This document shows positions 1-64,000 of a stretch of 64,000 bases of DNA, in pieces. The notes under the pieces were generated by a model. It saw only the letters and a list, made by a program, of their open reading frames with translations, was not told the DNA's origin and ran no database searches. The DNA lies in assembly GCA_016786615.1 (NCBI GenBank), contig JAEUVX010000009.1, forward strand, positions 124,001 through 188,000, written 5' to 3'. Source of the DNA: Flavipsychrobacter sp. (GTDB taxonomy: Bacteria > Bacteroidota > Bacteroidia > Chitinophagales > Chitinophagaceae). Within the stretch, counting starts at the first letter, position 1, and each line of letters begins with the position of its first letter. The position numbers and the translations under genes are program-made.

Positions 1-555
1 CGCTGCATACTAACGGGCAGCCTGATAATAGAAGAAAATGGCAATTATTACAACCGACTGCTGTGGGTGCAGCCCGATGGTGTGGTAGGACATTACGACA
101 AACGCCACTTGTTTGCCTATGGCGATGAGCACAACCATTACACATCCGGCACTAAAAGACTGATAGCCAGTGTGAAGGGTTTTCGTATTTGCCTGATGGT
201 ATGTTATGATTTGCGTTTCCCGGTTTGGGCAAGAAACCTGGATGACGCTTATGACGTACTGGTATATGTTGCCAACTGGCCAGAACGTCGCAGCCTGGCA
301 TGGAAAACCCTGCTGCAGGCAAGAGCCATTGAAAACCAGTGCTATACAGTAGGTGTAAACCGTGTGGGCAGCGATTTCAAAGGACTGACCTACAGCGGAG
401 ACAGCAGCGTATTCGGACCGCTGGGCGAAACGCTATGGCAGGAAAGTAATAACGTAGCAATACAAACCATTACGCTGGAAAAAGATGTCATTACAAAAAC
501 ACGCGAACAGTTGCCGTTTTTGAATGATGCGGATAAGTTTGTTATCTTAGATTGA
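1..555 (+). CDS. Omega-amidase / nitrilase-family amidohydrolase (YafV-like), 5' end missing
   Basis: The reading frame is open from the first base, so the gene starts upstream of the window; 184 codons remain. It belongs to the carbon-nitrogen hydrolase (nitrilase) superfamily and resembles E. coli YafV, an omega-amidase that hydrolyses 2-oxoglutaramate-type amides in the cytoplasm. Two members of the Glu-Lys-Cys catalytic triad are visible: the Lys in HYDKRHLF at about codon 34 and the Cys in MVCYDLRFP at about codon 68. The Glu would lie in the missing part. Further family blocks are YVANWPERRS and ARAIENQCY followed by NRVGSD. The C terminus is complete. The YafV assignment rests on recalled family sequence and is fairly secure. 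Confidence 0.85.
   Translation, partial: RCILTGSLIIEENGNYYNRLLWVQPDGVVGHYDKRHLFAYGDEHNHYTSGTKRLIASVKGFRICLMVCYDLRFPVWARNLDDAYDVLVYVANWPERRSLAWKTLLQARAIENQCYTVGVNRVGSDFKGLTYSGDSSVFGPLGETLWQESNNVAIQTITLEKDVITKTREQLPFLNDADKFVILD
511..541 (+). promoter_or_regulatory. Candidate Bacteroidota promoter inside the 3' end of the omega-amidase gene
   Basis: TTG at 511-513 is followed after 20 nt by TAAGTTTG at 534-541, which fits the Bacteroidota -33/-7 pattern (TTTG and TAnnTTTG). It would start transcription about 545, in front of the lipoprotein gene at 571. It lies in coding sequence, so the match could be chance. Confidence 0.35.
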
Positions 556-570
556 GCTAATTAATAATAT

Positions 571-1089
571 ATGAAGCTAAATGTACTGATAGTTATAGTT
601 GTAGCAACCATATTCAGCTCATGTAACAAGGTTGTAGAAAAAGACCCCTGTGCGCAATATTTGCCGCCGATACCTTTATCTCCGGATTTTATTTTGGTAG
701 ATAAGAATACAGGCGAGGAACTCTACAAGGTAATGTCGCTTGACAAATACATAAGCGGGAGCCAACCTTGTAATAATAATAAACTATCTGTACTGAATGA
801 GATTGCTAAAAACCCAGGCGACAGCATTTATCGCAATTACTTCAGCTTCAGCCATGTGCGCTTTAATGTAGGGTACGATGCCGGTGCCTGCCATACAATA
901 TATATGACCATAAACGGCACTGACACTGATACACTTGAGTTTACCGGCAACGTAACAGCCATACAGGAGCCATGTTATACCCGATACGATTTTAATATTG
1001 AAAAGCTGAAGTATAACGGTACCGAGGTAGCACCAACTATTGTTGCGGGCGCTGCACCATATCCCAAATACTACATATTAAGAAAGTAA
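571..1089 (+). CDS. Putative lipoprotein of unknown function, 172 aa
   Basis: The N terminus has a hydrophobic stretch ending in IFSSC at about residues 14-18. This resembles a lipobox, with Cys18 as the lipidated residue, so the protein is probably exported and anchored in a membrane. The mature part is rich in Cys, Asn, Asp and Thr and contains no motif I recognise. It may be a small beta-rich domain. The gene lies 15 nt after the omega-amidase gene and could be cotranscribed or use the promoter inside that gene. I do not recognise the family and assign no function. Confidence 0.7.
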   Translation: MKLNVLIVIVVATIFSSCNKVVEKDPCAQYLPPIPLSPDFILVDKNTGEELYKVMSLDKYISGSQPCNNNKLSVLNEIAKNPGDSIYRNYFSFSHVRFNVGYDAGACHTIYMTINGTDTDTLEFTGNVTAIQEPCYTRYDFNIEKLKYNGTEVAPTIVAGAAPYPKYYILRK

Positions 1090-1106
1090 TTCCCCCTCAT
1101 ATTTCG

Positions 1107-1114
1107 TAGTTTTG
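1107..1114 (+). promoter_or_regulatory. Candidate -7 box of the MMPL transporter gene
   Basis: TAGTTTTG matches TAnnTTTG exactly and ends 23 nt before the ATG at 1138. No clear -33 TTG lies 17-20 nt upstream. The gene also has a good ribosome-binding site, AGGAAAG at 1127-1133. Confidence 0.5.
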
Positions 1115-1137
1115 CGCCCACATTACAGGAAAGAATC

Positions 1138-3498
1138 ATGTGGCATCGCATCGCAGCATTTATTATTAAGTTTCGCATCACTCTATTGGTAACGCTGCTG
1201 GCAGCTACTTGCGTTATGGGCTATTTTGCCAGCAAGGTAGAATTGAGCTACGAGTTCACCAACGCTATCCCTACGGACAACCCTAAGTATAAGGACTATC
1301 AGAACTTCCGCAAGCAATTTGGTGAGGATGGCAATATGATGGTGATTGGTGTGCAGACCGATAAATTCTTCAATCAGGATTTCTTTACAGATTATGCCAC
1401 ACTGGTAAAAAGCCTCGAAAAAGTAAAAGCAGTAGAAAATGTACTGAGCATACCCGGTGCCATCAACCTTGAAAAAGATACTACTACAGGACAGCTGAAA
1501 GTGGTGAAACTGGTAACTGATAGTACGCTCGGTGATGTTGCAGGCATCAGGGATGCGTTTCATAATCTTCCATTCTATAAAGGATTTCTATACAACCCCG
1601 AAACAGGTGCATACCTGATGGCACTGCGTATTGACAAGCAGGTGCTGAACAGTAAAAATCGCGCAGGTGTTGTAAATGAAATACTGAAACTGAGCGATGC
1701 ATTCGGTAAGAAGCATGGTATAGAAATGCACTACAGCGGCCTGCCACTGATACGCACCATGATGGCAGGACAGGTGCAGAGCGAAATGAACCTGTTCCTG
1801 ATATTGTCATTTGTGCTTACGGCAGTTATCCTTGCATTGTTCTTCCGTTCTTTTATGGCAGTGCTGGCAAGTATGCTGGTAGTAGCCGCAGGTGTGGTAT
1901 GGTCGTTAGGTACTGTAGTATTATTGGGTTATAAAATAACGCTGCTGATAGCACTGATACCACCACTGATAGTGGTGATAGGCATACCTAACTGTGTGTA
2001 CCTGCTGAACAAATACCACGCAGAGTACAACAAACACCAGAACAAAGCCAAGGGCCTGCTGCGCATGGTTGACAGGATGGGTATCGTTACGCTGTTTACA
2101 AACATCACAGCAGCTATAGGTTTCGGTGTATTCTTCTTTACAAAGAGTGCCATACTGAAAGAATTTGGTTTGGTTGCGGGTATCAATATCATGGCGATAT
2201 TTTTGATTTCGCTGATATTCATCCCGGCGCTGTTCAGCTTTCTGCCTCCACCCAAAAGCCGTCACACCAGCTATCTGGAAAGTGGTTGGATGTCTCGTCT
2301 CTTAGATACAATTACGAATTGGGTTTTCGGACACAGAATGTGGATATACGCTGCAACGATAGTAATATGTGCGGTGAGTGTGATGGGCATGATGCGACTG
2401 AACTCGGTTGGGCATATTGTTGATGACTTGCCGAAAGAAGCCAAAGTGTACCAGGACCTGATGTTCTTTGAAAAGAATTTTCGTGGTGTGATGCCGCTGG
2501 AGATAGTGATAGACACACGTAAGAAAAATGGTGCAGTTGGTTTGCCTGTATTGCAGAAGATGGATGAGCTGACAACCTACCTGAAACAATATCCTGAAAT
2601 TGGTCACTCGCTGGCGCTGACAGAAGGTGTGAAGTTTGCAAGACAGGCATACTACGATGGCGACAGCAGCAGCTATGCTGTGCCTAATATGTTTGATGCC
2701 GCTTTTATACAACCATACCTGCGTGGTGGTGCCGGTGATAAAAAAGGCATGTTCAACAAACTGCTGAGTGCGTTTATGGACAGCACCAAACAGAAAACAC
2801 GCATCAGTATCAATATGGCTGACGTGGGTTCCAAACGCCTGCCGGTATTGCTGGACAGTATTCGCCCTAAAACACTGGAACTGTTCGATACATCAAAATA
2901 CGATGTCACATTCACGGGTACAAGCATTGTATTCTTAGAAGGTAGCAAGTTTATCATCAACAGCTTGCGCGATAGTTTGATACTTGCATTCATCATGATA
3001 TTCGGCTGTATGATTGCGCTGTTCCGTTCTTGGAGGATATTACTGATATCAATGGTTATCAATATTGTTCCGCTACTGATAACAGCAGGCATTATGGGCT
3101 GGATGGGTATTCCTATCAAACCGTCAACAGTGCTTGTGTTTAGTGTGGCGCTTGGTATAACTATTGACGTAACCATACGCTTCCTCGTAAACTTCAAACA
3201 AGAGCTTGCACATCATGATGATGATATTGCCGCAACCGTAAAGCGTACGATACACGATACGGGACTGAGCATCATCTATACATCGCTGATACTGGTTGCA
3301 GGTTTTGGTGTGTTTGCATTATCACAGTTCGATGGTACAAAATCATTGGGCTACCTGACATCGCTGACGCTGTTGCTGGCAATGGTTACCAACCTGACAC
3401 TGCAACCCGCACTGCTGCTATGGATGGATAAAGCACTACGTAAAAATAAGAGTGCTGATTTCCTGAGGGATGATGATGAGGAACCCTCAAACCCCTAA
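1138..3498 (+). CDS. MMPL/RND-superfamily transporter, 786 aa
   Basis: This is a polytopic inner-membrane protein of the RND superfamily, MMPL/patched-like branch. These proteins usually export lipids, hopanoids or hydrophobic compounds using the proton gradient. The layout is duplicated, with one membrane helix near residues 12-32, a periplasmic loop, a block of helices around 220-370, a second single helix near 400, another loop, then helices around 620-770. A charged C-terminal tail ends the protein. The substrate cannot be read from the sequence. There is no adjacent membrane-fusion or outer-membrane partner, which fits MMPL proteins rather than tripartite AcrB-type pumps. The start is supported by the AGGAAAG ribosome-binding site. 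Confidence 0.85.
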   Translation: MWHRIAAFIIKFRITLLVTLLAATCVMGYFASKVELSYEFTNAIPTDNPKYKDYQNFRKQFGEDGNMMVIGVQTDKFFNQDFFTDYATLVKSLEKVKAVENVLSIPGAINLEKDTTTGQLKVVKLVTDSTLGDVAGIRDAFHNLPFYKGFLYNPETGAYLMALRIDKQVLNSKNRAGVVNEILKLSDAFGKKHGIEMHYSGLPLIRTMMAGQVQSEMNLFLILSFVLTAVILALFFRSFMAVLASMLVVAAGVVWSLGTVVLLGYKITLLIALIPPLIVVIGIPNCVYLLNKYHAEYNKHQNKAKGLLRMVDRMGIVTLFTNITAAIGFGVFFFTKSAILKEFGLVAGINIMAIFLISLIFIPALFSFLPPPKSRHTSYLESGWMSRLLDTITNWVFGHRMWIYAATIVICAVSVMGMMRLNSVGHIVDDLPKEAKVYQDLMFFEKNFRGVMPLEIVIDTRKKNGAVGLPVLQKMDELTTYLKQYPEIGHSLALTEGVKFARQAYYDGDSSSYAVPNMFDAAFIQPYLRGGAGDKKGMFNKLLSAFMDSTKQKTRISINMADVGSKRLPVLLDSIRPKTLELFDTSKYDVTFTGTSIVFLEGSKFIINSLRDSLILAFIMIFGCMIALFRSWRILLISMVINIVPLLITAGIMGWMGIPIKPSTVLVFSVALGITIDVTIRFLVNFKQELAHHDDDIAATVKRTIHDTGLSIIYTSLILVAGFGVFALSQFDGTKSLGYLTSLTLLLAMVTNLTLQPALLLWMDKALRKNKSADFLRDDDEEPSNP

Positions 3499-3509
3499 AA
3501 TAATTTGCA

Positions 3510-3542
3510 AGCGCCCCTGATGAAGGGGCACTTTTGTTTTTT
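3510..3542 (+). terminator. Intrinsic terminator after the MMPL gene
   Basis: GCGCCCCT at 3511-3518 pairs with AGGGGCAC at 3524-3531 around a 5-nt loop, with one mismatch. A T-rich run follows. It lies 12 nt after the stop codon. Confidence 0.75.
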
Positions 3543-3614
3543 GTTTGTTGTGAAGAACACCAAGAAAGGCAGAACCTCGCGAAATGCAAGCTGTTGCTTT
3601 GCACGAGCCAATCG

Positions 3615-3636
3615 CCCCTCCTAAAAACAGGAGGGG
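3615..3636. terminator. GC-rich hairpin between convergent genes
   Basis: CCCCTCCT (3615-3622) and AGGAGGGG (3629-3636) form a perfect 8-bp stem with loop AAAAAC. It sits between the MMPL gene and the convergent unknown gene that ends at 3665. The T-rich flank is on the plus side. It could be a second terminator or a small dispersed palindromic repeat. Confidence 0.5.
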
Positions 3637-3664
3637 AATTTATTTTAATTACTAAGAGGAATAT

Positions 3665-4099
3665 TTAACCTGCAAGGTTGCTGAAGAAGTTGAAGCTATT
3701 GCCTTCTTCGTATGGTGGTTTGTATGAAACCTTGTCTTTTGATATTGTGTACGGAACGTAAACATTGCTGCTGCAGCCATCTATCATATCAAGGCGTATT
3801 TCTATACAGTCGGTGTTCTCATTCGTATCATCGTCTGTTACTATTACATCCTGACAAATACACACAGCTATAAAATCATATTCGGGATGCAGCTCATCAA
3901 AAGTTTCTTCCAACTCCCTCACTATTTCTGCGTTGGTCAGGTCGTCTTCTCCTTCATCATCGGGCATTACATCTACAAAGGTTTCATCTTCTCTGATAAC
4001 GCCCAGCGCAAACGGAAAGAACTCGCCATATTCTTCCATAATTTTTGCTGCAATTGTTTTACAGTCTTTAATCAGTTTGTTTTTGATGTACTCGCTCAT
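3665..4099 (-). CDS. Acidic protein of unknown function, 144 aa
   Basis: This is a cytoplasmic, strongly acidic protein with no signal peptide or membrane helix. A central Asp/Glu-rich segment includes MPDDEGEDDL, and there is a second acidic run, VTDDDTNENTD. The N terminus looks helical and is followed by FFPFALGVI, which may begin a small alpha/beta domain. I do not recognise a family. Proteins with this look include small immunity-like or DUF proteins, but nothing nearby supports that. It is a single-gene unit convergent with the MMPL gene, with a likely -7 box at 4133-4140. Confidence 0.65.
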   Translation of the reverse strand: MSEYIKNKLIKDCKTIAAKIMEEYGEFFPFALGVIREDETFVDVMPDDEGEDDLTNAEIVRELEETFDELHPEYDFIAVCICQDVIVTDDDTNENTDCIEIRLDMIDGCSSNVYVPYTISKDKVSYKPPYEEGNSFNFFSNLAG

Positions 4100-4132
4100 A
4101 TTATCAGCAGTTACTTAGGATTTTTAGTATAA

Positions 4133-4140
4133 CAAAGCTA
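4133..4140 (-). promoter_or_regulatory. Candidate -7 box of the acidic unknown gene
   Basis: On the minus strand the sequence reads TAGCTTTG, an exact TAnnTTTG match, 33 nt before the start codon at 4099. No clear -33 element was seen. Confidence 0.5.
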
Positions 4141-4184
4141 TAGTATAGATCTGTTTTTAGGCTGATTTAAAAATGAAGTAAAAG

Positions 4185-4207
4185 TAAAGGGGCTCATCGC
4201 CCCTTTA
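4185..4207 (-). terminator. Intrinsic terminator of gpmI
   Basis: AAAGGGGC (4186-4193) and GCCCCTTT (4199-4206) form a perfect 8-bp stem with a 5-nt loop, just after the gpmI stop codon at 4211. On the minus strand a T-rich stretch follows. Confidence 0.8.
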
Positions 4208-4210
4208 TTC

Positions 4211-5737
4211 TTAGTCTATCAGTACATTACCTGTCATTTCCTTTGGTATGGGTATGCCCATGTAGTGTAGTATAGTTGGGGCTATATCGCCCAGCTTGCC
4301 GGGGCGTACAGAGCCTTTGTAATCGTTGCTGATGATGAACAGCGGTACAGGGTTCAGCGTGTGTGCTGTGTTTACGGTGCCGTCTTCGTTTATCATATAG
4401 TCGCTGTTGCCGTGGTCTGCCGTCAGGAATACGCAATAGCCTTTTTCCAGCGCCAGCGGTACAATGCGCGATACACAATTATCTACCGTCTCCACTGCTT
4501 TTATGGCTGCTTCCCACACACCAGTATGGCCCACCATATCGGCATTGGCAAAGTTGAGGCAAATAAAATCTGCTGTTTGGTTTTCTATCTCGGGCAGTAT
4601 AGCATCTGTCAGGTCTATGGCGCTCATCTGTGGTTTCAGATCGTAGGTTGCCACGTCCTTTGGCGATGGTTTCAGTATTCTGCTTTCACCTTCAAAAGGA
4701 TGCTCGCGCCCGCCGCTGAAGAAGAAGGTAACGTGCGGGTATTTTTCTGTTTCGGCAATGCGTATCTGTTTTTTGCCGTTGTCTGCCAGTACCTCGCCCA
4801 GTGTATTGTTCAGGTTATCGTTATAGAATATTACATCTACGTTGTGGTAGGTCTTGTCATACTCCGTCATGGTAACATAGTGCAGGTGCAGCGGGTGCAT
4901 ATCCAGTTCGGGGAATTCCTGTTGCGAAAGTGCCTGTGTTATTTCGCGGCAGCGGTCTGTACGGAAGTTGAAACATATCACCACATCGCCATCCTGTATG
5001 GTAGCCAGCGGATTGCCATCATTGTCGGTAGCAATGATGGGTTTTATAAACTCATCGGTAGTACCTGCGTTATAAGATGCCTCTATGCTGCCCAGTACAT
5101 CCTGTGTTTTTTCGCCAGTGCCGTGTACCAGTGCATCGTATGCCAGTTTTACACGCTCCCAGCGGTGGTCGCGGTCCATAGCATAATACCTGCCTGTAAC
5201 GGAAGCAATGAAACCACCTGATATTACGAGGTGTTGCTGCAGGTCTTTCAGATAGTCGTAGCCGCCTTTGGGGTCGGTATCGCGACCATCGGTAAATGCA
5301 TGGATGGCAACGCGCTGCACATTGTGCTTGCTTGCCAGTGTGCAGATAGCCTTCAGGTGGTTGATGTGCGAGTGTACGCCGCCATCACTTACCAGCCCTA
5401 TCAGGTGCAGGGTCTTATTATTATACTTGGCACTGTCCAATGCCTTTTGGAAAATCAGGTTGTTGGCAAGGTCACCATCGCGTACAGCAACATTAATGCG
5501 TTGCAATTCCTGATACACGATGCGCCCTGCTCCGAGGTTAAGGTGGCCTACTTCGCTATTGCCCATTTGCCCCTCGGGCAGGCCAACGGCTTCGCCGCAG
5601 GTAATAAGCTCAGTATTCGGGTATTGATTGTATAAAGACTTAACGAACGGAACATTGGCATTGGCTATGGCATCGGCAGCGGGTACCTGTCCGTGTCCCC
5701 AACCGTCCATAATAATAAGCATTGCTTTCTTTGACAT
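4211..5737 (-). CDS. gpmI: 2,3-bisphosphoglycerate-independent phosphoglycerate mutase
   Basis: This cytoplasmic enzyme interconverts 3- and 2-phosphoglycerate in glycolysis and gluconeogenesis. The 508-aa length is normal for the iPGM family. The first metal ligand is Asp11 in IIMDGWG, and the catalytic Ser61 lies in MGNSEVGHLNLG. The alkaline-phosphatase-like metal-binding blocks TDGRDTDP, FNFRTDR, NFANADMVGHTG and TADHGNSD all appear in the expected order. It is a single-gene unit with its own terminator. The candidate -7 box ends only 5 nt before the ATG, which suggests a very short leader or a leaderless mRNA. Confidence 0.96.
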   Translation of the reverse strand: MSKKAMLIIMDGWGHGQVPAADAIANANVPFVKSLYNQYPNTELITCGEAVGLPEGQMGNSEVGHLNLGAGRIVYQELQRINVAVRDGDLANNLIFQKALDSAKYNNKTLHLIGLVSDGGVHSHINHLKAICTLASKHNVQRVAIHAFTDGRDTDPKGGYDYLKDLQQHLVISGGFIASVTGRYYAMDRDHRWERVKLAYDALVHGTGEKTQDVLGSIEASYNAGTTDEFIKPIIATDNDGNPLATIQDGDVVICFNFRTDRCREITQALSQQEFPELDMHPLHLHYVTMTEYDKTYHNVDVIFYNDNLNNTLGEVLADNGKKQIRIAETEKYPHVTFFFSGGREHPFEGESRILKPSPKDVATYDLKPQMSAIDLTDAILPEIENQTADFICLNFANADMVGHTGVWEAAIKAVETVDNCVSRIVPLALEKGYCVFLTADHGNSDYMINEDGTVNTAHTLNPVPLFIISNDYKGSVRPGKLGDIAPTILHYMGIPIPKEMTGNVLID

Positions 5738-5742
5738 GGGTG

Positions 5743-5750
5743 CAAAATTA
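5743..5750 (-). promoter_or_regulatory. Candidate -7 box of gpmI, 5 nt before the ATG
   Basis: On the minus strand the sequence reads TAATTTTG, an exact TAnnTTTG match. Only 5 nt separate it from the start codon, so transcription would begin at or next to the ATG. Confidence 0.5.
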
Positions 5751-5881
5751 CGAAAATATTGAGGGGGAGTAATTTTTAGGGTTTTGTAATGAGTTGGTTA
5801 TTAACTATCAATTATAATGAATGTGACAATTTTCTATTTATAGTTGTATGTAAAAAAATATCTATTTGCTTAAAATAATAG

Positions 5882-5912
5882 TTGATATTTAATAGTGTTT
5901 TGCCTATCTTTA
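5882..5912 (+). promoter_or_regulatory. Candidate promoter of the DUF4783 gene
   Basis: TTG at 5882-5884 is followed after 20 nt by TATCTTTA at 5905-5912, one mismatch from TAnnTTTG. A small inverted repeat, TTTTAAC-N6-GTTAAAA (5919-5938), follows and could be an operator. Both are weak calls in an AT-rich region. Confidence 0.35.
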
Positions 5913-6005
5913 GTAGCTTTTTAACCCAAAAGTTAAAATTTTGACAAGTTTGGCAGGTTTTTTGATGTGGATAACTTGTTAAACAGGAACTGAAGGAGTT
6001 TGCCG

Positions 6006-6398
6006 ATGAAGAAATTTTACAAACGAACTATTTTAACCATACTGTCCTCTTTTATAATGCTTGCCGCAGCTAATGCACAGGCGCTTGAGGATGTGACTAA
6101 TGGTATACGCAATAGTAATGTAACTGCGGTAGCGAAGTTTTTCGATAATAACGTAGTCATTACTATCAGCAATAATCAATCTATATACAGCAAGGCACAG
6201 GCAGAAATAGTGCTGAAAGATTTCTTTGCAAAAAACCAGGTTAAAGATTTTACGGTAAAACAAGGTGGCCCATCGGGGCAGAATGCCAAGTATGCTGTAG
6301 GTACACTGCAAACAACGAACGGAATTTATCAGGTATATCTTGTAATGAAGCTGAAAGATGAAGCTTATGTATTGCGAGAGATAAGGTTTGAAAAATAA
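6006..6398 (+). CDS. Exported DUF4783-type protein, 130 aa
   Basis: The ATG at 6006 is chosen because GGAG at 5995-5998 sits 7 nt upstream and the sequence then opens with a clean signal peptide, MKKFYKRTILTIL to ANAQ at about residues 1-25. An in-frame TTG two codons earlier is less likely. The mature part, about 105 residues, looks like the DUF4783 family: a small NTF2/SnoaL-like fold common in Bacteroidota, with ALEDVTNGIRNSN and a C-terminal YVLREIRFEK. The function of the family is unknown. It is probably periplasmic. A very long terminator hairpin begins at the stop codon. Confidence 0.75.
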   Translation: MKKFYKRTILTILSSFIMLAAANAQALEDVTNGIRNSNVTAVAKFFDNNVVITISNNQSIYSKAQAEIVLKDFFAKNQVKDFTVKQGGPSGQNAKYAVGTLQTTNGIYQVYLVMKLKDEAYVLREIRFEK

Positions 6399-6441
6399 GA
6401 AATTGAAAACGCCCCTTTATCAGGGGCGTTTTCAATTTCTT
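6397..6441 (+). terminator. Very long perfect terminator hairpin after the DUF4783 gene
   Basis: Two perfectly complementary 20-nt arms (6397-6416 and 6422-6441) enclose the loop TTATC. The core GCCCCT/AGGGGC is flanked by A/T-rich arms, so the U-tract lies in the stem and the structure could work in both directions. Confidence 0.85.
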
Positions 6442-6445
6442 AAAG

Positions 6446-6474
6446 CGTCATTGCGAGGCACGAAGCAATCTCAC
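6446..6474. repeat. REP-like palindromic element (single copy)
   Basis: The sequence CGTCATTGCGAGG followed by CACGAAGCAATCTC is of the widespread REP-like type found between genes in many bacteria. ATTGC and GCAAT form the short stem. I saw only this copy in the window. It lies between a terminator and the convergent T9SS gene. Confidence 0.5.
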
Positions 6475-6524
6475 GAAATAAGTGAGGTACATTGTAGGTG
6501 AAAACACTGATAATGGAAAAGGAA

Positions 6525-8096
6525 TCATGGCTGATAAATCAATCTTACATTATATGTTTTATTGTCTGTAGTTACAAAGCGGGCTATATACACACCTGAA
6601 TTTAACTTATCCGGCAGGTTCATGTTTGTTATACCTTGTACAATTTCAAAATTTGCGATAAGCCTGCCGTCATAGCTATATATGTATAGTTTGCCGGAAG
6701 CAATACTGCTAATATTGAAATTTCCTGTGGTAGGGTTGGGATAGATATCAATAGGTACTTCTTCTTTTAATGAAATCTCTTTTACTGTTGTTGGTGCACA
6801 ACCAGGCACAATACAACCATTACTATCTACCCGAACTATCCACATATCCTGTGTTCTTGGTTGGATGCTATTATCTGTATGGCTTCCTGTAAATACAAAA
6901 CCCCCGTCCGGCAATTCAGCAGCATCTACCAGATACCCGTCAAATGCAGCATCTATAATATAGTAGTTGTCCCATAGAACAAACCCATTTTTATTCATAC
7001 GCGCTGCCCAACCAAAATACCCCCCCGCACTATCTATGATTTGTGCAGATCCCATCATTATATAACCACTATCTGATGTTTGCTCTACAGAGAATATCCA
7101 TCTATGAGAACCCCCTAATACAGGTTGAAATACTTTAGTTGATGTGAACTGAAAATCAGTGTCTATACGTGCAAAATATGGTGGAAAATTATAAGGATGT
7201 TCTAAAGGAGTAGAATATATATAATCTATCTGTCCCCAGTGAAAATAACCGCCATTCTTATCTTCAAATATATTACCACCTCCGTTTAATGCTCCACCTG
7301 CATACCCTGATGTGTAGATATCATATTTCTTAATAGCACCATTGCTGCTGTCTGCAAGTATGAACAATGGACGGTATTTATAGAAAGCATCCTGGCCTAG
7401 AGTAGCTAACTCAAGACAGTGTATTCCAATCAATATGTCACCATCCTTTGTCAACTGAACACTATTTATTTCACAGTCGTTGGCATTAGTGTATTCCTTC
7501 TCCCAAAGTATTTCTCCTTTTGAATTAGTTCTGTAAAGCAATCCTTTGTAATTTGTTTTATTAGTGTGCACTGCATTTCGGCCACCAGCTACCAGATACC
7601 CACTGTCAGGCATTAAATAACAATCATAGATTATTTCTTTGTACTTGGATGAGTCAGTATACAGTTTTGTAAAAACAGTATCCCCAAGGCTATCCAAAAC
7701 AGCAAGACCTGACCGAAAGTAAGAGCCATAATCAGGGTTTGGTTGTGGTGATACCACAGTTAGTGGTATGAGATATCTATTGTTTCGTATCTTTTTTTGC
7801 CGACCCCCAGTCCCGGGATAAGAACCTGCCGCCAACTGCCTGTAGACTTCTTTTTTTTGGGACACTGTATTGCCATCTGCTGATATGATATTCGCTGTTA
7901 TGCCAGATTGATTATTATTAAAGTCTTGCCCCAAAATAAAATAGCTGCCGTCAGTTTGCAGGAAAATCGTGTGCCCCCAATCGTTGGTGGTATCAAAGTC
8001 ATAGAGTTTATTAACGTATGACTGCGCATTCAGATCTTGTGCAGCTATCATCTTTAGCAGCATCGAAAATATCAGTATTTGTATTTTGCTCATCAT
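6525..8096 (-). CDS. Secreted T9SS cargo protein with C-terminal sorting domain, 523 aa
   Basis: The protein starts with a signal peptide of about 25 residues ending DLNAQ. The middle consists of repeated segments of a beta-propeller-like kind, with motifs such as DSGYLVAGG, DSGYIMMGS and DGGFVFTGS spaced through about residues 60-430. About the last 75 residues form a type A Por/T9SS sorting domain: IDIYPNPTTGNFNI, then SYDGRL, GVYIARF and a short C-terminal strand. It would be exported by Sec and then by the type IX system to the cell surface or medium. No enzymatic motif is seen; an adhesive or structural role is possible but not shown. Two Met codons (8096, 8093) could start it. Confidence 0.85.
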   Translation of the reverse strand: MMSKIQILIFSMLLKMIAAQDLNAQSYVNKLYDFDTTNDWGHTIFLQTDGSYFILGQDFNNNQSGITANIISADGNTVSQKKEVYRQLAAGSYPGTGGRQKKIRNNRYLIPLTVVSPQPNPDYGSYFRSGLAVLDSLGDTVFTKLYTDSSKYKEIIYDCYLMPDSGYLVAGGRNAVHTNKTNYKGLLYRTNSKGEILWEKEYTNANDCEINSVQLTKDGDILIGIHCLELATLGQDAFYKYRPLFILADSSNGAIKKYDIYTSGYAGGALNGGGNIFEDKNGGYFHWGQIDYIYSTPLEHPYNFPPYFARIDTDFQFTSTKVFQPVLGGSHRWIFSVEQTSDSGYIMMGSAQIIDSAGGYFGWAARMNKNGFVLWDNYYIIDAAFDGYLVDAAELPDGGFVFTGSHTDNSIQPRTQDMWIVRVDSNGCIVPGCAPTTVKEISLKEEVPIDIYPNPTTGNFNISSIASGKLYIYSYDGRLIANFEIVQGITNMNLPDKLNSGVYIARFVTTDNKTYNVRLIYQP

Positions 8097-8182
8097 GGCT
8101 GATGTATAAAACTGATATTGTAGATTTTTATTGTATGAATTTATCTCATTATGCTATACAAACTTTATTACTGATATCAGTT

Positions 8183-8221
8183 AAAACTAAAAGCCCCGGC
8201 ATTCCCGGGGCTTTTAGTTTT
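8183..8221. terminator. Terminator hairpin at the end of the MuiA-like gene
   Basis: Perfect 17-nt arms (8183-8199 and 8205-8221) with a 5-nt loop hold a CCCCGG/CCGGGG core and A/T-rich ends. It overlaps the stop codon of the minus-strand gene at 8220-8222 and therefore mainly serves that gene. Confidence 0.85.
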
Positions 8222-9869
8222 AGAGGTTAATCGTTTTGCCTTTGGGGTATTTTACCGTGAAGGCTATTTTCTTTTTCGCTGTTTCGTTTGGTTTTACACT
8301 CAGTACCCATTTCACTTCGCCGGTTGTTTCTTCAAGTGTGCCGCCATCTGTATCGGTGTCTTCTATCACAATGTCTTTATCGCTGCTGATGGGTAGTTGC
8401 TCCAGCAGGGTTATGTTGACAGCTTCTTTGCGGGTATTGCGGATAGTTATATTGTATGCAAAAGTTTCTTTTACATTCGTACCGATAGTCTTCACGCTGC
8501 GCAGTTCTTTATCGCGTTCGCGGCGGATGATGATTTTCTTATCACGCCCCAGTGATATATTCATGGTGTCTTTGGTATTGCGCATATCTATATAGCCTTG
8601 GCCTACATAACTACCCTCGTAGAAGATGTTGGTTGTGGCAGGTATCAGGTTAAGGTCTTCCCAGTTGGTAATCTGTGCCTGCAGGAATGCATCTCTGTCC
8701 ATTTTAGGTACGGCAAAGTAGCGGTAGCTAGCGGGCAGTTCGTAACTTTTCACAGAAACGAGATGAGCCTGTCCGTCAGTTGGTATGGTATATGGCAGGT
8801 CTATATCAAAAGTAGTGCTGACGCCGCTGTTATTGGTTTGCACGTAGTTATCTATACTACCTTGTGCTAAATTAACACCTCTATTTCCATACACCCTTAT
8901 TCCATCAATAATGTATGCTGTACCACCCTCTCTTGCACCACCCAGCGACATGTTATTTGCGGGGGCATTTTTCTTGTTCAGATATCCTTCTCCATAAGCA
9001 ATAGGGTTGTAGAATGATAGATACCAAGGCTGCAGTGCAGGGGCTTGCGCACCCTCGCTTGGGTTGCCGGTAGATAATGAGATTTTTATTTTATCCCATT
9101 TCACACCGCTGTTCTGGTACACATTGGCTTTGTAAAAAAGCTTTACGGGATTTTTCAGGTCTTCTACGCGCAGGTCGTAAGATGGTGACCAGCCCGCATT
9201 GGGTACTACATAAGATATATTTACGTCTGAAGATGTAGCGCGTGGTGCGTAAAACTTAACAAGCAACTGACCGCCCGGCTGAAAATCTTTTTTCTTTTCT
9301 TCTTCCAGTTGCATACGCAGCAACGCAAGGCGTTCGTCTGTTTTCTTCAGCGTGGCATTCAGTTTGTCTTTTTCTGCCAGCAGACCTGAGAGGCGTGTTT
9401 TTATCAGGTCGAGCATTTTGGTAAGCTCTGCAACAGACAAACCACTTTGTGAGCCCGATACTTGTTTGTTCTGAGAAAGAACAGCTATCTGCTCGTTGGT
9501 AACGGCGAGCATATTGTTGGTGCCGGCGCGTCCGTTTTCTATAATATCTATACTATCCTGTATGGCGCGTGCTTGCGGAGAAAGTATCTGCGCTACCAGA
9601 AAATTGTTCTGGAAGGTAGCAGATTGTATCACCACGCCGTTATCGGCACCTATGTTCAGGCTTTGCTGATTTACATTGCCCGCTATATTGGTAAAGAGAA
9701 TTTCAGATTCGCCCTGTGGCAGATTGATTTTTGTACTGCTGCTGAGCTCGGCACCGTTCAGGAATATTGTCGCGTGTTTTATATCAACGCTTTGGCGTGT
9801 CTGTGCCCACATGTTATAGCCTGTTGCCAAAAGGAAACCGGCCATCAATACGTACTTTCGGTATAGCAT
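8220..9869 (-). CDS. MuiA-like protein (DUF4140/DUF4139), exported, 549 aa
   Basis: This is a mucoidy-inhibitor-A family protein. An N-terminal signal peptide ends near WAQ at about residue 23. A DUF4140-like domain follows, with VDIKHATIFLNGAELS. A coiled-coil segment lies around residues 130-205 (KTRLSGLLAEKDKLNATLKK and on), then the DUF4139 beta domain (WSPSYDLRVEDL, then KWDKIKISLSTGNP). The C terminus holds a GTLEETTGEVKW block. Between about 300 and 340 lies an insertion, TAYIIDGIRVYGNRGVN, resembling the plug-domain loop of TonB-dependent receptors. The biochemical role of the family is unknown. It is probably periplasmic or on the outer membrane. It is a single-gene unit with its own terminator. 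Confidence 0.85.
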   Translation of the reverse strand: MLYRKYVLMAGFLLATGYNMWAQTRQSVDIKHATIFLNGAELSSSTKINLPQGESEILFTNIAGNVNQQSLNIGADNGVVIQSATFQNNFLVAQILSPQARAIQDSIDIIENGRAGTNNMLAVTNEQIAVLSQNKQVSGSQSGLSVAELTKMLDLIKTRLSGLLAEKDKLNATLKKTDERLALLRMQLEEEKKKDFQPGGQLLVKFYAPRATSSDVNISYVVPNAGWSPSYDLRVEDLKNPVKLFYKANVYQNSGVKWDKIKISLSTGNPSEGAQAPALQPWYLSFYNPIAYGEGYLNKKNAPANNMSLGGAREGGTAYIIDGIRVYGNRGVNLAQGSIDNYVQTNNSGVSTTFDIDLPYTIPTDGQAHLVSVKSYELPASYRYFAVPKMDRDAFLQAQITNWEDLNLIPATTNIFYEGSYVGQGYIDMRNTKDTMNISLGRDKKIIIRRERDKELRSVKTIGTNVKETFAYNITIRNTRKEAVNITLLEQLPISSDKDIVIEDTDTDGGTLEETTGEVKWVLSVKPNETAKKKIAFTVKYPKGKTINL

Positions 9870-9936
9870 AAGTCTTCGTTTTTATGGTATTATGGTGCAA
9901 GTAACACCGATATTCCATAAAAACGAAGCAGGAAAG

Positions 9937-12228
9937 TCATCGTACTATCCTGATTTTAGCAAAGTTTAACATTATCTTCTTCTGCCCGTGGCCGCCACCA
10001 AACTCTATGGTTGCAATACGGTTGTTAGCGCCGCCCTCCAATGCTTTTATTTCGCCGAAGCCAAACTTCAGGTGTTCCACATTCATGCCTATCTGCATTT
10101 CCATAGGGTCGTCTGCTTTGAAGTCGGTAGATGGGGTGTGTGAAGCAGCAGCAGGTTTCTGCAGTTTTTCCGCCAGTTTTTTGAGGGATGGTGTGCGGTC
10201 GAAATTCTGGTTGAGCGTATTGCCCCATGCATTGACAGAACCCTGCGCACGATTGCTCATGCCTGTGAAAGTACGGTCGAGGTATTGTTCCGGAATTTCT
10301 TCAATAAAGCGGCTGGGTTCGTTTTGTACCAGGCTGCCAAAGCGATAACGGCTGTTGGCATAGGTAACCCACAGTCGGTCTTTAGCGCGTGTGATGGCAA
10401 CATAAAACAAGCGACGTTCTTCTTCAAGGTCGTTGCGGTCGTAAAGGCTCATTGCACTTGGAAAAAGGTTTTCTTCCAATCCTACATTGAACACACATGG
10501 AAACTCCAAGCCTTTTGCAGCATGTATGGTCATCAGTTTTACGACATCCTGATTTTCATCGTTGTTGGTATCTGCATCGGTAAGTAATGTAATCTGTTGT
10601 AGATAACTACCGAGCGATTTATCGCGAAGCTCACCTTCTTCATCCGGTGTTTCGGTAAACTCTTTGATAGAGTTCAGGAGTTCCTGTACGTTTTCGTAAC
10701 GTGCAAGGCCTTCCACAGATTTATCATTATACAACTCGTGAACAAGGCCTGTGTGTTTACCCACAGCAAAAGCTACATCGTAGGCGTTTTGTTTTTCGAG
10801 CATTATCTGGAAGCTCCTTACCATAGTGGTAAACTGCTCTATTGCAGATGCGGCAGCGCCTTTCAGCCCGCAGGCTTCGGGATGGTGCAGCATTTCCCAG
10901 AATGTTTTCTGGTGTTCGTTAGCCGCTATCAATACACGCTCTATACTGGTTTTGCCAATACCACGTGCAGGATAGTTGATAATACGCTTGATGTTTTCCT
11001 CATCCTGCTGATTGACGATGATACGCAGGTAAGAAAGGAAATCCTTTACTTCCTTGCGTTGATAGAAAGATATACCACCGTATAGTTTGTATGCAATATT
11101 CATACGGCGCAGGCTTTCCTCGAAAGAACGGCTCTGTGCATTGGTACGGTACAGTATGGCAAAGTCTTTATTATGGTAATGATTGCGCAGTTTCATTTCG
11201 GTAATGGCATCGGCCACAAAGCGGCCTTCGTCATTATCGGTAAGAGTACGCACCAGTATTATTTTCTCACCCTCGCTATTATCTGTCCACAGGTTTTTGG
11301 GTATCTGGTTTTTATTGTTCGATATTATCTTGTTGGCTACGTTCAGTATCGATTGTGTACTGCGGTAGTTCTGTTCCAGCTTCACCACTTTCACATCTTC
11401 ATAGTCGTCCTGAAACTGCAGGATGTTTTGTACCGTAGCACCACGGAAGGAGTAGATGCTCTGTGCATCATCGCCCACCACGCAAATATTTTCGTGCACG
11501 GCACCCAGCATTTTTATAATCTGGTACTGTGCTACGTTGGTATCCTGATACTCATCTATCAGTATATACTGAAAGCGGTGCTGGTATTTTGCCAGTACTT
11601 CGGGGAAGCGCACCAGCAGTTCGTACATCTTAAACAGCAGGTCGTCGAAATCCATCGCACCATTGCGGAAGCATTTGATGGCATACTGTTCATATATCTC
11701 ACCCATCAGCGGGCGGTTGCTGCGGGCATCTTCCTGTTGTATATGGTTATCCTGTTTGTAATGGTATGGGTTCAGCAAGCTGTTTTTAGCAGCAGATATA
11801 CGGTTGTACACATAAGCGGGCTTGTAATGCTTATCGTCAAGGTTCATGCCACTGATGATGCCTTTCAGTAACGATTTAGCATCATCGGTATCGTATATGG
11901 TAAAGTTATTGGGGTAGCCCAGTTTATTAGCCTCTGCACGTAGTATGCGTGCAAATACTGAGTGGAACGTACCGATGTACAGGTTGCGCGCCTCGGTATT
12001 GCCCAGTATTTTTTCAATACGTTCTTTCATTTCGGCAGCAGCCTTATTGGTAAAGGTGAGCGCCAGTATATTGAATGCATCCACACCGTGATGCATGAGG
12101 TGTGCTATACGTGTAGTAAGTACTTTGGTTTTGCCACTGCCTGCCCCCGCTACAATCATCAGCGGGCCATTAATATGTTCTACCGCCTCGCGTTGTTGTT
12201 CATTCAGCCCTTTCAGGTATTCTTGCAT
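9937..12228 (-). CDS. pcrA: UvrD/PcrA-type superfamily 1 DNA helicase, 763 aa
   Basis: This is an ATP-dependent 3'-5' DNA helicase acting in nucleotide-excision and replication repair. SF1A motifs appear in order: Q-motif LNEQQREAV, motif I GAGSGKT (28-34), motif Ia LTFTNKAA, motif II DEYQDTN, motif III GDDAQSIYSFRGA, motif IV QNYRST, motif V TIHAAKGLEFP, and motif VI VAITRAKDRL. The C-terminal region after about residue 690 ends in a Tudor-like segment (KFGFGEIKALEGG) typical of PcrA. Length is normal for PcrA/UvrD. The gene stands alone, and its -7 box ends 5 nt before the ATG. PcrA and UvrD cannot be separated with certainty here. Confidence 0.95.
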   Translation of the reverse strand: MQEYLKGLNEQQREAVEHINGPLMIVAGAGSGKTKVLTTRIAHLMHHGVDAFNILALTFTNKAAAEMKERIEKILGNTEARNLYIGTFHSVFARILRAEANKLGYPNNFTIYDTDDAKSLLKGIISGMNLDDKHYKPAYVYNRISAAKNSLLNPYHYKQDNHIQQEDARSNRPLMGEIYEQYAIKCFRNGAMDFDDLLFKMYELLVRFPEVLAKYQHRFQYILIDEYQDTNVAQYQIIKMLGAVHENICVVGDDAQSIYSFRGATVQNILQFQDDYEDVKVVKLEQNYRSTQSILNVANKIISNNKNQIPKNLWTDNSEGEKIILVRTLTDNDEGRFVADAITEMKLRNHYHNKDFAILYRTNAQSRSFEESLRRMNIAYKLYGGISFYQRKEVKDFLSYLRIIVNQQDEENIKRIINYPARGIGKTSIERVLIAANEHQKTFWEMLHHPEACGLKGAAASAIEQFTTMVRSFQIMLEKQNAYDVAFAVGKHTGLVHELYNDKSVEGLARYENVQELLNSIKEFTETPDEEGELRDKSLGSYLQQITLLTDADTNNDENQDVVKLMTIHAAKGLEFPCVFNVGLEENLFPSAMSLYDRNDLEEERRLFYVAITRAKDRLWVTYANSRYRFGSLVQNEPSRFIEEIPEQYLDRTFTGMSNRAQGSVNAWGNTLNQNFDRTPSLKKLAEKLQKPAAASHTPSTDFKADDPMEMQIGMNVEHLKFGFGEIKALEGGANNRIATIEFGGGHGQKKIMLNFAKIRIVR

Positions 12229-12233
12229 GGTTG

Positions 12234-12241
12234 CAAAGCTA
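12234..12241 (-). promoter_or_regulatory. Candidate -7 box of the helicase gene, 5 nt before the ATG
   Basis: On the minus strand the sequence reads TAGCTTTG, an exact TAnnTTTG match. It ends 5 nt before the ATG, the same spacing as at gpmI. Confidence 0.5.
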
Positions 12242-12271
12242 ATTGATTATTCGTTTTGGAATAAACGAGAA

Positions 12272-12994
12272 TCAATTCAAATATTTCCTTTTTATAGATA
12301 CTATTTTCAGTTTCACGCTATCATATATCAAACCGCCAAAAAGTACCGATGCGGCGAGCAATAATATATAAGAGCCGAATTGTAAATATCCGAAACCACC
12401 GGACAGGCAGCCAATAAAAAAGAACCCTATTATGGCACTGCGCAATTTGATAGATGATTGTAACCTGGCTACCTGTTCCGTCTTTTTATAAAAAAATAAC
12501 TGCGATAGTTCGATACCCAAATCGGTAAACAAGCCTGTAAGGTGTGTAGTGCGGACTACGGAACCGGAAATACTTGTTACTAACGCATTTTGCATGCCCA
12601 TAGCAAATAATAATGCATAGGCTATCGTGTGCGGGTTATTTAGTATTGTAGTATTGCTCTGCAAGCCTATACCGGTAATAATTACGATTTCCAGCAGGAT
12701 AGGTATTACATATTTATAACGTTCTTTAATCTTATATATGTATTCTACCAGAAAGCCTGATACAAATGCACCGATAAAAAAGAACAGGATATATAAAAGG
12801 TACTGAACCGCTTGTGATATATTGCTATTTACAAGCTCGTCTGCAAAAAACGCAAAGTGTCCTGTAAGATTAGTAGTAAGTGTATGTACTGCAAAGAAAC
12901 CGGCAACATTCACAACCCCTGCAACAAATGATAATAATGAAGCGAGTTTAAGATTGTGTATGAAAGTACGGCTTTTGCCCTCGTGCCTGAACAT
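12272..12994 (-). CDS. DUF1275 (YoaK-like) integral membrane protein, 240 aa
   Basis: This polytopic protein has about six hydrophobic helices. The family pattern is visible: LASLLSFVAGVVNVAGF near the start, then LTTNLTGHFAFFADEL, a central ALLFAMGMQNALVTSISG and VVRTTHLTGLFTDLGIEL. These glycine-rich repeats are typical of the DUF1275/YoaK group of inner-membrane proteins of unknown transport function. The gene lies 43 nt upstream of pcrA on the same strand, but pcrA has its own -7 box. It is divergent from batB. No ligand or regulation is visible. Confidence 0.85.
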   Translation of the reverse strand: MFRHEGKSRTFIHNLKLASLLSFVAGVVNVAGFFAVHTLTTNLTGHFAFFADELVNSNISQAVQYLLYILFFFIGAFVSGFLVEYIYKIKERYKYVIPILLEIVIITGIGLQSNTTILNNPHTIAYALLFAMGMQNALVTSISGSVVRTTHLTGLFTDLGIELSQLFFYKKTEQVARLQSSIKLRSAIIGFFFIGCLSGGFGYLQFGSYILLLAASVLFGGLIYDSVKLKIVSIKRKYLN

Positions 12995-13120
12995 AGGCTT
13001 TGTATTGCTCTATAAAGATAGTATTAATAAAATGCTATGCCATTACATTGATTTAAATGCAATGATGTTAAAGAAAAATAAAAATCATTGTGTGGTATTA
13101 GGTTAATATTACAGCAGGAT

Positions 13121-13128
13121 TAAATTTG
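13121..13128 (+). promoter_or_regulatory. Candidate -7 box of the batB-batC operon
   Basis: TAAATTTG matches TAnnTTTG exactly and ends 12 nt before the ATG at 13141. This argues against the in-frame TTG at 13126 being the start codon, because that codon lies inside the box. Confidence 0.5.
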
Positions 13129-13140
13129 CGTTCTACTATT

Positions 13141-14145
13141 ATGATGCGTTTCCAACATATATCTCACCTTTTTGCACTGGGGCTGATACCCGTGCTCGTG
13201 GTGCTGTTTGTATGGGTACTATATTGGCGAAAAGAAAAAATAAAGAAGCTTGGTGATGAACGCCTGATACAAACCCAGCTGATGGGCAGGATACCCGGGC
13301 GTGCTGCGTTGAAGTTTGTATTATATGCAGCTGCACTTACCACCATCATAATTGGATGGGCAAATCTGCAGAAAGCCGGTAAGGCAGCAAAAGTGCAGCG
13401 CAGGGGTATAGATGTAGTCGTAGCGCTGGATGTGAGTAAGAGTATGCTGGCACAGGATATACAACCCGACAGGCTGACACGTGCCAAGCAATTAGTGATG
13501 CGCATGATGGATAAGATGCAGAATGACAGGGTGGCATTGGTAGTATTTGCAGGCAGAGCCTATCTGCAGGTGCCGCTGACGGTTGACTATAGTGCTATGA
13601 AGATGATGCTGCAGAATGTAACACCTGATATAGTACCAACACAAGGTACTGTTATCAGCGAAGCAGTGGATATGGCCATGAATTCATTCTCTCAGAAAGA
13701 ACGCAAATACAAATCGTTGATAATAATAAGTGATGGCGAAGACCATGATGAGAATGCAGTATCGAAAATAAAAGAAGCAGCAGGTACAGGGGTAATAGTT
13801 CATACCGTTGGTATTGGTTCTCCACAGGGTAGTACTATATATGACCCTGCCACAAAAGGAGTGAAGATGGATGAGAACGGCAACCCTGTTATCAGTAAGC
13901 TGAATGAAGAAGCATTGCAACTGATGGCTGCAGCAGGTAACGGTACTTATTCGCAGTTGCGCAATACCGATGAGGTGGCTAATAAATTATCAGCATCTAT
14001 AGATGATATGGAGCAGAAGAACCTGGGTGCAGATGTATATACAGACTATAGCAGCTACTTCCAATACTTTTTACTGGCAGGTTTTGTATTGCTGCTGATA
14101 GAGTGGCTGATACCAAACGCAAATATGAAAACCAAAACTGCATGA
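13141..14145 (+). CDS. batB: Bat-type membrane protein with von Willebrand A domain
   Basis: The N terminus carries two membrane helices (about 10-28 and 58-75), followed by a VWA domain at about 90-290 and a C-terminal helix near 310-328. The MIDAS metal site is intact: DVSKS near residue 95, PTQGT further on and SDGED. This matches Bacteroidota BatA/BatB proteins, linked in other species to aerotolerance and envelope stress, whose exact mechanism is not known. The next gene, batC, overlaps by 4 nt (ATGA). The usual BatA, BatD and BatE partners are not next to it. I start the protein at 13141 because an earlier in-frame TTG falls within the -7 box. Confidence 0.85.
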   Translation: MMRFQHISHLFALGLIPVLVVLFVWVLYWRKEKIKKLGDERLIQTQLMGRIPGRAALKFVLYAAALTTIIIGWANLQKAGKAAKVQRRGIDVVVALDVSKSMLAQDIQPDRLTRAKQLVMRMMDKMQNDRVALVVFAGRAYLQVPLTVDYSAMKMMLQNVTPDIVPTQGTVISEAVDMAMNSFSQKERKYKSLIIISDGEDHDENAVSKIKEAAGTGVIVHTVGIGSPQGSTIYDPATKGVKMDENGNPVISKLNEEALQLMAAAGNGTYSQLRNTDEVANKLSASIDDMEQKNLGADVYTDYSSYFQYFLLAGFVLLLIEWLIPNANMKTKTA

Positions 14146-14882
14146 GGCTGTATTATTTCATATTGACACTGTTGGCTGTTGCATGTACGCATACCACCCG
14201 CGCCCAGTTTAAAAATCTGGTGAAAGATGGTAATAAGCTGTACGAGCAGAAGAAATATAAAGAAGCATCTGAAGCCTATATGAAGGCTTTGCAAAAAAAT
14301 CCCACATATACCCCCGGTGCATTTAACCTGGGAAATGCCTTGTACCAGCAGAAACAATACGATGGTACACGTAAGCTGATGGAGCAGGTAGTGAAGATGG
14401 ATAGCACACGCACCGGCAAGGCCGCTGCCGACTATAATATTGGTAATACATACATGGCAGAACAGAAATGGGAAGAAGCCATTGAAGCATATAAAAAGAC
14501 ATTGCGCAACAATCCGCAGGATGCAGATGCGAAGTATAACCTGAGTTACGCACAGCAAATGCTTAAAAAGAATGGCAGCGGCGGAAAGAATAATAAGGAT
14601 AATAAAGACAATAAGAACAAAGACAAACAACAAGACCAACAGAATAAGGATAACAAAGAAGACGATAAGAATAAAGACAAACAACAACAAGATCAGCAGG
14701 ACAAAGACAAGAAGGACGACAAAAAAGAAGAACAGGATAAGCGCCCGCAACCACAGCAAAGTAAGCTAAGTGAAAAGCAGGCAGAGCAATTGCTGAATGC
14801 ATTGCAACAAGAAGAAAAGAAGTTGCAGGACAAACATAAAAAAGCAAAAGGAACTCCTGTGAAGGTTGAGAAAGATTGGTGA
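14142..14882 (+). CDS. batC: BatC-like TPR protein with highly charged tail, 246 aa
   Basis: The start is the ATG at 14142, overlapping the batB stop as ATGA; it gives a clean signal peptide, MRLYYFILTLLAVAC to RAQ. Three TPR-like units follow at about 25-135 (KDGNKLYEQKKYKEASEAY, TPGAFNLGNALYQQKQYDG, EEAIEAYKKTLRNNPQDAD). From about 145 to 215 the protein is almost entirely Lys, Asn, Asp, Gln and Glu, and then a coiled-coil-like end follows. It is a periplasmic scaffold partner of BatB. The low-complexity DNA at 14572-14770 is A-rich and repetitive and could vary in length between strains. Confidence 0.8.
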   Translation: MRLYYFILTLLAVACTHTTRAQFKNLVKDGNKLYEQKKYKEASEAYMKALQKNPTYTPGAFNLGNALYQQKQYDGTRKLMEQVVKMDSTRTGKAAADYNIGNTYMAEQKWEEAIEAYKKTLRNNPQDADAKYNLSYAQQMLKKNGSGGKNNKDNKDNKNKDKQQDQQNKDNKEDDKNKDKQQQDQQDKDKKDDKKEEQDKRPQPQQSKLSEKQAEQLLNALQQEEKKLQDKHKKAKGTPVKVEKDW

Positions 14883-15242
14883 TGTTTTCAAATCCGAAAA
14901 TGCTAATTTCTAAATCCTAATTGTGCTGTTGTTGATTGCATATTGTTGAATAGAAATTGTAGTAACTGCATATACACATCACATCATCTTCATCATTCGG
15001 ATAATTTACTTTTACTTGTTACTTTCTACTTTTTACTAAACGAGGTTGTACACAACTTATCAACACAGGAAATTTTTTTTAAAAATAATTGCAATAAATT
15101 TTTTTAGTAGAGAAATTTCTTTTTAATATTGTGTTAAGGATTGTACTTACTAACCCATCCTTATAAAAGCCCGGAGGTCCACAACACCTGCCGGGTTTTT
15201 TCTTTTCTTTTTGAAAGCCTTTGCTGCAGCAGTTTTCAGCCG
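14883..15242. other. Intergenic gap of 360 bp with hairpin near its end
   Basis: This stretch is very AT-rich and has no convincing ORF. It contains a GTTGT-AC-ACAAC inverted repeat at about 15044-15055 with a nearby TTATCAACA resembling a DnaA box by one mismatch; I attach no weight to a single copy. A terminator-like hairpin with a long T-run lies at 15170-15210. The BatD/BatE genes that might follow batC are absent. Confidence 0.5.
15170..15210 (+). terminator. Terminator-like hairpin, possibly ending a small RNA
   Basis: CCCGGAGGT (15170-15178) pairs with ACCTGCCGGG (15186-15195) with one bulged G and a 7-nt loop. A run of T and C follows. It lies 288 nt after batC, too far to be its natural terminator, and just before the pseudouridine synthase gene. 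It could end a short RNA made from the gap or act as a leader attenuator. Confidence 0.5.
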
Positions 15243-15842
15243 ATGATAAAAATGAGTAAACAACAGTACTATATTTTTTACAAGCCCTACATGGTAATGT
15301 CGCAGTTTTCGCCCGAAGGTGAAAAACAGACACTGGCACATTATTTATCGCATTTAGCAAAAGATATTTACCCTGTCGGCAGATTGGATTATGATAGTGA
15401 AGGTTTGCTATTGCTTACAAATGATACCATACTAACCCACAGATTGCTTGAACCAAAGTTTGCGCATAAGCGTACCTATTGGGTACAGGTAGATGGTGAT
15501 GCAAGTGATGAAGCGATAGCACAACTTTGTAATGGTGTAATCATCAACAACAACGGAAAGGATTATAAAACGAAACCTGCTATTGCGAAAAAAATAAATG
15601 AGCCTGAAGTAACGGAAAGAAATCCGCCGATACGATACAGAAAAAATATTCCTACCAGTTGGATATCACTAACACTAACGGAAGGTAAAAACAGACAAGT
15701 AAGAAAGATGACAGCAAAAGTTGGTTTCCCTACATTGCGATTGATACGTTACAGCATCGGAAAAGTTACTATCGAAAATATGCAACCCGGAAAATGTATA
15801 GAAGTTGATAAAAACATTGTTCAAAAATTGCTGGCAAACTGA
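15243..15842 (+). CDS. Pseudouridine synthase, RsuA/RluB/RluE family
   Basis: This enzyme isomerises a uridine in rRNA to pseudouridine. The catalytic block GRLDYDSEGLLLLTND, with the Asp after GRL, lies at about residue 43. The RTYWV strand, the EGKNRQVRKM motif and RYSIGKV also fit the family. There is no S4 domain at the N terminus, so it resembles RluE in layout. Two starts are possible, 15243 and 15252; an upstream extension back to 15141 would have to run through the terminator hairpin and is rejected. About 199 aa, near the family minimum. The exact rRNA target cannot be read from the sequence. Confidence 0.88.
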   Translation: MIKMSKQQYYIFYKPYMVMSQFSPEGEKQTLAHYLSHLAKDIYPVGRLDYDSEGLLLLTNDTILTHRLLEPKFAHKRTYWVQVDGDASDEAIAQLCNGVIINNNGKDYKTKPAIAKKINEPEVTERNPPIRYRKNIPTSWISLTLTEGKNRQVRKMTAKVGFPTLRLIRYSIGKVTIENMQPGKCIEVDKNIVQKLLAN

Positions 15843-16141
15843 TAGCGGTAATTATTGGAATTTGTGTGGATAAATATGAAGCATTGTATATATCAACAAC
15901 CTGCATTTTGCGTTACATTGTAATAAAGTATAGAGGTAATGATAAAAATGTTTTTCCTGTCTGTCTGGATGTTGATATCAGGCATTAAAAAATATGATAT
16001 TCAAGATACTGTTAATACGAAGCGGCCATTGAAAAAGTAATAATCAAGCCTGTTTGTATTAAAAATGCCTTAAATCGTGTCATTTAACGGTTTATTTCTG
16101 CTATAATGGTATAGATAATATGGCTATTACAAAGCGTTGGT
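15843..16141. other. Intergenic region before adk
   Basis: AT-rich sequence without a convincing gene. A 33-codon frame at 15939-16040 (MIKMFFLSVWMLISGI then a Lys-rich end) has AGAGG upstream and a hydrophobic start, but nothing else supports it. The adk -7 box lies at the right edge. Confidence 0.4.
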
Positions 16142-16149
16142 TATTTTTG
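16142..16149 (+). promoter_or_regulatory. Candidate -7 box of the adk-obgE operon
   Basis: TATTTTTG matches TAnnTTTG exactly and ends 25 nt before the adk ATG at 16175. No clear -33 TTG is seen. Confidence 0.45.
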
Positions 16150-16174
16150 CAGCGTTAATCTTATTTCCTTTTTT

Positions 16175-16756
16175 ATGTTTAATCTGATATTGTTTGGCCC
16201 TCCGGGAAGTGGAAAGGGTACACAATCTGCCAACATTCTGGACACCTACAAATTGCAACACATCTCTACAGGAGATCTGCTGCGTGATGAAGTAAGCCGC
16301 CAGACACCACTGGGTGTAGAGGCAAAGAAGTATATGGACCAAGGTATGCTGGTGCCGGATGAAGTAGTGATAGGTATGATAAGCAGCAAAATAGATGAGA
16401 ACCCGCAGGCACGTGGTTTTATCTTTGATGGTTTTCCGCGTACAAAGGCACAGGCAGAGGCGCTTGATAAACTGCTGGAATTTAAAAATACTGAAATACA
16501 CCTGTTGCTTGCATTAGAAGTGCCTGAAGAAGAACTGGTGAAACGCCTTGTGAATCGTGGTATTACATCGGGCCGCAGCGATGATAATGAAGAAGTGATT
16601 GCAAAGCGCATCAAAGAATACTACGAAAAAACAGAGGCAGTGGCAGGGCATTATCATACCTTTGGCAAACTGGAACGCCTGAAAGGTGATGGTTCTATAG
16701 AAGAAACGTTCAAACTAATCTCTAAAGAGATAGATAAATATCTGCAACCCGCATAG
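16175..16756 (+). CDS. adk: Adenylate kinase
   Basis: Catalyses ATP + AMP to 2 ADP in the cytoplasm. The P-loop [10 protein letters not shown] is at residues 8-17, the AMP-binding STGDLLRDE block is near 32-40, and FDGFPRT is near 87-93. The LID segment is short ([19 protein letters not shown]), so this is the short, non-zinc form of about 190 aa common in Bacteroidota. The arginines of RLVNRG, SGRSDD and KRIKEYY are retained. The stop codon overlaps the GTG start of obgE by one base, so the two genes are translationally coupled. Confidence 0.97.
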
Positions 16757-17751
16757 TGGAGAAAGCCAATTTTGTTGATTATATAAGAGTATTCTGCCGT
16801 TCCGGTAAAGGAGGAGCGGGCAGTCGCCATTTCGCGCGAACCAAATTCAACCCGAAAGCAGGGCCTGACGGTGGTGACGGCGGACGTGGAGGCCACATCA
16901 TTCTGCGTGGCAACGAACAGCTATGGACGTTGTTGCACCTGCGCTACCATAAAAACATACTGGCACAGGATGGTGAGAAAGGAAGTAAGAACAACTGCAC
17001 CGGAAAAGATGGTGAAGACATTATTATAGAAGTACCCCTGGGTACCGTAGCCATGGACGAGGAAACCGGTGAGACAGAAATAGAGATTCTGCATCACGGT
17101 GAGGAGAAGATATGGGTACGTGGCGGACGTGGTGGTTTGGGCAACAGCAATTTTGCAACACCTACCAACCAGGCACCGGACTATGCACAGCCCGGTGAAG
17201 AAGGCATAGAAGGCTGGAAGTATCTGGAGCTGAAAATACTGGCAGACGTAGGTTTGGTAGGCTTCCCGAATGCGGGTAAATCTACACTGTTATCTACAGT
17301 GAGTGCTGCAAAACCAAAGATTGCAGATTATGCATTTACCACACTGACACCCCAACTGGGTATAGTACCGTACAGAGATAATAAATCCTTCTGTATGGCC
17401 GACCTGCCGGGTATTATAGAAGGTGCTGCAGAAGGTAAAGGATTGGGACATCGTTTCCTGCGCCATATAGAGCGCAACTCTGTGCTACTGTTTCTGATAC
17501 CTGCTGACAGTGCTGACCATGCAAAGGAATTTGGCATATTGTATAACGAACTGGAGCAGTACAATCCTGAACTGCTGCACAAGAAAATGATAATAGCCAT
17601 CAGCAAAAGCGATATGCTGGACGATGAGTTGAAAGAAGCGATTGCAGCAACATTACCGAAAGACATTCCGCACCTTTTTATTGCATCTGTATCAAACCAG
17701 GGTATTACTGAACTGAAAGACACATTGTGGAAAGCGTTGACAGAAGAATAG
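16756..17751 (+). CDS. obgE: Ribosome-assembly GTPase ObgE/CgtA
   Basis: An essential GTPase in 50S subunit assembly and stress control. The glycine-rich Obg fold occupies about residues 1-160 ([39 protein letters not shown]). The G domain follows with G1 GFPNAGKS near 172-179, the TT switch in [10 protein letters not shown]3 DLPGI and the G4-like SKSD. There is no C-terminal OCT domain, so 331 aa is the short form usual in Bacteroidota. It starts with GTG at 16756, sharing one base with the adk stop codon. The rhodanese gene follows 2 nt after the stop. Confidence 0.97.
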
Positions 17752-17753
17752 TA

Positions 17754-18056
17754 ATGAAAACGGTATCTCCCGAAGAGCTGAACGCATGGATGAAAGATAA
17801 TACATCATTCATGCTGATAGACGTACGCGAGGGATGGGAGCGTGAAGCATACAATATAGGAGGTGAACACATACCACTTGGCGATGTGATGCTTCGCAGA
17901 AATGAAATACCTTTTGACAAGCCTGTAGTTATCTATTGCGAGAAAGGTATACGCAGCTCCATCATTATACAAAGGCTGGAAGGCATAGGTTTTAATAACC
18001 TGTATAACCTGAGTGGTGGTATGAGCGGGTGGAAAAAGAGTTTCGGCTTATCTTAA
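17754..18056 (+). CDS. Single-domain rhodanese-like sulfurtransferase, 100 aa
   Basis: The protein is one rhodanese domain with no signal peptide. LIDVREGWERE gives the conserved first loop. The active-site loop CEKGIRSS, with its catalytic Cys near residue 64, fits the single-domain GlpE/PspE-like group. It should move sulfane sulfur to a thiol acceptor in the cytoplasm. The start at 17754 is used because obgE ends at 17751; an upstream in-frame ATG lies inside obgE. Its 3' end overlaps the convergent ldcA-like gene by 9 nt. The partner or substrate is unknown. Confidence 0.85.
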   Translation: MKTVSPEELNAWMKDNTSFMLIDVREGWEREAYNIGGEHIPLGDVMLRRNEIPFDKPVVIYCEKGIRSSIIIQRLEGIGFNNLYNLSGGMSGWKKSFGLS

Positions 18057-18956
18057 TAATTCCAAAGTACTTCCTGTATTTGTTACAGACAACTTGTGCT
18101 GCATACCAAGTGTGAGCGTGAAGTTTACATCCTGATGCCCGCAAGGGAAATTGAAACAAACAGGATAGTCGTATTCTTTTACCTTATCCCATATTATCTC
18201 ATCAATCGTTTGTCCGAATGGGCGCTCGGTATCTTGCATATCTGTAAAGCTACCGACGATAAGCCCCGCCAGTTTATCGAATTTTCCTGCACGTTTCAGG
18301 TTCAGCATCAGGCGGTCTATATTGTATAGATGCTCGCCAATATCTTCTATAAATAAGATTTTGCCATCGGTATCAACTTCAGAAACAGAACCCGTAAGGT
18401 GAGCAAGTATTGCCAGATTGCCACCCGTTAATATTCCTTCTGTAGCACCTTTTCTGTTGAATGAAGACGAAGGTGCAGTATAGTTGAGTTCTCTGCCAGC
18501 AATGGCATCGAAGAAGTTTTTGATATGGTCAGTATCGATAGTTTCGGGTTTGAAAGCACCGCACATAGGGCTATGCATGGTAGCAATACCCGGTGTATTG
18601 TGTATGTGATTGTGCAGCACGGTGATATCGCTAAAGCCACAAATCCATTTTGGTTTTTGTTTGAAACGTGAAAAATCGAGCCTATCGATAATGCGGCTCA
18701 TGCCATAGCCACCACGCCCCATTAGAATGGCATCTATACTGTCATCGTCCAGCATGCACTGCAGGTCTTGCAGGCGCGCATCGTCATTGCCCGAGAAATA
18801 ATGAAACTCCGAACCAACAGTACTGCCAACTACTACTTTATAGCCAATGCTTTGCAGATACTCTACGGCAAACTTTATACGATCTGCAGAAACATAACCC
18901 GCAGGGCATGTAATACCAATAGTAGAACCTTGTGTGAGGTAAGGAGGGTGTATCAT
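18048..18956 (-). CDS. ldcA: LD-carboxypeptidase (peptidase family S66)
   Basis: This serine peptidase removes the terminal D-Ala from murein tetrapeptides during cell-wall recycling; related MccF proteins cleave microcin-type adenylates. The S66 catalytic residues are all present: Ser in GFSDIT, Glu in EDIGEHLYNIDR and His in CGHQDVNFTLTLG. The conserved GRGGYGMSRI loop is also seen. The 302-aa length is normal and there is no signal peptide, which fits cytoplasmic recycling. It is the last gene of a minus-strand operon, 8 nt after the Rieske gene. MccF-like function cannot be excluded. Confidence 0.9.
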   Translation of the reverse strand: MIHPPYLTQGSTIGITCPAGYVSADRIKFAVEYLQSIGYKVVVGSTVGSEFHYFSGNDDARLQDLQCMLDDDSIDAILMGRGGYGMSRIIDRLDFSRFKQKPKWICGFSDITVLHNHIHNTPGIATMHSPMCGAFKPETIDTDHIKNFFDAIAGRELNYTAPSSSFNRKGATEGILTGGNLAILAHLTGSVSEVDTDGKILFIEDIGEHLYNIDRLMLNLKRAGKFDKLAGLIVGSFTDMQDTERPFGQTIDEIIWDKVKEYDYPVCFNFPCGHQDVNFTLTLGMQHKLSVTNTGSTLELLR

Positions 18957-18964
18957 TGATGTAT

Positions 18965-19282
18965 TTATAATGCTATGTAAATATAATCCTCTCTGATTTC
19001 TGCAGGATAGGTTTTTAGTTTGTAGCCTTCGCCGCTTGTGTTGCGTCCGTTAGCAGGGTCGAAGCGGTATTTGTGCAAGGGGCATACAACGCGTCCCTGT
19101 GCATCCAGCCAGCCATCGCAAAAGCGTGCACCTGCATGCGGGCAGGTAGCGGAGAATGCAAAGACAGCATTGCCTTTGCGCAATAAACATACTTGCTTAT
19201 CGCCCACCAGAAAATCCTGCATTTTGCCTTCCTCAAGAGCAGAAAATAAAATGCCTTCAACCAAATACCATGTATACAACAT
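18965..19282 (-). CDS. Rieske-type [2Fe-2S] ferredoxin, 105 aa
   Basis: A small soluble Rieske protein. The cluster ligands are plain: CPHAG gives Cys and His, and CPLHKYRFD gives the second Cys and His, 19 residues later. It resembles the ferredoxins of dioxygenases or the small subunit of nitrite reductase (NirD-like), but neither partner is nearby. It sits in an operon between tadA and ldcA, starting one base after the tadA stop. The start at 19282 (MLYTWYLVEG) is chosen; six extra codons would overlap tadA. The electron partner is unknown. Confidence 0.87.
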   Translation of the reverse strand: MLYTWYLVEGILFSALEEGKMQDFLVGDKQVCLLRKGNAVFAFSATCPHAGARFCDGWLDAQGRVVCPLHKYRFDPANGRNTSGEGYKLKTYPAEIREDYIYIAL

Positions 19283-19283
19283 A

Positions 19284-19727
19284 CTATCTTTTCGCTGCAA
19301 AAAAGTCTTTCATCAACTGTGCGCACTCATCTGCAAGGATGCCATGCACCAGTTCTGTTTTAGGATGGAAGGGAGAATTATCGCCCGTGATGCGTGCGTA
19401 GCCATTCTTAATATCGCTGGCCCCAAACACCACACGGCCTATCTTGCTCCAGTACAATGCACCGCTGCACATAAGGCATGGCTCAAGTGTTACATACAGT
19501 GTAGCATCGGGCAGGTATTTGCTACCCAGCTGATTGAATGCTGCTGTAAGGGCTATCATCTCGGCATGTGCAGTGCTGTCGTTCAGTTGCTCTACCTGGT
19601 TGTGCCCGCGCGATATGATTTTTGTACCCCATGTTACAACTGCACCCACAGGTATTTCGCCGGCATCGAATGCCAGCTTTGCCTGTCGTAGTGCTTCGCG
19701 CATAAAATATTCGTCGTCAAACATCAT
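19284..19727 (-). CDS. tadA: tRNA-specific adenosine deaminase-type nucleoside deaminase
   Basis: Member of the zinc cytidine-deaminase-like superfamily. The zinc site is complete: HAEMIAL holds His and the proton-shuttling Glu, and PCLMCSGALYW holds the two Cys ligands. This fits TadA, which converts A34 to inosine in tRNA-Arg(ACG). Length 147 aa is normal. It starts in a 4-nt ATGA overlap with dtd, so the two are translationally coupled. A guanine deaminase of the same superfamily is the main alternative; the HAEM and PCLMCSGA form favours TadA. Confidence 0.88.
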   Translation of the reverse strand: MMFDDEYFMREALRQAKLAFDAGEIPVGAVVTWGTKIISRGHNQVEQLNDSTAHAEMIALTAAFNQLGSKYLPDATLYVTLEPCLMCSGALYWSKIGRVVFGASDIKNGYARITGDNSPFHPKTELVHGILADECAQLMKDFFAAKR

Positions 19728-20176
19728 TCTTTATTCTTTGTATCCATTATAATGGTAACCGGCCCGTCGTTTACCAATGCCACTTTCATATCTGCACCAA
19801 AAGTACCGGTAGCTACCGGTTTTTCTATTGCCTGCGATAGCGTTTTGATAAAATACTCGTACAGCGGTATGGCTTGTTCGGGGCGGGCCGCTTTAATAAA
19901 AGACGGGCGATTGCCTTTTTTGTAAGAAGCATGCAGGGTAAACTGGCTTACTACCAGCACCTCTCCATCTGCTTCTTTCAGGCTCTTATTCATCAGCCCA
20001 GCATCGTCGGCAAAGACACGCAGCTGCGCTATTTTTCCGCAGAGCCATTCCGCATCTTCTTCGGTATCTGCAGCCTCTATACCCAGTAATACCATAAAAC
20101 CTATGCCTATAGCAGATTTCATGTCTCCATTGATGGCGACACTGGCTGTAGAAACACGTTGTATAACGGCACGCAT
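19724..20176 (-). CDS. dtd: D-aminoacyl-tRNA deacylase
   Basis: Removes D-amino acids mistakenly charged onto tRNA. The start MRAVIQRVSTASVAING is typical, and both active-site motifs are present: SQFTLHA and the Gly-Pro-containing NDGPVT at the C terminus. Length 150 aa is normal. It is the first gene of the operon dtd-tadA-Rieske-ldcA. A near-match -7 box, TAGTTTCG on the minus strand (20181-20188), ends 4 nt before the ATG, hinting at another very short leader. Confidence 0.95.
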   Translation of the reverse strand: MRAVIQRVSTASVAINGDMKSAIGIGFMVLLGIEAADTEEDAEWLCGKIAQLRVFADDAGLMNKSLKEADGEVLVVSQFTLHASYKKGNRPSFIKAARPEQAIPLYEYFIKTLSQAIEKPVATGTFGADMKVALVNDGPVTIIMDTKNKE

Positions 20177-20209
20177 ATTGCGAAACTAAGGAGTTTGTGG
20201 CAATAGAGC

Positions 20210-20217
20210 TAACTTTG
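20210..20217 (+). promoter_or_regulatory. Candidate -7 box of mnmE
   Basis: TAACTTTG matches TAnnTTTG exactly and ends 29 nt before the mnmE ATG at 20247. TTTG at 20194-20197 is too close (12 nt) for a standard -33 box. The divergent dtd promoter lies within the same 70 bp. Confidence 0.5.
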
Positions 20218-20246
20218 CAAAGCTTCTGCAACGGAGCATTGTATAC

Positions 20247-21599
20247 ATGTATAATATAAACGAAACGATAGTAGCACTTGCCACACCACCGGGTGTGGGT
20301 GCGATAGGTGTGATAAGGCTAAGTGGTGATAAAGCTATTGAGATAACGGATAAAATCTTTAAAGGAAAGAAACTGGTGAATCAGCCATCGCATACACTGC
20401 ATTTTGGTAAAATAATGCAGAGCGAAAAAGCGCTGGACGAAGTAGTGGTGAGCCTGTACAAAGCACCGAAAAGCTATACGGGTGAAGATGTGGTAGAGAT
20501 AAGCGGGCACGGCAGCCAATATATACTGGAGCAAATCATCAACCTGTGCATTGCCAATGGTGCGCACATGGCAAAAGCGGGTGAGTTTACCCAACGTGCA
20601 TTTCTGAATGGCAAGCTGGACCTTGCGCAGGCAGAAGCAGTGGCAGATTTGATTGCATCACAATCCGGTGCGGCACAGCAGGCGGCTATGCATAATCTGC
20701 GTGGCGGATTCAGCGAAGAGCTGAAGCTGATGCGCGAACAACTGATACAGTTCAGTGCGTTGATAGAACTGGAGCTGGACTTTAGTCAGGAGGATGTGGA
20801 GTTTGCAGACCGTACACAGTTTTACCAACTAATAAATAATATAGATGCAACAGCGGGCAGGCTCGCAGATTCATTCCGACTGGGGAATGTGATACGCAAT
20901 GGTGTAAGTGTGGCGATAATTGGCAAGCCAAATGCAGGTAAGAGTACGCTACTGAATGCATTGCTGAATGAAGAGCGTGCGATAGTGAGTGATATTGCAG
21001 GCACTACTCGTGATACTATTGAAGAAACACTGAATATAAACGGTATTCTCTTCCGACTGATAGATACAGCAGGTATACGAGAGCATACAAGTGATGTGAT
21101 AGAAAGCATAGGTGTGCAACGCAGTATGGATACTATGAAACGTGCAGATGTAGTAGTATACCTGTACGATGTAAACAATACTAATGCAGAAGAAATAGCC
21201 GAACAAGTAGAATTGTTCAAAAATGAAAATATTAATTACCTGTTGGTAGCCAATAAAACAGATACATATACAGGTAGCACAGAAGACGGTGCCATCTACA
21301 TATCTGCCAAAAACAAAGAGAATGTAAATGCACTGAAACAGGCATTGTACAATCTGGTGATAGAGGGGGAGATAAATACGGAAGGCACCATCATTACCAA
21401 TGCAAGACACCACGCTTCGCTACAGGAAGTGCTGAAATCTGTTGCAGATATACGAGCGGGGCTTGACAATCATATAGCCAGTGATTTGATAGCTCTCGAC
21501 ATCCGCCGTTGCCTCTTCTACCTCGGTGAGATAACAGGTGAAGTAACAACAGAAGATAAGCTGGATTATATTTTTAGTAAGTTCTGTATCGGAAAGTAA
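20247..21599 (+). CDS. mnmE: tRNA modification GTPase MnmE
   Basis: With MnmG this protein makes the 5-carboxymethylaminomethyl modification at the wobble uridine of some tRNAs. The N-terminal folate-binding domain (IVALATPPGVGAIGVIRLSG, then GEDVVEISGHG) is followed by a helical domain and an inserted G domain. G1 is GKPNAGKST near residues 225-233, then GTTRD, DTAGIRE and NKTD. The C-terminal end is FCIGK, the conserved motif with the functional Cys. Length 450 aa is normal. It is a single-gene unit ending in a shared terminator. Confidence 0.97.
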   Translation: MYNINETIVALATPPGVGAIGVIRLSGDKAIEITDKIFKGKKLVNQPSHTLHFGKIMQSEKALDEVVVSLYKAPKSYTGEDVVEISGHGSQYILEQIINLCIANGAHMAKAGEFTQRAFLNGKLDLAQAEAVADLIASQSGAAQQAAMHNLRGGFSEELKLMREQLIQFSALIELELDFSQEDVEFADRTQFYQLINNIDATAGRLADSFRLGNVIRNGVSVAIIGKPNAGKSTLLNALLNEERAIVSDIAGTTRDTIEETLNINGILFRLIDTAGIREHTSDVIESIGVQRSMDTMKRADVVVYLYDVNNTNAEEIAEQVELFKNENINYLLVANKTDTYTGSTEDGAIYISAKNKENVNALKQALYNLVIEGEINTEGTIITNARHHASLQEVLKSVADIRAGLDNHIASDLIALDIRRCLFYLGEITGEVTTEDKLDYIFSKFCIGK

Positions 21600-21615
21600 A
21601 TGACACTACATAAAT

Positions 21616-21637
21616 AAGCCCCGCAATCGCGGGGCTT
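21616..21637. terminator. Bidirectional terminator between mnmE and the decarboxylase gene
   Basis: AAGCCCCGC (21616-21624) and GCGGGGCTT (21629-21637) form a perfect 9-bp stem with loop AATC. T-rich sequence follows on the plus side and an A-rich flank on the other. It lies 16 nt after mnmE and 6 nt after the minus-strand gene. Confidence 0.85.
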
Positions 21638-21643
21638 TTATAT

Positions 21644-22876
21644 TTATGCTCTTACTTCGTTCAGAAATTCATCGAGGTGCTCTACCTCTACGTGGTCCAT
21701 TACCACTATTTTGTACCAGTTTGGTTCGCCATCGTGTGTGTCGGGTACAAGACCAAACTGATGCGCGACAGATGCATCTATATGTTTTGCACGAATGGTT
21801 ACGATATTCATATTGGGATAACGATAGTATTCAAAACCTATTTCGCTTAGTTGTTTGCACAGCCAGTCTGTACGATACAGCAGTTTGTTTATTTTCTCGA
21901 ACCAACCGTGCGGGCCGTAGGTCATCAGTATCATCCAGATGGCAACGGCATTGGCACCTGAGCGGCTGCCACTTAGTGTGATGTCCATACCATTTACATA
22001 CTGTGCCTCTTTGGTGTACACATAGTTTATCATCCCCTTGCGAGAAATGAATATACCTGTACCATAAGGAGCCTGCAGCATCTTGTGTGCATCTAATGTA
22101 ACTGATGATACATGCGGGTTGGCAAAGTTGACAGTAGATTCGGGATGAGCGGTAGGATAGATAAAACCACCAAATGCACCATCCAGGTGCAGTTTGAAAG
22201 GCAGGTTGTGTTTTTGAAGGTGTGTTACATATACATCCGGATTATCTACACTACCAAACATAGTAGTAGCCATGTTTGATATGACTATGAAATATTTTAT
22301 GCCGTCAGCCTTTGCTTGTTCGAGCGTTTTATCCAGTTCCGCAGGTATTATTTCGCGGGTGTTATCATCTACAGGCACACTGTACCATTTCATGTGCAGC
22401 AGGTTAGATGCTTTAGCTATAGAATAGTGTGTGTCTTCTGAACCCAGCAGTGCTATCTCGTTATAAAAAGCATTATGCTCCTGTTCAAAATAATTGCGGT
22501 ATATCCATGCAGCCTGTATATTGGCTTCTGTGCCACCTGCTGCCACATAGCCATCGCAGGTGTGTGGTTTTGCTTTCAGTATATCTACAGCCAGTAGTTC
22601 TATTACTTCACGTTCCAGTTCCTGTGTTCCTTTAAAGAAATCTTCAGAGTCGCCCAGTGTGTGGCAGCCAATGTGGTTTGGGTTTTGTACGTATGTACGT
22701 AATAATGGGGCATCTTTTAAAAACGGTGCCTGTTCGTAGAATACTGTACTATCTAACCTGGATGCAGGTACGCCCAGAGATATCTTTTGTTTATAGTCGA
22801 TATTTTGGCTGAGTGCCTCCGTAATCCTTGCATCCTGTTCAGCAACAGACAGTTTTACCCAGTACTTCATTTTCAT
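21644..22876 (-). CDS. PLP-dependent group II amino acid decarboxylase, 410 aa
   Basis: Member of the glutamate/aromatic-amino-acid decarboxylase fold. The PLP lysine lies in TLDAHKMLQAPYGTG, and AAGGTEANIQA and HLDGAFGGFIYP give the cofactor-binding Asp and neighbours. EDTHYSIAKA supplies the stacking His. It is shorter than classic GadB or DDC enzymes and the substrate is not clear; glutamate, aspartate, tyrosine and diaminobutyrate are all possible. No partner antiporter gene is adjacent. It is a single-gene unit with a complete -33/-7 promoter. Confidence 0.87.
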   Translation of the reverse strand: MKMKYWVKLSVAEQDARITEALSQNIDYKQKISLGVPASRLDSTVFYEQAPFLKDAPLLRTYVQNPNHIGCHTLGDSEDFFKGTQELEREVIELLAVDILKAKPHTCDGYVAAGGTEANIQAAWIYRNYFEQEHNAFYNEIALLGSEDTHYSIAKASNLLHMKWYSVPVDDNTREIIPAELDKTLEQAKADGIKYFIVISNMATTMFGSVDNPDVYVTHLQKHNLPFKLHLDGAFGGFIYPTAHPESTVNFANPHVSSVTLDAHKMLQAPYGTGIFISRKGMINYVYTKEAQYVNGMDITLSGSRSGANAVAIWMILMTYGPHGWFEKINKLLYRTDWLCKQLSEIGFEYYRYPNMNIVTIRAKHIDASVAHQFGLVPDTHDGEPNWYKIVVMDHVEVEHLDEFLNEVRA

Positions 22877-22904
22877 AACAAAACCGTGTTTTTGTAAAGC
22901 GCCG

Positions 22905-22933
22905 CAAAGTTAGGGCATTTGTTTATAACACAA
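22905..22933 (-). promoter_or_regulatory. Promoter of the decarboxylase gene
   Basis: Read on the minus strand, TTG (22933-22931), an 18-nt spacer and TAACTTTG (22912-22905) fit the Bacteroidota consensus well. The predicted start site is about 20-25 nt upstream of the ATG at 22876. Confidence 0.6.
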
Positions 22934-22983
22934 GGCTACTATTGGCTAATAACAATCATCTGCAGAGCTGATATTCGTCATAT

Positions 22984-23012
22984 TTTGAGAGGGTGGTATC
23001 CTGATACTTTTG
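22984..23012 (+). promoter_or_regulatory. Promoter of the persulfide dioxygenase-rhodanese gene
   Basis: TTTG at 22984-22987, a 17-nt spacer and TACTTTTG at 23005-23012 match the -33/-7 pattern. It lies 20 nt before the ATG at 23033, which supports that start over the upstream in-frame ATG at 22919. Confidence 0.6.
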
Positions 23013-23032
23013 TACTATCAAAAATTGTGTTT

Positions 23033-24451
23033 ATGAAAATCGAACAGATATATACAGGTTGCCTTGCTCAGGGGGCATATTATATAACATCAGGCAATGA
23101 AGCTGTAATAATAGACCCGCTGCGCGAAATACAACCCTATATTGACAGGGCGAGGAAAGACGGCGTAACCATTAAGTATGTATTTGAAACACATTTTCAT
23201 GCAGATTTTGTGTCGGGGCATTTAGATATTGCGAAAGCTACAGGTGCTACTATCGTGTACGGGCCAACTGCACAACCGTCTTTTGATGCTTATGTGGCCA
23301 AAGACGGAGAGTTGTTTATTGTAGGTGATATTGCATTTAAGGTATTGCACACACCGGGTCATACTATGGAAAGCTGCTGCTATCTGTTGAAAGATGAAAC
23401 AGGTAAGGATGTTGCATTATTTTCGGGAGATACTTTGTTTCTGGGAGATGTAGGCAGGCCGGATCTTGCTCAAAAAGCTGCTAACATGACAATGGAACAG
23501 CTGGCAGGATTGCTTTATACATCGCTGAGAACCCAAATAATGCCATTAAATGATGATATCATAGTTTATCCTGCACATGGTGCGGGCAGCGCATGTGGCA
23601 AAAATATGAGCAGCGATACACAAGATACATTAGGCCATCAGAAGGCAACCAATTATGCACTGCGTGCAGATATGACTGCAGAAGAATTTGTAAAAGAAGT
23701 AACTACCGGGTTGATGACTCCGCCGCAATATTTTCCATACAATGTGATGATGAATAAAACGGGCTACAATAGTATTACGGATGTTTTGCAACAAGGTACC
23801 CGAGCTTTGTCAGTAGCAGCTTTTGAAGCTGCACAGGCTGAAACGGAAGCATTGATACTGGACACAAGGAGTGAAACTGAATTTGTAAACGGTTTTATTC
23901 CCGGTTCAATTAATATAGGTTTGAATGGCAGCTTTGCACCATGGGCAGGGGCTTTAATTACCGATATAAAACACCCGATAATTTTTATTGCAGACGAAGG
24001 GAAAGAACAGGAAGTGGTGACAAGGCTGGCAAGGGTTGGTTATGACAACTGTATAGGATACCTGCAAGGAGGAGTTGAAGCATGGAAGGCAGCAGGTAAA
24101 GAACTGCACACGATATCATCAATTACTGCAGATGAGTTGGCAGATGCACTGGAACAACATCCAACCATAATGCTGCTGGATGTAAGAAAGAAAAGCGAAT
24201 ACGACGCAGAGCATATTATTGGTGCTGAAAACCTGCCGCTTGATAATATAAACTCGGAAATGAGCCGAGTTGACAGGGATACTACCTATTATGTACATTG
24301 CGCAGGGGGCTACCGGTCTGTAATATTTATATCAATTATGATGGCAAGGGGCTACAAAAATCTGGTAAATGTAAAAAGCGGTTTTAAGGCGTTAAAAGAG
24401 TGTAACAGGTTCAATATCAGCAAGTATCACGCGCCGATTACCATGTTATAA
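23033..24451 (+). CDS. CstB-like persulfide dioxygenase with two rhodanese domains, 472 aa
   Basis: An N-terminal metallo-beta-lactamase domain of the ETHE1 type (about 1-250) carries THFHADFVSGH near residue 53, HTPGHTMES, SGDTLFLGDVGRPDL and PAHGAGSACG near 179. These blocks match the CstB group, which oxidises thiol persulfides and sulfide-derived sulfur. Two rhodanese domains follow. The first (about 285-365) has no Cys in its loop (IADEGKEQE) and is probably inactive. The second (about 375-455) has the Cys loop CAGGYRS near 422. It is cytoplasmic and single-gene, and lies just upstream of the Crp/Fnr gene. A role in sulfide detoxification is likely but inferred. Confidence 0.88.
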   Translation: MKIEQIYTGCLAQGAYYITSGNEAVIIDPLREIQPYIDRARKDGVTIKYVFETHFHADFVSGHLDIAKATGATIVYGPTAQPSFDAYVAKDGELFIVGDIAFKVLHTPGHTMESCCYLLKDETGKDVALFSGDTLFLGDVGRPDLAQKAANMTMEQLAGLLYTSLRTQIMPLNDDIIVYPAHGAGSACGKNMSSDTQDTLGHQKATNYALRADMTAEEFVKEVTTGLMTPPQYFPYNVMMNKTGYNSITDVLQQGTRALSVAAFEAAQAETEALILDTRSETEFVNGFIPGSINIGLNGSFAPWAGALITDIKHPIIFIADEGKEQEVVTRLARVGYDNCIGYLQGGVEAWKAAGKELHTISSITADELADALEQHPTIMLLDVRKKSEYDAEHIIGAENLPLDNINSEMSRVDRDTTYYVHCAGGYRSVIFISIMMARGYKNLVNVKSGFKALKECNRFNISKYHAPITML

Positions 24452-24472
24452 CTTATAAGAGAAAGGTGTTTT

Positions 24473-24510
24473 TTATGTCTTATAAAGTTTTTTAACTTTG
24501 TAAGACATAA
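24473..24510. promoter_or_regulatory. 17-bp inverted repeat overlapping the Crp/Fnr gene promoter
   Basis: Arms 24473-24489 and 24494-24510 are complementary over 17 bp with one mismatch (a G-U pair in RNA) and a 4-nt TTTT spacer. The right arm contains TAACTTTG (24493-24500), an exact -7 box for the gene starting at 24522. It may be an operator for autoregulation or a weak AT-rich terminator of the upstream gene. Confidence 0.6.
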
Positions 24511-24521
24511 CTATACCTACA

Positions 24522-25241
24522 TTGGCTGATAAGTTAAAAAGTGGTTTTAGCGCAGAATGCGAAAATTGTGGTGCTCGCCACAAATCAATTTTCTGCCATT
24601 TAGAGATGGAGGAGCTGGCTCTTTTTAATGATAGCAAATCCTGCATGTCATTTAAGAAAGGGCAAATCATTTTTAATGAAGGTGGCCACCCGTTGGGTAT
24701 ATTCTGTGTAAACAGTGGAAAGGTAAAGCTCTCTCATAGCGGGCAAGACGGCAAAGAGCAGATAATACACATGGGTAAAGAGGGCGATGTATTAGGTTAC
24801 AGGGCCTTATTGAGTTCTGAAAGGTATAATGCTACAGCCGTAGCACTGGATGATACAAATATTTGTTTTGTACCACGTGATACTTTTTTTCAAGTACTTA
24901 AGTCCAGCCACGGACTTTCTTTAGAAATCATAAAACTATTGGCAAGTGAGCTTCGCAGGGCAGTAAACACCATTACAGACCTTGCACAAAAACCGGTACG
25001 CGAACGTACCGCGGAAGCTTTGTTATTCCTGAAAGAAACTTATGGTTTTGAAGAAGACGGCGCTACTATTAATGTAGTGTTGAGCAGAGAAGATATTGCG
25101 AATCTTGTAGGTACTGCTACAGAAACAGCTATCCGCCTTTTGTCTGAATTCAAAAATGATAAAATTGTTGAATTCATCGGGAAGAAAATCAAGATTCTTG
25201 ATATGGCCAAACTGGTGAAAACAGCTAACATACTTTATTAA
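24522..25241 (+). CDS. Crp/Fnr-family transcriptional regulator with N-terminal cysteine motif, 239 aa
   Basis: The layout is a cyclic-nucleotide-binding-like beta-roll at about 35-155 and a winged helix at about 165-235 with LSREDIANLVGTATETAIRL as the recognition region. The first 45 residues contain Cys13, Cys16, Cys25 and Cys41 (ECENCG then SIFCH). This is like, but not identical to, the Fe-S ligand set of FNR. The start codon is TTG at 24522; no in-frame ATG lies upstream, and starting at the next ATG would remove three of these cysteines. Position directly ahead of the cbb3 oxidase genes fits an oxygen or redox sensor controlling them. Iron-sulfur binding is inferred. Confidence 0.85.
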   Translation: MADKLKSGFSAECENCGARHKSIFCHLEMEELALFNDSKSCMSFKKGQIIFNEGGHPLGIFCVNSGKVKLSHSGQDGKEQIIHMGKEGDVLGYRALLSSERYNATAVALDDTNICFVPRDTFFQVLKSSHGLSLEIIKLLASELRRAVNTITDLAQKPVRERTAEALLFLKETYGFEEDGATINVVLSREDIANLVGTATETAIRLLSEFKNDKIVEFIGKKIKILDMAKLVKTANILY

Positions 25242-25251
25242 TTCTACTCCC

Positions 25252-25277
25252 GAAAACATGACAAAAATCATGTTTTC
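25252..25277. promoter_or_regulatory. Inverted repeat, candidate Crp/Fnr operator, copy 1
   Basis: GAAAACATGA (25252-25261), a 6-nt spacer CAAAAA and TCATGTTTTC (25268-25277) form a perfect 10-bp inverted repeat. Its centre is 51.5 bp before a near-match -7 box at 25316. A copy with the same core and the same distance precedes ccoS. Confidence 0.7.
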
Positions 25278-25315
25278 ATACAGCTACTATCATATTCTAA
25301 GCATTGGTACCATTT

Positions 25316-25323
25316 TACCTTCG
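25316..25323 (+). promoter_or_regulatory. Candidate -7 box of the cco cluster (first unit)
   Basis: TACCTTCG differs from TAnnTTTG at one position and ends 14 nt before the ATG at 25338. No TTG is present at the -33 position, consistent with activator dependence. Confidence 0.45.
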
Positions 25324-25337
25324 TAGAAAGGTGAACC

Positions 25338-25889
25338 ATGGCTAAGATTTTGTTTTCTGAATACCGGCACAATGACTTGAAAAGTCTTGTGAATAAGTTG
25401 AACGTTGACTATTACAGCGTGTTGGCTGGTATGTGCAATACTGCAACAACGCTTGTAGAAGGCCTGGAGCAACAAGAGCCTAATCAGTCAACGGTATTGT
25501 ACATGAGCCTCAGTAAGAAATTACTGGAGCAAGTGAAAGATCTCATCACACTACGAACCGAAATGTTACTGCCATACGCTGTGGAATTGCATACTAAAGA
25601 GGTGGAAGGGCACGATTGCAGTACATGCGAAGGTGGGTGTAGTTTCAAGCATTCTACACAGTTGATAGGTTTGAAAGAGTCTCACCAGAAAATAAAGGAA
25701 ATTCTGTACAGGCTGCAAATGGTGGCTTTGCCACTATATACGGAAATGGAATACCCGACTGAGTATAAGGTGTTGCGAAATGAAATGATGCTGATAGATA
25801 CAGCACTTACAGAATTGTTTTACATCGAAGAGGCAAGCCTGATACCAAAGATAATGGAAGCCCAAAAGAATATTCATGCCTACAACTGA
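25338..25889 (+). CDS. Unknown helical protein with CxxCxxxC motif, in the cbb3 locus, 183 aa
   Basis: The protein appears all-helical and cytoplasmic. Cys94, Cys97 and Cys101 sit in HDCSTCEGGC, next to His92. Parts resemble hemerythrin-like domains: LRTEMLLPYAVEL, LKESHQKIKEIL and FYIEEASLIPKIM recall the helix endings of the ScdA/RIC group, but the iron-binding His and Glu are mostly not at the canonical positions. I therefore call it possibly a degenerate hemerythrin fold, not a confirmed one. It overlaps ccoI by 14 nt, so the two are coupled. GAAAGGTG gives a ribosome-binding site. A role in oxygen, NO or metal handling for oxidase assembly is a guess from context. Confidence 0.6.
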   Translation: MAKILFSEYRHNDLKSLVNKLNVDYYSVLAGMCNTATTLVEGLEQQEPNQSTVLYMSLSKKLLEQVKDLITLRTEMLLPYAVELHTKEVEGHDCSTCEGGCSFKHSTQLIGLKESHQKIKEILYRLQMVALPLYTEMEYPTEYKVLRNEMMLIDTALTELFYIEEASLIPKIMEAQKNIHAYN

Positions 25890-28326
25890 GCAAGAACGCA
25901 GCACGATTATTATAAATAAACCTGTTAAGCATGCGGCAACAAGGTGTTACCACTGCGGTACAGATTGCATAACAAACAGCATCGCAATAGAAGAAAAGGT
26001 TTTTTGTTGCGAGGGCTGCAAGCTTGTGTATGAAATACTAAATGAAAACGGGCTGTGCGATTACTATAAATTACAATCTCATCCGGGGCTCGCACAAATA
26101 AAACCTGCACGAAACGATAAGTTTTCTTACCTGGATAATGAAGATATAGCCAATCGCTTGTACAAGTTTACGGACGGTAATAATACCATGGTGACGTTTT
26201 ACATACCGGGTGTACACTGTGCATCGTGTATGTGGTTGCTGGAGCATATGAATAAGCTGGATGCAGGTATAACCGAGAGCAGGCTGAATTTTACAAGCAA
26301 GGAAGTAACCATCCGGTTTCAACAAGAAAAAATAAGTATTCGTAAAATTGTAGAACTGCTTACTACCATAGGTTACGAACCATACATCAGCCTGGATGAT
26401 GCAGAGCAGAAGAAAACAAGAAACTACAATAAACAGCTGATATACAAACTGGGTGTTGCAGGTTTTTGCTTTGGTAATATTATGCTGATGAGCTTCCCGG
26501 AATATTTATCGTTTGATAGGGGTATTGAACATGAATATGCTTTTTTATTCAGGATATTAAACCTCGTCTTGGCACTGCCGGTTTTCTTTTATAGCGCATC
26601 AGAATTCTTCAGCTCTGCATGGGCGGGGCTCAAGCAAAAAATATTGAATATAGATGCGCCGATAGTGCTGGCACTAATTATAACTTTTGCACGCAGCGTG
26701 TACGAAATTGCTACCAATACCGGAAGCGGATACCTTGATAGCATGAGTGGTATTGTGTTTTTTATGCTGGTAGGCAGGGTAGTGCAGGAACGTACGTATA
26801 AATCGATATCATTTCACAGAGATTATAAGTCATACTTCCCTATTGCAGTAAATGTTGTGACAAAGGATGGTACCGTATCTAAAAACCTGCAAGACCTGCA
26901 AGAGAAAGATATTGTAGAGCTGCACAATGATGAAATAATACCGGCAGATGCCATAGTGCTGAAAGGAAATGCACGCATTGATTATAGTTTTGTGACTGGA
27001 GAGAGTGAACCTGTAATGATAGAAACAGGCAAGCAGGTTTATGCAGGTGGTAAACAAACAGGAGAGAAAATAACTATACAGATTATTAAACCGGTAGCAG
27101 GCAGCTACCTGACATCGCTGTGGAATCATCACTCATTTACTAAAAATAAAATTGAAAAGAATAACCGCGATAGTATCATACACGTAATGAGTAAGTATTT
27201 TACTATTGTCCTGTTTATACTCGCTGCAGCTACTGCCGTCTTTTGGTGGATGAATGACCCTTCGAAAATTTTGCCAAGTGTATCGGCAATGTTAATAGTC
27301 GCTTGCCCTTGTGCATTATTGCTGGCAGCCACATATACTAATGGTAACCTGCTGCGTTTGCTGAGTAATAACGGACTGTATCTGCGCGATGCTACTGTGA
27401 TAGAACAGGTGGGTGATATAAACCATATTGTATTTGACAAGACGGGTACGCTGACACAGGGAGCCAAACAATTCAGAACAACCGGACACCAGCTTACAGA
27501 AACAGAAAAATCGTGGGTTTATAATATTGCATCACATAGCAAACACCCATATAGTAAAGCGCTGGTATCGTATCTGGGTGTTTACCCGCTTACTACATCA
27601 GAAAAATGGCAGGAACATACGGGTAAGGGATTGTATGCTGAATTGGCAGGTAATGTAATAAAAATAGGCTCTGCAGCATTTACCGGTGTTGAAACTGAGA
27701 ACGATAATAATAAACCGGCATTATACATCCAGATTAATGATAAGATTACAGCATTCTATATTACTACCGAATTCCGGGACGATATTCCTCAAATAATACC
27801 TGTATTAAGAGATAGTTACGAATTATCACTATTGTCGGGCGATAATGACAGGCAACGTGAGCGCCTGCAGGGTTTATTTGGTACGAGCAGCAAACTCCTG
27901 TTTGCACAAAAGCCGATTGACAAACTGCAATACATTGAAAACCTTCAGAAGAATAGTAAAAAAGTATTGATGATGGGTGATGGGCTTAATGATGCCGGTG
28001 CCTTGCAACAAAGTAATGTAGGCATTACCCTTGCGGATGATATCAATAACTTTACACCATCCTGCGATGCGATTCTGGATGCTAAAAAGTTTGGGAAATT
28101 CCCTTCCTTACTGAAGTTGGCACATGCAGGGCGTTACATTATTTACTTCAGTTTTGTTATTTCTGTTCTATACAACATAGTCGGGCTTAGCATATCTATG
28201 CAGGGTAAAATGAGCCCTATGATAGCAGCAATTCTAATGCCCCTCAGCACATTGAGTATTGTGTTGATAACTACGGGTTTAGGAAGCTTGGTAGCAAAGC
28301 GTTTACACCTCTCTATAAAAGCATAA
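25876..28326 (+). CDS. ccoI: Copper-type P1B ATPase CcoI/FixI for cbb3 oxidase assembly
   Basis: An inner-membrane ATPase that moves copper for the cbb3 active site. A Cys-rich N-terminal region (CYHCGTDC near 24-31 and CCEGCKLVYE near 45-54) precedes a heavy-metal-associated domain with GVHCASCMW near 113-119. Membrane helices follow, then the CPC ion channel (ACPCALLLA near 477), DKTGTLTQG with the phosphorylated Asp near 522, and GDGLNDAGAL near 700. The 816-aa length fits the Bacteroidota CcoI form with the extra zinc-ribbon-like N terminus. Neighbours ccoS, ccoN and ccoG support the assignment. Confidence 0.94.
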   Translation: MPTTEQERSTIIINKPVKHAATRCYHCGTDCITNSIAIEEKVFCCEGCKLVYEILNENGLCDYYKLQSHPGLAQIKPARNDKFSYLDNEDIANRLYKFTDGNNTMVTFYIPGVHCASCMWLLEHMNKLDAGITESRLNFTSKEVTIRFQQEKISIRKIVELLTTIGYEPYISLDDAEQKKTRNYNKQLIYKLGVAGFCFGNIMLMSFPEYLSFDRGIEHEYAFLFRILNLVLALPVFFYSASEFFSSAWAGLKQKILNIDAPIVLALIITFARSVYEIATNTGSGYLDSMSGIVFFMLVGRVVQERTYKSISFHRDYKSYFPIAVNVVTKDGTVSKNLQDLQEKDIVELHNDEIIPADAIVLKGNARIDYSFVTGESEPVMIETGKQVYAGGKQTGEKITIQIIKPVAGSYLTSLWNHHSFTKNKIEKNNRDSIIHVMSKYFTIVLFILAAATAVFWWMNDPSKILPSVSAMLIVACPCALLLAATYTNGNLLRLLSNNGLYLRDATVIEQVGDINHIVFDKTGTLTQGAKQFRTTGHQLTETEKSWVYNIASHSKHPYSKALVSYLGVYPLTTSEKWQEHTGKGLYAELAGNVIKIGSAAFTGVETENDNNKPALYIQINDKITAFYITTEFRDDIPQIIPVLRDSYELSLLSGDNDRQRERLQGLFGTSSKLLFAQKPIDKLQYIENLQKNSKKVLMMGDGLNDAGALQQSNVGITLADDINNFTPSCDAILDAKKFGKFPSLLKLAHAGRYIIYFSFVISVLYNIVGLSISMQGKMSPMIAAILMPLSTLSIVLITTGLGSLVAKRLHLSIKA

Positions 28327-28338
28327 TACTATCTCTGA

Positions 28339-28366
28339 CAAAAACATGACAACAATCATGTTTTTG
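28339..28366. promoter_or_regulatory. Inverted repeat, candidate Crp/Fnr operator, copy 2
   Basis: CAAAAACATGA (28339-28349), spacer CAACAA and TCATGTTTTTG (28356-28366) form a perfect 11-bp inverted repeat. Its core, AAAACATGA-N6-TCATGTTTT, is the same as that of the copy at 25252. The centre is 51.5 bp before the -7 box TAGTTTTG at 28404, exactly as in copy 1. Confidence 0.72.
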
Positions 28367-28403
28367 CGTGAGCGTTATCATAGCATACCGCATGGTGTGG
28401 TGG

Positions 28404-28411
28404 TAGTTTTG
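28404..28411 (+). promoter_or_regulatory. Candidate -7 box of the ccoS-ccoNOQP unit
   Basis: TAGTTTTG matches TAnnTTTG exactly and ends 24 nt before the ccoS ATG at 28436. No -33 TTG is visible, so activation from the upstream inverted repeat is plausible. Confidence 0.55.
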
Positions 28412-28435
28412 ATTATTCAAACTCAACTACCCGAT

Positions 28436-28594
28436 ATGAGTGCACTTTATGTTCTGGTTCTGGCAAGTATTACAGTTGCTGCCTTTTTTCTATTAGCATT
28501 TATATGGAGCGTACGTTCCAACCAATATGAGGATAAACAAGGTGCTGCCATGCGAATGCTGCATGATGATGAAGTAAATACAATCAACCAATAA
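28436..28594 (+). CDS. ccoS: cbb3 oxidase assembly protein CcoS, 52 aa
   Basis: A single-helix membrane protein: MSALYVLVLASITVAAFFLL, then AFIWSVRSNQYEDKQGA, the typical CcoS ending in which Gln-Tyr-Asp/Glu-Asp follows the helix. CcoS is needed for cofactor insertion into cbb3 oxidase. The start at 28436 is preferred over an upstream in-frame ATG at 28346, because that codon lies inside the inverted repeat and upstream of the -7 box. ccoNO follows after 26 nt. Confidence 0.88.
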   Translation: MSALYVLVLASITVAAFFLLAFIWSVRSNQYEDKQGAAMRMLHDDEVNTINQ

Positions 28595-28620
28595 TTGAAA
28601 TTTCTTAAACAACACAATAC

Positions 28621-30762
28621 ATGAGTAACACACTGCAAACTGACAAATTCTTTTACGATAATAAAATCGTAAAATGGTTTGCTTACGCTACAATCCTTTG
28701 GGGGCTGGTGGGCATGCTGGTAGGTGTGCTGGCGGCATTCCAGTTAGTCTTCCCGATTCTTAACTTTAATACAGCCGAAACAACCTTCGGACGTGTAAGG
28801 CCTGTACACACCAATGCGGTGATTTTCGCATTTGTGGGTAATGGTATTTTCATGGGTGTTTATTATTCGCTGCAAAGGCTGTTGAAAGCCCGTATGTTCA
28901 GTGATTTTCTGAGTAAACTCCACTTCTGGGGCTGGCAGCTCATTATCGTATTGGCAGCGGTATCTCTGCTTGCAGGTTACACTACCGGTAAAGAATATGC
29001 AGAACTTGAATGGCCGATTGATATCCTGATTACCCTGATTTGGGTAGTATTCGGTGTCAATATGTTCGGTACCATCATCAAACGCCGCGAACGTCACTTG
29101 TATGTTGCTATCTGGTTTTATATCGCAACATTCGTAACCGTTGCAATGCTGCATATTGTTAACTCTTGGGAAATACCTTTCAGCGCATTTAAATCTTACT
29201 CCTGGTATGCAGGTGTGCAGGATGCATTGGTACAATGGTGGTACGGGCACAACGCGGTAGCGTTCTTCCTTACTACACCTTATCTGGGTATCATGTATTA
29301 CTTCCTGCCAAAGATTGCCAACCGTCCTGTTTACTCCTACAGGCTTTCAATTATACACTTCTGGGCACTGATATTCATTTATATATGGGCAGGCCCTCAC
29401 CATTTATTATATACTGCATTGCCTGACTGGGCACAGTCACTCGGTGTTGTGTTTTCTGTAATGCTGATTGCTCCATCTTGGGGTGGTATGCTGAATGGTT
29501 TACTGACACTGCGTGGTGCATGGGATAAAGTACGTGAAGATGTAGTGTTGAAATTCCTTGTGGTTGCTGTTACCGCATACGGTATGGCAACTTTTGAAGG
29601 CCCGATGCTGAGCTTGAAAAATGTAAATGCAATCAGCCACTTTACAGACTGGACTATTGCACACGTACACGTAGGTGCATTGGGTTGGAACGGCTTCCTG
29701 ACATTCGGTGTACTGTACTGGTTGATACCAAGAATATTCAAAACAAACCTGTATTCTCAGAAAATGGCTAACTGGCACTTCTGGATAGGTACATTGGGTA
29801 TAGTATTCTATGCTGTTCCTATGTATTGGGCAGGTTTCATGCAAAGCCTTGCGTGGAAAGAGTTTACACCTGAAGGCCAATTGAAATACCAATTCATGGA
29901 AACGGTTACACAAATGCGTCCTTTCTTCATGATGCGTGGTATTGGTGGTACACTGTATCTGGTTGGTGCTATTATGATGACTTACAACCTGATTAAAACA
30001 GTACGCCTAGGTAAAGCAGAAAATGATGAAGCAGCAGAAGCAGCACCATTGGCAAAAGAGTATGTAGAACATGGCAGCAGCCACTGGCACCGCTGGATAG
30101 AACGCCGTCCTGTACAATTAATGGTTTTGAGCTTAGTGGTAGTAGCATTAGGCGGCCTGATTGAAATTGTACCAACGTTCATGATTAAATCGAACATCCC
30201 AACTATCACAAGTGTGAAACCATATACTCCGCTTGAGTTGCAGGGACGTGATATATACGTACGTGAGGGTTGCTACACTTGTCACAGCCAGATGGTTCGT
30301 CCGTTCCGTAGCGAGGTAGCCCGTTATGGCGAATACTCAAAAGCAGGTGAATTTATTTACGATCACCCATTCCAATGGGGTAGTAAACGTACCGGCCCCG
30401 ATTTGGCACGTGTAGGTGGTAAATATCCTGACAGCTGGCACTTCAACCATATGTACGAACCATCAAGCATGTCTCCGGGTTCTATTATGCCGGCCTATGT
30501 TTGGTTGTTTGAAAAAGACATCGACACTGCTATTACTCCTGCAAAAATCAGGGCTATGCAAACACTGGGAGTGCCATATGAAGAAGGCTACGACCGGAAA
30601 GCAAATGCAGACCTGATGACACAGGCTGAAAAGATAAAAGGCAGCCTTGCTAAGGATAATATACAGGTGAAGAGCAGTAAAGAAATCGTGGCATTGATAG
30701 CTTATCTGCAACGTATAGGTACAGACATCAAGCTGGAACAGAAAACAGCAACGATCAATTAA
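28621..30762 (+). CDS. ccoNO: Fused cbb3 cytochrome oxidase subunits I and II (CcoN-CcoO)
   Basis: Terminal oxidase reducing oxygen to water with high affinity and pumping protons across the inner membrane. Residues 1 to about 480 are the CcoN heme-copper core with about 12 helices. It has histidine-bearing segments such as RPVHTNAVIF, WWYGHNAVAFFL, GPHHLLYT and IAHVHVGALGWN. After a linker (EYVEHGSSHWHRWIERRPVQ) a helix and a CcoO c-type cytochrome domain follow, with CYTCHSQMVRPF near 551. This fusion is a known Bacteroidota arrangement. The 713-aa length agrees with it. It lies between ccoS and the short ccoQ. Confidence 0.95.
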   Translation: MSNTLQTDKFFYDNKIVKWFAYATILWGLVGMLVGVLAAFQLVFPILNFNTAETTFGRVRPVHTNAVIFAFVGNGIFMGVYYSLQRLLKARMFSDFLSKLHFWGWQLIIVLAAVSLLAGYTTGKEYAELEWPIDILITLIWVVFGVNMFGTIIKRRERHLYVAIWFYIATFVTVAMLHIVNSWEIPFSAFKSYSWYAGVQDALVQWWYGHNAVAFFLTTPYLGIMYYFLPKIANRPVYSYRLSIIHFWALIFIYIWAGPHHLLYTALPDWAQSLGVVFSVMLIAPSWGGMLNGLLTLRGAWDKVREDVVLKFLVVAVTAYGMATFEGPMLSLKNVNAISHFTDWTIAHVHVGALGWNGFLTFGVLYWLIPRIFKTNLYSQKMANWHFWIGTLGIVFYAVPMYWAGFMQSLAWKEFTPEGQLKYQFMETVTQMRPFFMMRGIGGTLYLVGAIMMTYNLIKTVRLGKAENDEAAEAAPLAKEYVEHGSSHWHRWIERRPVQLMVLSLVVVALGGLIEIVPTFMIKSNIPTITSVKPYTPLELQGRDIYVREGCYTCHSQMVRPFRSEVARYGEYSKAGEFIYDHPFQWGSKRTGPDLARVGGKYPDSWHFNHMYEPSSMSPGSIMPAYVWLFEKDIDTAITPAKIRAMQTLGVPYEEGYDRKANADLMTQAEKIKGSLAKDNIQVKSSKEIVALIAYLQRIGTDIKLEQKTATIN

Positions 30763-30789
30763 TTACTAAACACGTAAAAACTGATAACA

Positions 30790-30966
30790 ATGAAATTCAG
30801 GCATTATTTAGAGAGCATTACAGATGTGGGTATATACCCGATGGTATCGCTCTTCATATTCTTCGTGTTTTTTTCCTTGCTGGCTGTATGGGCTTTCAAA
30901 GCAAATAAAAGCTACATCAACACGATTAAAAATATTCCTCTGGGAAACGATAACGATAATAAATAA
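30790..30966 (+). CDS. ccoQ: CcoQ/FixQ-like small subunit, 58 aa
   Basis: A short frame lies between ccoNO and ccoP. It has one strong membrane helix (MVSLFIFFVFFSLLAVWAFK) in the middle, preceded by MKFRHYLESITDVGIYP, and a polar Asn/Asp/Lys end. The position, length and single-helix layout match CcoQ, which stabilises the cbb3 complex. The stop is 19 nt before the ccoP start. It is too small to be noticed in a long-ORF survey but its place in the operon makes it convincing. Confidence 0.82.
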   Translation: MKFRHYLESITDVGIYPMVSLFIFFVFFSLLAVWAFKANKSYINTIKNIPLGNDNDNK

Positions 30967-30985
30967 AATTATAAAACGCACAATC

Positions 30986-32140
30986 ATGCGCATACGTTTT
31001 AATAAATATGTATCCCTCGCAATGCTTGCATTACTGGCACCTGCAATGGTACAGGCTGCAGATGCTGCTACCGCCCCCGCAGGGAACAAATTCAACGCCA
31101 TACTAATAGGTTTGGTAAGCCTTACATTGATATTGCTTTTCGCAGTACTGGTGTTGGGCAATACGCTCAGGCAACTGGGGTATGTATATCGTGATAAAAT
31201 GCGTGCTGAGCGTAAAGGAGGACTTGTGAAATCTGTCGCACTATTGATTGGCCTCGGGCTGACATCAATCGCAGCGAATGCGGAGGAAGCAGCAGCGGTA
31301 TCGTCAGCACCTGCATATATCAGTGGGATACCTGCATCCGATTTTTACACATTAATGGGTATCATTGCGTTGGAGTTATTGGTAATAATATCAATGGTGT
31401 TCCTTATCCGCACTATGGTACGCCTAATAAGTGCCGACCCTGAGAAAGCAGCAGTAGCTGAAAAAGTAGTGAAAGTAAATTTCTGGGACAGGTTCAATAA
31501 AGTAGTGCCGATAGAGAAAGAAGCAGACATCATGCTAGACCATGACTACGATGGCATTAAAGAACTGGACAACAGTTTGCCTCCATGGTGGAAGTATGGT
31601 TTCTATCTCACAATCGTAACAGGTGTAATATACCTTTGGTATTATCACGCAGGTGGCAATGGACCTAGTTCTTATGATGAATTTGTAGCGGAAGTACAGG
31701 CAGGTGAAGAAGCAAAAGCTGCATACCTTGCAAAGAGTGCGAATAACGTAGACGAGAATACAGTAAAAATGCTGGATGCTGCCGGTATAGCTGCCGGTGG
31801 TGTATTGTTTGAGCAAATGTGTGCTGCTTGCCATGCTAAAGATGGTGGTGGCGGTGTAGGTCCAAACCTTTGTGATGAATATTGGCTGCATGGTGGCAGT
31901 GTACAGGATATTTTCAAAACCATTAAATATGGCTGGCCTGATAAGGGTATGAAGAGCTGGAAGGACGATTACTCTCCGAACCAGATTGCACAGATAACCA
32001 GTTATGTGAAATCATTGCAAGGAAGTAAACCCGCAGCACCAAAAGACAAACAAGGAGAATTGTTTATAGAAGGTGGTGCAGCACCAGCAGACTCTGCCTC
32101 GACGGTGGCAGATACGGCAAAGGCTGTAGCAATGAAATAG
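30986..32140 (+). CDS. ccoP: cbb3 oxidase diheme-type subunit CcoP, single-heme form
   Basis: Start at 30986 gives a signal-like first helix (MRIRFNKYVSLAMLALLAP). Further helices lie at about 35-55, 115-140 and 205-225. The WWKYGFYLTIVTGVIYLW segment is the characteristic CcoP helix. The C-terminal cytochrome c domain has one heme site, CAACH near 279, with a Met ligand in GMKSW or a nearby Met. Typical proteobacterial CcoP has two CxxCH motifs; only one is present here, as known in Bacteroidota. The N-terminal part appears to include an extra membrane segment, so it is longer than a simple CcoP. An upstream in-frame ATG at 30824 lies inside ccoQ and is rejected. Confidence 0.92.
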   Translation: MRIRFNKYVSLAMLALLAPAMVQAADAATAPAGNKFNAILIGLVSLTLILLFAVLVLGNTLRQLGYVYRDKMRAERKGGLVKSVALLIGLGLTSIAANAEEAAAVSSAPAYISGIPASDFYTLMGIIALELLVIISMVFLIRTMVRLISADPEKAAVAEKVVKVNFWDRFNKVVPIEKEADIMLDHDYDGIKELDNSLPPWWKYGFYLTIVTGVIYLWYYHAGGNGPSSYDEFVAEVQAGEEAKAAYLAKSANNVDENTVKMLDAAGIAAGGVLFEQMCAACHAKDGGGGVGPNLCDEYWLHGGSVQDIFKTIKYGWPDKGMKSWKDDYSPNQIAQITSYVKSLQGSKPAAPKDKQGELFIEGGAAPADSASTVADTAKAVAMK

Positions 32141-32167
32141 AGGCATACTAACTAAAACATAATCAGC

Positions 32168-33574
32168 ATGAGTGGCAGTAATGTGGAAGGTGGCTCGTTC
32201 AGAGATAAAGTAGCTACGGTAGATAAACAGGGTAAACGGATATGGATATTTCCGCAAAAACCTAAAGGTAAATTGTACAATGCGCGTACGTTGCTCAGTG
32301 TGTTTTACCTGTTAGTGCTTTTCATGCTTCCGTTTATTAAATACAAAGGGCATCCTTTATTTCTTATTAATATCCTTGAAAGAAAATTTATCCTGTTTGG
32401 CCAGATATTCTGGCCACAGGATTTTTTCATTTTCGGATTGGGGATGGTCATATTTATCATCTTTATCGCCCTGTTTACTGTAGTATTCGGCCGCATATTC
32501 TGCGGATGGGTTTGCCCGCAAACAATATTTATGGAACTCGTTTTCCGTAAAATAGAATACTGGATAGAAGGCGATGCAGCAGAACAACGCATACTGAAAA
32601 AACAAGCATGGAACGGCGATAAGATTTTCAAAAGAGTGATGAAGTGGACGGTGTTTTGGGCCATCAGTTTTTTGATTGCAAATACTTTTCTTGCATATAT
32701 TATCGGCATTGATGAATTACGCACTATTGTATCGGAACCTGTAAGTAAACACTTTGGCGGGTTTGTAGCCATAGTAATATTTACAACAGTGTTCTTTTTC
32801 GTTTTCTCGTGGATGCGCGAGCAGGTGTGTACGGTCGTTTGTCCGTATGGACGTATGCAAGGTGTGTTGCTTGATAAAAACTCTATTGTAGTCACCTATG
32901 ACCATGTGAGAGGTGAACCGCGGGGTAAGTATAAGAAGAATGAAGACCGTTCTCTGGGTGATTGTATTGACTGTAATCAGTGTGTGAAAGTATGCCCTAC
33001 AGGTATTGATATTCGCCACGGTACACAGTTGGAATGTACTAACTGTACAGCATGTATAGATGCGTGTGACAAGATGATGGATGCTGTTAATCTTCCTACA
33101 GGATTGATACGCTATGCTTCAGAAAACAATATCTCTCAGAAACAGCCGTACAGGTTTACTGGCAGGATGAAAGCATATACTGCTGTAATGCTGTTGCTAC
33201 TGGCAGTAGAAGTGTTCTTATTGACAAGCCGAACAGATGTAGGGATAACAATACTCCGTACACCCGGTCAGTTATACCAGGAGCAGCCAAATAATCAATT
33301 CAGTAATTTATACAATTACAAATTCCTGAATAAAACATACCAGAATAAGGTTTTGGAATTGAAACCTGAAGATTTCAATGGCACTATAAAACTTGTAGGG
33401 GAAGAACAACTGAAAGTGCCCAAAGAAAGTGCAGCATCAGGTTCTATGTTCATCTACATTGATAAAAAAGATATCAACCAAAGGAAAACAAAACTGAAAA
33501 TAGGTGTGTATGAAAATGGCAAAAAAATCAGCACAATCAATACATCATTTTTAGGACCATTCGGCGCTAACTAA
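32168..33574 (+). CDS. ccoG: cbb3 oxidase accessory ferredoxin-like membrane protein CcoG
   Basis: Polytopic protein that carries two 4Fe-4S clusters and helps reduce copper for the oxidase. Helices appear at about 40-60, 85-110, 160-185, 200-220 and 340-360. The Cys motifs CGWVCPQTIFMELVFRKIEYW, CTVVCPYGRMQG, CIDCNQCVKVCPTGIDIR near 265 and CTNCTACIDACD are all intact. A C-terminal periplasmic domain (FixG C-terminal, Ig-like) completes the 468 residues. It starts 27 nt after ccoP and ends 11 nt before the fixH gene. Confidence 0.94.
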   Translation: MSGSNVEGGSFRDKVATVDKQGKRIWIFPQKPKGKLYNARTLLSVFYLLVLFMLPFIKYKGHPLFLINILERKFILFGQIFWPQDFFIFGLGMVIFIIFIALFTVVFGRIFCGWVCPQTIFMELVFRKIEYWIEGDAAEQRILKKQAWNGDKIFKRVMKWTVFWAISFLIANTFLAYIIGIDELRTIVSEPVSKHFGGFVAIVIFTTVFFFVFSWMREQVCTVVCPYGRMQGVLLDKNSIVVTYDHVRGEPRGKYKKNEDRSLGDCIDCNQCVKVCPTGIDIRHGTQLECTNCTACIDACDKMMDAVNLPTGLIRYASENNISQKQPYRFTGRMKAYTAVMLLLLAVEVFLLTSRTDVGITILRTPGQLYQEQPNNQFSNLYNYKFLNKTYQNKVLELKPEDFNGTIKLVGEEQLKVPKESAASGSMFIYIDKKDINQRKTKLKIGVYENGKKISTINTSFLGPFGAN

Positions 33575-33585
33575 AACATAATCAA

Positions 33586-34035
33586 ATGAGTACAATTAAA
33601 ATAAATTGGGGGGCAAAAATAGCACTGTTATACGGCGGCTTTGTAGCACTGATAGTAATACTGGTGGCAGGTAGTATGCGACAGGATTTTGACCTGGTAG
33701 CCCCCGATTATTATAGTCAGGAAATAAAATATCAACAGGTGATAGATGCCGGTAAAAATCAGTCAGAGTTATCTGCGCCGGTTTCAGTATCTGCTAATGA
33801 AACTACAGTCAGCATAGATTTTCCGACGGAGTTTACAAATAAGGCAATAAGCGGAACGGTACAGTTTTATTCACCGGTTAATTCAGCCTGGGATAAGACA
33901 GTGAAAATAAATACTGCTGATAACAGCATGACAGTACCCAGAAGTGAGTTACAAGCAACAACTTATACTATCAAAATGAACTGGGAATCTGATGGTAAAA
34001 AATACTACCAGGAAACGTCGTTAAAACTTCGCTGA
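33586..34035 (+). CDS. ccoH: FixH/CcoH-like cbb3 assembly protein, 149 aa
   Basis: One N-terminal membrane helix (about residues 9-29, IALLYGGFVALIVILVAGSM) is followed by FDLVAPDYYSQEIKYQQVID, the FixH hallmark with the DYY segment, and a periplasmic beta domain. FixH/CcoH is needed for a stable cbb3 oxidase. The 149-aa length and the position between ccoG and the SafE-like gene are typical. It ends one base before the next start, so the genes are coupled. Confidence 0.88.
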   Translation: MSTIKINWGAKIALLYGGFVALIVILVAGSMRQDFDLVAPDYYSQEIKYQQVIDAGKNQSELSAPVSVSANETTVSIDFPTEFTNKAISGTVQFYSPVNSAWDKTVKINTADNSMTVPRSELQATTYTIKMNWESDGKKYYQETSLKLR

Positions 34036-34036
34036 G

Positions 34037-34747
34037 ATGAGCACTTTCACACTTTCTATGGCATTGCTTATGGGGCTGACAGGCAGCCTGCATTGTGCGG
34101 GTATGTGTGGCCCCATTGTATGGGTAATGCCATTTGGCATGATGAGCGGGTTTAAAAAGTGGTTGGGAATAGCTCTGTATCATATTGCACGCATAAGCGT
34201 ATACGCCGGTATGGCATTGGTGCTACATTCTTTCAAAAATCTGTTTCAGCCTCAGTGGCAGCAGTATGTATCTATAGCCTTAGGGCTGATATTACTGATA
34301 ACTGGCTTTATTTCTTTTATACCCAACAACAAAATAAAAGTATCGTTGCCATGGGCAGGCTTTGTAAAAACCCGGCTTGGCAAGTTTATAGGTAATCCTT
34401 CTTTGTTCAGTCTTACAATGGCAGGTTTGCTGAATGGTTTGTTGCCTTGTGGTTTGGAGTATATGGCATTATCATCTACCGTAACTGCACCAACACCTGC
34501 AGAAGCGGCCGTTCTAATGTACGCGTTTGGGCTCGGTACGGTACCGATGATGGTTGGGATTACAATATTGAAAAACAAAGCAGGATTTCTGCGGTTCAAT
34601 CATGTACGCAAACTGGTGCCTGTAATGATGTTTGTATTCGGTGCACTTTTTGTGGTACGTGGCATGAACCTCGGCATACCATATCTAAGCCCAAAAGTGG
34701 AGATAGAACAAAATGAAATAAAAGCAAGCTGCTGCCATAAAAAATGA
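34037..34747 (+). CDS. SafE/TauE-type membrane protein of the cbb3 cluster, 236 aa
   Basis: A six-helix protein of the sulfite exporter TauE/SafE or DsbD-like group (also annotated as urease accessory protein UreH domain). The N-terminal GLTGSLHCAGMCGP and the central GLLNGLLPCGLEY are the conserved Cys-Gly blocks, suggesting copper or disulfide transport in oxidase maturation. The C terminus has CCHKK, a possible metal-binding tail. It is the last clearly cbb3-linked gene of the operon, followed after 7 nt by a membrane protein of unknown function. The transported substrate is inferred only from context. Confidence 0.86.
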   Translation: MSTFTLSMALLMGLTGSLHCAGMCGPIVWVMPFGMMSGFKKWLGIALYHIARISVYAGMALVLHSFKNLFQPQWQQYVSIALGLILLITGFISFIPNNKIKVSLPWAGFVKTRLGKFIGNPSLFSLTMAGLLNGLLPCGLEYMALSSTVTAPTPAEAAVLMYAFGLGTVPMMVGITILKNKAGFLRFNHVRKLVPVMMFVFGALFVVRGMNLGIPYLSPKVEIEQNEIKASCCHKK

Positions 34748-34754
34748 TTGCACT

Positions 34755-35141
34755 ATGCGGATATTTGCAGGCATACTGATATTCTTACATGGGATTATTG
34801 CTGCATTTTGCGGCATTATATTGATGAGAGATGTAAGCGGTAGCGAAATAGGCTTGCAGGTATCGTTATTAGACAATAGCCCGTTTTCAGATTATTTTTA
34901 TCCCGGTCTGATACTATACACGATTTTAGGATTGGGTAGTATGCTGACAGGTATTTGCTGCTTTTTCAACATTAAGCATTTTCCTTTGATGCTGATAGCG
35001 GTAGGCAGTGGCATTATTATCTGGATTATTACACAAATGATAATGATACAGTTGCAATTTAATTTGCAATATGTAATAGGCAGTATTGGTTTGATAACAC
35101 TGATACTTGGGGTAGTATTACATCGCAGAGCTAACACATAA
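34755..35141 (+). CDS. Small four-helix membrane protein of unknown function, 128 aa
   Basis: The sequence has four hydrophobic helices (about 3-23, 45-68, 75-98 and 100-122) and almost no charged loops. It resembles many short Bacteroidota DUF membrane proteins, but I do not recognise the family. It follows the SafE gene by 7 nt, so it is probably part of the same transcript, although no oxidase function can be assigned. The next gene starts a new functional group (polysaccharide) after 66 nt. Confidence 0.6.
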   Translation: MRIFAGILIFLHGIIAAFCGIILMRDVSGSEIGLQVSLLDNSPFSDYFYPGLILYTILGLGSMLTGICCFFNIKHFPLMLIAVGSGIIIWIITQMIMIQLQFNLQYVIGSIGLITLILGVVLHRRANT

Positions 35142-35146
35142 ATCAG

Positions 35147-35158
35147 CAGGGTACCCTG
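35147..35158. promoter_or_regulatory. Perfect 12-bp palindrome in front of the phosphatase gene
   Basis: CAGGGTACCCTG lies 49 nt before the ATG at 35208 and is a perfect palindrome. It may be an operator. The cpsB-like promoter itself has only a weak -7 candidate, TACCTTCA. Confidence 0.35.
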
Positions 35159-35207
35159 TTTCGTTAAATAGCTGTACCTTCATGCCAATAGAGGAACTGA
35201 TATTATT

Positions 35208-35987
35208 ATGTTTTCTAAGTTGTTTGGAAGAAAAAAAGAAGCACCCGGGCTAAAGTACGCACCCAATAATCCGAATGGTTATGGTAATTGGTCTTTTTTA
35301 GGTACAGATATGCACTCGCATATGATACCAGGTGTAGATGATGGTGCACAAACAATAGAAGATAGCATTGCATTGATACAGCGATTGCAATCGATGGGAT
35401 ACAGAAGTGCAATCACCACCCCCCACATTAAGTACGACCATTATCCGAATAACAGTATCAATATTCAAGCGGGCCTGCATACATTACAACAAGCATTACA
35501 TGAGCACAATATCAATTTCCCGATAAGAGCTGCAGCGGAATATTATATTGATGACCACTTTATGCAGCTACTAGAAGCAGGAGACCTAATGCCGATTGTA
35601 GATAATCAGGTGTTGGTTGAAATCTCTTTTATGTTTGAACCGATACGTTTTGAAGATATTATTTTCAGAATACAAACTAAAGGCTACAAACCAATATTGG
35701 CGCACCCTGAACGCTATGCATACTATCATGGAAATATAGAGGCATACAGGGATTTGAGAGATAAAGGCTGTTATCTGCAATTAAATGTGTTATCACTATC
35801 GGGCTACTACGGACGGAGTGTGAAGATAGCAGCAGAACAAATATTATCTGCAGGACTGTATGATTATTGTGGTACAGATATGCACCATATCAAACATGCG
35901 GATAACCTGCATGGCATGTTGCAAACAGGTGTTATGCCCATACTGCAGCAGTATCCTTTCATGAATTCAAGGTTGCAGTTATTGTAA
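35208..35987 (+). CDS. CpsB/YwqE-type PHP tyrosine-protein phosphatase, 259 aa
   Basis: Manganese-dependent phosphatase of the PHP fold that removes phosphate from Wzc-type tyrosine kinases and so controls capsule or O-antigen length. Metal-binding motifs appear in order: DMHSHMIPGVDDG near 34-46, TTPHI, the LAHPERY motif and GTDMHH near the end. There is no signal peptide. A Wzc kinase lies in the same locus at 48308, which supports the pairing. The stop codon lies within the first copy of a 19-bp direct repeat. Confidence 0.88.
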   Translation: MFSKLFGRKKEAPGLKYAPNNPNGYGNWSFLGTDMHSHMIPGVDDGAQTIEDSIALIQRLQSMGYRSAITTPHIKYDHYPNNSINIQAGLHTLQQALHEHNINFPIRAAAEYYIDDHFMQLLEAGDLMPIVDNQVLVEISFMFEPIRFEDIIFRIQTKGYKPILAHPERYAYYHGNIEAYRDLRDKGCYLQLNVLSLSGYYGRSVKIAAEQILSAGLYDYCGTDMHHIKHADNLHGMLQTGVMPILQQYPFMNSRLQLL

Positions 35988-36000
35988 ACGTTTTGTTATC
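35982..36000 (+). repeat. 19-bp direct repeat, copy 1
   Basis: TTGTAAACGTTTTGTTATC occurs here, overlapping the cpsB-like stop codon, and again at 38254-38272. The two copies flank the epimerase and aminotransferase genes between them. Confidence 0.65.
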
Positions 36001-36012
36001 CGGATGTTTTTA

Positions 36013-36029
36013 ATGCGTTAATAACGCAT
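36013..36029. promoter_or_regulatory. Perfect inverted repeat upstream of the epimerase gene
   Basis: ATGCGTTA (36013-36020), one spacer base and TAACGCAT (36022-36029) form a perfect 8-bp inverted repeat. Its centre is 38 bp before a -7 box at 36059. It looks like a site for a dimeric repressor or activator. Confidence 0.45.
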
Positions 36030-36058
36030 AATACTTATATGCTGTACTTCCCGGTAGT

Positions 36059-36066
36059 TATATTTG
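36059..36066 (+). promoter_or_regulatory. Candidate -7 box of the epimerase-aminotransferase unit
   Basis: TATATTTG matches TAnnTTTG exactly and ends 48 nt before the ATG at 36115. No clear -33 TTG is seen. Confidence 0.45.
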
Positions 36067-36114
36067 CTATTCACAAAACTACGTTCACCCGAATAAGAAA
36101 CACAAGTTTACACT

Positions 36115-37092
36115 ATGTCAAAAACGATACTGGTAACAGGTGGTGCAGGCTATATAGGCTCTGTACTTACAAGGCAATTATTAGATAAAGGCTATCAGGT
36201 AAGGGTTATGGATAACCTGATGTATGGTGGAGAGCCAATCATAGACCTGCTGAATCTCCCGAATTTCGAATTTGTAAAAGGTGATATCCGCAATGAAGCG
36301 GATGTGCGTGTTGCAATGAAAGGGATTGACTGTGTTGCACACCTTGCTTCAATAGTAGGTGACCCGGCATGTGCCAAACAACCGGAACTGGCAAAGTCTA
36401 CAAACCTCGAAGGCAGTAAGATGCTATACACTATTGCCAATGAAATGGGTGCCTCAAAATTTGTATTTGCATCTACCTGCAGCAACTATGGAAAGATGGC
36501 TGATCCTGAAGCGTTTGTAACTGAAGAGTCAGAAACAGCACCTGTATCGTTGTATGCTGAAACAAAAGTAGCTGTAGAACAATTCCTGCTTTCACAGCCT
36601 AAGACAAATAATTGTAAGCCTACCTGCCTACGTTTTTCTACAGTATATGGTTTGTCATTGCGTCCTCGCTTTGATTTGACAGTGAATGAATTTGCGAAAG
36701 AGCTGGCACTCGGCAGGGAACTGGTAATATTTGGCGAACAGTTCTGGCGCCCTTACTGCCATGTGTACGATCTGGCACGCTCTGTTGTTACTGTAATAGA
36801 AGCAGCAGCTGAAATAGTTTCTTTCGATGTATTTAATGTTGGCGATACGTCTGAAAACTATCAGAAGAAAATGATAGTTGATGAGGTGATGAAGTTTATA
36901 CCGGATGCAAAAATAAAGTATGTATCTAAAAACGAAGACCCACGTGACTATCGTGTAAATTTTGATAAGATAAAAAACAAACTTGGTTTTGAGTTGATGT
37001 TTAAAGTGCCGGATGGTATAGCACAGATAAAGAAAGTGCTTGATGATGGCTTTATCTTAAATCCTGACGATAATAAATACAAAAATGTATAA
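36115..37092 (+). CDS. Nucleotide-sugar epimerase/dehydratase, extended SDR family, 325 aa
   Basis: Cytoplasmic NAD-dependent enzyme acting on nucleotide sugars. The Rossmann motif GGAGYIG is at about residues 8-14, the Tyr-Lys pair is in SLYAETKVAVE, and FASTCSNYG supplies the Ser/Thr. The C-terminal half (LSLRPRFDLTVNEFAKELALG) fits the UDP-sugar 4-epimerase or 4,6-dehydratase group. It overlaps the next gene by 8 nt. The exact reaction is not evident. The pair with a DegT-like aminotransferase suggests an amino sugar step. Confidence 0.87.
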   Translation: MSKTILVTGGAGYIGSVLTRQLLDKGYQVRVMDNLMYGGEPIIDLLNLPNFEFVKGDIRNEADVRVAMKGIDCVAHLASIVGDPACAKQPELAKSTNLEGSKMLYTIANEMGASKFVFASTCSNYGKMADPEAFVTEESETAPVSLYAETKVAVEQFLLSQPKTNNCKPTCLRFSTVYGLSLRPRFDLTVNEFAKELALGRELVIFGEQFWRPYCHVYDLARSVVTVIEAAAEIVSFDVFNVGDTSENYQKKMIVDEVMKFIPDAKIKYVSKNEDPRDYRVNFDKIKNKLGFELMFKVPDGIAQIKKVLDDGFILNPDDNKYKNV

Positions 37093-38227
37093 CGATACTA
37101 TCCGATTCATCAGAGAAACATTCAAAGAGCCGGAGGCTTTTATTCCGTTGCATGCACCATACTTTGGTGGCAATGAAAAGAAGTATTTGCTCGACACCAT
37201 CGATTCTACATTTGTTTCTTCAGTTGGTGCTTATGTGAACCAATTTGAAGAAATGATGCAGGAGATAACAGGAGCGAAATATGCTATCGCAACTACCAAT
37301 GGTACCACTGCATTGCACCTGGCACTGATTGTTTCCGGCGTTAAACGAGATGAAGAAGTCATAACGCAGCCGCTCACTTTCGTAGCAACTGCTAATGCGA
37401 TAACACATGCACAAGGCATACCTGTTTTTGTAGATGTAGATAAAGATACGATGGGCCTTTCGCCTAAAGCACTGGAAGACTTTCTTGCAGCAAATGCAGA
37501 AGTGAAAGACGGTAAGTGCATTAATAAGACTACAGGCAGGCGAATAGCAGCTTGTGTGCCAATGCATACATTTGGCTTCCCTTGCAGGATAGATGATATT
37601 GCTGCTGTATGTAAACGCTACAACATAGCATTGCTAGAAGATGCAGCAGAGTCTTTAGGTACATATTATAAGGGGCAACACACAGGCAATTTCGGATTAG
37701 TAGCTGCATTCAGCTTCAACGGTAATAAGACTGTAACATGTGGTGGTGGTGGTGCTATCATCACCAACGATGAAAAGTTGGCACAGCATGCCAAACATTT
37801 ATCTACCACAGCTAAGATACCACACCCGTATGAGTTTGTACATGATGAGGTAGGCTACAACTATCGTATGCCAAACCTGAATGCCGCAGTAGCCTGTGCA
37901 CAACTTGAACAACTACCAATTATCCTTGATAATAAACGTGAGCTGGCAGATACGTACAAGAACTATTTTGCAGACATTGATATACAGTTTGTAACCGAAG
38001 CTGTAGATGGCAAAGCCAACTATTGGTTGAATACTGTAGTATTGAAAGACCTTGATGCTCGCGATGCTTTTCTGAAAGCAACAAACGATAGCAAGGTAAT
38101 GACGCGTCCTATCTGGAAGCTGATGAATAAGCTCAAGATGTATGAGCATTGCCAATGCGGGCCATTAGAAAACGCGCAATGGCTGGAGGACAGAGTGGTT
38201 AATATCCCCAGTAGCTACAGACCTTAA
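37085..38227 (+). CDS. LegC-like nucleotide-sugar aminotransferase (DegT family), 380 aa
   Basis: PLP-dependent aminotransferase that adds an amino group to a keto sugar nucleotide. The family blocks are FVSSVGAYVNQFEEMM, TNGTTALHLAL, LEDAAESLG and FSFNGNKTVTCGGGG with the PLP Lys near residue 215. The opening (FIRETFKEPEAFIPLHAPYFGG) resembles the LegC/PseC-type group. LegB and LegI partners are not seen. A perfect 15-bp hairpin follows the stop codon. Confidence 0.87.
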   Translation: MYNDTIRFIRETFKEPEAFIPLHAPYFGGNEKKYLLDTIDSTFVSSVGAYVNQFEEMMQEITGAKYAIATTNGTTALHLALIVSGVKRDEEVITQPLTFVATANAITHAQGIPVFVDVDKDTMGLSPKALEDFLAANAEVKDGKCINKTTGRRIAACVPMHTFGFPCRIDDIAAVCKRYNIALLEDAAESLGTYYKGQHTGNFGLVAAFSFNGNKTVTCGGGGAIITNDEKLAQHAKHLSTTAKIPHPYEFVHDEVGYNYRMPNLNAAVACAQLEQLPIILDNKRELADTYKNYFADIDIQFVTEAVDGKANYWLNTVVLKDLDARDAFLKATNDSKVMTRPIWKLMNKLKMYEHCQCGPLENAQWLEDRVVNIPSSYRP

Positions 38228-38232
38228 TTTTT

Positions 38233-38267
38233 CAAAACGTTTACAAGAAACCCTTGTAAACGTTTTG
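38233..38267 (+). terminator. Perfect 15-bp terminator hairpin after the first aminotransferase
   Basis: CAAAACGTTTACAAG (38233-38247) and CTTGTAAACGTTTTG (38253-38267) enclose a 5-nt loop AAACC. It contains no GC-rich core but the arms are long. Its right arm forms most of the second 19-bp repeat copy. Confidence 0.6.
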
Positions 38268-38272
38268 TTATC
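38254..38272 (+). repeat. 19-bp direct repeat, copy 2
   Basis: Identical to 35982-36000. This copy includes the right half of the hairpin; the first copy lacks the left half. Confidence 0.65.
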
Positions 38273-38445
38273 AGCTTGTTTACTTCTTGTTATTCCATTC
38301 TGAATATTTTGTTACGGTGTGTGTGCCGTAGTATCTTTAAAACATATCCACTGCACGTAAGTGTTATGCACTTTGAAGCAGGTATATTATGGTTGTATTC
38401 GCATATAATCATGGGTATCTTTATTACAAAAAATAAACACACACA

Positions 38446-39504
38446 ATGACAAGCAACATTGAAAGGCACGTCATATTCGGGCATCAATCGGTAAGGGATG
38501 CTTTTATCAAACTGGAAGACCTGAAGGTTGACCCGATACTTATCGTAGCGGATGAAAACATGAAGCTGTTAGGTTCGCTGACAGACGGCGACTTGCGTAG
38601 GGGCTTCATAAATGGGTTGACGATTATAAATCACACCATTAAAGATTACATTCAACCAGATCCGCTTTTCATATACCAGGATGAACTTTACAAAGCAGAT
38701 ATCAGTTCGCTGCGCAATCTCAACTTCCTTGTAATACCGATTGTAAACAGGAATATGGTAATAACCGGTGTGCTTAATCTGACGCAGGTACAAACCATAC
38801 TACCGGTAGATGTTGTGATAATGGCAGGTGGGCGTGGGCAAAGGCTTATGCCACTAACCGAGCATACACCAAAGCCAATGTTGCCGGTGGGTTTTAAGCC
38901 TATACTGGAACATAATGTTGACAGGCTTGTAAAATTCGGCATCAAAAATATATGTATCAGCGTCAATTATCTGGCAGATGCTATTATCAGCTATTTTGGT
39001 GATGGCAGTAGTAAGGGAATTTCTATAAAGTACGTTTTTGAAGATAAGCCGATGGGTACTATGGGTTCAGTAAAACTTTGTAGCCAATTAACCCACGATT
39101 ATATACTAGTGATGAACTCTGATCTGTTGACAACAATAGATTATGAAGCATTTTACCAGACATTTATTAAGAGTGGTGCGGATATGGCAGTGGCAACCAC
39201 AGGCTATCAGGTAGATGTACCCTATGGTGTATTGGAGGTTTCATCCAACAACTTTGTGAACTCTCTGAAAGAAAAACCACGCTATACATACTACTCCAAT
39301 GCCGGCATCTACCTTATAAAAAGGCAATTGTTGACCATGATACCCGATAATGAGTTTTATAATGTGACTGATTTGATGGATGCGCTGATTAAATATGGTA
39401 AATCAATAATATCATTCCCGATATTAGGTTATTGGTTAGATATTGGGAAGCCTGAGGATTATGCAAAAGCTCAGGAAGATGTTAAGTATATTAATCTGAC
39501 TTAA
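38446..39504 (+). CDS. CBS-domain nucleotidyltransferase (PtmE-like), 352 aa
   Basis: Two CBS domains occupy about residues 1-120 (VADENMKLLGSLTDGDLRRG and NFLVIPIVNRNMVITGVL) and a nucleotidyltransferase domain follows. The signature MAGGRGQRLMPLTEHTPKPM lies near 126-145. Such enzymes activate a sugar phosphate with NTP; the CBS-fused form is known from legionaminic or heptose pathways (PtmE, HddC). In this locus it would supply an NDP-sugar next to the LegC-like aminotransferase. The exact sugar is unknown. A 166-bp gap with a small ORF and hairpin follows. Confidence 0.83.
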   Translation: MTSNIERHVIFGHQSVRDAFIKLEDLKVDPILIVADENMKLLGSLTDGDLRRGFINGLTIINHTIKDYIQPDPLFIYQDELYKADISSLRNLNFLVIPIVNRNMVITGVLNLTQVQTILPVDVVIMAGGRGQRLMPLTEHTPKPMLPVGFKPILEHNVDRLVKFGIKNICISVNYLADAIISYFGDGSSKGISIKYVFEDKPMGTMGSVKLCSQLTHDYILVMNSDLLTTIDYEAFYQTFIKSGADMAVATTGYQVDVPYGVLEVSSNNFVNSLKEKPRYTYYSNAGIYLIKRQLLTMIPDNEFYNVTDLMDALIKYGKSIISFPILGYWLDIGKPEDYAKAQEDVKYINLT

Positions 39505-39531
39505 TATTTAAATTGGTTTGATTAGAATACC

Positions 39532-39651
39532 ATGAAAACAATTACAGGGCTTGCATTTTTTATAAGAATGAGTAACTTTATTACTCGTTCTTGTGTTGAG
39601 CCTGTGGCTGACAATGGCGAAGCCATGTCGTTACAAGTTAAAGTTCTTTAG
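39532..39651 (+). CDS. Candidate short leader ORF of 39 codons
   Basis: An ATG at 39532 opens a 39-codon frame ending TAG at 39649-39651, 19 nt before the winged-helix gene. The predicted peptide begins MKTITGLAFFIRMSNFITRS and shows no recognised motif and no good ribosome-binding site. A 12-bp hairpin lies inside it. Its place directly ahead of a regulator and an antiterminator makes a leader-peptide or attenuator role possible. It may equally be a chance frame. Confidence 0.35.
   Translation: MKTITGLAFFIRMSNFITRSCVEPVADNGEAMSLQVKVL
39564..39592 (+). promoter_or_regulatory. Leader hairpin ahead of the antiterminator genes
   Basis: AAGAATGAGTAA (39564-39575), loop CTTTA and TTACTCGTTCTT (39581-39592) form a 12-bp stem in RNA with one G-U pair. 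There is no U-run directly after it, so it is a leader structure rather than a standard terminator. Confidence 0.45.
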
Positions 39652-39670
39652 ATAGTACCGGTTTTTAAGT

Positions 39671-40213
39671 ATGCTGGAAACGTTAATATCATCCCGAACA
39701 AGGATAAAGTTGTTGCTGAGGTTGTTTTTGAACCCCGGCACCACTGCCTATTTGCGTGGTCTCGCTGATGAGTTTGATGAAAGTACTAACTCTATACGTG
39801 TAGAATTGAACCGCTTTGAAGATGCAGGCATGATTGTATCTGAAAGCAGGGGCAATAAAAAAATGTATAAAGCAAATGACAGACATCCGTTGTTTGGCGA
39901 CTTGCGAAGCATATTGATGAAGTATATAGGTATAGACAGGGTGATAGAAGTGGTAATAGACAGAATGGGTAAAGTGGATAGATTATATCTGACAGGAGAT
40001 TATGCAAAAGGTAAGGATTCGGGAATAATAGATTTGGTGCTGGTGGGTGATATTGATAAGGAATACCTTGTGAAGATGGTGAGCAAAGCGGAAAAATTAA
40101 TAGACAGAAAAGTCAGGTTTTTGACATACGACAGTACAGAATGGAATAACTACCAACACAGTATGAACGGAGCAGGAAAAGAAAAATACCTGCTATTGTG
40201 GGAGAATAAATAA
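39671..40213 (+). CDS. Winged-helix protein with nucleotidyltransferase-like domain, 180 aa
   Basis: The N-terminal 85 residues form an ArsR-like winged helix (LLLRLFLNPGTTAYLRGLAD, FDESTNSIRVELNRFEDAGM). The rest resembles a minimal nucleotidyltransferase fold: LTGDYAKGKDSGIIDLVLVG stands where active enzymes have GSxARG with two Asp. Only one Asp remains, so catalysis is doubtful. The partner gene downstream is an UpxY-like NusG, 7 nt away; similar pairs occur at the head of polysaccharide loci. A role in controlling the locus is likely but unproven. Confidence 0.7.
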   Translation: MLETLISSRTRIKLLLRLFLNPGTTAYLRGLADEFDESTNSIRVELNRFEDAGMIVSESRGNKKMYKANDRHPLFGDLRSILMKYIGIDRVIEVVIDRMGKVDRLYLTGDYAKGKDSGIIDLVLVGDIDKEYLVKMVSKAEKLIDRKVRFLTYDSTEWNNYQHSMNGAGKEKYLLLWENK

Positions 40214-40220
40214 TAGAAAA

Positions 40221-40712
40221 ATGCCTTGGTACGTATTACATACTAAACCGCGAAACGAAAAGAAAGTAACAAAACTGCTGGAACAGAAAGGCGTGAACGT
40301 TTATTGTCCGTTACGAGAAGAAATAAGACAATGGAGTGACAGGAAGAAGAAAGTAGCAGAGCCGGTTTTTAAATCGTACATATTTGTTTACATGGACGAT
40401 TACAAAGAAGAGAATGTAAAAGTGTTGATGACGAATGGTGCAGTGCGTTTTTTGTGGTGGGTAGGCAAGCCGGGTGTAGTGCGTGATGAAGAGATACAAG
40501 CTATCAAAGACTTTCTGGAAAACTATAAAAATGCTGAAATAACAGTTGAATATAAGCCAGGTGAAATAGTAGAAGTGAAAGAGGGGCCATTTAAAGAAAA
40601 TAAAGGTGAACTGATACAGGTGCGTGGCAATATTGCGGTGATACACATCAAAGCATTGGGCTTTAGCATGAAGGCACAAATACCTGTACAGTCAATAACA
40701 AGTGCAAAGTAA
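40221..40712 (+). CDS. UpxY-like NusG-family transcription antiterminator, 163 aa
   Basis: A specialised NusG paralogue. The NGN domain covers about 1-105 (MPWYVLHTKPRNEKKVTKLL, NVYCPLREEIRQWSDRKKK, VAEPVFKSYIFVYMD), and a KOW motif follows near 115-145 (GEIVEVKEGPFKENKGEL). It is shorter than housekeeping NusG and has the W-Y-V-L-H-T-K-P-R-N-E-K-K start typical of UpxY. In Bacteroides, UpxY prevents premature termination in its own capsule operon. It heads the gene run from about 40.7 to beyond 64 kb, which contains an internal terminator-like hairpin at 52571. Confidence 0.88.
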   Translation: MPWYVLHTKPRNEKKVTKLLEQKGVNVYCPLREEIRQWSDRKKKVAEPVFKSYIFVYMDDYKEENVKVLMTNGAVRFLWWVGKPGVVRDEEIQAIKDFLENYKNAEITVEYKPGEIVEVKEGPFKENKGELIQVRGNIAVIHIKALGFSMKAQIPVQSITSAK

Positions 40713-40717
40713 AGAGT

Positions 40718-41695
40718 ATGGAACTGAAGAATTCAAAAGTATTGGTGATAGGCGGTGCAGGCTTTATTGGCGGCTTTGTGGTAAGGGAATTGCTGAAGCA
40801 TGATGTGAAAGAAGTAATCATATACGACAACTTCACACGTGGTAAGTATGAGAACATAAATGATTGCCTGCAAGACCCGCGTTGTACTGTTTATCCATTC
40901 GGTGGCGATATACGTGAGCTGGATGTACTGGATAAAGCGATGGAAGGTGCAGACTATGTGTTCCACCTGGCGGCAATGTGGTTGCTGCATTGCAAAGATT
41001 TTCCACGTACAGCATTTGATGTGAATGTTGGTGGCACATTCAATGTGTTGGAAGCATGTGTGAAGCATAAAGTAAAAAAATTGGTTTACTCATCATCGGC
41101 ATCTGTATATGGCGATGCAGTAGAAGTGCCAATGACAGAAAGCCATCCGTTCAACAATAAGAATTTCTACGGGGCAACTAAGATTTCGGGCGAGGCTATG
41201 TGCACAGCCTTCAACGACAGGTATGGATTGAAAGTAGTAGGATTGCGCTATATGAATGTATATGGACCCGGGCAGGACCAGCACGCAGTGTATAGTGGTG
41301 TAGTGCCTATTATGCTGAATAAGATAGATGCAAATGAACAACCGACAATTAACGGTGATGGCTCGCAGGCATACGATTTTATTTATGTAGAAGACGTAGC
41401 ACGTTGTAATGTACAGGCGGTATTGAGCGATGTGGAATATGGGTTCTACAATGTAGGTACAGAAGTACAGACTACTATAAAAGAGTTGTGCGATACGATA
41501 CTGAAACTGAAAGAATCGAATCTGGAAGTAATATACAAACCGTATAGTGCAGACGATGCACGTGCTCTTGTGCAAAACAGGATAGGCTCTCGTGAGAAAG
41601 CAGAAAACGAACTTGGCTTTAAATATAAATACTCGCTGGAAGAAGGGTTGATGAAGTTGATAGAATGGAGAGATAAAGTTTTGGGAACAGCATAA
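40718..41695 (+). CDS. Nucleotide-sugar epimerase/dehydratase, extended SDR family, 325 aa
   Basis: A second epimerase-type enzyme. The NAD site GGAGFIGG is near residues 11-18, SSSASVYGD supplies the Ser/Thr, and NFYGATKISGE holds the Tyr-Lys pair. The blocks RYMNVYGPGQD and AYDFIYVEDVARC fit UDP-glucose/GlcNAc 4-epimerase-like proteins. It is the same length as the enzyme at 36115 but differs in sequence and probably acts on another substrate. It is followed by a DegT aminotransferase, so the epimerase-aminotransferase order is repeated. Confidence 0.88.
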   Translation: MELKNSKVLVIGGAGFIGGFVVRELLKHDVKEVIIYDNFTRGKYENINDCLQDPRCTVYPFGGDIRELDVLDKAMEGADYVFHLAAMWLLHCKDFPRTAFDVNVGGTFNVLEACVKHKVKKLVYSSSASVYGDAVEVPMTESHPFNNKNFYGATKISGEAMCTAFNDRYGLKVVGLRYMNVYGPGQDQHAVYSGVVPIMLNKIDANEQPTINGDGSQAYDFIYVEDVARCNVQAVLSDVEYGFYNVGTEVQTTIKELCDTILKLKESNLEVIYKPYSADDARALVQNRIGSREKAENELGFKYKYSLEEGLMKLIEWRDKVLGTA

Positions 41696-41705
41696 ACTAC
41701 ATACC

Positions 41706-42854
41706 ATGGCAGAAACACTAAAAAGAAATATACCTATATCGTTGCCCAGCATGGGGCAGGAAGAATGGGAAGCAATGAAAGAGCCCATCTTCAGCGGGTG
41801 GATAACACAAGGACCTAAAGTAGCACAGTTTGAAAAACTGTTTGCTGAAAGGCATGGTGTGAAATACGCACTGGCAGTGTCTAATTGTACAACGGCACTG
41901 CATCTTGCATTGGTAGCACTTGGTGTTGGTGTGGGCGATGAGGTAATTGTACCCGCTTTCACATGGGTATCTACAGCAAATGCTGTAATGTACTGCGGTG
42001 CAAAACCTGTGTTTATAGATATAGACCCTGTGACGTTTAATATAGATGTAAATCAACTGAGGGCAAAGATTACAGCAAAGACAAAAGCTATTATACCTGT
42101 ACACCTTTTCGGTTTGTGTGCAGATGTAGATAAGATAAAGGAAATAGCACCTGAACTGAAGATAGTAGAAGATGGAGCCTGTGCCGCAGGTGCTGCACTA
42201 AACGGTACAGCCGCAGGTGCATTAGGCGATATAGGTTGTTTCTCCTTCCACCCGCGCAAATCTGTAACAACAGGCGAAGGTGGTATGCTGACAACAAACG
42301 ATGATGCACTGGCAGAGAAACTGAATTGCCTGCGTAATCATGGCGCATCTATATCTGAAGAGCAAAGGCATAAAGGCCCACGCCCGTATATATTGCCTGA
42401 GTTTGATATGGTGGGATATAACTACCGTATGACAGATCTGCAAGGTGCATTGGGTGTTGTGCAGATACAAAAGCTTGATACTTTCATCAACGAAAGGCAG
42501 CAGTGGGCAAACTACTACAACGAACAACTGAAAGACATTGAATGGCTGCGCACACCTGTGTACGATGCCAAGTACAAACATGGCTGGCAGTCTTATGTTT
42601 TGTTTATAGACGAAGCAAAAGCACCAATGAGCAGGAATGATATGATGGAATATCTGCAACAGCAAGGTGTCAGCACGCGTCCGGGTACACACGCTGTACA
42701 CATGTTGGGATATTATGCCAATACATTCGGCATACAACCACAAGACTATCCCGGCGCATACGCTGCAAATGAATATTCAATGTCTATTCCTTTACACAAT
42801 AAAATGACAGCAGACGATTTCGAATACATCGTAACACTGCTGAAAGGGCTCTAA
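41706..42854 (+). CDS. DegT/DnrJ/EryC1-type sugar aminotransferase, 382 aa
   Basis: PLP aminotransferase. The Lys lies in FSFHPRKSVTTGEGGML near residue 185; ISLPSMGQEEWEAMKEPIFS and SNCTTALHLALVALGVG open the protein. It could supply the 3-amino group of a UDP-amino-uronate (WbpE-type role), as a TviB/WbpO-like dehydrogenase and a WbpD-like acetyltransferase lie downstream, but a GDP-perosamine-type role is also possible. It ends one base before the asparagine synthetase start, consistent with coupling. Confidence 0.86.
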   Translation: MAETLKRNIPISLPSMGQEEWEAMKEPIFSGWITQGPKVAQFEKLFAERHGVKYALAVSNCTTALHLALVALGVGVGDEVIVPAFTWVSTANAVMYCGAKPVFIDIDPVTFNIDVNQLRAKITAKTKAIIPVHLFGLCADVDKIKEIAPELKIVEDGACAAGAALNGTAAGALGDIGCFSFHPRKSVTTGEGGMLTTNDDALAEKLNCLRNHGASISEEQRHKGPRPYILPEFDMVGYNYRMTDLQGALGVVQIQKLDTFINERQQWANYYNEQLKDIEWLRTPVYDAKYKHGWQSYVLFIDEAKAPMSRNDMMEYLQQQGVSTRPGTHAVHMLGYYANTFGIQPQDYPGAYAANEYSMSIPLHNKMTADDFEYIVTLLKGL

Positions 42855-42855
42855 C

Positions 42856-44751
42856 ATGTGCGGCATAGCCGGTATATATAATCTGAATCGTCAGTCTGTA
42901 GAAAAGCAGCACTTGCAGCGTATGGCAGATGTGCTTGCACATCGTGGCCCTGATAGCGATGGCGTTTATGTTGACGGGCAGATAGGCCTTGCACATCGCA
43001 GGCTGGCAATACTTGATACATCATCGCTTGGTGCACAACCCATGGCATCTAAAAACGATGAATGGGTGATCGTGTTTAACGGATGCATTTACAATTTCAA
43101 AGAGCTGAGAGAAGAGCTGCAACAACAGGGCTATTCTTTTGTATCGAGAACAGATACCGAAGTAATAGCTGAAGGACTGAGTGCTTACGGCCCTGATTTC
43201 TTTCAGCGACTGAATGGTATGTTTGCCATAGCAGCATGGAATAAAAAACAACAGTGCCTGTACATGAGCCGGGACAGGTTTGGCATTAAGCCCCTGTATT
43301 ACTGGTTCAATGGCAGAACACTTGTTTTCGGTTCAGAAATAAAAGCCATCATTACGCATCCTGATTATAAAATGGGTGTAGACTATGCTGCGCTCAATCA
43401 ATATTTTTCTTTCCAGAACGTATTTTCTTACAACACTTTATTTCAGGGAGTAACCATGTTGCCACCTGCAAATACAGTCGTAATAATTGCAGACAGCACT
43501 TATGTAAAACACCACTCTTGGTGGGACTATGATTTTACAAAGGCTGATAACAGCATGGGTTTTGAAGATGCTGTACAGCTTACAAAATCTGCCTTCGAAA
43601 CTTCTGTACACAGACAGATGGTAGCAGATGTTCCCGTTGGTAGTTATTTAAGTGGTGGTATGGATTCGGGTTCTGTTACGGCTATCGCATCATCGCATAC
43701 AGACAGGCTTACTACATTTACCGCTGGCTTTGACATGAGTGAGGTGACTGGTGTAGAAGCCAACTATGACGAACGCAGAGATGCGGAGTTAATGGCCAAC
43801 TATTTCAAGACTGAGCATTACGAACAAGTGATTAATGCGGGAGATTTAAGCTGGTCGTTGCCGCGAGTTATATACCATCTGGAAGATTTGCGTGTGGGTA
43901 TGTGTTATCCCAACTACTACATTAGCCGTCTTGCATCTAAGTTTGTAAAAGTATGTTTGCAAGGTACGGGTGGAGATGAATTGTTTGGTGGCTACCCATG
44001 GCGTTATTACAGCGTATATCAGTCGCTGGATCAAAAAGCGTTTTTTGATAATTACTACAGCTTCTGGCAAAGGTTAGTATCAGATAACGATAAGCAGAAA
44101 TTATTTACGGCTGATACATTCAGCAAGATTGATATTGCGGAACCAAGAGAAGTATTTGAGCGTGTATTCACTTTCAACGACAAGCTGCAATACGATACAC
44201 CCGAACATCATATTGAAAACAGCCTGTACTTCGAGATAAAGACTTTCTTGCCGGGCTTGCTATTAGTAGGCGATAAATTATCTATGGCTAACGGACTGGA
44301 AGAGCGTTTCCCTTTTATGGATAACGACCTTGTGGATATGGCTATGAAGATACCGGTAAAGCACAAACTGGGTAATCTGGAAATGATGAAGCGTGTGAAT
44401 GAGAATGACACACTCAACGAAAAGAAACGCGCGTACAAAGAATATGATGACGGGAAGAATGTATTGCGCAAAGCAATGATGAGCTTTCTGCCGGAGAAAA
44501 TAATCAACAGAAAGAAACAAGGCTTCTCCGCGCCAGACGAAAGCTGGTATCGTGGAGAGAATGCACAATATATAAAAGACCTGCTACTGGGTAAGAAAGC
44601 CGTTAGTGCAGATTTTATCAATCCCGAATACATCGAGTTCATCATAAAGGAACATACCGAAAAGAAAATCAATCACCGTTTGTTGCTTTGGTCTTTCCTC
44701 AGCTTTGAATGGTGGTGCCGTATATACCTCAACAATGAAAAAGTATATTAA
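42856..44751 (+). CDS. asnB: Asparagine-synthetase-type amidotransferase with intact glutaminase site, 631 aa
   Basis: The protein starts MCGIAGIYNL, so Cys2 of the class II glutaminase domain is present. HRGPDSDG, LAHRRLAILD and NGCIYNF are further GATase blocks. The synthetase domain has the PP-loop SGGMDSG near 267 and the later GTGGDELFGGY and PFMDNDLVDMA motifs. In O-antigen loci such enzymes often amidate uronic acids (compare WbpS) instead of making free asparagine; the neighbouring sugar genes favour that. Its 3' end overlaps the acyltransferase start by 17 nt. Confidence 0.85.
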   Translation: MCGIAGIYNLNRQSVEKQHLQRMADVLAHRGPDSDGVYVDGQIGLAHRRLAILDTSSLGAQPMASKNDEWVIVFNGCIYNFKELREELQQQGYSFVSRTDTEVIAEGLSAYGPDFFQRLNGMFAIAAWNKKQQCLYMSRDRFGIKPLYYWFNGRTLVFGSEIKAIITHPDYKMGVDYAALNQYFSFQNVFSYNTLFQGVTMLPPANTVVIIADSTYVKHHSWWDYDFTKADNSMGFEDAVQLTKSAFETSVHRQMVADVPVGSYLSGGMDSGSVTAIASSHTDRLTTFTAGFDMSEVTGVEANYDERRDAELMANYFKTEHYEQVINAGDLSWSLPRVIYHLEDLRVGMCYPNYYISRLASKFVKVCLQGTGGDELFGGYPWRYYSVYQSLDQKAFFDNYYSFWQRLVSDNDKQKLFTADTFSKIDIAEPREVFERVFTFNDKLQYDTPEHHIENSLYFEIKTFLPGLLLVGDKLSMANGLEERFPFMDNDLVDMAMKIPVKHKLGNLEMMKRVNENDTLNEKKRAYKEYDDGKNVLRKAMMSFLPEKIINRKKQGFSAPDESWYRGENAQYIKDLLLGKKAVSADFINPEYIEFIIKEHTEKKINHRLLLWSFLSFEWWCRIYLNNEKVY

Positions 44752-45289
44752 TACTATACTGAAGCGTCTGTTCGCCGCAAAGCGAAACAAGATGAAGAAG
44801 CAATACAACCGTGTATTGCCTGTAAACGAATTGTTTACAGACCGTTGGGAAAAAGCAAAGTATCTGGGCTTTGGCGAGGGTACAAGTGTATATGATAGCT
44901 GTACTGTTTTCGGAGATGTGAGAGTCGGAAACAATACATGGATAGGACCCTATACTATACTGGATGGAACGGGCGGATTATCGATAGGTTCTAATTGCTC
45001 AATAAGTGCAGGTGTGCATATATATACGCACAATACAGTGAAGTGGGCTTTGAGTGGTGGTAAAGAGAAATATGAATACAGTGCGGTATCGATTGGGGAT
45101 AGTTGTTTTATTGGCCCGCAGAGTATGATACAAAATAGTGTAACGATAGGTAAACATTGCGTAGTTGCAGCAAACAGTTTTGTGAACCGCGATATAAATG
45201 ATTTTGCAATAGTAGCAGGCAACCCTGCAAAGCAGATAGGAGAGGTGTTGATAGATGCAGATGGTAAACCTGAATTAAAGTATTATTAA
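44735..45289 (+). CDS. Hexapeptide-repeat sugar acyltransferase, 184 aa
   Basis: A left-handed beta-helix acyltransferase. The hexapeptide repeats are visible: VYDSCTVFGDVRVGNNTWIG, GLSIGSNCSISAGVHI, SAVSIGDSCFIGPQSMI and VTIGKHCVVAANSFV. HTHNTVK-like HNTVKW contains the usual catalytic His. It probably O- or N-acetylates a sugar residue. The start at 44735 is chosen because it overlaps the end of asnB by 17 nt; an in-frame ATG at 44705 lies further inside asnB. The spacing to the next gene is 2 nt. Confidence 0.82.
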   Translation: MKKYINTILKRLFAAKRNKMKKQYNRVLPVNELFTDRWEKAKYLGFGEGTSVYDSCTVFGDVRVGNNTWIGPYTILDGTGGLSIGSNCSISAGVHIYTHNTVKWALSGGKEKYEYSAVSIGDSCFIGPQSMIQNSVTIGKHCVVAANSFVNRDINDFAIVAGNPAKQIGEVLIDADGKPELKYY

Positions 45290-45291
45290 GC

Positions 45292-46464
45292 ATGGCAGAA
45301 ATGAAGATTTGCAGCAGATGTATATATGATGAACGTGTTCCGAACATTGTGTTTGACGAACAAGGTGTATGCAACTACTGCAAAACAATGGACCAGTTGC
45401 AGGATGAATACAAGACGGGAACACAGGAAGGCATCAATGCTTTTCTGGAAATAGTAGAGCAGATAAAGAAAGATGGTGAGGGTAAACCGTATGATTGTGT
45501 GATAGGTGTAAGTGGCGGTACAGACTCATCGTACATGGTTCATATGGCGGTGAAGGAATGGGGATTACGCCCTTTGGCAGTACACTATGATAATACATGG
45601 AATACAGCCATCGCGACACAGAATATTTTTAAAATATTGGGTAAGCTGAATGTTGACCTTGATACTTATGTAATAGACAATAAAGAATCGAACGATGTCT
45701 TTAAGGCATTCCTGAAAGCAGGTGTGCCTGAACTGGATGGTCCGACAGATATAGCGCTTGCAGAAGTGCTGTATCGTGCAGCAAGCAAGTTCGGCATTAA
45801 GTATGTGCTTGAAGGGCACTCGTATAAAGCAGAAGGTATTTCGCCGCTGGGTATTATGTATGTGGATGGTAAATACATCAGCGACATACACAAGCGTTTT
45901 GGCACCATGAAGATGAAAACATTTCCGAACATGCCACTAACTGCATTTCTGAAATGGATCATCTTTAAAAAGATAAAAAAGATACGCCCGTTCTGGTATA
46001 TACCATATAACAAAGCAGAGGCACGAGCCATGCTGGAAAAAGAATACAACTGGGAATACTACGGCGGCCACCATCTTGAAAACAGGATGACTGCTTTCCA
46101 CCACAGTGTATATCATCCGCAACGTTTTAAATTAGACCAACGCAATAACAGCCTTTCTGCAGCAGTACGTTCAGGAGATATGAAACGTGAAGATGCAATA
46201 GCAGAATACGCAAAACCACCACATATAGAAGAAGACCTGATACCTTTCTTTAAGAAAAGGCTAGAGTTGAGCGATGCAGAATATGATGCATTGATGACAG
46301 CTCCGAAAAAATTCTTTTGGGATTATAAAACTTATAAAAAAACATTCGAACGTATGAGGCCGCTTTTTTACATGCTCTATAAATCGAGCCTTGTACCTAA
46401 GAGCTTCTACCTGAAATATTGTTTTCCATTGGATATAGAGAAACTGAAAAAGCAACAAGCATGA
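45292..46464 (+). CDS. N-acetyl sugar amidotransferase (PseA/WbpG-like), 390 aa
   Basis: ATP-PPi-type amidotransferase that converts an acetamido group to an acetamidino group on an activated sugar. A zinc-ribbon-like start contains Cys7, Cys10, Cys27 and Cys30 (KICSRCIYD and GVCNYC). The PP-loop GVSGGTDSSYM lies near 72-82, followed by HYDNTW and LEGHSYKAEG. The gene at 46461 encodes a HisH-type glutaminase, and the two overlap by 4 nt (ATGA). In P. aeruginosa and Campylobacter this enzyme uses ammonia from a HisH/HisF pair; no HisF is visible here. Confidence 0.88.
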   Translation: MAEMKICSRCIYDERVPNIVFDEQGVCNYCKTMDQLQDEYKTGTQEGINAFLEIVEQIKKDGEGKPYDCVIGVSGGTDSSYMVHMAVKEWGLRPLAVHYDNTWNTAIATQNIFKILGKLNVDLDTYVIDNKESNDVFKAFLKAGVPELDGPTDIALAEVLYRAASKFGIKYVLEGHSYKAEGISPLGIMYVDGKYISDIHKRFGTMKMKTFPNMPLTAFLKWIIFKKIKKIRPFWYIPYNKAEARAMLEKEYNWEYYGGHHLENRMTAFHHSVYHPQRFKLDQRNNSLSAAVRSGDMKREDAIAEYAKPPHIEEDLIPFFKKRLELSDAEYDALMTAPKKFFWDYKTYKKTFERMRPLFYMLYKSSLVPKSFYLKYCFPLDIEKLKKQQA

Positions 46465-47075
46465 TAACGATAGTAAACTATGGCATGGGAAACCTTGCAT
46501 CTGTACAAAACATGCTGAAACGTATAGGTGCCGCTTGCGAGATAACAGGCGACCTTGAGAGAATTGCCAATGCTAAAAAAATACTGTTGCCTGGTGTAGG
46601 TGCATTTGATGCTGCTGTACAACAAATAGATAAAGCAGGATTGAGGGAAGTGCTGAACAAAAAAGCATTGGAAGAAAAAGTACCTGTGTTGGGTATTTGC
46701 CTCGGTATGCAATTGCTTACACAATCAAGCGAGGAGGGTGTGCTGAAAGGATTGGGATGGATACCTGCTAAAACTGTGAAGTTCAACTTTCCGCAACCAA
46801 CAGACCTGAAAGTGCCACACATGGGTTGGAATGAAATAAAGATTGTGAATCATTGTGCACTGGTAGGTGACCTGCCAACGGAACCACGTTTTTATTTTGT
46901 ACACTCTTACCATGCAAAAGCAGAGGACGATAAATATGTGATAGCCCGTACGCATTACGGTTACGATTTCGACTCTATGCTGACGAATGGTGATAATATA
47001 GTGGGTGCACAGTTTCATCCGGAAAAAAGCCACAAGTTTGGTATGAAACTGCTGACTAACTTCTCGAAAATGTAA
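46461..47075 (+). CDS. hisH: HisH-type glutamine amidotransferase, 204 aa
   Basis: Class I glutaminase that releases ammonia from glutamine. The catalytic Cys80 is in LGICLGMQLL, and His186 and Glu188 are in QFHPEKS. The start MITIVNYGMGNLASVQNML is a classic HisH opening. The start at 46461 gives a 4-nt overlap with the amidotransferase gene. Its location in a polysaccharide locus, with no histidine biosynthesis genes near, shows that it serves the sugar amidotransferase, as in P. aeruginosa O-antigen loci with their own HisH. HisF, the usual ammonia channel partner, is absent from the neighbourhood. Confidence 0.9.
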   Translation: MITIVNYGMGNLASVQNMLKRIGAACEITGDLERIANAKKILLPGVGAFDAAVQQIDKAGLREVLNKKALEEKVPVLGICLGMQLLTQSSEEGVLKGLGWIPAKTVKFNFPQPTDLKVPHMGWNEIKIVNHCALVGDLPTEPRFYFVHSYHAKAEDDKYVIARTHYGYDFDSMLTNGDNIVGAQFHPEKSHKFGMKLLTNFSKM

Positions 47076-48226
47076 TGAGAGTAGCACTTATTGGCAATAT
47101 GAATAACAACTACTTCTCGCTGATGCGTTATCTGCGCGATGCAGGTGTAGATGCGGAATTGTTACTATTTGCCGATGAGATAAACCACTTCCTGCCAGAG
47201 AATGATACTTGGGATATTGAAAAGTGGAAGCCGTACATCAAACAAACGAAAATAAACGGCGGTGCACTGGGACAGTACTTTAAAATGTCTGCCGCAGATA
47301 TTCGCAGAGAATTTGAGGGTTACGATTACTATATAGGTTGTGGTTTTACACCTGCTTATTTTTATAAAGCTGGCATGAAGCTCGATTTGTTTACACCTTA
47401 TTGTGTAGGTATAGAGTACACTTACCGTATTACCAAAACAAAGCCTGTTCATTATCTGAAAGAAAAGATAGAAGCATACTATCAGATAAAAGGACTGAAA
47501 CATAATACCAAAGTAGTAGGAACAATAGACGAAGAGAGCAGAATAAAAGCAGAAAAGATTGGTGTTAAAACACAATCGCTGCCTTTGCTCATGATCTATA
47601 ATAAAGAACAGACAAAGGGAGATGACGAATTTCTCTCCGCGACTATTCAAAAATTCAATCAGCATTACCCCGTTGTTTTCAGCCATGTTTCCCATTTTCC
47701 AAAAGGAAGCAGAACGTGGGAGATAAAACGGAATGACATACTCATAAAAGGCTTTGCAGATTTTGCAAAGCAGACAGATACCAATCCGTTACTGGTATTA
47801 TTCAGCTATGGAGATGCAGTAAAAGAATCTATAGCACTGATAGCAGAACTTGGCATAACTGATAAAGTAATGTGGGTGCCTGTAATGAGCCGTAAGAAAA
47901 TAATGCGCCTGCTGGAACATGTGCATTTTGGAGGGGGAGAATTTGGTGGTGCTGTGTGGGGGGGTACGGGTTGGGAGTTTATGGCCAAGGGTGTACCATT
48001 CTTTCAGTATGTAGATATGCAAGATGCTGTATTTGAAGCAAATACAGGGATGAAGATGCCCGCATTTTTCAATACAAACAGCAGTGCTGAGATTGCAAGA
48101 CTGTTACAGGAGTACAGTGCAGATATAACAAGGCTGACAGCCAAGGGGCACGAACTGCAAGTATGGTTCAACAAAGAAGCCGGTCAGGAACTGGCAAATG
48201 CCTACATAGATATCCTGAAATCTTAG
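47075..48226 (+). CDS. Predicted glycosyltransferase (GT-B-like), 383 aa
   Basis: The start RVALIGNMNNNYFSLMRYLR resembles the N terminus of the protein at 54096, and the two share further blocks near the C terminus, so they are paralogues. The protein looks like a GT-B sugar-transferase. The last third contains GEFGGAVWGGTGWEFMAKG, a place where GT4/GT1 enzymes have a nucleotide-binding Glu loop. No standard family name can be assigned. It starts at the last base of hisH (TAATG overlap), so it is coupled to it. Cytoplasmic side of the inner membrane is inferred. Confidence 0.7.
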   Translation: MRVALIGNMNNNYFSLMRYLRDAGVDAELLLFADEINHFLPENDTWDIEKWKPYIKQTKINGGALGQYFKMSAADIRREFEGYDYYIGCGFTPAYFYKAGMKLDLFTPYCVGIEYTYRITKTKPVHYLKEKIEAYYQIKGLKHNTKVVGTIDEESRIKAEKIGVKTQSLPLLMIYNKEQTKGDDEFLSATIQKFNQHYPVVFSHVSHFPKGSRTWEIKRNDILIKGFADFAKQTDTNPLLVLFSYGDAVKESIALIAELGITDKVMWVPVMSRKKIMRLLEHVHFGGGEFGGAVWGGTGWEFMAKGVPFFQYVDMQDAVFEANTGMKMPAFFNTNSSAEIARLLQEYSADITRLTAKGHELQVWFNKEAGQELANAYIDILKS

Positions 48227-48307
48227 TTAACAGAGGGTTATCAGGCATTATACCTATATAATAATTAACATAGCATAACTATCTTTAAAGTTTAGATAAT
48301 TGCATTA

Positions 48308-50665
48308 ATGCAGGATAATATTGAGCCGATGTTTGCAGATAGCAGGCAAACAAATAATATAAACTTAGAAAAGCTGATATCAAGATTGGTCAATTATTGG
48401 CCCTCTATACTTATATCAGTATTAGTGGCATTATTGTTTGCTTTTGGTTATTTAAGATATGTAACACCACAATACCTTATCAAAGCGAGAGTGCTTGTTA
48501 AGAGTGAAAAAACCCAGGCACCGAATGGTGCATTATTAGAAGAGTTGGGAATGGCCCCGGCAGCAAGCAATGTAGAAAACGAAGTAGAGATATTCAAGAG
48601 CCGCATTTTGATGCAACGGGTAGTGGAGGATATGGATCTTCATATACAATATTTTATTCCCGGGGCAGTAAAAACGACAAGTCTGTATAATGATATACCA
48701 TTTACTATTATACCTGTATTACCAGATAGCAGCATTAAAACATATCAGCAATACACGGTAAATATTGTGAATAATATATTCACAATCAGGTATAATGATA
48801 CATCATTAAAAGCTGTATCCGGAGATACTGTAGTGTTACCACAAGGCAGATTTATTTTGAAGGGTAACCTTACAGATGGGACTTATAATGACGTTGATGA
48901 GTTTCTTGTAACAATAAGCCCGGTGGAAGGAATAGCAGATAGTTATTTGGGTTCATTGGTAGTAGAGTTAATAAACAGGCAGATAAATATTATCAACTTA
49001 TCGTTAAGGGATGTAATTGCGAATAGAGGTGAAGATGTATTATCTAAATTAATTGAGGTTTATCAACTGGCAAATGTTGATGATAAAAACGAAGTTGCAA
49101 ACGGGACTATCAGTTTTATCGAAGACAGGTTGAATCTGGTAACAGGCGAATTAGGTACGGTTGAGAGATCAATAGAACATTTTAAAAGCACAAATAAGAT
49201 AACAGACGTAGAAGCACAATCAAAACTGTTGCTTGATAATACAGGTAATAATCTGCAGGAACTAACTCAAAAAGAAATCCAGCTGAGGGTATTAGAATCA
49301 TTAGAAAAGTACATTCAGGACAATAATAATATCCGCCGAATAATGCCTGCAACCCTGATTGGAGAAGATGTAACATTGGTAGGGATTGTAAGCGACTATA
49401 ACAATCTGCAGCTACAGCGTCAAAAGCTAATGTTGACTTATACCGAGAATAGCCCTTATGTGAAGAATGTTGACATTCAATTAGAAGACCTGAGACAAGG
49501 GATGAAGAACTATATCACTTCACTAAGAAGGGGGTATCAGGTTACGGTAAATGAATTGAGAGCACGTGCCGGTATAATAGAAAATGACATCAGGCAAGTG
49601 CCGTCAAAAGAAAGACAGTATCTTGAATTTGCCAGACAACAACATATAAAACAGGAGCTTTACTTATTTCTGTTGAAGAAACGGGAAGAGACTGCCATAT
49701 CGAAATCTGCTACAGTTTCGAACCTTAAGATTGTCGATCCATCAAGAAATACAGGAGCGCCGGTATTTCCTGTTCGTACTCGAATATACCTTATGGCATT
49801 TGTGGTAGGATTGATAGTGCCCGGTATCAGGATTGTTATAAAAGAATTGTTCAATAACAGGGTATCATCTAAAGCTGATATTGAATCGGGAACTAATATG
49901 CCGATACTAGCTGAAATAGCATCTGTTGCAGATGGACAATCAATAGTAGTACGAAAAGACAGCAAGACTATAGTAGCAGAGCAGTTCAGGGCATTGCGTA
50001 CCAACATACAGTTTATGCTTACAGATGAAACGGAGAAAGTGGTAATGATTACATCAAGTATGAGTGGTGAGGGTAAATCTTTTATATCCATAAACCTTGC
50101 AAGTGCTATCGCTTTGTCCGGTAAAAAAGTTTTACTGATTGAACTGGATTTGAGAAAACCAAAGATTGCACAGCATTTGCAACTGAATAACCAACATGGT
50201 TTTTCTACCTATGCAATTGGTAAGGATGCTATTGATGCGATTATCATACCATCAGGAGTAACAGATGGGTTTGATATTATAGCATCGGGCCCTATACCGC
50301 CAAATCCGGCAGAGCTCATCATGTTGCCTAAAACGCAACAATTAATTAATGAATTGAAACAGAAATACGATTATATATTACTTGATACTGCACCTGTAGG
50401 GCTTGTTACAGATGCACAATTATTGAGTCCCTATTCAGATGCAGTTATATATCTGCTCAGGCAAGGATATACATATAAACAGCAGTTGAAAGCTGCGGAT
50501 ACATTATATAAGTCGGGTAAAATGAAAAGAATGGGGTTGGTAGTGAACGATGTTGAAATTAATAAGGGTAGTGAGTATGGATATGGCAAATATGGTTCGG
50601 GGTATTATGATGATGAGGTAGGCACATCTGGGTTCAATGTAAATAAGTTTATCAAACGTAAATAA
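48308..50665 (+). CDS. wzc: Wzc-like tyrosine autokinase and chain-length protein, 785 aa
   Basis: Inner-membrane BY-kinase that controls polysaccharide export and chain length. A Wzz domain with an N-terminal helix (about 32-52) and a second helix near 495-515 encloses a long periplasmic coiled region (about 255-420). The cytoplasmic kinase has Walker A SSMSGEGKSF near 584, the Walker A' block LLIELDLRKPK and Walker B DYILLDTAPVG. The C-terminal tyrosine cluster, YGYGKYGSGYYDD near 757-768, is the autophosphorylation tail. The CpsB-type phosphatase at 35208 is its likely partner. It starts 81 nt after the glycosyltransferase. Confidence 0.93.
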   Translation: MQDNIEPMFADSRQTNNINLEKLISRLVNYWPSILISVLVALLFAFGYLRYVTPQYLIKARVLVKSEKTQAPNGALLEELGMAPAASNVENEVEIFKSRILMQRVVEDMDLHIQYFIPGAVKTTSLYNDIPFTIIPVLPDSSIKTYQQYTVNIVNNIFTIRYNDTSLKAVSGDTVVLPQGRFILKGNLTDGTYNDVDEFLVTISPVEGIADSYLGSLVVELINRQINIINLSLRDVIANRGEDVLSKLIEVYQLANVDDKNEVANGTISFIEDRLNLVTGELGTVERSIEHFKSTNKITDVEAQSKLLLDNTGNNLQELTQKEIQLRVLESLEKYIQDNNNIRRIMPATLIGEDVTLVGIVSDYNNLQLQRQKLMLTYTENSPYVKNVDIQLEDLRQGMKNYITSLRRGYQVTVNELRARAGIIENDIRQVPSKERQYLEFARQQHIKQELYLFLLKKREETAISKSATVSNLKIVDPSRNTGAPVFPVRTRIYLMAFVVGLIVPGIRIVIKELFNNRVSSKADIESGTNMPILAEIASVADGQSIVVRKDSKTIVAEQFRALRTNIQFMLTDETEKVVMITSSMSGEGKSFISINLASAIALSGKKVLLIELDLRKPKIAQHLQLNNQHGFSTYAIGKDAIDAIIIPSGVTDGFDIIASGPIPPNPAELIMLPKTQQLINELKQKYDYILLDTAPVGLVTDAQLLSPYSDAVIYLLRQGYTYKQQLKAADTLYKSGKMKRMGLVVNDVEINKGSEYGYGKYGSGYYDDEVGTSGFNVNKFIKRK

Positions 50666-50686
50666 ATATATATTAACAACTAAATC

Positions 50687-51976
50687 ATGAGTCACTCTAA
50701 ACAACGAATTGCAGTAATAGGATTGGGTTATGTGGGTATGCCGTTAGCGGTAGAATTTGCAAAGTATTTCCCGGTAGTAGGGTTTGATATTAACGCGAAG
50801 AGAATTGAAGAACTGCAGAATCACCAGGACCATACATTGGAAGTAGATACAAAGGCACTGAAAGAAGTTATAGTGCAATCGAAACCGGAAGAGAAGGGGC
50901 TGCTATGTTCTAATAAACTGGAGGATATTTCCGACTGCAATTTTTATATCGTAACTGTACCAACGCCTGTTGATAAATATAATCGCCCAGACCTGACACC
51001 ATTGTATAAGGCAAGCGAAACTGTGGGTAAAGTATTGAAGCAAGGAGATGTAGTAATATACGAATCTACTGTTTACCCCGGTGTAACGGAGGAAGAATGT
51101 GTGCCTGTCCTGGAAAAAGTATCGGGGCTAAAATTTAATAAGGATTTCTACTGTGGTTATTCACCTGAACGAATCAACCCGGGCGATAAGCAACACACAG
51201 TTACCAAAATCAAAAAAGTTACATCAGGTTCTACACCGGAAATTGCCGATGCTGTAGATAAATTATATGGCTCAATTATTACAGCTGGTACGCATAAGGC
51301 TAGCAGTATAAAAGTTGCTGAAGCAGCGAAAGTTATTGAAAATGCACAGCGCGATATCAATATCGCATTCGTGAATGAATTGGCGAAGATATTTAATCGT
51401 ATGGGTATTGATACGCACGATGTATTGGAAGCCGCAGGTACCAAGTGGAATTTTCTGAAATTTAAACCCGGATTGGTTGGTGGCCACTGTATAGGTGTTG
51501 ACCCATATTATCTTGCACAAAAAGCACAGGAAGTAGGATATAATCCTGAAATTATTCTGGCTGGCCGCAGGATGAATGATGGTATGGGTGGATATATTGC
51601 TAATGAGGTAGTGAAAATGATGATTAAACGTAACCTCACAATCAAGAATTCAAACATCCTGATGTTAGGTGTAACATTTAAAGAAAATTGTCCTGACGTA
51701 AGAAATACAAGGGTAGTAGATATTATTGCCGAATTAAGGTCTTATGATATCAATCTTACTGTATATGATCCTTGGGCTAATCCTGCTGAAGTAAAACATG
51801 AATATGGTATTGATACCACGAATGATAAACCGGTTGGTAAATTTGATGCAGTAGTATTGGCTGTAGCACATGATGAGTTTATAGAGAAGGATTGGAAATC
51901 ATATTTGAACGATGACGGTATTATTTACGACGTAAAGGGTTGTTTAGATAAAGCACTTGTAGATCATAGGTTGTAA
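50687..51976 (+). CDS. UDP-sugar 6-dehydrogenase, TviB/WbpO-like, 429 aa
   Basis: NAD-dependent oxidation of a UDP-N-acetylhexosamine at C6 to the uronic acid. The NAD site IGLGYVGMP is at about 11-19, [16 protein letters not shown] is the family block, and the catalytic Cys lies in [12 protein letters not shown] near 268. Full length, with three Rossmann-like parts. The sequence resembles TviB/VipA and WbpO more than WbpA, but this cannot be settled by eye. It provides the uronic acid for the WbpD-like acetyltransferase that starts 5 nt downstream. Confidence 0.92.
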
Positions 51977-51981
51977 TTATT

Positions 51982-52551
51982 ATGCAATATTTCGCACACC
52001 ATACAGCGGTAATTGATGACGGATGTGAGATAGGCGAAGGCACAAAAGTCTGGCACTTTTCTCACATTATGCCAGATTGTAAAATTGGCAAAGGTTGCAA
52101 TATCGGACAGAACGTTGTGATAAGTCCTGAAGTAGTTTTAGGTAATAATGTTAAGATACAGAACAATGTATCATTATATACCGGAGTAACTTGCGATGAT
52201 GATGTGTTTCTTGGCCCATCTTGTGTTTTCACTAATGTTATAAATCCGCGGAGTGCTGTAAACAGGCGAAACCAATATGCAAAAACGCATGTAGGTAAGG
52301 GAGCTACTATAGGCGCTAATGCAACCATAGTTTGCGGACATGATATTGGTGCGTATGCTTTTATAGGTGCCGGTGCAGTAATAACAAAAGATGTACCACC
52401 ATACGCTTTAGTCGTAGGGAATCCTGCAAGACAAATGGGCTGGATGAGCGAGTATGGGCATAAGCTGAATTTTGATAAGGCAGGTAAAGCCACATGCCCG
52501 GAAAGCAATGAACAATACACATTAGTGAATGGTAGTGTTTCCAAACAATAA
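51982..52551 (+). CDS. WbpD/WlbB-like UDP-amino-uronate N-acetyltransferase, 189 aa
   Basis: Hexapeptide-repeat transferase. The opening [20 protein letters not shown] and [20 protein letters not shown], then [16 protein letters not shown] and [19 protein letters not shown], match the WbpD/WlbB family, which acetylates the 3-amino group of UDP-2-acetamido-3-amino-uronate. The oxidase (WbpB-type) of that pathway is not in the window, and the DegT enzyme at 41706 may serve as aminotransferase. A terminator-like hairpin follows the gene at 52571. Confidence 0.87.
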
Positions 52552-52570
52552 TTATTATTTCTGATATTTT

Positions 52571-52606
52571 ACAGCTTCGGTAAATGCCGAAGCTGTTTCT
52601 GTTTTC
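52571..52606 (+). terminator. Internal terminator-like hairpin in the polysaccharide operon
   Basis: ACAGCTTCGG (52571-52580), loop TAAATG and CCGAAGCTGT (52587-52596) form a perfect 10-bp stem, then TTCTGTTTTCT. It lies between the acetyltransferase and the flippase in an otherwise unbroken gene run. This is where an UpxY-type antiterminator would matter. Confidence 0.75.
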
Positions 52607-52620
52607 TATAAAGCGCCTGT

Positions 52621-54099
52621 ATGGGTGTAGCTAAACAAGTAGGAAAAGGTTTCGTAAGTTATTTATGGCGCAATGTGTTGGAAAAAATCATGGGCCTGAT
52701 AGCTATGGTTTTTTTGGCAAGAGAGCTGACGCCTTATGATTTCGGGTTAGTTAGTATTACCGAAGTATTACTCTATCTCATATCAGTATTTGGCACTACC
52801 GGTCTGGCTGAGTTTTTATTGGCTTACAGAAAGGATGATACTGATGAAATTTTTAAAGCAGCGTTTTGGTTTAACATCATAATCACGGCAGTTATAGGTA
52901 TTCTGTTTCTATGTTGTGTACCATTGTGGTCTGTATGGCAGCACGATGAAAGGATTATTAATATTGGTGGTTTAATAGTTGGTGTATTTATATTTTCGCA
53001 ATTACAGACAATACCTAAAACATGGTTGAGTAAAAACCTGCAATTTGATAAACAGGTAAAAGTACAGGCACCGTTTATTGTATTGATACCATTAGCCAAG
53101 ATTGCTGCTGTATTTGCTGGTTGGGGTGTGTATAGTTTGATTATACCTACACTGGTATTTCAGCCAATACTAACCTACCTTTTATACAAGAGTACTTCCA
53201 TTTCATTAAGCTTTCAATTATATACCAATCGCTGGAAAGAGATTTATCATTTTACCAAACACCTGATAGGCGCAACCATATTCACACGCATTACCGATTA
53301 TGGAGATAAACTGATACTGGCTCGTTTTGTAGGTATAGATAAATTGGGGATTTACAATATTGCATTTCAACTGGCCGAGTTATTTACAGGCCAGTTGACA
53401 CAAGTGTCGAATAATGTGTTATCGTCGGTATTGCCAAAATATGTGGATGATAAAGAAAAGTTTTATCGTCATTATATAAGTTTCCTGAAAGCGTTCTCAT
53501 TTATAATTCTACCAGTATTGGCAATTATGTTTATCGCAGCAAAACCTATCATATTATTATTGTATGGCCCTAAATGGATAGAAGCAGTATTGCCGCTGCA
53601 GATTTTAACAATCTCTGCAGCATTTAAAGCATTGTCCAGTTCTTATGGTTGTGTAATGAATTCTTTCCATCAGAATAAGAAGAGCTTTTTTGTGACAGCA
53701 GTATATGGGCCTGTACACCTTGCTGCATCTGCTTTTGGTGCTATGTTTGGCTTAGCCGGGTTGGCTATAGCAGTTACTGTCGTAAAAATTGTATTTATCA
53801 ATTGGAACATTAAACAAGTTATGGATGTTGTTACAAAACCTTTTGTCAGATGGTACGAGGATGTGGCGCCATTTTTAATAATTAATATTCTATCAGGTGC
53901 TGTAATATATTTTATCGCATCATTGCTACCCAAAATACAACCACTAGCATTAACCATATGCATTGCTATTGGTTTTATAATATTATATATCGTATCACTC
54001 AGATTGGTATTGAAACAATCTTTGTCTGCAGTTGCAGTTACAATACATAATACGTTCCCTAAGCTGTCACCGTATTTCAATAAACTATTTTGTATATGA
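52621..54099 (+). CDS. Wzx-type oligosaccharide flippase (MOP superfamily), 492 aa
   Basis: Polytopic membrane protein with about 12-14 helices. The N-terminal GKGFVSYLWRNVLEKIMGLI and VFLARELTPYDFGLVSI are typical of the polysaccharide biosynthesis/MOP family that moves undecaprenyl-linked sugar units across the inner membrane. The length is normal. It starts with ATG at 52621, 14 nt after the end of the hairpin and its T-rich tail, and overlaps the next glycosyltransferase start by 4 nt (ATGA). Confidence 0.9.
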   Translation: MGVAKQVGKGFVSYLWRNVLEKIMGLIAMVFLARELTPYDFGLVSITEVLLYLISVFGTTGLAEFLLAYRKDDTDEIFKAAFWFNIIITAVIGILFLCCVPLWSVWQHDERIINIGGLIVGVFIFSQLQTIPKTWLSKNLQFDKQVKVQAPFIVLIPLAKIAAVFAGWGVYSLIIPTLVFQPILTYLLYKSTSISLSFQLYTNRWKEIYHFTKHLIGATIFTRITDYGDKLILARFVGIDKLGIYNIAFQLAELFTGQLTQVSNNVLSSVLPKYVDDKEKFYRHYISFLKAFSFIILPVLAIMFIAAKPIILLLYGPKWIEAVLPLQILTISAAFKALSSSYGCVMNSFHQNKKSFFVTAVYGPVHLAASAFGAMFGLAGLAIAVTVVKIVFINWNIKQVMDVVTKPFVRWYEDVAPFLIINILSGAVIYFIASLLPKIQPLALTICIAIGFIILYIVSLRLVLKQSLSAVAVTIHNTFPKLSPYFNKLFCI

Positions 54100-55316
54100 A
54101 GCGCATTGCCTTAGTAGGCAATATGAACAATAATTTTTTTGCCATTACCCGTTATCTGAGAGATAATGGATATGAGGCACATCTGTTTTACAGATTGGCT
54201 ATGGAGCATTTTCAGCCAATAGCGGATAGCTATGACAATGCATTTCAATCTTATTGCCATCAGGTTGACTGGTTAGATAATTGTTTCCATAATGTTGATA
54301 CAAATAAAGTGAAGCAAGCATTAAGCGGGTTCGATTTCTATATCGGACAAGGCGAGGAGGCCGCAGTTGCAGGTAAATGCGGTATTAACATGGATGTATA
54401 TTACCCTTATGGTTCAGATGTATATAAATACGCTAAGTTGCCGCAGAGATATAGTTTAAGGAGCAGATTGAAGTCTTTGGTAAGCAATTCAAATAACAGG
54501 CCATCTTATAAGCAGATGCAGGAAGGCACTATGGCGAAATACCTGAAAGGTGCTATAGTACAAGCAAAGTATATCCTTGCAGATTCCACTAACGAAGCTT
54601 TTGAAACCGAATTGAGAATGCTGGGTTGCAATGGCGTTTACAGGAATGTGCCAATGCCATTTGTGTATTATCCTGAATATCAGAAATTGTTTGATGGCTA
54701 TATTCCCGAAAGTGGTATTGTACCTGTAATAGATAATATCAGAAATAAACACGACTTCATATTATTATACCATGGCAGGCAGGAATGGGCAACATACCAT
54801 AATAAGTTTACAGGAAAGAACACAAATCATCTAATAGAAGGATTTGCCTCTTATATAAAAGAGCAACCAATATCTAAAGCATGTTTAGTGATGCTGGAAT
54901 ATGGATCGGATGTAGAACATTCAAAAAGATTAATAGAAGAACTCGGTATAGAACAACATGTGTACTGGTTGCCGAAAATGTATAGAAAGGAACTGATGTA
55001 TGTGGTAAAACACGCAGATGTGTGTTGTGGTGAATTTGCACATAGTTTTCTCACATTCGGTACAGTGATAGAAGCAATGTTGATGAAAAAGCCGGTAATA
55101 ACTTATCGTGAAGATGATTACTATACTGCCACATATCCTGAGCTCTATCCTTGTTATAATGCAAAGCAACCGAATGAAATAAAGATTGCAATCCAGCAAG
55201 CTATAGAAAATACAAACGAAAGAAAAGATAAGGGTAACCAAGCCTACGAATGGGTAATGAAATATTTTATTCAGAACCCGTTAAATGAATTATTGAATAT
55301 CATTGAAAGCAAATAA
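54096..55316 (+). CDS. Glycosyltransferase, paralogue of the protein at 47075, 406 aa
   Basis: The start KRIALVGNMNNNFFAITRYLR closely resembles the start of the 47075 product. The C-terminal part, GEFAHSFLTFGTVIEAMLMKKP, resembles the donor-binding segment of GT-B enzymes. The ATG at 54096 overlaps the flippase stop codon (ATGA); a TTG two codons upstream is less likely. The next gene begins with the last A of its stop (TAATG). The acceptor and donor sugars are unknown. Confidence 0.75.
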   Translation: MKRIALVGNMNNNFFAITRYLRDNGYEAHLFYRLAMEHFQPIADSYDNAFQSYCHQVDWLDNCFHNVDTNKVKQALSGFDFYIGQGEEAAVAGKCGINMDVYYPYGSDVYKYAKLPQRYSLRSRLKSLVSNSNNRPSYKQMQEGTMAKYLKGAIVQAKYILADSTNEAFETELRMLGCNGVYRNVPMPFVYYPEYQKLFDGYIPESGIVPVIDNIRNKHDFILLYHGRQEWATYHNKFTGKNTNHLIEGFASYIKEQPISKACLVMLEYGSDVEHSKRLIEELGIEQHVYWLPKMYRKELMYVVKHADVCCGEFAHSFLTFGTVIEAMLMKKPVITYREDDYYTATYPELYPCYNAKQPNEIKIAIQQAIENTNERKDKGNQAYEWVMKYFIQNPLNELLNIIESK

Positions 55317-56437
55317 TGATTAAGAAGGTTAGAGTACTTTTTACTATACCGAACTTTATAACTGCCGGTAGCGGCAGAGAGATGATGAACATTATAGACA
55401 GGTTAGATAAAAACTTGTTTGAGCCATATATATGTGTGCAGCAGGAAGGCGGTGCTCTTTTTGAAGAGGCTATTATGAAGCAATACCACATCATTGTTCA
55501 TGATTTTATGGTGCATAATGCTACCGGAATGATAGCGACAATAAAAGGAGCGAAAAGATTGGCTGCAGGATTTAAAAAATACAAGTTTGATATATGGCAG
55601 TCTTTTAACTGGTCGTCAGACTATTCAGAGGCATTAATAGCGAAATTTTCAGGAGCAAAGTATGTATATGTAAAGAAAAACATGAACTGGGACAGGGCAG
55701 CCTGGAAGGTGAAAAGTTTTTTGTCAAATCAAATAATTGCACGAAACACAACAATGTTCAGAGTATTTTTTGCACCACCATACCTGCGCACCAAAACTCA
55801 TTTTATTCCGGGGGCAGTGGATGTTACTGTTTTCCAAGAACAACGAAATAAAACACTGCGAGTTAATTTTCATATACCTGAAGATGCATTTTTGATTTGT
55901 TGTGTTGCACAGTTGGTAAGGGTAAAAGACCAGCTAACATTGATAAAGGCAGTTGCACAAACTGATGCATACCTGATATTGGCAGGTGCTGCCCGGGATG
56001 AAGAGTACGTTTCGGAACTGCATAATCTCATTGAAACTTTCGGGCTGAAGGAAAGAGTGAAAATTGCCGGTTCTGTAAATAATATTGCCGGTTTACTAAA
56101 TGCATGTGATGTATTTGTTCTGCCCACAACAAATATAGGTGGCCATGAAGAAGGAAGCCCTGTTGCACTAATAGAAGCAATGGCTGTGAAACTGCCTTGC
56201 ATCGCCAGTAATGTAGCAGGCAACAGAGACTTGATACAAACAAACGAAACAGGATTATTGTTTGCCCCAAATAGTGTAGAGGAATTAGTAGCATGTATTA
56301 ATAAATACAGAGCAGAGCCCGAGTATGTGAAAAAAATGGTAGAAAATGCATACGAATTGATAATAAACGAACATACGTTAGATATAGAGGCTGCTTCATT
56401 TTCAAAGGTTTATAAAAAGATGATGCGCATAAGATAA
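55316..56437 (+). CDS. GT4-family glycosyltransferase, 373 aa
   Basis: A retaining GT-B sugar transferase. The N-terminal half begins KVRVLFTIPNFITAGSGREM, and the donor-binding half has the GT4 pattern EEGSPVALIEAMAVKLPCIA followed by SNVAGNRDLI and TGLLFAP. FVLPT and the Glu of EAM are the standard positions. It is linked to its neighbours by one-base TAATG overlaps on both sides. The linkage it makes cannot be told from sequence. Confidence 0.87.
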   Translation: MIKKVRVLFTIPNFITAGSGREMMNIIDRLDKNLFEPYICVQQEGGALFEEAIMKQYHIIVHDFMVHNATGMIATIKGAKRLAAGFKKYKFDIWQSFNWSSDYSEALIAKFSGAKYVYVKKNMNWDRAAWKVKSFLSNQIIARNTTMFRVFFAPPYLRTKTHFIPGAVDVTVFQEQRNKTLRVNFHIPEDAFLICCVAQLVRVKDQLTLIKAVAQTDAYLILAGAARDEEYVSELHNLIETFGLKERVKIAGSVNNIAGLLNACDVFVLPTTNIGGHEEGSPVALIEAMAVKLPCIASNVAGNRDLIQTNETGLLFAPNSVEELVACINKYRAEPEYVKKMVENAYELIINEHTLDIEAASFSKVYKKMMRIR

Positions 56438-58164
56438 TGAGTGCATTTTACGATATATGGATAAGTAATAAGAAGGGAAATCCTTTATACCGCCGTTTGG
56501 ATAATGATGAATGGGTAGCGCAAAAAGATATACCCGATACATTCATTAGCTTACCGGGAAATGATAAGCATATACACGAGTATAATAATGGTGATGCAGC
56601 GATAATAGTAATAGGAAATTTTTATCATAGTATTGGTTTACCAGAATTACTAAATGATTGTTTAGGGTATATAGATAATGCAGGTTCATTTGATGAACCT
56701 GCAGGCCACTACATAATATTCATATACAGGAAATATGATAAGACATATCATGTATTTACAAACAGATTAGGGACGTATCATGCCTATTGGTTGAGCATTA
56801 ATGGTACAAATGCAATCAGTACTTATTATACAGGGCTTGCTAAATCAGCAATAACTAAAACGCTTGATTGGGAAGGTATTACCGGTTTTATGGCAATGGG
56901 TTTTTTCCCTGGTAACACTACCTACCTGGAAGGTATATCGATATTAGAACCAGCGTCTCATTATGTTTTCAATGAACAGTTGGATATGCTGAAACATCAG
57001 CGATACTGGAATTGGCAGCATAATCCTGTGGAGCAACAAGATAAACAGTTGTTTAAAAATTTTGATTCTATATTATCAGATATTCTTACAACTGCAACGG
57101 AAGAACAAAGAGTAGCATTGCCTGTTTCAGGAGGATTAGATTCACGCACACTCGCAGGTGTTTTAGGGAGTCATCGAAATAATGCATTATCAGTATGGTC
57201 ATATTCATATGGTTTTGACAAAGAATCAAAAGAGATAAAAATTGCTTCAAAAATCGCATCTGCACATAAGTTTGATTTTAACGGATATGCAGTGCCAAGA
57301 TATTTGTTTGATAAAGCAGATGCTATTGCAGATTCAGTAGAACTGTTTCAATATATCGATGGCACAAGACAGGCATGTATGTTGGATGAATTGATGCATA
57401 GAGCGGATGTAGTAATAGGTGGGCATTGGGGTGATGTATGGATGGATGATATGGGGATGGACAATATGGACGAAGATACATTCTTCCAAAAAAAAGTTGT
57501 AAAAAAAGGGAGTGATTGGCTATTGAAAGAAGTATGCAAGCCACATTACCCCAGCTATGAAAATTTTCTGAAAAATTATTTTAATAATTGGACATATAAT
57601 TACCGGCATATTAAGGATGTAGATTTCAGGATGAAGATTTTTAAGACTGACCAATGGTCTTTCAGGTGGACATTGCCCAGTATTAGAATGTATCAGGCTG
57701 CAGTGATGCCAGTACTACCATTTTATGATAAACGGATAGTTGACTTTTTTACTGAAATACCAACATCTGCAATCAAGAACAGGACGTTTCAAGTGGAGTA
57801 CTTGAAAGCGTATCATCCAAAGCTTGCTGATATAAAATGGCAGGAGTATGATAGTAATTTATACAACTACAAAACATATAATAACAGAAATATCGGTTAC
57901 AGAGTATTTAATAAAGCTAAAGCAATACTATCCGCTAAAAAACCGATCGTGAGAAACTGGGAGCTATTTTATTTAAACGAAGAAGGAAGAATAGGATTAG
58001 AGGATATATTATTGAATAACAAGCCATTCTTAAATATTGTTTCCGAAGATAAAGTAAAAGAACTATTGCATGATTTATATGAATACCCGAACGCAGCCAA
58101 CGGCTATAAGGTATCAATGATGCATACATTGGCAAGGTTTATGAAAATTGTATTTGGCGGATAA
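56437..58164 (+). CDS. Asparagine-synthetase-like amidotransferase without glutaminase Cys, 575 aa
   Basis: The synthetase domain is plain: the PP-loop LPVSGGLDSRTLAGVLG is near 228-245, then a HADVVIGGHWGDVW-like region. The N-terminal glutaminase-like fold is reduced: it begins MSAFYDIWISNKKGNP, with no Cys at position 2 and no GPD motif, although NRLGTYHAYWLS and ISILEPASHYVF are retained. It therefore cannot use glutamine by itself; it may take ammonia from another protein or catalyse another acyl transfer. It lies amid glycosyltransferases and is linked by TAATG overlaps to both neighbours. Confidence 0.8.
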   Translation: MSAFYDIWISNKKGNPLYRRLDNDEWVAQKDIPDTFISLPGNDKHIHEYNNGDAAIIVIGNFYHSIGLPELLNDCLGYIDNAGSFDEPAGHYIIFIYRKYDKTYHVFTNRLGTYHAYWLSINGTNAISTYYTGLAKSAITKTLDWEGITGFMAMGFFPGNTTYLEGISILEPASHYVFNEQLDMLKHQRYWNWQHNPVEQQDKQLFKNFDSILSDILTTATEEQRVALPVSGGLDSRTLAGVLGSHRNNALSVWSYSYGFDKESKEIKIASKIASAHKFDFNGYAVPRYLFDKADAIADSVELFQYIDGTRQACMLDELMHRADVVIGGHWGDVWMDDMGMDNMDEDTFFQKKVVKKGSDWLLKEVCKPHYPSYENFLKNYFNNWTYNYRHIKDVDFRMKIFKTDQWSFRWTLPSIRMYQAAVMPVLPFYDKRIVDFFTEIPTSAIKNRTFQVEYLKAYHPKLADIKWQEYDSNLYNYKTYNNRNIGYRVFNKAKAILSAKKPIVRNWELFYLNEEGRIGLEDILLNNKPFLNIVSEDKVKELLHDLYEYPNAANGYKVSMMHTLARFMKIVFGG

Positions 58165-59366
58165 TGAGCAATAAGCCCAGAGTATTATTGGTTATGCATA
58201 AAGTTCCGCTTGATTCGGGATTTTTAGCTGAAAAATTCATCAGACTTTCTGAGCAGATGGATGTGCATTTATTAGTGTGGGATAAACAAGAAAATGCCGA
58301 CAAGTTTATAAACAAGCATAAGCTGCATACTGCTCTGAAAAAAAACATTCATTTTGGTTATACACATTATAGCGCTATTCTTTTTATACTGCAGTGGTTA
58401 GTTTGTTTCATATCACAAACCAGATTCCGGCAATACATTATCTCAGGGGATGATAATTTAATACAGCGAATAAAATATACACTTACTTATTTACCGGTAT
58501 CATTGCTACAGCCAAATATCGTTCACTTTGAATTCGGTACGATTGCACAACAAGGAGTAATAATTAAATCGTTTATAGATGCTAAATTAAGTGTCAGTTT
58601 CAGGGGCTATGATCTTAACTATGCCGGAATTGATAACTCAAAGTATTATGATAGTGTCTGGAATCAGGTTGATGGATTCCATTTTTTAGGTAATGATTTG
58701 AAGCAACGTGCTATTAGTAGAGGGTATATTCCGGATAAAATAGAAGCACTCATTCCACCTGCAATAGACACTGCATTTTTTGTGGCAAGTAACACTCATA
58801 AAAACTACGAAAAATTACAGCTAATAAGCGTTGGTAGACTGGTATGGAAGAAAGGATATGAATATGCAATACGAGCTGCTTTATTGTTAAAACGAAAAGG
58901 AATTCCTTTTGAATATAAAATTATAGGCGAAGGTAGCCACAGGCAGGCACTGGAATTTATGATTAAAGAATCCGGATTGGAAAATCAAGTATCGCTGATG
59001 GGAGAAAGAGATGCTGAAGTAATAAAGCAAGAACTGAAACAGGCACACATATTTGTTCACCCTGCTATTTCTGAAGGTTTTTCTAATGCTGTATTAGAAG
59101 CCCAGGCAATGGGGTTGCCTGTTGTATGTACAGATGCTGATGGTTTGGCGGAGAATATTGCTGACGGCGTAACGGGATTTATAGTGCATAAATGGGATGA
59201 ACATGCAATAGCTACCAAACTTGAGATGCTATGGAATAATAGAGATATGATGAAGGCTATGGGTAATGCAGGGATAGGTAGGGTCCAAAACTATTTCACC
59301 ATAGAAAAGCAAATAGCAGCATTTAAAGCATTTTATCAAAAACTGTACAGTGAGACAAACAGTTGA
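58164..59366 (+). CDS. GT4-family glycosyltransferase, 400 aa
   Basis: GT-B enzyme of the colanic acid/WcaL-like group. The donor-side pattern SEGFSNAVLEAQAMGLPVVC, then GLAENIADGVTGFIV, and the VGRLVWKKGYEYAIRAALLL block are clear. The N-terminal part (LVMHKVPLDSGFLAEKFIRL and IVHFEFGTIAQQG) looks typical. It overlaps the next gene by 17 nt. The sugar transferred is unknown. Confidence 0.87.
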   Translation: MSNKPRVLLVMHKVPLDSGFLAEKFIRLSEQMDVHLLVWDKQENADKFINKHKLHTALKKNIHFGYTHYSAILFILQWLVCFISQTRFRQYIISGDDNLIQRIKYTLTYLPVSLLQPNIVHFEFGTIAQQGVIIKSFIDAKLSVSFRGYDLNYAGIDNSKYYDSVWNQVDGFHFLGNDLKQRAISRGYIPDKIEALIPPAIDTAFFVASNTHKNYEKLQLISVGRLVWKKGYEYAIRAALLLKRKGIPFEYKIIGEGSHRQALEFMIKESGLENQVSLMGERDAEVIKQELKQAHIFVHPAISEGFSNAVLEAQAMGLPVVCTDADGLAENIADGVTGFIVHKWDEHAIATKLEMLWNNRDMMKAMGNAGIGRVQNYFTIEKQIAAFKAFYQKLYSETNS

Positions 59367-60939
59367 TATAGTATGTATAAATAATGCTGGCAACTTCGGT
59401 TGGCAATACGGTACAGTGTATTACACAAAAGATAGTGTAGCAGATGTGTGTAATGTGATTACTATAGTGCAAAAACAATCGAAAGCTGAGTGGGTACTAT
59501 TCTGGGATTACAACCTCGGCATAATCAATGAAGATTTGATTTCAACTCTAACTGAATCAAAAACAGATATATGGCATGCGGGCTTGAAAATTGGATTGAC
59601 TGGCTTGCCGGATGCAATTAATTATATTAATCCTGCTTGGATTTATAATAAAGATGCAAACCCTGAAATAATTAGTTCATCATTCAGAATTGGTTTACGT
59701 GCATGCTTGATTAAAAAGGATGTATTGAAAGCTATTGCAGACTTGTCATTTGCTATATATACGTCTATAGAAATGATTGGCCTTGCAATGGGGTATGCAT
59801 TGATAAAGAAGGGAGCAATCATCAGGTACCATCCCGACCTTATCAGTCAGTATTCAAGACAAACAAGTATACCAGAGATTGATGAGTGGATTTTTACGAA
59901 ACAGTTTTTCTCTAAAAAATGGAGGTGGTGGGTAGCTTTTAATAAAAAGGGATTATTCAGAAATATACAATTACTTGCTCGGCTTAATGATATCAAAACA
60001 TATAGCATCAGCCCGGATATTCATAATGCTCAAACTAATATTGAAGCATTATACAAAACAGTATCAGTATTGGCGCCAACACTGGACAGGTATAGCTATT
60101 TGCATAATGAACTGGATCAGATGGCGGTACAAATTATTAAACCTGTAGAGGTATTAATAACTGACCAAACGGATGAAGCTAAACGTATGCAGCTGGATGA
60201 GTCGAGGTTTCAAGGGTTGACAGTAAGGTATTTCCCGCAATCAGAAAAAGGGCAATGCATAGCTTGGAACAAATTGTTGCAGGAAGCCAAAGGGGAGTAT
60301 GTTCTTTTTTTAGGAGATGATGCCGATAATATTACAGCTGGGTTTATACAGAAATTACTGAGTACTGCACAATACTTTGATGCGGACATCGTGGCATCAA
60401 ATGTTATAGAAATAGGGATGCCTCCTAAACCAATAAATAAGTATTACTACATGTCAGATACTTTCCCGATAACCTTAGCAAAGCGTGATGTAATTGAAAA
60501 TGCAGGTAACATGGATATGTTTTTCAACAAAAACATTCGTGCAGATTATGACTTAGCCTTAAGGTGTCATCAAAATGGAGCGTTAATGGTATTTGATTCC
60601 GCAGCAGTTATTGATCATCACAGGGCACCTGTTGGCGGGTTGAGGACATATAAAGCAAGAGCTATTACCAACAGAATTTCAAAAAATTCTATAACACGTT
60701 TTGCAGAACCCACAAGTTCAGAGATGTTTCTTGTAAAAAAACATTTTAACAAAAAGCAGTACAACAACTACATTCGAATCAAATACTTTGACCAGTTGGT
60801 AGTTAACGGAAGTGTGTTCAAAAAAGCATTGCGGGTACTTGTATTCATTTATAAACTTCCCGGTTTTATAAAACGCTACAAGAAGAACCTTGCAACAGCA
60901 AATGCAGAATTACAAAACAGAGGCTTACTGAATTACTAA
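59350..60939 (+). CDS. Two-part glycosyltransferase with C-terminal GT2-like domain, 529 aa
   Basis: The first 220 residues have a GT-A-like look (KSDIWHAGLKIGL-type stretch, FRIGLRACLIKKDVL) without clear catalytic acids apart from LFWDYNLG. The C-terminal part, from about 265, is a GT2-like domain: FPQSEKGQCIAWNKLLQEAK, then EYVLFLGDDADNI with the metal-binding Asp residues, and later DYDLALRCHQNGA. It starts with GTG at 59350, 17 nt inside the previous gene. The paired layout suggests an enzyme with one inactive and one active transferase part, which is an inference. Confidence 0.72.
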   Translation: MRQTVDIVCINNAGNFGWQYGTVYYTKDSVADVCNVITIVQKQSKAEWVLFWDYNLGIINEDLISTLTESKTDIWHAGLKIGLTGLPDAINYINPAWIYNKDANPEIISSSFRIGLRACLIKKDVLKAIADLSFAIYTSIEMIGLAMGYALIKKGAIIRYHPDLISQYSRQTSIPEIDEWIFTKQFFSKKWRWWVAFNKKGLFRNIQLLARLNDIKTYSISPDIHNAQTNIEALYKTVSVLAPTLDRYSYLHNELDQMAVQIIKPVEVLITDQTDEAKRMQLDESRFQGLTVRYFPQSEKGQCIAWNKLLQEAKGEYVLFLGDDADNITAGFIQKLLSTAQYFDADIVASNVIEIGMPPKPINKYYYMSDTFPITLAKRDVIENAGNMDMFFNKNIRADYDLALRCHQNGALMVFDSAAVIDHHRAPVGGLRTYKARAITNRISKNSITRFAEPTSSEMFLVKKHFNKKQYNNYIRIKYFDQLVVNGSVFKKALRVLVFIYKLPGFIKRYKKNLATANAELQNRGLLNY

Positions 60940-60940
60940 T

Positions 60941-62041
60941 ATGCACTACCTGATAATTACATCAGAATTTCCTCCGGGTCCGGGTGGTATTGGTATGCAT
61001 GCATATTGTATGGCTAAGGGATTGGTACATAACGGTACGAAAATAACTATAGTGTGTAGTATGGATTATACTACGGAAGCAGAGATTAGTAGTTTTCTAA
61101 CTAGTCTACCTGAAAACTTAACAGTACATAGAATAAAAAGGAATGGCTTTCTTACATACATCAATAGGATTACTATCATACTATCTCTTTGCAAAGAGCA
61201 TAAGTTTGACAAAGTAATATTGACAGGTAGGTTTCCTTTGTGGATAGGTATAATGCTTAAAAAAATATTCGGAGAAAAAATCAGGACTGAAGCTATAATT
61301 CATGGCTCTGAAATAAAAATCGGGAATAGTCTCACACAATATTTAACGCGGCAAGCAATAATGATAGCTGATAAATGTCATGCAGTTTCAGCATATACTA
61401 AGGCGTTAATACAGGATAAGAATATTTCAAGAGATATAAATGTTCTACCCAATGGGTTGGATATATCCAGCTGGAGCGATGTAGATGTGGTCGTACCATT
61501 TGAATGGAAAGGATATCCAAAATTACTTACAGTAGGAAGCATTACACAACGTAAGGGGCAACATAATATTATTAGGTCTTTACAAAGGATAATAGAAAAG
61601 TACCCTGAAGTACACTATTACATAGCAGGTAAAGATGACAATAAAAGTGAATTAACAGACTTGATAAATAGATTGAAGTTGCAGAATAACATAAGTATTC
61701 TTGGGAAGTTGAGTGAAAAGGATTTGAAGCGTGCATATAAATCAGCAGATGTTTTTTGTATGCTGAGCGAGGCCACCAAAGATGGAGATGTAGAAGGTTT
61801 TGGTATTGCGGTACTTGAGGCAAATATTTATGGATTAGCAGCAATAGGTAGTAGTAATACTGGGTTGGAAGATGCGATACAGGATGATAAGACAGGATAT
61901 TTGGTTAATGCCCACGATGCAACAGCTGTATTGAGTTCAATAGATAAATTATTGGGTAAGGATAAAAAAATACTCTCTGAAAATTGCAAATCCTGGGCAA
62001 TGAAGCATGATTGGAATATACTCTCAAGAGCGTTGATGTGA
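60941..62041 (+). CDS. GT4-family glycosyltransferase, 366 aa
   Basis: The opening ITSEFPPGPGGIGMHAYCM is the classical glycine-rich loop of GT4 enzymes. The donor half has SITQRKGQHNIIRSLQRI, DVFCMLSEATKDGDVEGFGI and AVLEANIYGLAAIGS. The length is standard. It starts 1 nt after the previous stop and overlaps the next gene with GTGA. A mannosyl- or glucosaminyl-type transfer is possible, but the sugar is not determined. Confidence 0.87.
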   Translation: MHYLIITSEFPPGPGGIGMHAYCMAKGLVHNGTKITIVCSMDYTTEAEISSFLTSLPENLTVHRIKRNGFLTYINRITIILSLCKEHKFDKVILTGRFPLWIGIMLKKIFGEKIRTEAIIHGSEIKIGNSLTQYLTRQAIMIADKCHAVSAYTKALIQDKNISRDINVLPNGLDISSWSDVDVVVPFEWKGYPKLLTVGSITQRKGQHNIIRSLQRIIEKYPEVHYYIAGKDDNKSELTDLINRLKLQNNISILGKLSEKDLKRAYKSADVFCMLSEATKDGDVEGFGIAVLEANIYGLAAIGSSNTGLEDAIQDDKTGYLVNAHDATAVLSSIDKLLGKDKKILSENCKSWAMKHDWNILSRALM

Positions 62042-63156
62042 GGATTCTAGTTATATCACATACGGAACACTATACGGATGCCAATGGCACAACTGTGGGA
62101 TGGGGCCCAACTGTAAAAGAGCTTGATGCTTTAGCAGATGCATTTGGGGAAGTAGTACATATAGCATGCTTGCACAACAGTACTGCCCCGGCAAGTGCTA
62201 TCCCATACAACGGTAATGTTAGGTTTGTGCCGATAAAACCATTTGGTGGGAAAGGGATACTCAATAAATTATCAATTTTGATATCGGCGTTTACCAACAT
62301 GCGTATCATTCGTAGAGAGATGATGAATGCCGATGTATTTCAATTCAGGGCACCAACATCAATCGGGTTATATCTTATTCCGTATTTGTCTTTTTTTTCT
62401 TCTAAGAAAGGCTGGTACAAATATGCGGGCAACTGGGTACAAAAAAATGGACCAATATCTTACAGGCTGCAAAAATGGATGCTGCTCAGTCTGCAAAACA
62501 GAAATATTACAATCAATGGTAGTTGGGATAACCAACCATTGAAATGTATTTCATTTGAAAATCCCTGTATTACAAATGAAGAACGGATTGAGGGTTTAAA
62601 TACAACGCAACAGAGGATGTTTACAAAACCAGCCAGGCTATGTTTTGTTGGCAGATTGGATGCAGAAAAAGGGATTGATGATATACTACAGGCAATAAAT
62701 GACTACCCTGATAAAAATGCATTTAGTGGATTGGATATCGTTGGTGATGGTGCTGAGATGGAGGAATTGAAGTTTAAAACAAAAGATATCTGCATACCCA
62801 TTACTTTTCATGGATCACTAAGTAGAGAAAAGATTATTTCTATTTATAAGAATGCGGATTTCATATTGCTGCCAAGTAAGTCTGAAGGATTTCCTAAGGT
62901 AATAGCGGAAGCTGCAAATTATGGCTGCATACCAATTGTTTCTGATGTTTCGGCAATAGGACAGTATGTTAACACTACAAATGGTTTTTTATGGAAGCCT
63001 TATGAAAGAACATTTTCAGATTTTTTCAGAGATACTCCTTTCAACAATAATAATGTGTTGAAAGGAGTATCTCTGAATGCATATTATATGGCTGCGGGTT
63101 TTACGTATGATGCATACATTCGTAAACTGCGTAAATATATTTTAGTTGAACAATAA
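62038..63156 (+). CDS. GT4-family glycosyltransferase, 372 aa
   Basis: The start is the GTG at 62038, overlapping the previous stop (GTGA) and opening RILVISHTEHYTDANG; an ATG at 62011 would lie well inside the previous gene. The donor half carries CFVGRLDAEKGIDDILQAIN and PSKSEGFPKVIAEAANYGCI, then GQYVNTTNGFLW. It is a retaining GT-B enzyme. The end overlaps the start of the O-antigen ligase-like gene by 11 nt. The substrate is unknown. Confidence 0.85.
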   Translation: MRILVISHTEHYTDANGTTVGWGPTVKELDALADAFGEVVHIACLHNSTAPASAIPYNGNVRFVPIKPFGGKGILNKLSILISAFTNMRIIRREMMNADVFQFRAPTSIGLYLIPYLSFFSSKKGWYKYAGNWVQKNGPISYRLQKWMLLSLQNRNITINGSWDNQPLKCISFENPCITNEERIEGLNTTQQRMFTKPARLCFVGRLDAEKGIDDILQAINDYPDKNAFSGLDIVGDGAEMEELKFKTKDICIPITFHGSLSREKIISIYKNADFILLPSKSEGFPKVIAEAANYGCIPIVSDVSAIGQYVNTTNGFLWKPYERTFSDFFRDTPFNNNNVLKGVSLNAYYMAAGFTYDAYIRKLRKYILVEQ

Positions 63157-64000
63157 TTATGAGACATATTATGCAACTCACACCTCCTTTTTGCAGGTAC
63201 TGATATTATTGTTATTGGGTATTGTATCTGTAAACTACCCAATAGTTGTTTCTGCAGTATGGCTGTGTGTAATATTATATAGTGTTTATGGTTTGTTGGT
63301 AAACGATAGCAGGTGGTTGTGGTATGGGGTTGTAGCATCGCCCGGGTTGGAAGTATGGGGACGTATGAGCAGGGCACCATTGCTGCCGCATGAAATGGGT
63401 AAGTATTATTTAGTGCTGGTTTTAGTTCTATTATTAATACAACATACCAAACGATACTCTGCAAGACCATTGCATTATATGGGAGGAGTACTGATGCTGG
63501 TATTACTGCCAAGCATCATCGTTGGACTTGGTAATTTTGAATTGGAGGCATGGGTTCTGAACGTGTTTGGTATTATTGAACTTGCATTGTTATTAATATT
63601 TGTGTCTCGCGAAAGATGGGATATTAATAAATTCTGCAGAGTTATACAGTTTGGCTTGATGCCTGTTATTCCTGTCCTGGTGTATTTGATTATTAAAACA
63701 CCGGATTTCGATAAAATAAACTTTGCCCTAAGCTCAAACTTTAAAACATCAGGAGGTTTTGGTAGCAACCAGGTATCAACAGTGTTGGGTATGGGGATGT
63801 TATTTACTATGCTTTTACTGATATTGAAAAGGCCATTTTTCAGTATCAGATGGGTAAACTATATTTTGCTTATAGTTTTGTTATTCCGGGGGTTTCTGAC
63901 TTTTTCAAGGGGTGGCATGATAGCCGCCATTATCGGTGTAATCATTACTTTCCTACCGGTAGCCCTGTCAAGCTTGAAAGCTTTCTTCAGGTTTACTTTT
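63146..64000 (+). CDS. O-antigen ligase/polymerase-like membrane protein, 3' end missing
   Basis: The frame is open to the window end (285 codons). Its only upstream start candidates are TTG at 63146 (overlapping the previous gene by 11 nt, next residues NNNYETYYATH) or TTG at 63191. About nine hydrophobic helices are visible. The Wzy_C-type segment is FKTSGGFGSNQVSTVLGMGM, followed by FLTFSRGGMIAAIIG, as in WaaL/Wzy proteins. It would join or polymerise undecaprenyl-linked units at the periplasmic face. Helix count and missing C terminus prevent a firm choice between ligase and polymerase. No ATG start exists in frame. Confidence 0.78.
   Translation, partial: MNNNYETYYATHTSFLQVLILLLLGIVSVNYPIVVSAVWLCVILYSVYGLLVNDSRWLWYGVVASPGLEVWGRMSRAPLLPHEMGKYYLVLVLVLLLIQHTKRYSARPLHYMGGVLMLVLLPSIIVGLGNFELEAWVLNVFGIIELALLLIFVSRERWDINKFCRVIQFGLMPVIPVLVYLIIKTPDFDKINFALSSNFKTSGGFGSNQVSTVLGMGMLFTMLLLILKRPFFSIRWVNYILLIVLLFRGFLTFSRGGMIAAIIGVIITFLPVALSSLKAFFRFTF

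Follow-up and report, generated by a model that had tools for sequence, protein, structure and literature searches.

Predicted tandem FNR-type dyads at a fixed 22-bp spacing upstream of cbb3 oxidase genes in Flavipsychrobacter sp. and their recurrence in related genomes

The analysed stretch of DNA (the window; 64,000 nucleotides of contig JAEUVX010000009.1 of Flavipsychrobacter sp.) contains the gene of a Crp/Fnr family regulator, followed by assembly and structural genes of a cbb3 oxidase:

24522–25241, plus strand: FNR-like regulator of 239 aa, cNMP-type fold and Crp HTH (Pfam PF00027 and PF13545; alignment)
25338–25889, plus strand: gene with no assigned function, encoding a predicted four-helix protein that resembles RIC/YtfE
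25876–28326, plus strand: ccoI-type copper P-type ATPase (domain match)
28436–28594, plus strand: ccoS (PF03597, TIGR00847)
28621–30762, plus strand: fused ccoNO (profile matches)
30983–32140, plus strand: ccoP (FixP_N; the start codon is the analyst's choice)
32168–34747, plus strand: ccoG, ccoH, and a gene of a DsbD-like membrane protein (PF13386) (domain matches)

The product of the 25338 gene contains a conserved Cys/His motif (C94, C97, C101, and H105), and it matches neither any Pfam family up to an E-value of 1, the hemerythrin family PF01814 included, nor, in a direct profile comparison, any RIC protein. It is set apart from the YtfE/RIC di-iron repair proteins by the lack of the Pfam hemerythrin match and by a distinct conserved Cys/His set.

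A sequence-only reading of this locus had reported two inverted repeats with a common core, each at the same distance from a -7 box. The exact core, AAAACATGA-N6-TCATGTTTT, is indeed present at 25253–25276 and 28341–28364, and the palindrome centres (25264.5 and 28352.5) are each located 51.5 bp upstream of the start of their own -7 box. The elements of the two promoters are as follows:

25252–25277, no strand: distal dyad of promoter 1, GAAAACATGA-N6-TCATGTTTTC (sequence and conservation in relatives; predicted centre -63.5)
25281–25292, no strand: proximal dyad of promoter 1, CAG-CTACTA-TCA (3/6 core bases, degenerate; predicted centre -41.5)
25316–25323, plus strand: -7 box of promoter 1, TACCTTCG (one mismatch to TAnnTTTG, as had been claimed; predicted start about 25328)
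28339–28366, no strand: distal dyad of promoter 2, CAAAAACATGA-N6-TCATGTTTTTG (sequence and conservation; predicted centre -63.5)
28369–28380, no strand: proximal dyad of promoter 2, TGA-GCGTTA-TCA (6/6 core bases; predicted centre -41.5)
28404–28411, plus strand: -7 box of promoter 2, TAGTTTTG (exact TAnnTTTG, again as claimed; predicted start about 28416)

The reported lack of a TTG in the -33 region was confirmed in the sequence of both promoters; a TTG at 25304–25306 is too near the -7 box. When the window was shuffled 100 times with its dinucleotide content preserved, the core was matched with up to three mismatches 0.13 times on average, and two matches appeared together in one shuffle. 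The two palindromes are also the only sites of the 22-bp core at zero or one mismatch in the genome from which the window comes (2.96 Mb, 91% complete). At two mismatches, neither the core (6 sites vs. 5 in a backward control) nor AAYATGAYNNNNRTCATRTT (34 vs. 39) is enriched in this genome. The extended palindrome was therefore dropped as a means of finding the regulon, and the search was moved to a dyad combined with a -7 box.

Exactly 22 bp downstream of each palindrome centre, and 29.5 bp upstream of the -7 box, there is a second dyad of the TGA-N6-TCA type, overlooked in the sequence-only reading. Each palindrome is thus the outer member of a tandem pair of predicted regulator sites 22 bp apart. 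In the promoter map of Flavobacterium psychrophilum, the TAnnTTTG box occupies positions -12 to -5 (PMC9723704). If the start sites are placed according to this flavobacterial box, the dyad centres are predicted at -63.5 and -41.5, that is, as a class II site with an adjacent upstream dimer. This departs from the original proposal, in which each promoter had a single class I site, near -61.5 to -62.5. The distance of 29.5 bp between the inner dyad and the -7 box is fixed in relatives, while the start site is taken over from another species.

That the outer palindrome alone serves as a class I activator site, with the inner dyad being a chance occurrence or a relic, appears very unlikely to us. 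In its favour, no other sites are as strong as the palindromes. Promoter 1 of the window, moreover, has an inner dyad with only three of six core bases, which also speaks against the tandem model. However, a class I arrangement implies a single upstream site and no site at -41.5, whereas the inner dyad before ccoS of the window has all six core bases and is kept at exactly +22. Moreover, when the gap between the dyads was left free (0–30), N10 was found in 137 of 150 places among the matches listed, and of 15 places with a single dyad in the genome of the window, 11 have a gap of 22 or 23, which corresponds to the favoured inner position.

Alignments of related loci point in the same direction. 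Upstream of ccoS, at least five of six core bases are present at +22 in 20/23 rows, the window included, and in 15/18 rows after the removal of those at least 85% identical, while none of the other offsets between 10 and 49 is represented by more than one row. Downstream of crp, the corresponding values are 14/24 and, after redundancy removal, 9/18; here the inner dyad has the complete core in 14/24 rows, even though it is degenerate in the window. The -7 box is found at +51.5 in 20/23 ccoS rows and 22/24 crp-downstream rows (window included), and in 12 of the 24 latter rows the box position of promoter 1 reads TAnnTTGC. The absence or displacement of the repeats in relatives would have spoken against the sequence-only reading, but the repeats are kept, mostly with the box at +51.5. 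The view that they are Crp/Fnr-type operators likewise gains from their TGA-N6-TCA core and from its conserved position at both promoters.

The same alignments bear on whether the palindromes are transcription terminators of crp and ccoI, past whose stop codons they lie by 10 and 12 nt. The possible RNA hairpins (-11.2 and -14.6 kcal/mol) are better than those of 200/200 and 199/200 shuffles, respectively. Nevertheless, the stems are A+T rich and no U tract follows, dyads with the same core precede genes elsewhere, and relatives differ in how far the palindrome lies from the upstream stop codon (-19 to 1103 for ccoS, 9 to 63 for crp) but keep the box at +51.5. We rejected terminators as the main reading because of the missing U tract and the fixed distance to the -7 box rather than to the stop codon, and consider this explanation extremely improbable.

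The window contains a third promoter of similar layout, upstream of an MBL-rhodanese gene, which the sequence-only reading had likewise overlooked:

22947–22958, no strand: distal dyad, TAA-TAACAA-TCA (5/6 core bases)
22969–22980, no strand: proximal dyad, TGA-TATTCG-TCA (6/6 core bases; 30.5 bp before the box)
23005–23012, plus strand: -7 box TACTTTTG (start codon at 23033)

Single class II-type sites are also present in this genome upstream of a norC-like gene and other genes. The suggested joint control of oxidase assembly and structural genes finds support, but with these further promoters it extends beyond the two sites proposed. Autoregulation of the 24522 gene was dropped because neither inspection by eye nor the class II pattern revealed a matching module in its upstream region in the window.

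Defined as two dyads 22 bp apart with the inner one 29.5 bp before a TAnnTTTG box, the module recurs, at up to one mismatch, in 297/396 genomes of the order Chitinophagales and in 54/395 genomes of the phylum (two overlapping sets), with one control match in each case. In an even draw of 35 genomes, the region before ccoN reaches a score of 16/18 or more in 21, compared with 0 of 700 shuffles; in 9 of the drawn genomes with ccoNO it stays at chance level. Single dyads total 253 in nine genomes vs. 86 in the control (one mismatch); when gaps to the box of 7–37 are allowed, a gap of 22 occurs in 20 of 62 places. The targets of the module include genes of cbb3 oxidase, RIC, NrdD, a radical SAM protein resembling HemN, and Usp, as well as norC (by eye). 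In part, they fit an oxygen regulon. Pfam assigns no family to 10 of 30 downstream proteins, and PaaB and glyoxalase are examples of targets with no obvious link to oxygen.

The product of the gene adjoining promoter 1 has both domains of the family (PF00027, E 2.2e-22; PF13545, E 3.5e-16). Its best NCBIfam models are Fnr and FnrL, both below cut-off; as its score in the curated Fnr model NF008365 is 90 bits against a cut-off of 228, we refer to it as FNR-like and not as Fnr. Four cysteines (C13, C16, C25, and C115) align with those of E. coli FNR, at the three N-terminal positions and the central one that provide the cluster ligands in the FNR subgroup. Their spacing is different from that of E. 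coli FNR, there is an extra C41, and the third cysteine, C25, is missing in certain relatives (e.g., L056 and L066). The recognition helix of E. coli FNR presents Glu, Ser, and Arg (E..SR); in TETAIRLL of the FNR-like protein, Glu and Arg are kept and Ser is replaced by Ile. Covariation of this helix with the base before TGA was dropped as a specificity switch, as the helix hardly varies. Both A and C are found before TGA within the two halves of one site.

Of 48 loci compared (with two genomes represented twice), 25 have the regulator gene next to ccoI; in about half of the loci it is away from cbb3 genes, in some of them at 57–60% identity (L064, L065, L067, and L068). Among 38 genomes, the module is present in 25/29 with a Crp/Fnr relative at E < 1e-20 and in 0/9 without it, an association that has phylogeny and genome incompleteness as confounders, uses a threshold chosen after seeing the data, and covers those 38 of 59 genomes that were also in the order-level module table. 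One of the 21 others, G026 (72% complete), has a best E of 1.8e-4 and yet two exact module places, against the trend. An exclusive link of the module to the FNR-like protein was rejected, as genomes with no close orthologue carry it. In one of them (G019), there are eight exact module places, yet the best regulator relative is only 32% identical, so other family members must bind there and probably use the same layout. The adjacent gene, earlier called the obvious candidate, thus keeps this role as regards its proximity and its four cysteines, but not as the exclusive partner of the module; control of both promoters by its product is plausible.

The binding of two different regulators to the two dyads, e.g., of the FNR-like protein to one and a second member of the Crp family to the other, would agree with the different dyad flanks in many rows (AACATGA vs. 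TTGAG) and with the presence, in two genomes with no close orthologue (G002 and G008), of a receiver-Crp protein that has a PAS kinase as its neighbour. We regard it as quite unlikely, given that both dyads have the TGA-N6-TCA core, ATGA types are found at the inner position too, and, of three family matches in the genome of the window, the 24522 protein is the only close member and the two others are distant.

The elements of the module keep a fixed spacing, are conserved in relatives, and recur across genomes. We consider it probable that they form a cooperative two-dimer, FNR-type low-oxygen promoter that switches on both cbb3 units. At low oxygen, which we infer to be the signal, the FNR-like protein would dimerise while carrying a putative iron–sulphur cluster; an oxygen-labile [4Fe-4S] cluster is a mark of the FNR subgroup. 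The first dimer would occupy the distal palindrome, the strong site near -63.5, and help a second one onto the weaker dyad at -41.5, two helical turns (22 bp) downstream. The inner dimer would then act as a class II activator, rather than a repressor, of sigma-A polymerase, standing in for the missing -33 element beside TAnnTTTG. The outer dimer would add cooperativity and probably touch the alpha C-terminal domain, and as an outcome, the 25338 gene–ccoI unit and ccoS–ccoNOPGH would be switched on together.

The outer dimer might instead limit expression, so that the pair would work as a band-pass promoter with its activity confined to intermediate oxygen. An upstream FNR limits expression at some E. 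coli promoters, and cbb3 oxidases work at micro-oxic levels, a range that such activity would fit. A dimer at -63.5 takes the docking place of the alpha C-terminal domain next to a class II activator, and the outer dimer would fill it here. A two-box FnrN arrangement in Rhizobium, one box activating and one repressing, offers a precedent (PMC7888657). However, being the better match, the outer site should fill first, whereas late repression needs the opposite order, and the module also precedes NrdD (L224), whose gene should be active under anoxia. This possibility thus seems unlikely. Returning to the cooperative activating pair, one may wonder whether Bacteroidia use the 22-bp tandem as an established promoter grammar that outlives its regulator. 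In such a case, touching CRP/FNR dimers would form a cooperative tetrameric switch with the outer one at the alpha C-terminal domain docking place, and different family members (FNR-like proteins with cysteines, other Crp-family proteins, and perhaps receiver-Crp proteins) would share the layout; we put this forward tentatively, with more doubt than confidence.

To our knowledge, few oxygen-control operators have been described in Bacteroidetes. Our search of openly licensed literature found no report of this layout or of an FNR operator in this order. With a rigid, searchable module of this kind, low-oxygen regulons could be predicted from the sequences of hundreds of genomes. The module also raises the question of how RNA polymerase is contacted when a second dimer fills the docking place of the alpha subunit.

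The promoters described here share with those of F. psychrophilum the TAnnTTTG box, for which a TAnnTTGY variant is given in PMC9723704. The cbb3 oxidase of that bacterium is strongly up-regulated at oxygen limitation, according to the same paper, and a term search of its main text gave neither Fnr nor Crp. In Herbaspirillum, a proteobacterium, the fnr1 gene is similarly located near fixNOP, and its promoter has a class II site centred at -42; for co-regulation of fixNOP by Fnr1 and Fnr3, heterodimers on one site or sequential homodimers have been proposed (PMC5934665), whereas here two adjacent dyads are present. With the rhizobial FixK/FnrN systems, the loci would have in common the Crp/Fnr-family control of structural and assembly operons of cbb3 oxidase by boxes at one promoter-near position. 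According to PMC7888657, fixNOQP and fixGHIS have a single activating anaerobox each, in contrast to the tandem pair described here.

Compared with the TTGAT-N4-ATCAA site of E. coli FNR, the dyad core of the module is (A/C)TGA-N6-TCA(T/G). Tandem-bound FNR in E. coli was reportedly described by Barnard, Green and Busby in 2003. The likeness to E. coli class II and tandem FNR promoters lies in the dyad predicted at -41.5 and in the second FNR-type dyad upstream of it. In contrast to the E. coli arrangement, the pair in the genomes analysed here has one fixed 22-bp spacing, recurs order-wide, and is combined with a Bacteroidetes -7 promoter.

The genes to which this analysis refers are arranged in the window as follows:
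MBL-rhodanese gene, plus strand
24522-25241, plus strand, FNR-like regulator gene
25338-25889, plus strand, gene of unknown function between the regulator gene and ccoI
ccoI, ccoS, fused ccoNO, ccoP, ccoG, ccoH and a DsbD-like gene, plus strand

The 25338-25889 gene is predicted to encode a four-helix protein similar to YtfE/RIC, in which a C94-x2-C97-x3-C101-x3-H105 motif is conserved; a hemerythrin signature is kept by a syntenic ORF of another Chitinophagaceae genome.

The inverted repeats that the sequence-only reading placed downstream of the regulator gene (25252-25277) and before ccoS (28339-28366) were confirmed in the window sequence together with their common core, as was the 51.5-bp distance from the centre of each to the first base of a -7 box, which is imperfect at one promoter (TACCTTCG) and exact at the other (TAGTTTTG). 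In the 2.96-Mb source genome the palindrome occurs with at most one mismatch only at these two sites, while at two mismatches the palindrome alone, and likewise a looser form of it, was no commoner than a backward control.

The geometry described in that reading proved to be incomplete: the palindromes and their distance to the box stood, but a second dyad lying 22 bp further on had been overlooked. When the two window promoters and their counterparts in fetched relatives were set in ungapped register on the outer dyad (23 rows for ccoS, 24 for the crp-downstream promoter, window included), 20 of 23 ccoS rows (15 of 18 after removal of near-identical rows) showed an inner dyad TGA-N6-TCA with at least five of six core bases at a distance of exactly 22 bp on the downstream side; at any one other offset from 10 to 49, it was seen in one row at most. 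The inner dyad is present at +22 in 14/24 crp-downstream rows, or 9/18 without near-identical ones. The start of the -7 box, for which a match of at least 5/6 to TAnnTTTG or TAnnTTGY was required, falls at +51.5 in 20/23 and 22/24 rows, respectively; the variant TAnnTTGC occurs in 12 of the 24 crp-downstream rows. The outer dyad was picked by score, so its own 6/6 carries no evidential weight; neither the +22 dyad nor the box played a part in the picking. The ccoS promoter of the window itself has a perfect inner dyad (28369-28380); the one before the 25338 gene is weak, with three of six core bases.

The spacing to the upstream stop codon ranges from -19 to 1103 bp at ccoS and from 9 to 63 bp at the crp-downstream promoter, whereas that to the box is constant. 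Action of the outer palindrome as a lone class I site, as proposed in the sequence-only reading, is therefore unlikely, and on the same grounds it is very improbable that the palindromes are transcription terminators.

Two dyads separated by N10, with N23 to the box and at most one mismatch, form a module that was present in 297 of 396 order genomes and in 54 of 395 drawn from the phylum, two partly overlapping sets in each of which the backward pattern gave one match. When any gap between 0 and 30 was allowed between the dyads, exact matches occurred in 91 of 147 genomes of the family, and among the 150 places listed, out of a larger number, the gap was N10 in 137, N11 in five and N9 in two. 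For a single dyad and a box 7 to 37 apart, searched in three genomes, 20 of 62 places had gap 22 and five had gap 23. Loci independent of our choice were obtained from 60 drawn genomes of the order, 36 of which had ccoNO at E ≤1e-100; a 510-bp stretch covering the ccoN start and the region before it was scored in 35, the source genome being excluded. A score of at least 16/18 was reached in 21/35 genomes, all with a full outer dyad, vs. 0/700 simple block shuffles, and at least 15 in 25/35 vs. 1/700, whereas nine of the 35 genomes were at chance level (10-11) and one further genome scored 14. Two of the genomes (G053 and G037) are also alignment rows, and many of the 35 were also in the order-wide module search.

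The genes behind such promoters match in part the content expected of an oxygen regulon. At 18 of 24 inspected source-genome loci with a dyad-box pair (exact or one mismatch; two are the same place), an open frame begins 7-47 nt after the box. By eye, the targets include two MBL-rhodanese genes, a norC-like cytochrome, cytochrome c, catalase-peroxidase, metabolic genes and a fasciclin-like gene clustered with norB-like, NnrS-like and RIC genes (RIC by Pfam). That cluster (L083:4446-7376), with norCB-like, hemerythrin-like, fasciclin, Rrf2-type, NnrS-like and RIC genes, carries one pair before norC and another before the fasciclin gene. A dyad-box pair with gap 23 also precedes one thioredoxin gene of a rhodanese and thioredoxin cluster recognized by eye (L085:1000-3061, contig C15). 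Among tandem loci fetched from the order and phylum searches, 59/60 have a downstream open frame, 37 beginning within 29 nt. Pfam searches with 30 of the downstream proteins returned five universal stress proteins, RIC, anaerobic ribonucleotide reductase, a HemN-like radical SAM protein, cytochrome c, YceI, two pyridoxamine-oxidase-like proteins, and a ccoI-like ATPase, but PaaB, a glyoxalase and others as well, and no family for ten; further proteins are ccoI-like and ccoN-like by eye. The MBL-rhodanese gene of the window has the same kind of tandem (22947-23033; outer dyad 5/6, inner 6/6, 30.5 bp from the inner dyad to the box). The relatives L053 and L060 have, by eye, a similar arrangement at this gene, and L061 and L062 retain the inner dyad and box.

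The candidate regulator, the 24522 protein, has FNR-type domains, cysteines 13, 16, 25 and 115 at the ligand positions of FNR, and a recognition helix with Glu and Arg as in FNR and Ile in place of Ser. It scores under the cut-off of the curated Fnr model; among solved structures, 2gau is the closest to it by sequence, and it is the only close member of its family in the source genome. An inverted repeat just before its gene (24475-24508, ATGTCTTATAAAG...CTTTGTAAGACAT) overlaps a TAACTTTG box (24493-24500) and may be an operator or a terminator; by eye, the Chitinophagaceae genome L053 carries a repeat related to it, CTTGTAAA...TTTACAAG.

Among 38 genomes covered by both searches, the module is present in 25/29 with a Crp/Fnr relative at E <1e-20, a threshold chosen afterwards, and in 0/9 without; 21 genomes of the regulator search lay outside the order-wide module search and were left out. 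One of these, G026 (72% complete), is contrary to the association, with two exact places in the free-gap search despite a best relative at E 1.8e-4. Genome G019, where eight exact places in that search accompany a best relative 32% identical to the 24522 protein, argues against an exclusive link of the module to this protein type. The same layout is probably used by other Crp/Fnr family members too. In the relatives G002 and G008, a PAS histidine kinase has as its neighbour a Crp-type regulator with a fused receiver domain, recognized by Pfam in G002 and by eye in G008. At L036:134-2115 a PAS histidine kinase adjoins a receiver-cNMP-Crp fusion protein; this genome belongs to the same genus, and its best match to the FNR-like protein of the window has only 37% identity.

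A study of Flavobacterium psychrophilum (PMC9723704) places the TAnnTTTG box at -12 to -5 and the TAnnTTGY variant in the same position. Carried over to the window, this would put the starts near 25328 and 28416 and the dyad centres at -63.5 and -41.5.

We consider a cooperative two-dimer activator with a class II inner dimer the probable explanation. The strong outer site would be occupied first, the weak inner site would be filled with help from the outer dimer, and the inner dimer would act as a class II activator standing in for a -33 element. Confidence in this reading is tempered by G026 and by the finding that, of 48 fetched loci, in which two genomes count twice, the regulator gene adjoins ccoI in 25; in the remaining loci, including four at 57-60% identity, it is not beside ccoI, some loci being cut by contig ends. 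The serious rival, to which we assign a small though appreciable probability, is a lowering of expression by the outer dimer under full anoxia, an effect that upstream-bound FNR has at some promoters of E. coli.
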